DNA from: Candidatus Omnitrophota bacterium | Lineage (GTDB): Bacteria; Omnitrophota; Gorgyraeia; JABMRN01; RBG-13-46-9 | Reading direction: 5' to 3' | Length of the DNA: 34,900 bases | Assembly (NCBI GenBank): GCA_016782425.1 | Contig: JADHYN010000011.1 | Span: 1-34,900, forward strand | Shown here: piece after piece, positions 1-34,900 of the stretch | Numbering within the stretch: the stretch's first letter is position 1 | Layout of the letters: each line of letters opens with the position of its first letter | Program-made: the position numbers and the translations under genes | The notes under the pieces: generated by a model | What the model was told of the DNA's origin: nothing | Databases searched by the model: none | Seen by the model: the letters and a program-made list of their open reading frames with translations, nothing else

Positions 1-176
1 CCCCTGAGGGAATGCCACGAATAATAATTAGTTCGGTTCCAATCTGCGGGTTGTTGATGGATCCGGGATGATTTTAATTATGCGGTAAAAAGCTTGACAC
101 TTTACATAATAATTTTTTGAAGAAGAAAGAGCTCCGTCGCTAAATGCCAAGCCGCACTTGCCGATGCCCTCGCATT
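1..176 (+). mobile_element. Partial copy of the 3' noncoding end of the IS110-like element; any transposase would lie upstream of the window
   Basis: Near-identical to the reverse complement of 24328-24503, including a 47-nt identical stretch CTTGACACTTTACATAATAATTTTTTGAAGAAGAAAGAGCTCCGTCG. Confidence 0.65.
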
Positions 177-248
177 CTGTCAATTCTGCTCTCAATAAAA
201 GGTGTTTTGGGCTTGCATATAGGTGAGCATTATGATATATTTAGAGTC

Positions 249-1124
249 ATGAAAAGAAGTATAATTACGCTTATGTTTACTGTTTATCTTGTAGCGCTTT
301 TTGCGGGCGGGTGTGGCGGCCGCGGAGACAATGAGGTACTGGCGCGTATTGACAATAAGGAAACCATCACTGTCGGTGATTTCAATAATAGAATCAAGCG
401 ACTACCCGAGCGTTACCAGGAAGTTATAAATCAAAACAAGAAGGCTTTTTTGGATGAGCTTATTATAGACGCTATATTACATAAAGAAGCCTTGAATCAA
501 AAATTGTACGAAAACGAAGAAGTCAAGGGGATGGTCGGTGAGGCTACAAAAAAGATTTTAATCGCGCGCTTATTAAAAGAGGAAGTCGGCGATAAAGTTA
601 CGGTAACCGAAGAAGAGATCGAGGCTTACTACAGCAAGAACAATGAGCAGTTTACAGCGCCTGAGATGCTACGCGCTTCTCATATTCTTGTAAAAACCGA
701 GAAGGAAGCCAAAGACATCCTGGCAGAGCTGGCAAACGGCAGAAATTTTGAAGACCTGGCAAAAGCACGTTCAATGGACTCTTCGGCTAAAATCGGCGGC
801 GATATTGGTTCTTTCACCAGGCAACAGTTAGTGCCGGAATTCGAAGAGGCCAGTTTCAATTTGCAGGTCGGTGAAATATCAGGTATCGTGAAGACGAAAT
901 TCGGATACCATATTATCAAGCTTACAGAGCGAAAAGAGCCCCGCGTAAAAGAGCTTGCCGAGGTACGCGATGCAATCGAACAATCTCACAAAAGGCAAAA
1001 AGGCAAGCAGCGTTTTCAAGAATTTGTGGAAGACCTTAAAGAGAAATCCAAAATAACCGTCAATACAGACCTCCTAGAAAGCATATCCACCGAAGAAGCC
1101 CCGAAAGAAAAGCCCGAAGAATAA
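249..1124 (+). CDS. Peptidyl-prolyl cis-trans isomerase, PpiC/parvulin type, probable lipoprotein
   Basis: ORF 144..1124; in-frame ATG at 249 gives signal sequence MKRSIITLMFTVYLVALFAGGCGG with lipobox; parvulin motif RASHILVKTEKEAKDIL...GGDIGSFTRQQLVPEFEEASF. Confidence 0.85.
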   Translation: MKRSIITLMFTVYLVALFAGGCGGRGDNEVLARIDNKETITVGDFNNRIKRLPERYQEVINQNKKAFLDELIIDAILHKEALNQKLYENEEVKGMVGEATKKILIARLLKEEVGDKVTVTEEEIEAYYSKNNEQFTAPEMLRASHILVKTEKEAKDILAELANGRNFEDLAKARSMDSSAKIGGDIGSFTRQQLVPEFEEASFNLQVGEISGIVKTKFGYHIIKLTERKEPRVKELAEVRDAIEQSHKRQKGKQRFQEFVEDLKEKSKITVNTDLLESISTEEAPKEKPEE

Positions 1125-1127
1125 GAC

Positions 1128-2102
1128 ATGTCAAAAAGAGCACGGTTCGTTTTTAGTAGCGCAACAATTGTGTTTGTAGCGGTATTTTTATTCTGCGCGG
1201 CTCCGTCCGCATTCACCGAAGTGGTAGACAAGATACTTGTTATCGTAAACGATGAAATTATCACGCAGGGTGAAGTGGACAGGATCATGATACCCATATA
1301 CATTCAGTACAAAAATTTGTACAGCGGCCAGGAGCTTACAGAGAAACTTGACGAGGTAAGGCGTAATGTCATTGCCAGGCTTGTCCAGGATATGCTTCTC
1401 TTGTCCGAGGCAAAAAAAAGGGAAGTGGAAGTAACAGACGAAGAAGTAGAGCAAAGGATCGAGGAGATTAAGAAAAACTTTTCGAGTGATGAGGAGTTTG
1501 AGCAGGCCCTGCTAAAGGAAGACATAGCCCTGGGGTCTCTTAAAAAGAAACATAGGGAGCGGATTTTGATAGACAAGATCATAGACGCAGAAATCAGGGG
1601 TAAGGTTTCTGTTTCACCGAGCGAGCTGGTGGAATTTTACGAAACCAATAAAGAGAAATTTCGTGAGCCGCAAAAAGTAAAAGTGAAATCCATCCTCATC
1701 AAGGTAAGTGAAAAACGCCCGGAAAAAGAGTCGCTGAAACTGGCAAAAACGGTTTTGCGAAGACTTGAAGAGGGCGGTGATTTTGGGCTCCTGGCGCAGG
1801 AATATTCAGACGGCCCTTATGCGGAATCCGGCGGCCAAATGGGATGGGTAAGAGAAGGGGAGCTAATGGACAAGTTGAACGACCTCGTTTTTAGCCTGGA
1901 TGAAAACGAAATGTCAGGTATTTTAAAAACAAAACTGGGATTTCATATATTTCTGGTTGAGGAAAAAAAGCCGTCTAGTACCATGGAATTTAACAGCGCA
2001 AAGCCCATGATCGAGCAGATTACAATGAACAAAAAAATACAGGAAAAGCTTGGGCAATGGATAGAGAATCTGAAAAAGGATGCATACATCGCGTTTAGGT
2101 AA
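1128..2102 (+). CDS. SurA-like periplasmic chaperone / PPIase
   Basis: Signal peptide, SurA N-domain-like 'VDKILVIVNDEIITQGEVDR', parvulin domain 'GGQMGWVREGELMDKLNDLVFSL'. Confidence 0.85.
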   Translation: MSKRARFVFSSATIVFVAVFLFCAAPSAFTEVVDKILVIVNDEIITQGEVDRIMIPIYIQYKNLYSGQELTEKLDEVRRNVIARLVQDMLLLSEAKKREVEVTDEEVEQRIEEIKKNFSSDEEFEQALLKEDIALGSLKKKHRERILIDKIIDAEIRGKVSVSPSELVEFYETNKEKFREPQKVKVKSILIKVSEKRPEKESLKLAKTVLRRLEEGGDFGLLAQEYSDGPYAESGGQMGWVREGELMDKLNDLVFSLDENEMSGILKTKLGFHIFLVEEKKPSSTMEFNSAKPMIEQITMNKKIQEKLGQWIENLKKDAYIAFR

Positions 2103-3117
2103 AAAACTTGTTGTCATCACATCCGGCGACCCTGCAGGAATAGGTCCGGAAATAATCCTAAAATCACTCGCCGGTTTTTCGCCTTCCAAAAAAATACGCC
2201 AATCCCCAGGGGCAAGCCGCATATTCACTCCGTTGGTTATAGGCGATTACGGGGTATTTCAAAGGATTGCGAAAATATCAAAAATCGACATTTCTTCAAT
2301 CAAACCCAGGCGGCCCGGGAATTTCGGAATAAAAAAAGGCTTTATTAATTTCATAGACCTGAAAAATATTCCCCGCAACAAAATCTTTTTTGGAAAAACG
2401 AGTAAAATTTACGGTAAAGCCGCGATGGAATACGTCTCGTGCGGCGCTTTGATCGCCAGGTCCTTTAAGGGCGCGTCCCTGGTAACTGCCCCTATCAACA
2501 AGGCGTCGATAGCAAAAGCGGGTTACAACTTCGCCGGGCACACAGAATTTCTTTCGCATATTACGAAATCAAAAAAAGTAACAATGATGTTAGTCGGGGG
2601 CCCATTACGGGTAAGCCTTGTTTCCAGGCACGTAGCGATTAAAAACGTCGCAAAGTCCGTTACGAAAACCGAAATCATAAAAACACTCCAAAACACCCAC
2701 TATGCGCTTAAAAAGTTTTTCAAAATATCTTGCCCAAAAATTGGCATCGCAGGCCTTAATCCTCACGCGGGGGACGGCGGAGTTTTGGGGCGGGAGGAAA
2801 AAACCGTCATAGCTCCGGCTGTAACCTATGTGAAAAAGAAAATCAAAAATTCAAAATTTATAGGGCCGCTCCCGGCTGATACGCTTTTTTACAAGGCATA
2901 CAGGGGCAAGCTTGATGCCGTTTGCTGCATGTATCACGACCAAGGACTCATACCTCTTAAGATGGTGGCATTTGAAAAGGGGGTAAATTTTACAATAGGC
3001 CTTCCATTTATCCGCACATCCCCGGATCACGGTACGGGATTCGACATTGCCGGGCGCAACACGGCAAATCCGTCCTCTATGATCGAAGCGATAAAGCTGG
3101 CGGTCGGGTCGTGCTAA
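2080..3117 (+). CDS. pdxA: 4-hydroxythreonine-4-phosphate dehydrogenase
   Basis: 'VVITSGDPAGIGPEIILKSL', 'GHTEFL', 'GLNPHAGDGGVLGREE', 'MYHDQGLIPLKM' and 'IRTSPDHGTGFDIAG' are PdxA signatures. Confidence 0.95.
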   Translation: MHTSRLGKKLVVITSGDPAGIGPEIILKSLAGFSPSKKIRQSPGASRIFTPLVIGDYGVFQRIAKISKIDISSIKPRRPGNFGIKKGFINFIDLKNIPRNKIFFGKTSKIYGKAAMEYVSCGALIARSFKGASLVTAPINKASIAKAGYNFAGHTEFLSHITKSKKVTMMLVGGPLRVSLVSRHVAIKNVAKSVTKTEIIKTLQNTHYALKKFFKISCPKIGIAGLNPHAGDGGVLGREEKTVIAPAVTYVKKKIKNSKFIGPLPADTLFYKAYRGKLDAVCCMYHDQGLIPLKMVAFEKGVNFTIGLPFIRTSPDHGTGFDIAGRNTANPSSMIEAIKLAVGSC

Positions 3118-3935
3118 CGAAAACGGAACTAAAAACGCTTTGGGGTAAGCACGATTTCAGACCAATTAAGCGCCTGGGGCAAAACTTCCTCATTGATAAA
3201 AACGTAAAAGAGAAAATTTTAAAAAATATAGAGCTTGATTCCGAAGACATCGTTATAGAAATAGGCGCGGGATTTGCCGAAATTACTCTCGACCTAGCAG
3301 GGCAGGCGAAAAAAGTTTTTGCCTTTGAAAAAGACAAAAAAATCGTTACCATCCTTAAGAACGCATTTACCTTACCCTCTAACATAACGTTACTTCAAGA
3401 AGATTTTCTGGATGCAGATATAGAAAAAATTGCCCGGCACGGAAAAATAGTTGTCTATGGAAATATACCATATTTCGTGACTAGCCCCATAATCGAGAAA
3501 TTGATAAAAAATATTTCGTTAATAAAATGCGCATATCTTCTCATGCAGCGGGAGGTTGCGGATAGGATTCTGGCTGCGCCCGGTTCAAGGAAGATCGGGC
3601 GCCTCAGTTTATATGTCCAGTATTATACCGAGCCGAAACGCGTCTTTAAAGTCGGAAAAGACGCCTTTTATCCCGCGCCCAAAGTTGAATCTACTCTTTT
3701 AAGATTAGACCCCCTGCCAAACAGGCGCGTTCGGGTTAGAGATGAAAACGTTTTGTTTGATATTATAAAAAAAGCCTATAACCAGAGGCGAAAAACCATC
3801 TTGAATTCACTTTCCGGAAAGGGCGTGGGTAAAGAAAAGGTCTTAAGCGGCCTTAAAAGCGCTAAGATCGATCCTTTTTCGCGTGCCGAAGACCTATCTT
3901 TGCAGGACTTTGCGCGGCTGGCAAATACTCTTTGA
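3111..3935 (+). CDS. rsmA: 16S rRNA dimethyladenosine transferase (KsgA)
   Basis: 'RLGQNFLIDKNV', 'VIEIGAGFAEITLDLA', 'VVYGNIPYFVTSPII'; GTG start. Confidence 0.95.
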   Translation: MLTKTELKTLWGKHDFRPIKRLGQNFLIDKNVKEKILKNIELDSEDIVIEIGAGFAEITLDLAGQAKKVFAFEKDKKIVTILKNAFTLPSNITLLQEDFLDADIEKIARHGKIVVYGNIPYFVTSPIIEKLIKNISLIKCAYLLMQREVADRILAAPGSRKIGRLSLYVQYYTEPKRVFKVGKDAFYPAPKVESTLLRLDPLPNRRVRVRDENVLFDIIKKAYNQRRKTILNSLSGKGVGKEKVLSGLKSAKIDPFSRAEDLSLQDFARLANTL

Positions 3936-3936
3936 A

Positions 3937-3965
3937 TTGACAAACCATAGTATATATGGTAATTT
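3937..3965 (+). promoter_or_regulatory. Candidate promoter for gatCAB with dyad in the spacer
   Basis: TTGACA-17 nt-TAATTT; the spacer contains ACCATA-gtata-TATGGT. Confidence 0.35.
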
Positions 3966-3973
3966 AATGCAAT

Positions 3974-4276
3974 ATGCCTGACACAAACCCAATAGATAAG
4001 AAAACGGTTGAACACGTAGCCAGGCTGGCGCGTATTAATTTATCGGCGCAGGAGATCGGGCTTTATAAGAAGCAGCTGGCCGATATCCTGGAATACATAA
4101 ACAAGTTAAACAAGGTAGACGTTAAAAACACTCTTCCCACCAGCCACCCCATGGGGAAAATAAAAAACGTATTCAGAAAAGACAGTGCAAAGAAATCTCT
4201 TCCCGTAGAAGACGTTCTCCGTAACGCACCCAATAAAAAGGACAGCCTTTTTGTTGTGCCTAAAATAATCGGATAA
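3974..4276 (+). CDS. gatC: Asp/Glu-tRNA amidotransferase subunit C
   Basis: 'VEHVARLARINLSAQEIGLYKKQLADILEYINKLNKVD'; upstream of gatA. Confidence 0.93.
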   Translation: MPDTNPIDKKTVEHVARLARINLSAQEIGLYKKQLADILEYINKLNKVDVKNTLPTSHPMGKIKNVFRKDSAKKSLPVEDVLRNAPNKKDSLFVVPKIIG

Positions 4277-4277
4277 T

Positions 4278-5657
4278 ATGCATAGTAAAAAAGCCATTTC
4301 AAATACGGCAAAGTCTTGTTTAGACAGGATAGGCGCTATAAATGAGAAGCTAAATGCGATTATTTATATCGATAAGGATAAGGTGCGCAGGAGCGCCGAG
4401 GAGAAACCTTCAGGCATACCCGTTACCATTAAGGACAATATTTGCGTCAAGGACGAGCCAACAACATGCGCTTCAAAAATATTGGAAAACTTTAAGCCTC
4501 CCTATGATGCCACCGTTATCAAAAAGCTAAAAGATGCAGGTTTCATCTTAATGGGAAAAGCCAATATGGATGAGTTTGCCTTCGGTTCTTCCTGCGAAAC
4601 ATCGTGCTACGGCCCAACCCGGAACCCGTGGGACACGAAGAGAATACCGGGTGGTTCAAGCGGTGGCTCTGCATGCGCGGTAGCCTCAGGAGAAGTACCG
4701 ATGGCTCTAGGCTCGGATACCGGAGGCTCAATCAGGCAACCCGCAGCCCTTTCGGGTATTGTGGGCATGAAACCGACATACGGAAGGGTTTCACGTTATG
4801 GCCTTATAGCGTTTGCTTCAAGTTTAGACCAGATCGGACCGCTTGCCGGAAATGTACGCGACGCGGCCGTGCTTCTTAACGCAATCTCCGGCTATGACGA
4901 ATTAGACTCGACGTCTCGGGATGTAGCGTGCCCTGATTTTACAAAATCCCTTGAAAATGACGTAAGAAAAATAAAGATAGGCGTACCAAGAGAATATTTT
5001 CCGGAGAAGGGTTTGGACGGAGAGGTTAAAGGGGCTATTCTGGAATCAAAAGATATCTTACAGGACCTCGGTGTCGAACTTATTGATATTGGTCTGCCGC
5101 ATACTGAGTATGCGCTAAGCTGTTACTATATAATTGCGCCCGCGGAGGCAAGCTCTAACCTTGCGCGTTTTGACGGGGATCAATACGGCCTGCGGAAAGA
5201 CGCAAAAAACATGATCGACATGCACCTTAAGACGCGGACGGCCGGCTTCGGAGATGAAGCAAAAAGAAGGATTCTCCTCGGGACATATTCACTATCCAGC
5301 GGTTATTACGAGGCCTACTACTTAAAAGCGATGAAGGTTCGGACCAAGATAAAAAATGATTTTCTCGAAGCGTTTAAAAAGTGCGACGTGATATTAACGC
5401 CGACAACTCCCGCTCCCGCCTTTAAAATCGGCGAAAAGATAAACGACCCCTTAGGCATGTACCTGTCAGACATCTTTACGATTCCCGCAAATCTGGCAGG
5501 CATACCGGGCATATCCATACCGTGCGGCTTTACGAAAAAGGGGCTCCCCATAGGCCTGCAGCTTCTCGGCAAGCCTTTTGACGAAGAAACCCTCTTCAGG
5601 GTTGCGTACGCGTTTGAACAGAATACGGAATTTCACAAACGAAAACCGAATATTTAA
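4278..5657 (+). CDS. gatA: Asp/Glu-tRNA amidotransferase subunit A
   Basis: Amidase signature 'GSDTGGSIRQPAALSGIVGMKPTYGRVSRYGLIAFASSLDQIGP'. Confidence 0.97.
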   Translation: MHSKKAISNTAKSCLDRIGAINEKLNAIIYIDKDKVRRSAEEKPSGIPVTIKDNICVKDEPTTCASKILENFKPPYDATVIKKLKDAGFILMGKANMDEFAFGSSCETSCYGPTRNPWDTKRIPGGSSGGSACAVASGEVPMALGSDTGGSIRQPAALSGIVGMKPTYGRVSRYGLIAFASSLDQIGPLAGNVRDAAVLLNAISGYDELDSTSRDVACPDFTKSLENDVRKIKIGVPREYFPEKGLDGEVKGAILESKDILQDLGVELIDIGLPHTEYALSCYYIIAPAEASSNLARFDGDQYGLRKDAKNMIDMHLKTRTAGFGDEAKRRILLGTYSLSSGYYEAYYLKAMKVRTKIKNDFLEAFKKCDVILTPTTPAPAFKIGEKINDPLGMYLSDIFTIPANLAGIPGISIPCGFTKKGLPIGLQLLGKPFDEETLFRVAYAFEQNTEFHKRKPNI

Positions 5658-5658
5658 A

Positions 5659-7095
5659 ATGAAAAACTACGAAGTGGTCATAGGCCTGGAGGCGCACGTT
5701 CACCTTTTAACGGAAAGCAAGGCATTCTGCGGTTGCAGCACAAAGTTCGGTTTAGAGCCCAATAGCTCAACGTGCCCTGTTTGCCTGGGCCTGCCCGGAT
5801 CACTGCCGGTCCTAAATGAGAAAGCGTTTCTTTACGCGATAAAAACAGCGCTTGCCCTACGTTGCACGATTCAGGATTTAATAAAATTCGACAGAAAAAA
5901 TTATTATTACCCCGACCTACCTAAAAATTACCAAATATCACAATACGATATGCCGCTTGCCTATGACGGCGCAATCGAGATTGAAAGCCAAGAGAGTAAA
6001 AAGAAAATACGCGTCAAGCGCGTGCACTTAGAAGAGGATGCCGGCAAGCTGATGCACGAGGCGGAAAAGGGCGTAAGTTACGTGGATTTCAATAGGGCCG
6101 GTATTCCGCTTTTGGAAATCGTAAGCGAACCGGATATACGTTCTCCCGAAGATGCGAGCGCATATCTGGTAAATTTAAAAGCTATTTTAAAATACCTAAA
6201 AGTATCAGATTGCAACATGGAAGAGGGCAGCTTAAGGTGTGACGCCAACATATCCGTAAGGCCCGAAGGCGCAAAATCTCTCGGCGTAAAAACAGAGCTT
6301 AAAAACATGAATTCGTTTAAGGCCGTAAGAGACGCCCTCTCTTACGAAGCCGAAAGACAGATTGACCTGCTTACCTCAGGTGAAAAGATACAGCAGGAGA
6401 CGCGTCTCTGGGATGAAGCTAAGGGTTTAACTATAGCCATGAGGTCAAAAGAGGATACCCAGGATTACCGTTATTTTCCCGAGCCCGATCTGGTTCCTTT
6501 CACTGTCGACAAGAACAAGATAGACCAGATGATGCGTTCTCTACCCGAGCTTCCCCAGGCCAAAAAAAAGCGTTTTATTTCCGATTATTCCATAAGCGAT
6601 TATGATGCTAGCGTATTAACTCGCGAAGCTGATATATCGGATTTTTTCGAAGCAACAATAAAGACGTACAATAACCCAAAGGAAATAGCAAATTGGCTTT
6701 TGGGAGATATTGCTTCGCTTCTGAATGCGCGTAAGGTTTCGATCGCCAAGACAAGACTCAAGCCCGGGCACCTCGCCGAAATGCTAGAACTGATTCACTC
6801 AGAAGAGATAAGCGGCAAGATCGCAAAGGAAATTCTGCCGGAAGTTTTTGAGAAGGGTTTATCACCGAAAGAAATAGTGCGGCAAAAAGGCCTTAAGCAA
6901 ATAAAAGATACAGGAGAGCTTATTTCGATAATCGAGCTCGTACTAAAAGAAAATGAAAAATCCGCAAATGATTACAAGGCAGGCAAAAAAAATGCGCTAA
7001 TGTTTCTTGTGGGACAGATTATGAAAAAAACAAAGGGTAAGGCCAACCCAAAGATTGTAAACGATATTCTCAAAAATATGTTGGGAGGAAAGTAA
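5659..7095 (+). CDS. gatB: Asp/Glu-tRNA amidotransferase subunit B
   Basis: 'YEVVIGLEAHVHLLTESKAFCGC', 'PDLPKNYQISQYDMPL'; conserved start at in-frame ATG 5659 of ORF 5578..7095. Confidence 0.96.
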   Translation: MKNYEVVIGLEAHVHLLTESKAFCGCSTKFGLEPNSSTCPVCLGLPGSLPVLNEKAFLYAIKTALALRCTIQDLIKFDRKNYYYPDLPKNYQISQYDMPLAYDGAIEIESQESKKKIRVKRVHLEEDAGKLMHEAEKGVSYVDFNRAGIPLLEIVSEPDIRSPEDASAYLVNLKAILKYLKVSDCNMEEGSLRCDANISVRPEGAKSLGVKTELKNMNSFKAVRDALSYEAERQIDLLTSGEKIQQETRLWDEAKGLTIAMRSKEDTQDYRYFPEPDLVPFTVDKNKIDQMMRSLPELPQAKKKRFISDYSISDYDASVLTREADISDFFEATIKTYNNPKEIANWLLGDIASLLNARKVSIAKTRLKPGHLAEMLELIHSEEISGKIAKEILPEVFEKGLSPKEIVRQKGLKQIKDTGELISIIELVLKENEKSANDYKAGKKNALMFLVGQIMKKTKGKANPKIVNDILKNMLGGK

Positions 7096-7098
7096 GGC

Positions 7099-8310
7099 AT
7101 GGGCAATGTTATTTTAAAAAAACTAGTTTTCGTTTTTCTGATCTTATGCGGTTTTGCGTATTTTAATGAATACGATAAAGCTCGCGGGGCGGATCGGGAT
7201 GCCGAACTGTATAAACAGATCGAGCTATTTTCAGATGCGGTAACCATAGTCCGGTCGGACTACGTGGAAAACCCGGAGCCGAAAAAACTCGTGTACGGCG
7301 CGCTAAGCGGCATGCTTTCCTCGCTAGACGGATACAGCCAATTCATGGACCCCGACGAATTTAAGGAGATGCAGATAGAAACTAAAGGCGAATTCGGGGG
7401 CTTAGGCATCGAAATTGCCATAAGAGACAATGCGCTTACAGTCATAGCGCCGATGGACGGTACCCCGGCCCACAAAGCCGGTATAAAGGCCGGAGACAAA
7501 ATTGTTAAAATCGACGGAGAGTTGACGCAGGATATTACCCTTACAGGCGCTGTAAAAAAATTAAGGGGCAAACCCAAAACAAAGGTTGTGCTTTCGATTT
7601 TTCGCAAAGGTGAAAAAGACCTATTGGACTTTACCATTGTACGCAGCATTATCAAATTGGAAAGCATAAAGACTGCTAAGATGTTGGATGGCGAGCTGGG
7701 ATATGTTAAATTGATAGAGTTTCAGGAGAAAACTCCCAGTGACCTGGAAAAAGCGCTTTTAGAATTGAAACAAAAGGGAATGAAAGGCCTGATCCTTGAC
7801 GTGCGCAACAATCCGGGCGGTCTTCTGGACACGGCCTATGAAGTTTCAAATAAATTTTTACCGGAAGGCAAAGTTATAGTATCGCTGGAAGGCCGCGTTC
7901 CGAAACAAAACAAAATATATAAATCTCACGGAAAAACAAATTTCACCGATTTTCCCTTGGTTGTCCTTGTTAACGAAGGATCAGCCAGCGCCTCTGAAAT
8001 CGTCGCAGGAGCGATGCAGGACAATAAACGCGGAACGATTGTGGGAACTACTACATTTGGCAAGGGCTCGGTCCAGACCGTCGTGCCGTTAGATGACGGT
8101 TCTGCGGTTAGGTTAACTACCGCCGCCTATCACACACCAAGTGGACGCGTAATAAGCAATAAAGGCATAATTCCTGATGTCGAGATAAAGCCTGAAGAAA
8201 AACCTGATGGGACTGAGCCCGAGACACCTGTAAAAGATAATCAACTACAGGCTGCCATAGATGTCTTGAAGCAGAAAGTAGCAGACAAAATCAAGGGCAA
8301 GCACACATAG
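7099..8310 (+). CDS. S41 family C-terminal processing peptidase (PDZ domain)
   Basis: N-terminal membrane segment, PDZ domain, catalytic motifs 'VNEGSASASEIVAGAMQD' and 'TFGKGSVQTV'. Confidence 0.93.
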   Translation: MGNVILKKLVFVFLILCGFAYFNEYDKARGADRDAELYKQIELFSDAVTIVRSDYVENPEPKKLVYGALSGMLSSLDGYSQFMDPDEFKEMQIETKGEFGGLGIEIAIRDNALTVIAPMDGTPAHKAGIKAGDKIVKIDGELTQDITLTGAVKKLRGKPKTKVVLSIFRKGEKDLLDFTIVRSIIKLESIKTAKMLDGELGYVKLIEFQEKTPSDLEKALLELKQKGMKGLILDVRNNPGGLLDTAYEVSNKFLPEGKVIVSLEGRVPKQNKIYKSHGKTNFTDFPLVVLVNEGSASASEIVAGAMQDNKRGTIVGTTTFGKGSVQTVVPLDDGSAVRLTTAAYHTPSGRVISNKGIIPDVEIKPEEKPDGTEPETPVKDNQLQAAIDVLKQKVADKIKGKHT

Positions 8311-8362
8311 TATATTATTATATGTTATTTACTTGCGAACAATATATTTGTAGGGTATACTT

Positions 8363-9352
8363 ATGATAACTACATTAGGAGTCGAGACCTCCTGCGATGA
8401 AACAGCAATAGCCGTGATCCGAGAGGGTCGGATATTGTCCAGCGTTGTGTCATCCAGTGTCCCGTTGCATGAAAGATTCGGGGGCGTAATTCCGGAGATA
8501 GCATCAAGATACCATATTGAATATGTTAACAAAGTAGCAAAAAGGGCCTTGAGAAACGCAAAAATTACTTTTGATGATTTGGATTTGATCGCCGCAACAG
8601 AAACGCCCGGCCTCCCGGGCTCTCTTCTTGTGGGGTTATCGTTTGCCAGGGCAATGAGCTATGCGCTTGATTTACCGTTTATAAACGTAAATCATGTACA
8701 CGCCCATCTTTTTGCTAACTTTTTATCCAAAGATTCCGAGCGGCTCAGGTTTCCGTTTGTTGGTTGCGTGGTTTCGGGTGGCCACACAAATATTTTTATT
8801 TGTAGGTCCCTTAAAGATTTCGAACTAATCGGCAAAACAAAGGATGATGCCATCGGAGAGGCGTTTGATAAGGTTGCGAAGATTTTGGGTATCGGATATC
8901 CTGGCGGGCCCAAAATCGAAAAATACGCTAGAATTTTTTCGCGCCCGGCCTTCATGCCGGTTAAATCAAATAAGCCGATCAACTTTCCCAGGGCCTACAT
9001 GGACAACGATTCCTTCGATTTTAGCTTAAGCGGAATAAAGACCGCTGTTCTTTATCATGTTAAGAAAAAAAAGATTTCCCGACGAGAAATTTCAAGAATC
9101 TCCTGGTCTTTCCAGGAGGCTGTGTTTGATGTCCTGGCGGAACGCGTGGGAAAAGCCTGTAAAAAGTTTAAAATTAAAGACGTTTTCTTCGGAGGAGGCG
9201 TCATATCGAACGGGCGATTGCGCGCCAAATTCGAGCGTATCTCGGTAAATTCGGGATACAGGTTTTTTTATCCGCCGCCGGCGTTATGCGTAGATAACGC
9301 CGCTATGATTGCAGGTTTGGGTGAAGTTTTATTTAAAAACAAAAAACAGTAA
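8363..9352 (+). CDS. tsaD: tRNA N6-adenosine threonylcarbamoyltransferase
   Basis: 'TLGVETSCDETAIAVI', 'ATETPGLPGSLLVGLSFAR', 'NHVHAHLFANF', 'VVSGGHTNIF', 'GGGVISNGRLR'. Confidence 0.95.
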   Translation: MITTLGVETSCDETAIAVIREGRILSSVVSSSVPLHERFGGVIPEIASRYHIEYVNKVAKRALRNAKITFDDLDLIAATETPGLPGSLLVGLSFARAMSYALDLPFINVNHVHAHLFANFLSKDSERLRFPFVGCVVSGGHTNIFICRSLKDFELIGKTKDDAIGEAFDKVAKILGIGYPGGPKIEKYARIFSRPAFMPVKSNKPINFPRAYMDNDSFDFSLSGIKTAVLYHVKKKKISRREISRISWSFQEAVFDVLAERVGKACKKFKIKDVFFGGGVISNGRLRAKFERISVNSGYRFFYPPPALCVDNAAMIAGLGEVLFKNKKQ

Positions 9353-9369
9353 ATGAAAGGGGGTAGCGC

Positions 9370-9906
9370 ATGGCTCTTAGAAGAAGAAATGAAGTTCCAG
9401 AGGAAAAAGTTCTGGAGGTTGATGCAAGCATGCAAGGCACGCTTACATTTAAAGACCCGGTAAATTTAAGGATTAACGGTAAGTTTGAAGGAAAGCTCCT
9501 CACAAAAGGCATCCTCATGGTCGGCGAGCACGCCGTTGTAAACGCTGATATTGGCGGTGATATTATAACTGTTGCCGGTAGGGTTAATGGCGACATTAAG
9601 GCCTCTAAGGAGTTGAACTTGATAGCGCCTGCGTTCATCGTGGGAGACATAAAAACTCCCGCTCTTCGCATTGCGCAGGGTGCTATTATCGAAGGCTATT
9701 GTAACATGATTTCAGACAAGAAGGATGGAGGGCCCGTTTCTGACATGCTTACAATTGACCAGGTTGCCAAGTTTTTGGAAGTTGACAAGAACGTAGTTAC
9801 CGAGTGGGCTGATACCGGCAAGCTCCCGGCCGTCAAAGACGGTTCCAGATGGAGTTTTGAAAGATCTAAAATTGAGGAATGGCTCACAAGCGAAAAGATT
9901 AAGTAA
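9370..9906 (+). CDS. Bactofilin domain fused to C-terminal excisionase-type HTH
   Basis: N-terminal bactofilin-like beta repeats 'LRINGKFEGKLLTKGILMVGEHAVVNADIGGDIITVAGRVNGDI'; C-terminal 'MLTIDQVAKFLEVDKNVVTEWADTGKLPAVKDGSRWSFERSKIEEWL'. Confidence 0.85.
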   Translation: MALRRRNEVPEEKVLEVDASMQGTLTFKDPVNLRINGKFEGKLLTKGILMVGEHAVVNADIGGDIITVAGRVNGDIKASKELNLIAPAFIVGDIKTPALRIAQGAIIEGYCNMISDKKDGGPVSDMLTIDQVAKFLEVDKNVVTEWADTGKLPAVKDGSRWSFERSKIEEWLTSEKIK

Positions 9907-9944
9907 ATAAAAGTAGCCGAAAATAGCAGAAGCTAAGTAAGATT

Positions 9945-10292
9945 ATGCCCGATAAACTATACACAATAGAAGAAGCGGCAATTGTTCTCGGTGTGTCCGA
10001 AGATCGCATTAAGAAGCTTGTTGAAAGCGGCAATTTGCCGGCTTATAAGATTGGTGGCCGGTTCCTGCGGTTCAGAAAGGAACAGGTAGAGGCCGTCAGA
10101 TATGAGATTCACGCTAAGTTCGGCGCCAAGGTAGTGGAGCGCGCCTCGCGCGACTACCTTCAAAAAACAAAAGGCGTGGTATACCCGCAGTCGCTCCCGG
10201 ATAGAATTTTGGATTTCTTTTATTTCAACGACTTTTACATTATCGCTGCCGCCCTTGCATGCCTGATTTTGTTATTCATATTTAAGGCATAA
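9945..10292 (+). CDS. Excisionase-type HTH protein with C-terminal transmembrane segment
   Basis: 'LYTIEEAAIVLGVSEDRIKKLVESGNLPAYKIGGRFLRFRKEQVE' followed by C-terminal 'FYIIAAALACLILLFIFKA'. Confidence 0.82.
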   Translation: MPDKLYTIEEAAIVLGVSEDRIKKLVESGNLPAYKIGGRFLRFRKEQVEAVRYEIHAKFGAKVVERASRDYLQKTKGVVYPQSLPDRILDFFYFNDFYIIAAALACLILLFIFKA

Positions 10293-11243
10293 ATGCTTAA
10301 AATAACCCATCTACAATTATTTCCCTTATGCTTTTCTCTATGCGCCGTAGCCGCTTTTGCCGACACGGTCTATCTGGAAAATGACGCGGAAATGAAAGGC
10401 GTAGTCGTGGAAGAATACGACGACAGGGTCGTTATCTCGACCTATGAAGGCGAAAAAAACATTCTCAAAAAAGACATTCACGCCATCTCCTACGATCTGA
10501 CCGAACAAAACCTTGTGGCCCTTGGCGATGTGTATGCCGCACGAGATAAATACAGAAAAGCCTACTTTTACTACGAAAAAGCCGTCAAAATAAATCCGAA
10601 ATACAAAACTGCGCGTGACAAAATGAATTTTATAACCGGGCAGATTTTCCGTGAATCTCAAACGGAGAAGCAAGACGCCATGCGGCGAAGGCAGGAGATC
10701 GAGAACTCATCAAAAACTTTGCCTTCTAAAAAAGAAGATTTTAAAAAAGAGCTTGAGCAAAAAATCGGTATAGTCATAACCGAAGAAGACAATAGCGTAA
10801 AGATAATAGATGTCACAGGTGACAGCTCGGCGTATGACGCCGGCTTGCAGCCCGGCGATACGTTAATTTCGGTCTGGGGCCGCTTTACTAATTACATGTC
10901 AAAGGAAAGAGTAAGTCGCCTTTTATTGGAAAGCTTGGGCGAGATTAAAATAGATATTCAGCGAGACGTCGTGTTGGAAAAAGAAAGCCCGACTGCGGGG
11001 TTTCATAAAGATATTATAGGCGGGAAATTGGATATGTTAAGAGACGGCCTTACCCTCGTGGATTTAAAAGAAGGGTCTCCCGGCCAAAAGGCGGGTCTTA
11101 GTAAGGGCGATTTAATCATTGCCATAAACGGCGCTTCAACGCGCTACATGCCGCTGGCGGATGCGGAGAAGATAATCGGAAATAAAAAAACGGGCGCTGT
11201 GAAATTTACCATAAGAAGGGACGCGACTATATGGAGGAAGTAG
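10293..11243 (+). CDS. Secreted protein with TPR-like region and two PDZ-like domains
   Basis: Signal peptide; 'LGDVYAARDKYRKAYFYYEKAVKINPKYKTA'; PDZ-like 'DSSAYDAGLQPGDTLISVWG' and 'GSPGQKAGLSKGDLIIAING'. Confidence 0.8.
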   Translation: MLKITHLQLFPLCFSLCAVAAFADTVYLENDAEMKGVVVEEYDDRVVISTYEGEKNILKKDIHAISYDLTEQNLVALGDVYAARDKYRKAYFYYEKAVKINPKYKTARDKMNFITGQIFRESQTEKQDAMRRRQEIENSSKTLPSKKEDFKKELEQKIGIVITEEDNSVKIIDVTGDSSAYDAGLQPGDTLISVWGRFTNYMSKERVSRLLLESLGEIKIDIQRDVVLEKESPTAGFHKDIIGGKLDMLRDGLTLVDLKEGSPGQKAGLSKGDLIIAINGASTRYMPLADAEKIIGNKKTGAVKFTIRRDATIWRK

Positions 11244-11245
11244 GA

Positions 11246-11683
11246 ATGGAAAAGAGGCTCTATAAGAGAACTCGATACATTGTCAAGGCAAAATTCCAGA
11301 TGAAATACGTCGGCTTACTTCTTTTAGTTGCGCTCGCAAGCGCGGCTATTTCCGGATATACGATATATTATAACTCGTGGGTTCTTTTAGGGGAAAAACT
11401 CGCGAACGTCTATCCGCAGGGAAGGCTTATGGAGATTTTTAAATCCGTAAACATTAAACTGGCCGTTAGCATGGTTTTTGTTTCAATGCTTTGCATCGGG
11501 ATAGGGATTTTGGTCTCACACAAGATCGCGGGCCCGGTTTACAGGATGATAAGGTTTTTAGACGACTTGACGGCCGGCGATTACAGTAAGCGCCTGGTCT
11601 TAAGGAGAAAAGATGAATTGAAGGACCTGGCAGAGGCTATAAACAGGCTGACAGTCGAACTGGATAAGAAAAAAAAGGCTTGA
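11246..11683 (+). CDS. Two-TM protein ending in a HAMP domain, no output domain
   Basis: TM1 'VGLLLLVALASAAISGYTIYY', TM2 'AVSMVFVSMLCIGIGILVSHKIAGPVYRM', HAMP 'DDLTAGDYSKRLVLRRKDELKDLAEAINRL'. Confidence 0.8.
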   Translation: MEKRLYKRTRYIVKAKFQMKYVGLLLLVALASAAISGYTIYYNSWVLLGEKLANVYPQGRLMEIFKSVNIKLAVSMVFVSMLCIGIGILVSHKIAGPVYRMIRFLDDLTAGDYSKRLVLRRKDELKDLAEAINRLTVELDKKKKA

Positions 11684-11708
11684 CAGTATCAATGGGATGT
11701 GTTATTTT
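11680..11708 (+). promoter_or_regulatory. Candidate sigma70-type promoter upstream of polA
   Basis: TTGACA-17 nt-TATTTT; second candidate TTGCAA-16 nt-TATAAT at 11753-11780. Confidence 0.5.
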
Positions 11709-11810
11709 ATGCCACGATCACTTAGCTACTAAGCTCTTTTGAGCTAAAGCAGTTGCAAAAGGCCCAACCTAGTTTATAATAATCGAAAATCAAATCTGAT
11801 GTATTAATTC

Positions 11811-14486
11811 ATGCCTGATAGATCGAACAAAAAATTTTTTCTGATTGATGGTAACTCATTTTGCTATAGGGCCTATTACGCCATAAGGCACCTGTCTAAC
11901 TCCAAAGGGCAAGCCACGAATGCTATTTATGGGGTTATCGCGATGATCAGAAAGATTATCAAGGATGAAAAACCTGACATGATAGCTGTTGCATTTGACC
12001 TAAAGGGGCCGACATTCAGGCACGAAAAATTTAAGGACTATAAGGCAACGCGAAAGCCCATGCCAGATGACCTGGTGAGCCAAATACCGTACATAAAGAA
12101 GATTGTGACAGCCTACAATATACCCATTTACGAGATGCCGGGGTACGAGGCGGACGATGTTCTGGCGACCCTTGCCGAAAAGTGCGCCAAGACAAAGAAC
12201 GTAGACACCTTTTTAGTTACAAGTGACAAAGATGCAATGCAGCTTGTAGGATCCCGCATAAAAGTTTACAGCCCGCACAAGGATGGCATGGTCTATGGTG
12301 AAAAAGAGGTTAAGGAAAGGTTCGGAGTCGGGCCGGATAAGATAACCGATCTTATGGCGCTGATGGGAGACGCCTCGGACAATATTCCCGGCGTACCCGG
12401 CATAGGCGAAAAAACCGCAGTGGAGCTTATGAAGAAATTTGATAGCCTTGAAGACCTTTTGAAGAATGTCCATAAGGTTAAAAGCCAGTCGCAGCGAAAA
12501 AAAATTGAGCAGTCAAAAGAACTTGCGCTGTTAAGCAAGGATCTTGCGACCGTTGACAGAAATGTTCCGATAGAGGTGGATTTAAATGACCTGTGCATGC
12601 AGGAACCAAACGAAAAGGCGCTTATAGAGCTTTTTAAGGAGCTGGAATTTAGAAATCTATTAAAAGACATAACGCCGAAGCAAAAGCACGAGGGCACTTA
12701 CGATATTGTCGATAATAAAAAAAGTTTCATGAAGTTAATGCAAGCGTTGAAAGGTGTAAAGAGCTTTGCGTTTGATTTCGAGACAACCCACTACGACCCG
12801 ATGCGTGCCGTACCATGTGGGGTATCGTTTTGTTGGAGCGAGGGGGAGGCTAGCTACATACCACTTAACGCTCTTACGGATATATCTAAAGAGGAAGTTT
12901 TGGAAGAACTAAAAGGGATTTTTGAAGATAGCAACATAAAGAAAATCGGACAGAACATAAAATACGATGCATTGATTCTAAAAAATCTTGGTATTCCGGT
13001 AAAAGGCATCGCATTTGATACCATGGTCGCTTCATATCTTTTAAACCCGTCCAAATCACGGCATAATCTTGGCGATATAGCATTTGAACACCTGGGGCGT
13101 ACTATGGAATCGATTGAGGATCTGATAGGGAAGGGCAAAAAGGCCATTACCATGGATCGGGTTGACGTCCGGAAAGTGTGCGACTACTGTTGTCGGGATA
13201 GTGATGCCACATTTAGCGCCAAGGCAATTCTTCTTAAAAAAATGGAGGAAAGAAATCTCGAAAAATTATTTTTTGACGTCGAAATACCGCTTATTAATGT
13301 GTTGGCCGACATGGAATTTTCGGGTGTAAGCATTGACACCAAATACCTTAATGCGCTTTCCGGGGATCTGGAAAAAGAGATTAAGAAGCTTGAGAAAATA
13401 ATTTTCGAGCTTGCCGGAGAAAGTTTTAACATAAACTCGCCAAAACAACTCCAGGTTATCCTTTTTGAAAAATTAAAAATGCCTGTCATAAAAAAGACAA
13501 AAACAGGCGCTTCGACAAACGAAGAAGTGCTGCGGGTTTTAGCTGAGAAAGAACGCCTACCAAAAGAAATTTTGCGTTACAGGACGCTGGCAAAATTAAC
13601 CTCGACCTATGTCAATAGCCTGCCCGAACTTATAAATCCGAAAACAGGGCGGATACATACCTCTTTCAATCAGGCAGTAACCGCAACAGGCAGGCTTTCG
13701 TCAAGCAATCCGAATGTGCAGAATATCCCCATAAGGACCGAAACCGGCAAGAAGATCCGCAAAGCCTTTGTTGCGGAGAAAAAAGAACAGCTAATACTTT
13801 CGGCGGATTATTCGCAGATAGAGCTTCGAATTTTGGCGCATCTTTCCGGAGATAATAATCTCATCGGTGCCTTTCGTGAGGGTAGAGACATTCACGCCTT
13901 TACCGCCTCTTTAATATACGGCCTCGATGAAAAAGATGTTGACCAAAAAATGCGAAGTACGGCAAAAACAGTAAATTTCGGTATCGTCTACGGGATTAGC
14001 GCCTATGGCCTATCGCGGGACCTGGGGATCGATGTCCGTGAAGCCGCAAAGTTCATAGACGCCTATTTCGAGCGTTATCCCCTGGTAAAAACTTATCTGG
14101 AAGAAAAGGTAAAAGAAACACGAGACGCCGGCTTTGTAACCACGATTCTCGGAAGGCGCCGCTACATACCGGAGATCAATTCAGAAAATGTTTCCGTGCG
14201 CAATTTTGCCGAACGCACGGCAGTAAACACGCCCATACAGGGCTCAGCCGCGGACCTTATAAAGCTCGCAATGATCGAGATACATGGGTCGCTTGATAAT
14301 TTTGATGCCAGGATGATCTTACAAGTCCATGATGAGCTTGTTTTTGAAGTAGGGAAGAAGGATTTGAAAAAGTTTGCGAAAGTCGTAAAAAGCGGTATGG
14401 AAAACGTGATGAATCTAAAGGTGCCCATAACCGTGCGCCTTGAGGCCGGAATTAACTGGCTTGAAATGGAGGCTGTTGGGCTGTGA
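11811..14486 (+). CDS. polA: DNA polymerase I
   Basis: 5'-nuclease 'FLIDGNSFCYRAYYAI'; exonuclease 'FDFETT', 'GQNIKYDALIL', 'YCCRDSD'; polymerase 'SADYSQIELRILAHLSGD', 'RSTAKTVNFGIVYG', 'LQVHDELVFEV'. Confidence 0.97.
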   Translation: MPDRSNKKFFLIDGNSFCYRAYYAIRHLSNSKGQATNAIYGVIAMIRKIIKDEKPDMIAVAFDLKGPTFRHEKFKDYKATRKPMPDDLVSQIPYIKKIVTAYNIPIYEMPGYEADDVLATLAEKCAKTKNVDTFLVTSDKDAMQLVGSRIKVYSPHKDGMVYGEKEVKERFGVGPDKITDLMALMGDASDNIPGVPGIGEKTAVELMKKFDSLEDLLKNVHKVKSQSQRKKIEQSKELALLSKDLATVDRNVPIEVDLNDLCMQEPNEKALIELFKELEFRNLLKDITPKQKHEGTYDIVDNKKSFMKLMQALKGVKSFAFDFETTHYDPMRAVPCGVSFCWSEGEASYIPLNALTDISKEEVLEELKGIFEDSNIKKIGQNIKYDALILKNLGIPVKGIAFDTMVASYLLNPSKSRHNLGDIAFEHLGRTMESIEDLIGKGKKAITMDRVDVRKVCDYCCRDSDATFSAKAILLKKMEERNLEKLFFDVEIPLINVLADMEFSGVSIDTKYLNALSGDLEKEIKKLEKIIFELAGESFNINSPKQLQVILFEKLKMPVIKKTKTGASTNEEVLRVLAEKERLPKEILRYRTLAKLTSTYVNSLPELINPKTGRIHTSFNQAVTATGRLSSSNPNVQNIPIRTETGKKIRKAFVAEKKEQLILSADYSQIELRILAHLSGDNNLIGAFREGRDIHAFTASLIYGLDEKDVDQKMRSTAKTVNFGIVYGISAYGLSRDLGIDVREAAKFIDAYFERYPLVKTYLEEKVKETRDAGFVTTILGRRRYIPEINSENVSVRNFAERTAVNTPIQGSAADLIKLAMIEIHGSLDNFDARMILQVHDELVFEVGKKDLKKFAKVVKSGMENVMNLKVPITVRLEAGINWLEMEAVGL

Positions 14487-15067
14487 AGCTCGTAGTAGGC
14501 ATAACAGGAAATTTTGGAACAGGGAAAACAACCGTAGCCAATTTTTTTAAGGCTCGCGGGGCGCATGTTATTAATGCCGATAAAATCGTGCACGAAATTT
14601 ATAGGAATGATAAGCGTGTCCAGAAAAAAATACGACAGACCTTTGGGGGTGGCGTTTTCCGAAAAGGCGCTATTGATAGAAGTGAGCTTGCGCGAGTGGC
14701 GTTTTCAAAAGGACGCCTTCTCGGAAGGCTATGCAATATCGTATATCCCGAGACAGTAAAAAAAATAAGCGAAAGGCTTAAAAAATCAAAAAAATCTATT
14801 AATATCTTGGACGCGCCGATGTTAATAGAGTCAGGGCTCAATAATTATGTGGATTATATCGTGGTGGTATGTGCAAGTAAAAGAAATCAGATGGGAAGAT
14901 GCGCTTCGCTGGGATTTACTCCCGATGAGATTGGGAAGCGGCTTCTATTCCAAATGCCAAGTACTAAAAAAATAAAGTTTGCAGATTTCGTGATTAATAA
15001 TAATCGCTCGAAAGAGCACGCAAGAAAGGAAGTAAAAAAGATATGGCGAAAGTTAAAGAGGAGGTAA
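14483..15067 (+). CDS. coaE: Dephospho-CoA kinase
   Basis: '[37 protein letters not shown]', '[11 protein letters not shown]'. Confidence 0.93.
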
Positions 15068-15069
15068 GG

Positions 15070-16326
15070 ATGGATAATATTAATATTGAAAAATTAAAAT
15101 CGCTTAACATGACCGAGTTAAACAAGGTCGCCAGGGGGCTCAAAATTAATAACCTGACCGGCGTTAAAAAACAGGACCTCATTTTTAAAATCCTTCAGGC
15201 AAAAACTGAGAAAGAAGGGCTAATATTCGGTGAGGGGGTGCTTGAAGTCCTTCCTGACGGCTTTGGTTTTTTAAGAAGCCCCAAATACAATTATCTTCCC
15301 TGTCCCGATGATATTTATATTTCACCGTCGCAAATAAGAAGGTTTAGCTTGCGTACGGGGGACACGATAAGCGGGCAAATACGGCCCCCGAAGGAAGGGG
15401 AAAGATACTTTGCGCTCCTTAAAGTAGAAGCTGTAAACTTCGAAAATCCGGAGAATGCAAAAGATAAAATTCTGTTTGATAACCTGACACCGCTTTATCC
15501 GAACGAGAGATATGCGCTGGAGACAAATCCGGATGAGATTTCTATGCGAGTAATGGATCTTTTGACACCGGTAGGCAAGGGACAGCGCGGAATGATTGTC
15601 GCACAGCCATATAGCGGAAAGACAGTACTTCTGCAGAAGTTCGCCAATAGCATAACGACAAATTATCCTGACGTTGTCTTGCTCGTATTGTTAATAGACG
15701 AAAGACCCGAAGAAGTAACTGACATGATAAGATCAGTAAACGGAGAGGTCGTAAGCTCTACATTTGATGAACCGGCAGAAAGGCACACTCAGGTAGCAGA
15801 AATGGTCCTGGAAAAAGCAAAGAGGCTTGTAGAACACAAAAGGGATGTTGTGATACTTCTGGATTCCATAACACGACTAGCAAGAGCCTATAACTCTGTC
15901 ATGCCGCACTCAGGCAAAATACTGTCCGGCGGTGTAGACTCAAACGCGTTACAGAAACCGAAGAGGTTCTTAGGTGCTGCACGAAACATCGAAGAGGGCG
16001 GATCACTTACAATCATAGCAACAGCACTTGTGGAAACAGGCTCCCGAATGGACGAAGTTATATTCGAGGAATTTAAAGGAACGGGCAACATGGAGTTACA
16101 GCTAGACAGGACACTTTTCCAGAGAAGGGTTTATCCCGCCATCGACATTAAGAAGTCCAACACAAGAAAAGAAGAGCTTCTTGTCGAAAGCAACGAGCTC
16201 CAGAAAATATGGCTTATGCGCAAGGCCCTTAATGACCTAAATAGCGTAGAGGCAATGGAGCTTTTAATCGAGAAACTTAAGAAAACCAAGACGAACAAAG
16301 AATTTCTAAAGTCACTTAACAAATAA
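15070..16326 (+). CDS. rho: Transcription termination factor Rho
   Basis: '[16 protein letters not shown]', '[19 protein letters not shown]', '[13 protein letters not shown]', '[13 protein letters not shown]'; ATG 15070 preceded by AGGAGG. Confidence 0.97.
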
Positions 16327-16328
16327 TA

Positions 16329-16348
16329 CTACAGGCGTAAGCCTGTAG
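16329..16348 (+). repeat. Perfect 8-bp hairpin with GTAA loop in the rho-rpmE gap
   Basis: CTACAGGC-GTAA-GCCTGTAG. Confidence 0.7.
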
Positions 16349-16363
16349 AATAAAGGAGAAGGA

Positions 16364-16645
16364 ATGAAACCGAAAATTCACCCGGAATACAAAGATACCA
16401 GAATCGTGTGCGCGTGCGGGGAAGTCATACAAACCAGGAGCACGAAGCAAAATATCCACATCGAGATCTGTTCAAAATGTCACCCGTTTTTTACCGGCAA
16501 GCAAAAGCTGATTGACGCAGCCGGAAGGGTTGATAAATTCATGAAAAGATATGAAAAAAAACAGAAACCGAAGGCAAAAAAGGAAAAAACTGTCGAGAAA
16601 AATTCCCCCGCTGAAGAGGAAAAAGAGGAGCAAGGAAAAGAATAA
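16364..16645 (+). CDS. rpmE: 50S ribosomal protein L31, Cys-containing (zinc) type, with charged C-terminal extension
   Basis: '[27 protein letters not shown]...[16 protein letters not shown]'. Confidence 0.95.
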
Positions 16646-16651
16646 GGGAAG

Positions 16652-17713
16652 ATGAATAAGAAATTAGAGGAAAAGTTAAAACGGTTTTCAGAACTTCAGG
16701 AGCTGGTTGTTGATCCCAAAATCATTTCCAACCCCCAGGAGTACAAAAAATACGCCAAGGAGATGTCATCTTTACAGAAGATCGTTTCGAAATACAACGA
16801 GTACAAAAAAATTGTTGACGAAATGACTTCGCTTGAAGCTGTGATAGGTGACACCGCACAGGAAAAAGAATTCCTCGAGTTGGCGAAAGATGAACTCGGG
16901 TCCCATAAAATCACCACCGACAAGCTCCAAAAAGAGCTGGAAGAGCTCCTTCTCGAAAAAGACGAAAACGAAGATAAGGACATCATAATGGAAATACGCC
17001 AGGGGACCGGTGGCGTAGAAGCTGCGTTGTTTGCGCATGATTTATTCAGGATGTATTCGAGATATGCAGCAAGGAAAGGCTGGAAGGTTGAAACCATGTC
17101 TGCCAGTGTCACAGAAAAAGGCGGTTTTAAAGAGGTTATATTTTCGGTGTCCGGTGATGGCGTTTACGGTAACTTTAAGTATGAAAGCGGCACGCACAGA
17201 GTACAACGCGTTCCTGCCACAGAGACTAGCGGTCGCATCCATACCTCAGCGGCAACAGTAGCGGTACTGCCGGAAGCTGAAGATGTCGACATGGAGGTAA
17301 AACCGCAAGATTTGCGAATAGATGTTTTTAGGGCGGGCGGTAGAGGCGGTCAGCATGTGAATGTTACTGATTCCGCGGTAAGAATCACGCACATGCCTAC
17401 GGGCCTTGTTGTGAGTTGCCAGGACGAAAGGTCCCAGCATAAAAATAAGGCAAAGGCGATGAGGGTGCTCCGCGCGCGGCTTTTTGATAAGCTAACGCAG
17501 GATCAAAATAAGAAGCGATCTCGCGATCGCAAACTGCAAGTTGGTTCGGGTGACAGGTCAGAGAAAATAAGAACTTATAATTTTCCGGATAGGCGCGTAA
17601 CAGATCATAGAATTGGATTTACAAAACATAACTTAGAAGATGTCCTGAATGGCGCGCTTGACGAATTTATAGCTGCCTTGAGAGAGGCAGGCCGCAAAGA
17701 GAGGATGAAGTAA
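16652..17713 (+). CDS. prfA: Peptide chain release factor 1
   Basis: '[25 protein letters not shown]' (GGQ motif), '[21 protein letters not shown]'. Confidence 0.97.
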
Positions 17714-17718
17714 GGTTT

Positions 17719-18369
17719 ATGCGCCGAGCCCCTTTTATGGATTTCGAATTCGAAACGGAAAACGCAGTGCTTTATCCCAGGCCCGAAACTGAAATCCTGG
17801 TGGAAAAAGCCATCGATCTTCTTTCGGGGCACGTTGAATCCGGCCGGACGCCGGCAATACTAGACATCGGTACCGGATGCGGAAACATCGCAATAAGTTT
17901 GACAAAGTATATTCTTTCGGGTAAAATTGTCGCTTTAGATATTTCTGATGCGGCTCTTAGGGTTGCAGAGGGTAATGCCGCTACGCATGGAGTCCGGGAA
18001 AGGATAGTTTTTTTAAAAAGCAATCTGTTTGAAAACGTAAAAAAGAATTACGAAAACTATTTTGATTTAATTATTTCGAATCCACCATATGTTTCATTAG
18101 AAGACTTTTCCTCGCTTCCAGAGGAGGTAAAGAGCGACCCATATATTGCGCTGTATGGCGGTACTGACGGCACGGACTTTTATAGAAGGATTACGAAAGA
18201 ATCTCCGGCCTTTCTTAAAAGCGGCGGGATTCTGCTCATGGAAATTGGCTACAATCAGGCAGATGCAGTCAAAGCACTTCTGGAGAATTCAGGTAATTTT
18301 CGCGACATATGTGTCTATAAAGATTACGCAAATATTGACAGGATCATAAAAGCGAGAAAAAATGGATAG
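17719..18369 (+). CDS. prmC: Release factor glutamine methyltransferase, short form
   Basis: 'YPRPETEILVEKAI', 'ILDIGTGCGNIAISL', 'LIISNPPYVS'; directly downstream of prfA. Confidence 0.9.
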   Translation: MRRAPFMDFEFETENAVLYPRPETEILVEKAIDLLSGHVESGRTPAILDIGTGCGNIAISLTKYILSGKIVALDISDAALRVAEGNAATHGVRERIVFLKSNLFENVKKNYENYFDLIISNPPYVSLEDFSSLPEEVKSDPYIALYGGTDGTDFYRRITKESPAFLKSGGILLMEIGYNQADAVKALLENSGNFRDICVYKDYANIDRIIKARKNG

Positions 18370-19633
18370 ATTAGTGATAGAGGGCGGCAATACCCTTAAA
18401 GGCACGATTAATATAAGCGGCGCTAAAAATGCGGCTCTTCCGATAATGGCAGCGGCGCTCTTGACAGACGAGACCTGTGTTATAAATAATGTCCCTGCAC
18501 TACGTGATACTGATACGATGATTAGAATTTTACGCGCCATGGAAGCTAAGGTCGAAAGAAAAAAAGAACGCGTTTCTATAACCGGCGCCTGCGGAAAACT
18601 AAAAGCCCCCTATAACCTTGTGAGCACAATGAGGGCTTCTATTTGCGTCCTGGGGCCGCTTGTTGCAAAAAGAAAATTTGCGGAGGTTTCCTTTCCCGGT
18701 GGCTGCATTATCGGCCCGCGCCCGATAGACTTGCACTTAAAGGGATTGGAAAAGTTAGGGGCTGAGATAAAGATAAAATCCGGCTATATCATAGCAAAGG
18801 CTAAAAAACTTAAAGGAGCTAATATTTATCTGGGAGGCCATTTTGGTTCAAGCGTTCTTGCAACTGCCAACACAATGATGGCGGCCACACTTGCAGAGGG
18901 CACAACGGTTATCGAAAACGCGGCCTGCGAACCCGAAATAGTGGACTTGGCTAATTTTCTGATATCAATGGGCGCTAGGATAGAAGGCCACTCCACTCCT
19001 ACAGTAATGATAACGGGTGTAAAAAAACTTCACGCTACGAATTATAAGATAATATCCGATCGCGTTGAAACAGGGACATATGCGCTGGCGGGTGCAATTA
19101 CAGGAGGCGATCTTTTCCTAAAAGGAGCGAAGGGCGCGCATCTCCTTGCCGTAATAGATAAGTTACGTGAATGCGGAATTCATATTACCGAACATAAAGA
19201 CGGACTACGGGTAAAGAGAAAAGTCAGGAGCAAGATAAAGCCCGCATCCGTTACGACACTGCCATATCCGGGTTTTCCGACAGACATGCAAGCGCAGATA
19301 ATGGCGCTTCTTTGTTTGTCAGACGGTATAAGTATTATAACGGAAAAAATTTATCCCGAAAGATTTATACACGTGAGCGAACTCGGCCGCATGGGGGCGC
19401 AAATTATACTTGAAGGCCCGAACGCCATAATAAAGGGCGTAAAGAGCTTGAGCGGCGCCGATGTCATGGCCTCGGATCTAAGGGCATCGGCAGCCTTAGT
19501 CCTGGCAGGGCTTGTCGCAAAACAAAAGACCCGTGTTCACAGGATATATCACCTTGATCGCGGTTATGAGGAATTAGATAAAAAATTGAAAAACGTCGGA
19601 GCGCGTATTTGGAGAGAAAAGGAGGAAAGATAA
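18362..19633 (+). CDS. murA: UDP-N-acetylglucosamine 1-carboxyvinyltransferase
   Basis: '[19 protein letters not shown]', '[24 protein letters not shown]' with active-site Cys. Confidence 0.97.
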
Positions 19634-19875
19634 TGGCAGTAGTGTTGAGATTAAAAAGGATGGGAACAAATAAAAAGCCTTTTTACAGGATCGTGGCTAC
19701 CGATAAAAGAAGCCCGAGGGACGGGCGCTTTATCGAAGAAATCGGCTACTACGACCCCAAAAAGAACCCCGCTGATATAAAAATTGACAGGGAACGGGCT
19801 CTTTATTGGCTGAAAAACGGCGCAAAGCCATCCGAAACAGTCCGAAGCCTTATTAAGAAGCAAGGTATAAAGTAA
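19633..19875 (+). CDS. rpsP: 30S ribosomal protein S16
   Basis: '[42 protein letters not shown]'; in-frame ATG 19633 of ORF 19609..19875. Confidence 0.96.
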
Positions 19876-19934
19876 GAAAATTACAAATCCAAAACGTTTT
19901 GTTATTTGGAATTTGGAATTTCAGTTTATAGGCT

Positions 19935-20627
19935 ATGAAAATAGATATACTAACATTGTTCCCGGGCATGTTCAAAGGCGTGCTTGGAGAGTCAATGGTG
20001 AAAATTGCGCAAGAAAAGAGAAAAGTGCGTGTTCGCGTGCGCAACATACGAAACTGGGCTTACGATAACCACAGGACAGCCGACGACAAGCCCTATGGCG
20101 GGGGCTCAGGCATGCTTTTGAAAATTGAGCCGATACATAGAGCCCTTGCCAGCGTAAAAAGCACAGCCAAAGGTCGAAGAGTAGTCCTTTTAACGCCGCA
20201 GGGTAAGCGTTTTAATCAAAAAATGGCGAAGAAGTTGTCAAAAACAAAACACCTGATACTCATATGCGGTCACTACGAGGGATTTGATGAAAGAGTAAGG
20301 TCGCTTGTTACAGACGAGATATCAGTGGGAGATTACATATTAACAGGCGGGGAAATACCTGCTATGACGGTATTGGATGCGGTAATACGCTTGATACCGG
20401 GTGTCCTGGGTGATAGCGCATCTCTTAAGTCGGAATCGTTCGAAAACAATTTGCTAGAGTATCCTCAGTATACCAGGCCGCGGGAATTTGAAGGAATGAA
20501 AGTTCCCGACATATTATTAAGCGGAAATCATAAAGCAATTAACCAGTGGCGAAAAAAAGAATCTTTACAAAAGACAAAGAAAGTAAGAAATGATTTATTA
20601 AAAAAAGAAAAGAGGAGCAAAAAATGA
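19935..20627 (+). CDS. trmD: tRNA (guanine-N1)-methyltransferase
   Basis: 'MKIDILTLFPGMFKGVLGESMV', 'DDKPYGGGSGMLLK', 'LICGHYEGFDERV', 'SVGDYILTGGE'. Confidence 0.97.
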   Translation: MKIDILTLFPGMFKGVLGESMVKIAQEKRKVRVRVRNIRNWAYDNHRTADDKPYGGGSGMLLKIEPIHRALASVKSTAKGRRVVLLTPQGKRFNQKMAKKLSKTKHLILICGHYEGFDERVRSLVTDEISVGDYILTGGEIPAMTVLDAVIRLIPGVLGDSASLKSESFENNLLEYPQYTRPREFEGMKVPDILLSGNHKAINQWRKKESLQKTKKVRNDLLKKEKRSKK

Positions 20628-20992
20628 ACAAGTTAAAAGATTTCGAAGAAAAATATTTAAAAAAGGATATACCGAAATTCGATATAGGCGATACTGTCCA
20701 TGTGCACGTCAAAATAAAAGAAGAGGAAAAAACAAGAATCCAGGTTTTTGACGGCATAGTCATAAGGAAGAAAGGCTCGGGAGTCCGCGCCACATTTACG
20801 GTGCGAAGAATTTCCTACGGCGAAGGCGTTGAGAGGATATTTTTAATCCATTCGCCGTTTATCGATAAGGTCGTGGTAAAAAAGAAGGGTTCCGTAAGAA
20901 GGGCAAAGCTTTATTACCTCAGAGACAAGAAAGGTAAAAAGTCTAAAGTTGCGCAAAAAGTTGAAACTCAAACACGAGCGGAAGGCGCATAG
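20624..20992 (+). CDS. rplS: 50S ribosomal protein L19
   Basis: 'FDIGDTVHVHVKIKEEEKTRIQVFDGIVIRKKGSGVRATFTVRRISYGEGVERIF'. Confidence 0.96.
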   Translation: MNKLKDFEEKYLKKDIPKFDIGDTVHVHVKIKEEEKTRIQVFDGIVIRKKGSGVRATFTVRRISYGEGVERIFLIHSPFIDKVVVKKKGSVRRAKLYYLRDKKGKKSKVAQKVETQTRAEGA

Positions 20993-21563
20993 AGAAGGTT
21001 ACAGGCGCGTTGCGGGTATTGATGAGGCAGGCCGCGGCCCTCTGGCCGGGCCGGTGGTGGCCTCTGCTGTAATACTGAAAGAGACGCGTTTTAAACAAAG
21101 AATAGACGATTCCAAAAAACTCACCCCCCTCGCCCGAAATCTTGCCTACGAAGAAATTAAGAGGAAAGTCTGGTTCGGAATCGGAATAGTCAGCGAAAAA
21201 GTTATAGACAAAATAAACATATATAACGCAACTGCAAGGGCCATGGAGATTGCGGTAAGGAATCTGGGCGTAAAACCCGATTATCTCCTTATTGACGGAA
21301 GAATCCGGCTTAAAGTTTTGTGTAAAAAAGCGCACATCATAGGCGGCGACTCCAAAAGCCTCTCAATTGCCTGCGCCTCGATAATCGCAAAGGTTACCCG
21401 TGACAGTATCATGTGTAAATATCATAAAAGATATCCCGCCTACGGTTTTTTGCGCCACAAGGGCTATGGCACAAGAGAACATCTCCGAAAGCTAATAAAA
21501 CACGGCCCTTCGCCAATACACCGTTTTACGTTCAAACCGGTCAAAGACCAATCGAATAAATAA
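20949..21563 (+). CDS. rnhB: Ribonuclease HII
   Basis: 'VAGIDEAGRGPLAGPVVASAVIL', 'DYLLIDGRI', 'GDSKSLSIACASIIAKVTRD'; TTG start at 20949 overlapping rplS, exact start uncertain. Confidence 0.93.
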   Translation: MRKKLKLKHERKAHREGYRRVAGIDEAGRGPLAGPVVASAVILKETRFKQRIDDSKKLTPLARNLAYEEIKRKVWFGIGIVSEKVIDKINIYNATARAMEIAVRNLGVKPDYLLIDGRIRLKVLCKKAHIIGGDSKSLSIACASIIAKVTRDSIMCKYHKRYPAYGFLRHKGYGTREHLRKLIKHGPSPIHRFTFKPVKDQSNK

Positions 21564-21590
21564 AGGACCTTTTTTTGTCAAATTCGGGTG

Positions 21591-21619
21591 TTGACAAAGG
21601 TGTGCACATCGGATATAAT
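21591..21619 (+). promoter_or_regulatory. Consensus sigma70-type promoter upstream of fhs
   Basis: TTGACA-17 nt-TATAAT, exact consensus. Confidence 0.75.
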
Positions 21620-21669
21620 CAGATCATAATAATTTTAATAGGTGTTAATACATTAAAAAGTGAGGTTAG

Positions 21670-23385
21670 ATGAAGAAGAGTCAAAGTAAGAAACCGGTCG
21701 GTGCCAAAAGAAAAGAAAAAATAAACCTTAAACCTATTACAGACGTCGCCAGGTATCTCGGAATCAAAAAGCAATACCTGGAGCACTACGGCCCCTACAA
21801 GGCCAAGCTTTCCTTGGACCTACTCAAATCCCTGCGTCGAAAAAAACGCGGCAAATACATCCTCGTTAGCTCTATCACGCCTACGCCTCTGGGCGAAGGA
21901 AAGACTGTAACAGCCATAGGTCTTTCCATGGCATTTAATAAGCTTAAGAAGAAATCTGCTGTATGCCTAATGCAGCCGTCACTGGGGGGAGTATTCGGAA
22001 TAAAAGGAACTGCCTCAGGCGGAGGCGCTGCGCAGGTTCTTCCGAGTGAAGATGTGAACCTTCATCTCACCGGCGACACGCACGCTGTTGAGTCCGCCCA
22101 CAATCTATGTGCAGCATACCTTGAAAATTCTACTTTTAAAGGTAATCCCCTGGACATAGATACCGCCTCAATCATATGGCGAAGGGCCCTTGACACAAAC
22201 GATCGCTCCTTACGCAACGTAAACATAGGGCTTGGCAGCAAAACAGACGGTACCACAAGGAAAGTAGGCTTCGAAATAATCGACGCAAGTGAAATAATGG
22301 CGATTCTGGCGCTCTCAGACGACGCTAAAGACATGAGGGAGAGGCTTGGTAAGGTCATCCTGGGTTTTAATAAAAAAGGGAAGCCCGTTACGGCAGAAGA
22401 CATAAAAGTTGCGGGTGCCATGGCAGCACTTTTAAAAGACGCAATAAAACCGAATCTTCTGCAGACAAGAGAAGGCACGCCTTGCTTTATGCATACCGGC
22501 ACGCCCGGAGATACCTCACTTGGTGTGGCTTCGGTAGTAGCAGATAAGATTGCGCTCGCACTTTGCGAATACGTAATCACGGAATCGGCTTTCGGCGCCG
22601 ATATGGGGGCAGAGAAGTTTTTTGACATAAAATGCCGGGCCGGCGGACTTACGCCGGATGTTGCTGTTTTAGTATGTTCGGTGCGAGGCCTTAAAATGCA
22701 TAGCGGCGACGTTGATGTGGTTCTTGGGCGACCGCTTCCGAGAGATATTTTTCACGAGAGCGTATCAGCGGTAGAAAGAGGCCTTTCAAATCTTGAAAAA
22801 CAGATTGAAAATCTTACGACCTTTGGGGTGCCTGTCGTTGTTTGCGTAAACCGCATGAAAGACGACACGGATAAAGAGATCACTGCCATAACGAGAAGGG
22901 TTGCAACATTTGGGGCAGCCGGCGTTGCAGTAAGCGATGCGTGGGCGCGCGGCAGTGAAGGAGCCGCGGAGTTGGCCTCGGCTGTTATCAGCGCCTGTAA
23001 AATAAAACACAGCTTCAGGTTTCTTTATCCGACCGATATGCCGATAAAAGATAAAATCAAAAGGATTGCAAAAACTCTTTATGGCGCAAGGGAAATGAAA
23101 TTTTCTGATGATGCGAATAAAAAAATTCTCGATCTTAAAAAACTAAAGCTTGATAATCTCCCTATATGCATGGTAAAAACACATCTGTCTCTCTCGAATA
23201 GCCCGAAAAGAAAAGGGCGACCGCACGGCTTCAAGCTTCCGGTAGAAGATATTCGCATATTTAACGGTGCCGGTTTTATAGCCGCATCTTGTGGTAGCGT
23301 AAAACGGATACCGGGCCTGCCGAAAGTTCCTCGCGGCACAAAAATCGACATTACCGAAGAAGGAAAAATTACGGGTTTATTTTAA
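21670..23385 (+). CDS. fhs: Formate-tetrahydrofolate ligase
   Basis: 'YILVSSITPTPLGEGKTVTAIGLS', 'QPSLGGVFGIKGTASGGGAAQVLP', 'DMGAEKFFDIKCR'. Confidence 0.97.
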   Translation: MKKSQSKKPVGAKRKEKINLKPITDVARYLGIKKQYLEHYGPYKAKLSLDLLKSLRRKKRGKYILVSSITPTPLGEGKTVTAIGLSMAFNKLKKKSAVCLMQPSLGGVFGIKGTASGGGAAQVLPSEDVNLHLTGDTHAVESAHNLCAAYLENSTFKGNPLDIDTASIIWRRALDTNDRSLRNVNIGLGSKTDGTTRKVGFEIIDASEIMAILALSDDAKDMRERLGKVILGFNKKGKPVTAEDIKVAGAMAALLKDAIKPNLLQTREGTPCFMHTGTPGDTSLGVASVVADKIALALCEYVITESAFGADMGAEKFFDIKCRAGGLTPDVAVLVCSVRGLKMHSGDVDVVLGRPLPRDIFHESVSAVERGLSNLEKQIENLTTFGVPVVVCVNRMKDDTDKEITAITRRVATFGAAGVAVSDAWARGSEGAAELASAVISACKIKHSFRFLYPTDMPIKDKIKRIAKTLYGAREMKFSDDANKKILDLKKLKLDNLPICMVKTHLSLSNSPKRKGRPHGFKLPVEDIRIFNGAGFIAASCGSVKRIPGLPKVPRGTKIDITEEGKITGLF

Positions 23386-23409
23386 TCTGGTTTTTTTTCG
23401 GGTTCAAGG

Positions 23410-24324
23410 ATGTTTAAAACCAAAATAGTCCCCGCCGCCATTATTTTAATGCTTACACTTCTCCCGGCGTGTTCGAAAATGCCGGTCGGCGCAAAAAACA
23501 CCATTCTCATGGATACCTTTGTAAGCGTCGAAATCAAAGACTCCCTAGATAAAAATTTAAAAAATCAAATTCTCAATCAAGCCATAAGCCGCATGAGAAG
23601 CTTAACGAAGAGATTCAATTACTTCGGAGATGAAAGCGAACTTGCGCGGATAAACAGTTTAAAAGCAGGCGAGGAGCTTTTGCTTTCAGAGGAGATGTTC
23701 GCAGTGCTTAAAACATCGGAGGATATCTTTACTAAGAGCGGGGGCGCGTTTGACGTTGCGATGGGAAATGGCGGTTGGAAGCTGGATGAAAAAAAACATG
23801 CAATTGTAATTGAAAAAAACGGCGTTAAAATAAATTTAGGCGGTGTAGCAAAAGGCTTTATCGTAGATGAAGGGATCAAGGTACTAAAAGATGCCCTCGT
23901 TCGCAATGCAATCATAAATGCCGGCGGTGACATGTATTGCATGGGTGCGGGATCCGATAAGCGCGGATGGCGCGTAGGAATCCGGGATCCGAAAAATAAA
24001 CAAAAAATTATAGCCTCATTTAACGCTCGCGACAAAGGCGTGGCTACATCCGGCGGGTATGAAAGATTCACGAAATCCGAAAACGAAAAGTATTCCCATA
24101 TAATCGACCCTAAAACAGGCGAGCCCATAAAGGTTACAACAAGAAGCGTCACTGTCCTCGCCGACGATTGCGCAACAGCCGACGCCCTCGCAACCGCACT
24201 CTACGTCCTCGGCCCCGAAAAAGGCCTAGCCCTTATCGAAACACTCGAGAACACCGAGTGCGTCATCATCGACGCCAACAGCAAATTCTACGTCTCCTCC
24301 GGTCTTAAAAACCTCATTAGATAA
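23410..24324 (+). CDS. apbE: FAD:protein FMN transferase, lipoprotein
   Basis: Lipobox 'LLPAC'; 'MDTFVSVEI', 'INLGGVAKGFIVDEGIKVL', 'NAGGDMYCMG', 'SHIIDPKTGEP'. Confidence 0.92.
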   Translation: MFKTKIVPAAIILMLTLLPACSKMPVGAKNTILMDTFVSVEIKDSLDKNLKNQILNQAISRMRSLTKRFNYFGDESELARINSLKAGEELLLSEEMFAVLKTSEDIFTKSGGAFDVAMGNGGWKLDEKKHAIVIEKNGVKINLGGVAKGFIVDEGIKVLKDALVRNAIINAGGDMYCMGAGSDKRGWRVGIRDPKNKQKIIASFNARDKGVATSGGYERFTKSENEKYSHIIDPKTGEPIKVTTRSVTVLADDCATADALATALYVLGPEKGLALIETLENTECVIIDANSKFYVSSGLKNLIR

Positions 24325-24326
24325 AT

Positions 24327-25898
24327 GGAATGAGAGGGTATTGGTGAGTGCGGCTTGGCACTTTCGACGGAGCTCTTTCTTCTTCAAAAAATTATTATGT
24401 AAAGTGTCAAGCTTCTTACAGCATAATTAAAACTATCCCGGATCAGCCAATAGTCTGCAGATTGGAACCGAACTAATTATTATTCGTGGCATTCCCTGCG
24501 GGGATCCACTCTTTGGTTTTTCGTTTTAGCACTCTTGAGTCTCTTTTTGTAGGCGAGCTTATAGGCTCTATTTTTGATCGAGGCGTCTCAAAAGTGAAGC
24601 GTTCCAAGCTTTCAATCTGCACAATTATTTTAAGATCCTTGCGATTACTGCAAAACATACATCCGTTGGTCTGTTAAAATACGGAAGATTATCTGCGTCA
24701 TTTTTCGAGCCACTGCCACAATAGCCTTTTTGGCGGCAGCTTTAGGGTGGTTACGTCCTTTTATCCTAAAGTAAAACTGTCTTAATCGGGCGTCTCTTCT
24801 TATGGCAGACCATGCCGCTTCTACAAGAAGGGAGCGTAATACCCTATTCCCCATATGCGTAATTGAGCCCTTATTCTCGGTATCTCCCGTTGACTTCTCC
24901 CAGGGTATCATGCCTGTAAATGCTGCTAATTGTCTTATGCTATACAGCTTAAGGGGATCTCCGATCTTCGCAAGTATTGTAACGGCGATAATAAACCCTA
25001 TTCCCGGAATAGAGCTTAAGAATGTTTTATATCTATCAATTTCCGGATGAACTTTGCAAAAATCACGTAGTTTTTTACACACTGCCAGCAGTTGCATCCT
25101 GGAGTACTCAAGATCCATAAGAAGCATGTCGAGCCGATACCTTACAGCATCGGTAGTTTTAATTTCTTTAAGGTTAGACACATATTCCCCGGACCAGGAA
25201 ACATCTTCGTCTTTTAGCGATCCGTATAGGGACTCTTGAAGTAACAATGCCTTTATGCGTTGTTTGGCTTTCACTCTCATAGTAACATACTTTTCCCTTA
25301 TACGGACCAAGTGCCGTAATTCTCGATACTTCCCGATCGGCACTAAGACCGATTTCAATTTACCATATTGTAGATATTCAGCGATTTTCTTAGCGTCAAT
25401 TTTGTTGGTCTTAGCCGTTTCGTTCTTGGCTTTCGGAATCGAAAGTGGCGAGACAACCAGACATGGCACTCCGCATTCTGTAAGATAATCATAAAGTCCG
25501 AATCCGGTTGGTCCTGCCTCATAAGCGCAAATAACCCTTTTACCTTTGTGGCGTTTATTGATATAATCTAAGAGTATTTCGGGATTAGCCGGCATCCGTA
25601 CAGGACGACTCATGCTGTCGTTGTCCCGAACAGCTAATACATAGCTCTTTTTATCAACATCGAGCCCGATAAATACATCAAAGTCTTTTGGCATATAGCC
25701 TCTTAGTGTCATGCTTCCCTCCTTCGGGTTAAAAAAACGGTTTTGATACGACAAACAAACATAGTATACTACCGTTTGGGGAAGCTTGACACTTTAACAT
25801 ACCATTTGTAGTAAGCTATATGTATAATTTATTACGGAAAGAAAGGATCTCCTACAAGACCGCACAAAAAGCCGCCCTCGCCAATACCCTCTCATTCC
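24327..25898 (-). mobile_element. IS110/IS1111-family element with long inverted flanks; true ends uncertain
   Basis: Minus-strand transposase flanked by GGAATGAGAGGGTATTGGTGAGTGCGGCTT (24327-24356) and its inverted counterpart at 25869-25898 (28/30 by eye), plus an inner inverted pair at 24397-24414 and 25782-25800. Confidence 0.65.
24645..25712 (-). CDS. IS110/IS1111-family transposase (DEDD)
   Basis: 'FDVFIGLDVDKKSYVLAV', 'CAYEAGPTGFGLYDYL', 'KTNKIDAKKIAEYL', 'SIPGIGFIIAVTILAKIG', 'AAFTGMIPWEKSTGDTENKGSITHMGNRVLRSLLVEAAW'; start at ATG 25712 preceded by GGAGGG. Confidence 0.93.
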   Translation of the reverse strand: MTLRGYMPKDFDVFIGLDVDKKSYVLAVRDNDSMSRPVRMPANPEILLDYINKRHKGKRVICAYEAGPTGFGLYDYLTECGVPCLVVSPLSIPKAKNETAKTNKIDAKKIAEYLQYGKLKSVLVPIGKYRELRHLVRIREKYVTMRVKAKQRIKALLLQESLYGSLKDEDVSWSGEYVSNLKEIKTTDAVRYRLDMLLMDLEYSRMQLLAVCKKLRDFCKVHPEIDRYKTFLSSIPGIGFIIAVTILAKIGDPLKLYSIRQLAAFTGMIPWEKSTGDTENKGSITHMGNRVLRSLLVEAAWSAIRRDARLRQFYFRIKGRNHPKAAAKKAIVAVARKMTQIIFRILTDQRMYVLQ

Positions 25899-25990
25899 GC
25901 CATAAAGGGGCTCCTTTCTACTTAATAAATGAAGTGCTTGCTATTTCAAAAAACAAATTATTTTTGCGGTGACATGGGTGTTGCCTTGGT

Positions 25991-26136
25991 ATAAAGCCTA
26001 CGGAGCGTGTGTTACCCAGGCGAAGTTTCAGTCAAAAGTGCCGAATACCATCGGAACGATGGGATGAGGTACTTTTGACTATGGCACAATTTTTTGAGGC
26101 GCTGAGCCTGGGGAATACACGCTCCGTAGGCTTTAT
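25991..26136. repeat. Long nested hairpin
   Basis: Outer arms 25991-26021 and 26106-26136 (29/31); middle arms 26030-26042 and 26068-26080 (12/13); inner CCATCG-GAA-CGATGG at 26048-26062. Confidence 0.85.
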
Positions 26137-26155
26137 GTGCAGGAGCCTCTGTTAT

Positions 26156-26190
26156 TGTGCCAAGCCGCAGGCTAATACCCTCTCATTTCG
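26156..26190 (+). repeat. Solo copy of the AATACCCTCTCATTCCG repeat
   Basis: TGTGCCAAGCCGCAGGCTAATACCCTCTCATTTCG; related to 24327-24361 (inverted), 25869-25898, 33869-33899 and 147-176. Confidence 0.75.
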
Positions 26191-26204
26191 TCTGCTTCTT
26201 ATAC

Positions 26205-26233
26205 TTGACAAAAAGCGGCGGATACTATATAGT
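26205..26233 (+). promoter_or_regulatory. Candidate promoter for the CAU tRNA
   Basis: TTGACA-17 nt-TATAGT, about 27 nt before the tRNA 5' end. Confidence 0.6.
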
Positions 26234-26260
26234 TATTAAACCGTAATAAAAGTATAATGG

Positions 26261-26337
26261 GGCGGGGTAGCTCAGTTGGTTAGAGCAGTCGGCTCATACC
26301 CGGCATGTCGAGAGTTCGAGTCTCTCCCCCGCTACCA
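26261..26337 (+). tRNA. tRNA with CAU anticodon, most likely elongator tRNA-Met; CCA encoded
   Basis: Acceptor GGCGGGG/CCCCGCT, anticodon loop CTCATAC, T-arm GAGAG-TTCGAGT-CTCTC, ACCA 3' end. Confidence 0.93.
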
Positions 26338-26426
26338 AATTTTGTCGTGTATATGCGAAAGCAAAATTTGTCCCGAGGAGCCATAATATAATAAAGGCGA
26401 CGAGGGGCAATTCGAAACTCCCACTT

Positions 26427-27407
26427 ATGAACCTAACTTCCCGAATACTTAAAACCGTTGACCGTTACAGGATGCTCGAGAGAGGGGACAGGGTCTTGGT
26501 CGGCGTTTCCGGAGGCCCTGATTCAGTTTTTCTCGTCCACGCATTAAAGAGGCTTGAAGATATCCAGGGCATCGAGTTATTTATTGCGCATATGGATCAC
26601 GGCCTAAGGGGTAAAGAGTCCGGTAGGGATGCGCAGTTTGTAAAAAAGCTGGCAAGATCACTCGGTGTGAAAATGGCATATAAGAAATTGAAATCCGTTA
26701 AATCCAGATCAAAACTTTCGCCGGAGGAGCGCCTTAGGGAAAAAAGATATGAATTTTTTATGCAGGCGGCAAAGGAGTTGGGCGCCGGCTCTGTCGCGAC
26801 AGCCCACACATTGGATGACCAGGCAGAGACTGTACTCATGCGGGTTATAAAAGGTTCGTCGCTCAAAGGCGTTATCGGTATTCATCCGAAGAGGGCAGAG
26901 GGGAAGATAAAATTTATCCGCCCGCTTTTCGAAATCAGAAAAAAAGAAATACTAAAATATTTAAAAAATAAAAAGATTTCGTTCAGAGTCGACCGAACAA
27001 ACCTGGAAGATAAATTTTTGAGAAACAGGATACGCAATAAAGTCATGCCGTATCTTGAAAAAATTAATCCGCGTCTTAAGGAAGCGCTTTTTAATTTAGC
27101 GGAATCCCTGCGTGAAGATTTTGAATTTATCGAAGAGGAGAAGCGTAAAATAAAACCTATTATAAGGTCAAAAAAATGCGCAAGGCATATACTTCTTTGC
27201 GATTTACTCCTACAGCCAAAAGCCCTTCAGAAAGAAATTGCACGTGAGGCGCTTAAATCTGTCGGCGGCAACATAAAACGATTAACCTATGGGCATTGGA
27301 AAGATATAGATAATTTTGTACGCAAGAAATCCCGAGGCAAGTCTATGGATTTACCGGGTGGTGTTAAAATGCGTAAAACGCGCGACAGATTGATTTTTAG
27401 CAAATAG
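26427..27407 (+). CDS. tilS: tRNA(Ile)-lysidine synthase
   Basis: PP-loop 'VLVGVSGGPDSVFLVHAL', 'HMDHGLRGKESGRDAQF', 'ATAHTLDDQAETVLMRVIKGSSLKG', 'FLRNRIRNKVMPYL'. Confidence 0.95.
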   Translation: MNLTSRILKTVDRYRMLERGDRVLVGVSGGPDSVFLVHALKRLEDIQGIELFIAHMDHGLRGKESGRDAQFVKKLARSLGVKMAYKKLKSVKSRSKLSPEERLREKRYEFFMQAAKELGAGSVATAHTLDDQAETVLMRVIKGSSLKGVIGIHPKRAEGKIKFIRPLFEIRKKEILKYLKNKKISFRVDRTNLEDKFLRNRIRNKVMPYLEKINPRLKEALFNLAESLREDFEFIEEEKRKIKPIIRSKKCARHILLCDLLLQPKALQKEIAREALKSVGGNIKRLTYGHWKDIDNFVRKKSRGKSMDLPGGVKMRKTRDRLIFSK

Positions 27408-27428
27408 TATGTTATAATTTAAAGCAAT

Positions 27429-29345
27429 ATGAGCACACAAAAAACTCCGCAAAAAAAAGATACAAAGAAGCCTTCCTCAAACGGAAGGAATATAATACTT
27501 CTCCTTTTGTTTGTTTTTGGTATTACCTACCTCATACAGTGGGGTTCTGTGACCTTTGAGAAGGCACCGCAGGAATTAACCTACAAGGAATTCTACGAGA
27601 TGCTGAAGAAGAACCCCGCAAGCCAGAGTATCTCATCCGCCGTTAAAGTCGACTCAAAAGTAAGCGGGAAACTGGCCGACGGAAGGCTCTACATTGTTGA
27701 TATACCTACCGATGACCCGGCCCTTCTTGAACTCCTCCGGAATAATGTCGGGGAATTTGACATAAAGCCGCCAAAAACTTTCTTTACGAATTTGTTTTAT
27801 TCTCTGGGGCCGATGCTCCTTTTTATACTGTTTTTATGGTTTTTTATTTACCGGGGAGCGGCCTCGGGCGGCGGCAAGGTTTTTTCATTCGGAAAATCCC
27901 GCGCGAAATTAGCCACGGAAGAACACATGCGTATAACATTTGAAGATGTTGCGGGTGTTGATGAAGCAAAAGAAGAGCTGAAGGAAGTTATAGAATTCCT
28001 TAAAGATCCGAAAAAATTCCAGCGCCTTGGCGGTAAAATGCCGAAAGGCGTCCTGGTTGTCGGGCCTCCGGGGACGGGGAAAACATTGTTAGCCAAAGCT
28101 GTCGCAGGAGAAGCCAAGGTGCCTTTTTTTAGTATTTCCGGTTCGGACTTTGTTGAAATGTTTGTAGGTGTCGGCGCTTCGCGCGTGCGTGATCTTTTTG
28201 AGCAGGCAAGAAAAAGCGTAAAGGTTACCAAAAAAGGTTGTATTATTTTCTTGGACGAAATAGACGCAGTAGGCAGGCAACGTTTTGCCGGTATCGGCGG
28301 CGGGCATGATGAAAGGGAACAGACCCTTAATGCCTTGCTTGTCGAGATGGACGGGTTTGATACTCAGGTCGGCGTTATTTTAATCGCGGCCACGAACAGG
28401 CCTGATGTTTTGGACCCGGCGCTACTACGGCCGGGACGTTTTGACCGACATATAGTAATCGACCGCCCGGACATAGTAGGCAGGGAAGCCATATTAAAAG
28501 TTCACGCAAAAAAAATAAAGCTTGATAAAAGTGTTAACCTTAAAAGAATCGCCAGCCAGACGCCCGGCTTCTCGGGGGCGGACCTTGCGAATCTCGTAAA
28601 TGAGGCCGCGCTTCTCGGTGCGCGAAAGAATAGAAACGCCGTAATTCAAGAAGACTTGGAAGAATCGATTGAGCGGGTTATGGCCGGGCCCCAGCGCAAA
28701 TCCCGTGTTATTACAAAGGAGGAAAAAGCAATAATAGCTTATCACGAGTCAGGACACGCGCTTCTTTCACTCGTTACGCCGGAAGCAGACCCCATGCACA
28801 AGGTGACAATTATTTCAAGAGGCATGGCGCTTGGCTATACCTTTACCCCACCGAAGCAGGACCGATATATATCCACTAAAAGTCAGATGGTCGCAAAGCT
28901 AATAGTAGCGTTAGGTGGTAGGGTGGCGGAAGAAATTATTTTTAAACAGTTTTCAACCGGCGCACACAACGATTTATCCGTTGTATCAGAAATAGCGCGG
29001 GATATGGTTACACAGTTTGGCATGAGCGAAAAGCTCGGGCACCTCACTTACGGTAAAAGACACGAACAAATCTTTCTGGGAAGAGATATACACGAAGAGA
29101 GGAACTATGGTGATGATACAGCCACGCTTATCGACCAGGAGGTCAAGAGCATAGTTGACGGATGTTATGAAACGGCAAAAACGACACTTCTAAAATACAA
29201 AAGCAAGTTAACTCTTCTTGCCAAGACCTTATTGGAGAAAGAGGTTGTTGACGATAAAGAAGTAAAAAAGCTTCTTGGGTTAAAAGAAGATGTAAAAAAG
29301 GAAGAAAAAAATGCCGGTAGCGACGAAATACAAAAACCCGCATAA
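27429..29345 (+). CDS. ftsH: ATP-dependent zinc metalloprotease FtsH
   Basis: '[27 protein letters not shown]', '[14 protein letters not shown]', '[10 protein letters not shown]'. Confidence 0.97.
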
Positions 29346-30195
29346 TTTGAAGTGCGGCAAGTTTTCGCTTAACCTTGGCCAAAGAACGCATGTCATGGGC
29401 GTTCTAAATAGAACGCCTGATTCGTTCTCGGACGGAGGGCAGTTTTTGAAAGATGCCTTAGCGCTTAGGCGTATCCAAGATATGGTGCGTGAAGGTGCGG
29501 ATATCATAGACATCGGCGGCGAATCTACAAGGCCCGGCTCTAACGGCGTAAGCCTTTCAGAAGAGCTGGCGCGAACCATACCTATAATAAGGGAGGCTGT
29601 CAAGGAAATCGATATTCCCATATCAATTGATACCTCAAAGCACGAAGTTGCGCTTCGGGCTATCCAGGCAGGCGCTTCGCTTGTAAACGATATCACGGGC
29701 CTTAAGTCCGACCCAAAAATGGCTGAGGTAATAGCCTTCTCCGGGGCGGCGGTTTGCGTAATGCACATGAAGGGCGCGCCGCGCGATATGCAGGATAACC
29801 CTGTATACGAAGATCTCATGGAGGAAATTGTGGACGGGCTTCGAGAATCAGTCGAAATTGCCCGAGCAGCCGGAATATCGCCTGATAAGATTATTGTTGA
29901 TCCGGGCATAGGTTTCGGAAAAACAGTTGAGCATAACCTGGAAATAATCAATAGACTCGAAAGTCTTACGGTACTACAAAAACCTGTACTTATCGGGACC
30001 TCACGAAAATCTTTTATCGGTAATATATTAAATAAAGGCACAGAAGAGCGCATCTTTGGCACGGCCGTAACTTGCGCGTTTGCAATTTCAAACGGCGCAA
30101 GCATAATAAGAGTTCATGATGTAGGAGAGATGGTTGATGTTGCAAGGATGACCGACGGAATAAAAAAGGTAGGGTGCTGCGGTAATGGTTTTTAA
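29311..30195 (+). CDS. folP: Dihydropteroate synthase
   Basis: 'HVMGVLNRTPDSFSDGGQF', 'DIIDIGGESTRPGS', 'ISIDTSKHEVALRAIQAGASLVNDI', 'IVDPGIGFGKTVEHN'. Confidence 0.95.
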   Translation: MPVATKYKNPHNLKCGKFSLNLGQRTHVMGVLNRTPDSFSDGGQFLKDALALRRIQDMVREGADIIDIGGESTRPGSNGVSLSEELARTIPIIREAVKEIDIPISIDTSKHEVALRAIQAGASLVNDITGLKSDPKMAEVIAFSGAAVCVMHMKGAPRDMQDNPVYEDLMEEIVDGLRESVEIARAAGISPDKIIVDPGIGFGKTVEHNLEIINRLESLTVLQKPVLIGTSRKSFIGNILNKGTEERIFGTAVTCAFAISNGASIIRVHDVGEMVDVARMTDGIKKVGCCGNGF

Positions 30196-30994
30196 TTATA
30201 TCGACGCACTAAAATTTATTATCGAGATTGCCATACTATGGTTTGTTTTCTACATGCTTCTTCTTTTCATAAAAGGCACGCGCGCGGTTCAGGTTTTAAA
30301 AGGAATTATTATACTGGTCGTAATATTCTTGATTTCAAAGGAGCTTCAGCTTGAGACAATAAACTGGATCCTGGGTAAACTTTTCACGATTTCAGTTATC
30401 GCCTTTGTTATTATTTTTCAGCCTGAGCTGAGGAGGGGGTTGGCTCGAATAGGGCAGTTCGGCATGTTTTCGAGACAACAGGAAACGCTAGACGAAATCG
30501 CAAAAGCAGCCCTTGCTTTGTCCAAGAAAAAGATAGGCGCCCTTATCGCAATCGAAAGAGAGATTGGCCTTCGCCCGTATATCGAAAGCGGGATTAGAAT
30601 GGATAGCATTGTCTCAAGCGAAGTTTTGAATACTATCTTCACGCCCAACACGCCCCTGCATGACGGCGGCGTCGTGGTGCAGGGCTCAATTATAGCATCT
30701 GCCGGATGCCTTTTTCCCTTAACGCAAAATCCGCATGTAAGCAGTTCCGTAGGAACAAGGCACAGGGCAGCAATGGGCCTTAGCGAGGAAACGGATGCTG
30801 TTGTTGTGGTTGCAAGCGAGGAGACAGGAGACATATCCATCTCGGTAGGCGGGAGGCTAACGCGGCACCTCGACGAAAAAGAATTCGGCCGCGTGCTAAG
30901 CAATATTTTCCGGCCGAAGAAATCCAGAAAGTCCATATTTGACTTTTGGAATAAAATTGTTTCCCGAATGGTCAGCAGTACCAAGGGTGAATAA
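30185..30994 (+). CDS. cdaA: Diadenylate cyclase, CdaA type (c-di-AMP synthase)
   Basis: Three N-terminal TM segments; 'FQPELRRGLARIGQ', 'TPLHDGGVVVQG', 'VGTRHRAAMGLSEETDAVVVVASEETGDISI'. Confidence 0.95.
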   Translation: MVFNYIDALKFIIEIAILWFVFYMLLLFIKGTRAVQVLKGIIILVVIFLISKELQLETINWILGKLFTISVIAFVIIFQPELRRGLARIGQFGMFSRQQETLDEIAKAALALSKKKIGALIAIEREIGLRPYIESGIRMDSIVSSEVLNTIFTPNTPLHDGGVVVQGSIIASAGCLFPLTQNPHVSSSVGTRHRAAMGLSEETDAVVVVASEETGDISISVGGRLTRHLDEKEFGRVLSNIFRPKKSRKSIFDFWNKIVSRMVSSTKGE

Positions 30995-30996
30995 AA

Positions 30997-31437
30997 GTGA
31001 AAAAGATTTTATCGAATAACATAGGCCTTAAATTGCTGGCGCTTGGCATGGCGTTTGTAACATGGCTTTATGTCGGTGAGGTAACTAAAGAGGATTCAAA
31101 GGAAACGGTCCTGCGAAAGCTCCTCTCGCCGGTTTCTTATATCTCGAAGAAATTAATTATAAAGCCGGTTTTTGAAGGAGAAGTGCCCCCCGGGTATAAA
31201 ATCCTAAAAAGTGAAATGAGGATTACGCCTGATTCGATTGTGGTTTTGGGCCCTTCGCGTATATTTTTAAATAAGGATTTCATATATACAAAACCTATCG
31301 ATTTAAAAGAATATACACAAACAAAGACAACCGAGGTTGGCCTGGAAAGCATTTCCCGCGCGATAAAGCCCCCGAAAGCCAAAGTGCAAGTTTATTTGCC
31401 GGTTGAAAAGTTAGCAGAAGGAAAGACACGCGATTAG
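30997..31437 (+). CDS. Short YbbR-domain (CdaR-like) membrane-anchored protein
   Basis: 'NNIGLKLLALGMAFVTWLYVG' N-terminal anchor, YbbR-like 'PDSIVVLGPSRIFLNKDFIYTKPIDL'; directly downstream of cdaA. Confidence 0.8.
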   Translation: MKKILSNNIGLKLLALGMAFVTWLYVGEVTKEDSKETVLRKLLSPVSYISKKLIIKPVFEGEVPPGYKILKSEMRITPDSIVVLGPSRIFLNKDFIYTKPIDLKEYTQTKTTEVGLESISRAIKPPKAKVQVYLPVEKLAEGKTRD

Positions 31438-31442
31438 CCGCT

Positions 31443-32156
31443 ATGCCGGAGTTGGGCGTCAACATAGACCACGTTGCAACGATAAGGGAGGCAAGGAAAA
31501 TTGATTACCCAAACCCCGTTGAAGCGGCGCTTCTTTGTCAACGCTCCGGGGCAGATTCCATCGTCTGTCATTTACGGGAGGACCGTCGACATATTCAAGA
31601 CAGAGATTTACGCGAGCTCAAAAAGGCGATTAAGGTTAAGCTGAACCTTGAGATGGCAATGTCGGAAGAAATAGTAAATATCGCGCTCCGGGTAAAGCCG
31701 GACCAGATAACCCTCGTGCCGGAGAAACGACGGGAGCTTACCACGGAGGGCGGGCTTGACGTCCTCGCCCGCGCGAAGAGGATAAAATCCGTTTTAAAAA
31801 AAATGAAGAAACGCAATATAAAAGTAAGCCTTTTTATCGACCCGGACAAAAGGCAGATTAAAGCGGCCATGGAATCCGGCGTAGGAATGATAGAGCTGCA
31901 TACCGGTTGCTACGCTAACGCAAGAAACAAAAAAGAAAAGAAGAGAGAATTCGAGCTTTTAAGGGCGAGCGCGGAGTTTGCCAAACGCATAGGCCTTAGT
32001 GTTTTTGCCGGCCACGGCCTCAATTATAAAAATACTGCGCCGCTTCGAAAAATTAAAGAAATCGAAGAATATAATATCGGGCATTCGATTATAGCGCGCT
32101 CGGTCTTTGTAGGGCTCGGCAAGGCCGTTAAAGAAATGAAGGCATTGGTAACATGA
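31443..32156 (+). CDS. pdxJ: Pyridoxine 5'-phosphate synthase
   Basis: 'LGVNIDHVATIREAR', 'CHLREDRRHIQDRD', 'LNLEMAMSEEIV', 'ITLVPEKRRELTTEGGLDV', 'GHGLNYKN'. Confidence 0.97.
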   Translation: MPELGVNIDHVATIREARKIDYPNPVEAALLCQRSGADSIVCHLREDRRHIQDRDLRELKKAIKVKLNLEMAMSEEIVNIALRVKPDQITLVPEKRRELTTEGGLDVLARAKRIKSVLKKMKKRNIKVSLFIDPDKRQIKAAMESGVGMIELHTGCYANARNKKEKKREFELLRASAEFAKRIGLSVFAGHGLNYKNTAPLRKIKEIEEYNIGHSIIARSVFVGLGKAVKEMKALVT

Positions 32157-32536
32157 TTGTAGGGACCGGAATCGACATAGTAGAGATAGGCCGTTTCAGG
32201 AAAGCGAAAAAGAAGTGGGGTAAAAATTTTCTGAATAGAATATTTACAGAAAACGAAATCGCCTATTCCAAAAAAAGAAGATTTCAGGAACAGCATCTTG
32301 CCGCCAGGTTCGCTGCCAAAGAAGCGGTGCTTAAGGCCTTTGGGAATAAAATTTCCAGCGTCCACAACTGGCAGGATATTGAAATCTTAAATGATAAAAC
32401 CGGCAAGCCGCATGTTCGTTTTCATAAAAGCGCAAAAAAATTAAAGAAAAAAGAAAAAATTGACGATGTTGTCCTCAGCATGTCGCATTGCAAGGGGCAT
32501 GCCGTGGCGAACGCGATTTTATTGCGAGGTAAATAA
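32153..32536 (+). CDS. acpS: Holo-[acyl-carrier-protein] synthase
   Basis: 'GTGIDIVEIGRFRKA', 'AARFAAKEAVLKAFG', 'LSMSHCKGHAVANAIL'. Confidence 0.94.
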   Translation: MIVGTGIDIVEIGRFRKAKKKWGKNFLNRIFTENEIAYSKKRRFQEQHLAARFAAKEAVLKAFGNKISSVHNWQDIEILNDKTGKPHVRFHKSAKKLKKKEKIDDVVLSMSHCKGHAVANAILLRGK

Positions 32537-33393
32537 TGGTAAAAAAACATATTTCAAAAATACCGCCCAGGAAGCAAGACACGCACAAGGGTGATTTTGG
32601 ACACGTGTTAGTCTTGGCCGGCTCCGAGGGGCTGACGGGTGCCGCATACCTTGCGAGCCAGGCAGCGCTTTTGGCGGGAAGCGGCCTTGTAACCTGCGGT
32701 GTCCCGAAAAGCTTAAATGACATAATGGAAGTCAAGCTAACAGAAGTCATGACGCTTCCTTTGCCGGAGACGTCCCAGAGGTCATTCGCTTTGGCGGCAG
32801 AAAAAAATATTTTAGATTTTGCCAAAAAAATTAACGTTGCCGCAATAGGTCCGGGTATTTCAAGGCACAGGGAAACGCAGGAACTAGTTTGCTCGCTGCT
32901 CGAAAAGTTAAAGGCGCCGATAGTTCTTGACGCCGATGGTATAATCGCTATAGCTGGCCATTCCGGTATTTTAAAAACGCGAAAGGCGTCTACGATATTA
33001 ACGCCGCATCCGGGGGAGATGTCGCATCTTACCGGAAAAGATATTAGCGCAATTCAGGGAAACCGCGAAAAAACTGCGTCAGGTTTTGCAAAAAAGCATA
33101 AAGTGATTCTTGTTTTAAAAGGGCACAGGACCGTTGTAGCGAATCCCGAGGGCGAAGTTTACGTTAACATGACCGGAAACTCCGGCATGAGTTCAGCCGG
33201 CGTCGGTGATGTGCTTACGGGCATGATCGCGAGCTTTGTCGGCCAGGGGATAAATCCCTATAGCGCCGCCGTAATCGGTGTGTACTTGCACGGCCTAGCC
33301 GGCGACCTTGCTGCGAAAGAGAAGGGCCAGTTTAGTCTCACAGCAAGCGATCTTTTAAATAAATTACCGCAAACAATAAAGGATGTTCTTTAG
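32536..33393 (+). CDS. nnrD: ADP-dependent NAD(P)H-hydrate dehydratase
   Basis: 'HKGDFGHVLVLAGSEGLTGAAYLASQAALLAGSGLVT', 'LTPHPGEMSHLTG', 'GNSGMSSAGVGDVLTGMIA'. Confidence 0.92.
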   Translation: MVKKHISKIPPRKQDTHKGDFGHVLVLAGSEGLTGAAYLASQAALLAGSGLVTCGVPKSLNDIMEVKLTEVMTLPLPETSQRSFALAAEKNILDFAKKINVAAIGPGISRHRETQELVCSLLEKLKAPIVLDADGIIAIAGHSGILKTRKASTILTPHPGEMSHLTGKDISAIQGNREKTASGFAKKHKVILVLKGHRTVVANPEGEVYVNMTGNSGMSSAGVGDVLTGMIASFVGQGINPYSAAVIGVYLHGLAGDLAAKEKGQFSLTASDLLNKLPQTIKDVL

Positions 33394-33466
33394 GCCGAGG
33401 TAGCTCAGTTGGTAGAGCAGGGGTTTTGTAAACCTCAGGTCGCTGGTTCGACTCCAGTCCTCGGCT
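33394..33466 (+). tRNA. tRNA-Thr(UGU); CCA not encoded
   Basis: Acceptor GCCGAGG/CCTCGGC, anticodon arm GGGGT-TTTGTAA-ACCTC, T-arm GCTGG-TTCGACT-CCAGT. Confidence 0.95.
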
Positions 33467-33479
33467 CTGATACAATTTT

Positions 33480-33562
33480 GGGGAGATGGCGGAGTAGTCA
33501 AACGCACCAGACTGTAAATCTGGCGGCTTCGGCCTACGAAGGTGCGAATCCTTCTCTCCCCA
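33480..33562 (+). tRNA. tRNA-Tyr(GUA), long variable arm
   Basis: Acceptor GGGGAGA/TCTCCCC, anticodon arm CAGACTGTAAATCTG, variable arm GGCTTCGGCC, T-arm GAAGG-TGCGAAT-CCTTC. Confidence 0.95.
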
Positions 33563-33567
33563 CTTTT

Positions 33568-33663
33568 CCGAAGGACCTTTGGTCCGCTGAGGGATCACTT
33601 CCGAAGGACCTTTCTTTTCCATCGCCGAAGGACCTTTCCGAAGGACCTTTTCGAAGTACCTTT
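33568..33663 (+). repeat. Imperfect repeats of CCGAAGGACCTTT between tRNA-Tyr and tRNA-Gly
   Basis: Exact copies at 33568-33580, 33601-33613, 33625-33637, 33638-33650; degenerate TCGAAGTACCTTT at 33651-33663. Confidence 0.9.
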
Positions 33664-33666
33664 TCC

Positions 33667-33740
33667 GCGGGAGTAGTTCAATGGTAGAACGGTAGCCTTC
33701 CAAGCTACACACGACGGTTCGATTCCGTTCTCCCGCTCCA
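33667..33740 (+). tRNA. tRNA-Gly(UCC); CCA encoded
   Basis: Acceptor GCGGGAG/CTCCCGC, anticodon arm GTAGC-CTTCCAA-GCTAC, 3' TCCA. Confidence 0.95.
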
Positions 33741-33792
33741 ATTCGAACTCGTTTTGCCCACCATTTTCGACTTATAAAAAAATCGCATGAAC

Positions 33793-33899
33793 TGACGAAG
33801 TGAGAGAGGGGCTCCTTCTATTTTTTCGAGTGATATTGATACAGCCTCGGCATAAAGCCTCTGTTATCGCCAAGCCTCACGCAATACCCTCTCATTCCG
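33793..33899. repeat. Hairpin-forming repeat within the tRNA-operon insertion
   Basis: TGAGAGAGGG (33801-33810) pairs with CCCTCTCA (33887-33894); right end GCCAAGCCTCACGCAATACCCTCTCATTCCG matches the repeat family. Confidence 0.6.
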
Positions 33900-33969
33900 T
33901 AGGTTTTCATCCCATTTTTGGCCCGTTTTCGGACCTCAAAAAAAAAGTTGAAAAAAGTTAAAAAAACTC

Positions 33970-33997
33970 TTGACAAATACTTTCGATATGGTATATT
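33970..33997 (+). promoter_or_regulatory. Candidate promoter for the inserted HTH/LAGLIDADG-like ORF
   Basis: TTGACA-16 nt-TATATT, about 50 nt upstream of the ATG at 34049. Confidence 0.5.
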
Positions 33998-34048
33998 TAG
34001 ACCTTTGTCAGCCCAACGTCCGAGCTTCGCCTACAGAAAGGCATAAAG

Positions 34049-34720
34049 ATGCAAGTTTGCGAGATTATAACGAGTTACAAAAAAGGAAATTCCGTTAAAG
34101 AAATAGCGGCAAAGGCCGGCCTATCGACGAGAATTATACGGGGAATATTATCAAAAAATAATATAACATTTAGAACTCATAAAGAAGCTGCTTATATCAA
34201 AAATAATAGATTTGGCGACCCATTTGACATACTAACAAACCTCACCCCTGAAGAGGAACATTTGAAGGCAATGGCACTCGGCCTTTACCTTACCGAAGGA
34301 AATACAAAAAACAAAAATTCAATCCGTTTTTCAAATTCAAACCCTGCGCTTGTGAAAATTTTTGTTAAATTTTTAAAAGTAGTATGCGGCGTTGAAAACG
34401 ACAAGATAAAAATGTCTTTATTTGTATACCCCGATGCTCCCAAGAGAAAAGCAAAAGATTACTGGACAAGTTTCCTAGGCCTCCCCGCAACACAATTCAC
34501 GAAAACAACCGTTTTAAAAAATCGAAATCACCATAGTTCAAAAAAACATTCCGAATTCGGAACCATCACGATAAACGTACACAACACAAAGTTGTTAGAC
34601 ATTATAAAGGAATGGGCCAGGGAATATGCCCATGTAGCTCAGCTGGTAGAGCACATCCATGGTAAGGATGGGGTCGCCGGTTCGATTCCGGCCGTGGGCT
34701 CTGCTATTACCGGGAAATAA
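34049..34720 (+). CDS. Putative HTH protein with LAGLIDADG-endonuclease-like region; reading frame runs through the downstream tRNA-Thr
   Basis: N-terminal HTH 'GNSVKEIAAKAGLSTRIIRGILSKNNI'; 'LKAMALGLYLTEGNTKNKNSIRFSNSNPALVKIFVKFLK'; last ~30 codons are the tRNA gene read in frame. Confidence 0.6.
   Translation: MQVCEIITSYKKGNSVKEIAAKAGLSTRIIRGILSKNNITFRTHKEAAYIKNNRFGDPFDILTNLTPEEEHLKAMALGLYLTEGNTKNKNSIRFSNSNPALVKIFVKFLKVVCGVENDKIKMSLFVYPDAPKRKAKDYWTSFLGLPATQFTKTTVLKNRNHHSSKKHSEFGTITINVHNTKLLDIIKEWAREYAHVAQLVEHIHGKDGVAGSIPAVGSAITGK
34628..34700 (+). tRNA. tRNA-Thr(GGU); CCA not encoded
   Basis: Acceptor GCCCATG/CGTGGGC, anticodon arm CATCC-ATGGTAA-GGATG, T-arm GCCGG-TTCGATT-CCGGC. Confidence 0.95.
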
Positions 34721-34768
34721 ACCTTTTATTAACAAAAGCCTGCCGCGGTGGCGGGTAGGGAGGGAAAA

Positions 34769-34900
34769 ATGGCTAAGGCAAAATTTGAGCGCACAAAGCC
34801 ACATATAAACGTAGGGACAATAGGACACATTGACCACGGTAAGACCTGTCTTACCAGCGCAATAACAAACGTCCTGGCAAGAGAAGGTAAAGCCGAAGCA
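34769..34900 (+). CDS. tuf: Elongation factor Tu, 5' part, truncated by the window end
   Basis: ATG at 34769: [44 protein letters not shown]. Confidence 0.95.

Follow-up and report, generated by a model that had tools for sequence, protein, structure and literature searches.

The open reading frame (ORF) located between tRNA-Gly(UCC) and tRNA-Thr(GGU) in the 34,900-nt stretch of Candidatus Omnitrophota DNA analysed here (the window) belongs to a phylum-wide protein family. Judging from sequence comparisons, we consider it fairly likely that the members of this family are chromosomal, free-standing homing endonucleases, each dedicated to one tRNA gene, and that the host allele of that tRNA is immunised by base changes or by an intron. 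The relevant features of the window are the following.

33394-33467 (+), tRNA-Thr(UGU) (= TGT), called by ARAGORN and Rfam RF00005
33480-33563 (+), tRNA-Tyr(GUA), carrying neither intron nor ORF and lying 12 nt past tRNA-Thr(UGU), called by ARAGORN and Rfam
33667-33740 (+), tRNA-Gly(UCC), called by ARAGORN and Rfam
33741-34048 (+), spacer 5' of the ORF
33860-33905 (+), copy of a dispersed intergenic repeat, with a second window copy at 26144-26191
33970-33997 (+), sigma-70-type promoter, TTGACA-N16-TATATT, 11/12 matches
34049-34627 (+), ORF, codons 1-193, encoding an HTH and LAGLIDADG-like protein, a putative tRNA-Thr(GGU)-specific homing endonuclease
34055-34156 (+), N-terminal helix-turn-helix (HTH), residues 3-36, from Pfam HTH matches and AF2 helices
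34271-34300 (+), single LAGLIDADG-type motif, residues 75-84, MALGLYLTEG, with acidic E83, from the hhalign match with I-DmoI (its second motif) and the family alignment
34628-34720 (+), in-frame 3' extension of the ORF through tRNA-Thr(GGU) to a TAA stop (AHVAQLVEHIHGKDGVAGSIPAVGSAITGK)
34628-34701 (+), tRNA-Thr(GGU), the proposed target and immune allele, called by ARAGORN and Rfam
34659 (+), A at anticodon-loop position 32 of tRNA-Thr(GGU), where 129 of the 143 ORF-less Omnitrophota scored have T
34769-34900 (+), 5' part of tuf (EF-Tu), truncated by the window end

The order tRNA-Thr(UGU)-Tyr-Gly-Thr(GGU)-tuf given in the original prediction was borne out by ARAGORN and Rfam. The prediction had also placed about 890 nt with an ORF between tRNA-Gly and tRNA-Thr(GGU); the gap measures 887 nt (33741-34627), and the whole ORF spans 34049-34720 (223 aa). 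In ORF-less members of the class, the corresponding gap is 126-415 nt, and about 820 nt in one. The promoter that had been proposed within this gap proved to be conserved in relatives. Because the same promoter type is also found upstream of ORF-less Thr-tuf units, the ORF probably lies between the native promoter and tRNA-Thr, and the element at 33970-33997 is probably thrT-tuf's own promoter, with the ORF now downstream of it. As for the hairpin repeat suggested for the spacer, the repeat is real but the hairpin is weak: when two pieces of the spacer were folded, neither stood out clearly from shuffled sequences (z +1.6 and -1.6). The repeat (AAGCCKCACGCCAATACCCTCTCATTCCGT) has about ten copies in the genome, one of them a little 5' of tRNA-Met. 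Short CCGAAGGACCTTT repeats were also observed at 33564-33666, between tRNA-Tyr and tRNA-Gly, and words resembling them occur in the same operon of another genome (G004, L226).

Analysis of the protein supported both domains that had been assigned to it. Pfam HTH models matched the N-terminus (best E-value 1e-6 among 28 members). Each chain carries one LAGLIDADG motif, and the acidic residue equivalent to E83 is nearly invariant across the family. When the 98-member family profile was compared with I-DmoI by using hhalign, it matched exactly the second LAGLIDADG motif of that enzyme (E 1.9e-4), with motif, strand and helix aligned; 12 shuffled controls all gave values of 0.046 or worse. I-DmoI, the sequence of which was confirmed against PDB 1b24, was picked after the resemblance had been noticed, and the match is therefore taken as support rather than as proof. 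A first AF2 model from the single sequence was too poor and was replaced by one built from an 11-sequence alignment (pLDDT 88). Foldseek analysis against BFVD placed viral LAGLIDADG/homing endonucleases among the best matches, all weak (TM-scores 0.25-0.47); Foldseek analysis against PDB returned no endonuclease and nothing convincing, and the PDB sequence and fold searches together yielded solely HTH proteins or low-TM folds. The family thereby differs from the known one-motif (I-CreI type) and two-motif (I-DmoI) LAGLIDADG enzymes in its extra N-terminal HTH, in the lack of any LAGLIDADG match in Pfam and NCBIfam searches, in the lack of a match between its profile and I-CreI, and in having no established PDB fold match. 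The ORF product probably cuts DNA.

Homologues of the ORF were detected in 23 of 59 relatives and in 57 of the 285 genomes of the phylum; the relatives used by name are all Candidatus Omnitrophota, and the scan of named genomes covered close relatives. The ORF, initially regarded as unusual in its setting, is one of about 98 homologues detected rather than unique. Eighty-six of the 98 homologues adjoin a tRNA gene on the same strand, mostly within about 45 nt, and among the remaining 12, two are at contig ends where a tRNA would be expected and ten are without assignment. With the ORF upstream, the tRNA partners are Thr(GGT), Tyr, Val(TAC), Pro(CGG), Glu(CTC), Gly(GCC), Lys(CTT), Ala(GGC), Leu(CAA) and Ser(TGA, GGA); with the ORF downstream, they are Val(GAC), Pro(TGG) and Arg(CCT). 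The genes lie outside introns and inteins, beside the tRNA gene that would be their target. Moreover, the family tree sorts almost perfectly by isoacceptor: it requires 23 switches between tRNA types, where 19 is the lowest possible number and shuffled labels average 76. This is the pattern that would be expected of site-specific elements. Searches of viral contigs and phage records yielded no homologue, and thus no phage vehicle was found; a literature search yielded no description of this family.

The original suspicion of a selfish DNA-cutting gene stands in spirit, with homologues beside many tRNAs in a patchy distribution, and is not supported with respect to mobility of the window copy. 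When the insertion reading was tested on close relatives, the Thr(GGT)-type ORF was present, at 70-79% identity, in all seven members of the window's GTDB family in which the site could be read (counting the window; one of the six others is a closed chromosome), which indicates that this type is old. Pairwise dN/dS within the family was 0.05-0.16 (pairs with unsaturated synonymous sites), indicative of strong purifying selection and hence of a maintained protein. Recurring in the six other family members and with its ORF under such selection, the arrangement is unlikely to be a chance one. By these comparisons, the window copy is an old, vertically inherited gene and not a recent insertion in this genome. 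Comparison of RpoB and ORF trees revealed weak conflict (AU p 0.039 for Val-GAC and 0.069 for Val-TAC), and AU tests for horizontal transfer, most of them non-significant, gave no conflict for the Tyr or Thr types. As a separate observation, rpoB of one of the genomes (G259:C30:16789 onward) lies within a 2504-aa open frame, possibly an rpoB-rpoC fusion.

This conservation counts against the homing reading, given that fixed homing genes are expected to decay, yet the window copy is universal in readable family members and under purifying selection. It is also the main point in favour of a domesticated homing-endonuclease descendant that now regulates the tRNA/tuf transcription unit. WhiA, an HTH and LAGLIDADG protein without nuclease activity, acts as a regulator, and both the HTH domain and the location of the ORF between a promoter and tRNA-Thr-tuf would suit such a role. 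Nonetheless, we regard a regulator as unlikely: the ORF is patchy at the Tyr site even inside one family, most genomes are without any copy, the acidic motif residue is retained almost throughout the family, and the altered anticodon arms and introns described below would be unexpected.

The tRNA-Tyr site of the same operon presents the family in several states. In nine of 12 ORF-linked tRNA-Tyr genes, position 36 is followed by a group I intron (the G002 intron, broken by an assembly gap, was read by eye), and Tyr introns without the ORF are common (13 in a 30-locus sample). An ORF-less group I intron at the target is an arrangement present for most Tyr types and absent for the Thr(GGU) type of the window. 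The site is empty (12-13 nt) in the window genome (G000) and in G003, whereas the sister genera G001 (about 600 nt) and G006 have a paralogous ORF there together with a group I intron; it holds a stop-interrupted ORF in G002 and an intron alone in G007. The window's tRNA-Tyr locus thus represents the unoccupied state of the site filled by ORF and intron in G001 and G006. In G005 (L227:1160-1590), a tRNA-Tyr 5' half is broken exactly at the group I intron point and is followed by a 74-aa GIY-YIG ORF (Pfam PF01541, E 1.6e-6) and then by a complete tRNA-Tyr; this arrangement is the trace left by a break in the anticodon loop. The GIY-YIG ORF represents another endonuclease family at the same tRNA-Tyr site. 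At two loci (L028 and L050), the ORF is flanked by duplicated pieces of its own tRNA. Group I introns were detected in 149 of the 285 Omnitrophota genomes, and those looked at were in tRNA genes for Tyr, Asn, Thr, Lys, Ser, Asp, Ala and Met.

LAGLIDADG proteins can act as maturases, and Tyr-type ORFs adjoin group I introns; base 32, moreover, is within the tRNA loop itself. The family might accordingly work on RNA, either as a maturase for tRNA group I introns or as a nuclease or binder of anticodon-loop RNA with a linked immune tRNA allele. We judge this to be improbable. A search of the window's genome (82% complete) detected no group I intron and none is present in tRNA-Thr(GGU), the 13 Tyr introns without an ORF speak against this reading, and the HTH points to DNA. 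In addition, the tRNA-Thr(GGU) found in this genome has A32 and no other form of it was seen, so that an anticodon nuclease would be without a target.

Anticodon arms of the linked tRNAs were compared with those of ORF-less control tRNAs, which were surveyed for Thr(GGT) and Val only. All ten ORF-linked Thr(GGT) anticodon loops read ATGGTAA (A32), and all 15 ORF-less loops first examined read TTGGTAA (T32). Phylum-wide, A32 was present in 21 genomes and T32 in 129; the ORF was found at Thr(GGT) in 7 of the 21 and in 0 of the 129, respectively (Fisher p 4e-7, uncorrected for kinship). A32 carriers with the ORF span families f1, f2, f4 and f21, and within f2, G009 has both the ORF and A32, and G008 has no ORF and T32. 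Because 14 A32 genomes are without the ORF, A32 could precede it. One of these ORF-less A32 genomes, G249, closely resembles the carrier G259 in the sequence that begins 3 nt 5' of the tRNA and differs from it upstream of that point, a pattern that fits either A32 having come first or an ORF that was lost once protection was in place. For Val(GAC), arms with A31-T39, A32 or C33 were found in 7 of 11 ORF-linked genes versus 0 of 66 ORF-less genes; the other four carriers have ordinary arms. C33 was observed in both ORF-linked tRNA-Val(GAC) genes of L052 (G226) and L176 (G184), at a position where U33 is nearly universal. In the Ala(GGC) types, A32 was not counted as a signal, since A32-U38 is the usual state of that tRNA. 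In the two branches tested, the altered anticodon arms look like protection against cutting. That the ORF is an ordinary intergenic gene, with tRNA adjacency and A32 reflecting shared ancestry of a few lineages, would agree with the seemingly vertical inheritance throughout the window's family and with p-values inflated by kinship, but it was already disfavoured and is very improbable, since independent isoacceptor clades all adjoin tRNAs, A32 accompanies the ORF across all four of those families, and Val(GAC), a separate clade, repeats the anticodon-arm effect.

The ORF also reads into its tRNA. The last base of codon 193 (34627) directly precedes G1 of tRNA-Thr(GGU), no stop intervenes, and the final 30 codons and the stop lie inside and just beyond the tRNA. 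The original prediction had noted neither this overlap nor the anticodon arm of the tRNA as the likely target. Nine of ten Thr(GGU) loci use the same frame without a stop ahead of the tRNA. In the ORF of L016, which terminates in SYIAQIVER ahead of a complete tRNA, these residues are likely a decayed copy of the tRNA-encoded AHVAQLVEH. Reading into the tRNA was ruled out as a general rule of the family, as Tyr types use two frames or stop earlier. More speculatively, RNase P cleavage at the tRNA 5' end would leave an ORF transcript without a stop codon and might thus limit expression.

In the homing reading that we favour, an uninvaded tRNA-Thr(GGU) gene would be recognised and cut by the protein in the DNA of its anticodon arm, and repair from the carrier would copy the ORF plus the adjoining tRNA half. 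The carrier's own tRNA would remain uncut because its anticodon arm is altered, the candidate protective states being A32 in Thr(GGU), A31-T39, A32 or C33 in many Val genes, and the group I intron in most Tyr genes. A fuller version, in which one endonuclease lineage per isoacceptor drove the anticodon-arm changes (A32 in Thr(GGU); C33 or A31-T39 in Val(GAC)), cooperates with tRNA-Tyr group I introns and uses the tRNA as its coding 3' end, is put forward tentatively, as somewhat less than an even chance.

Among known systems, SegB of T-even phages is the closest in kind (PMC13096335, PMC2988022). The passages of these papers that deal with SegB describe a free-standing GIY-YIG homing endonuclease, encoded in a phage tRNA cluster, that cuts within DNA containing tRNAs and so drives the tRNA region's inheritance, with homologues often beside tRNAs (Brok-Volchanskaya 2008, via PMC2988022; PMC13096335). 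Like SegB, the present family would consist of free-standing endonuclease genes among tRNA genes; unlike SegB, it represents another nuclease family and occupies a chromosomal core operon rather than a phage, and the same passages mention no isoacceptor-specific clades, protective anticodon-arm alleles or introns. The Tyr type is reminiscent of collaborative (trans) homing, as in phage mobE and similar systems (PMC3984707, PMC2988022). Those systems, however, involve phage protein-coding genes, whereas bacterial tRNA genes would be cut here, and the window's Thr type is without an intron. The endonuclease of the bacterial tRNA-fMet intron is of another nuclease family and is encoded inside its intron, whereas the ORFs described here are outside the tRNA. 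As outlined in PMC3984707, such intron-encoded endonucleases of bacterial tRNA introns, tRNA-fMet among them, likewise target the anticodon region.

If the homing reading is true, the translation machinery would be directly exposed to a selfish force, exerted by homing genes in bacterial tRNA genes that are essential and mostly single-copy. With this family, it becomes testable how an endonuclease coexists with its own target, through a base change in the strongly constrained anticodon loop or through a self-splicing intron, and because there is one clade per tRNA within one phylum, it offers natural replicate experiments. The family also suggests that genetic parasites can leave scars in the form of unusual bases in anticodon arms, C33 included.
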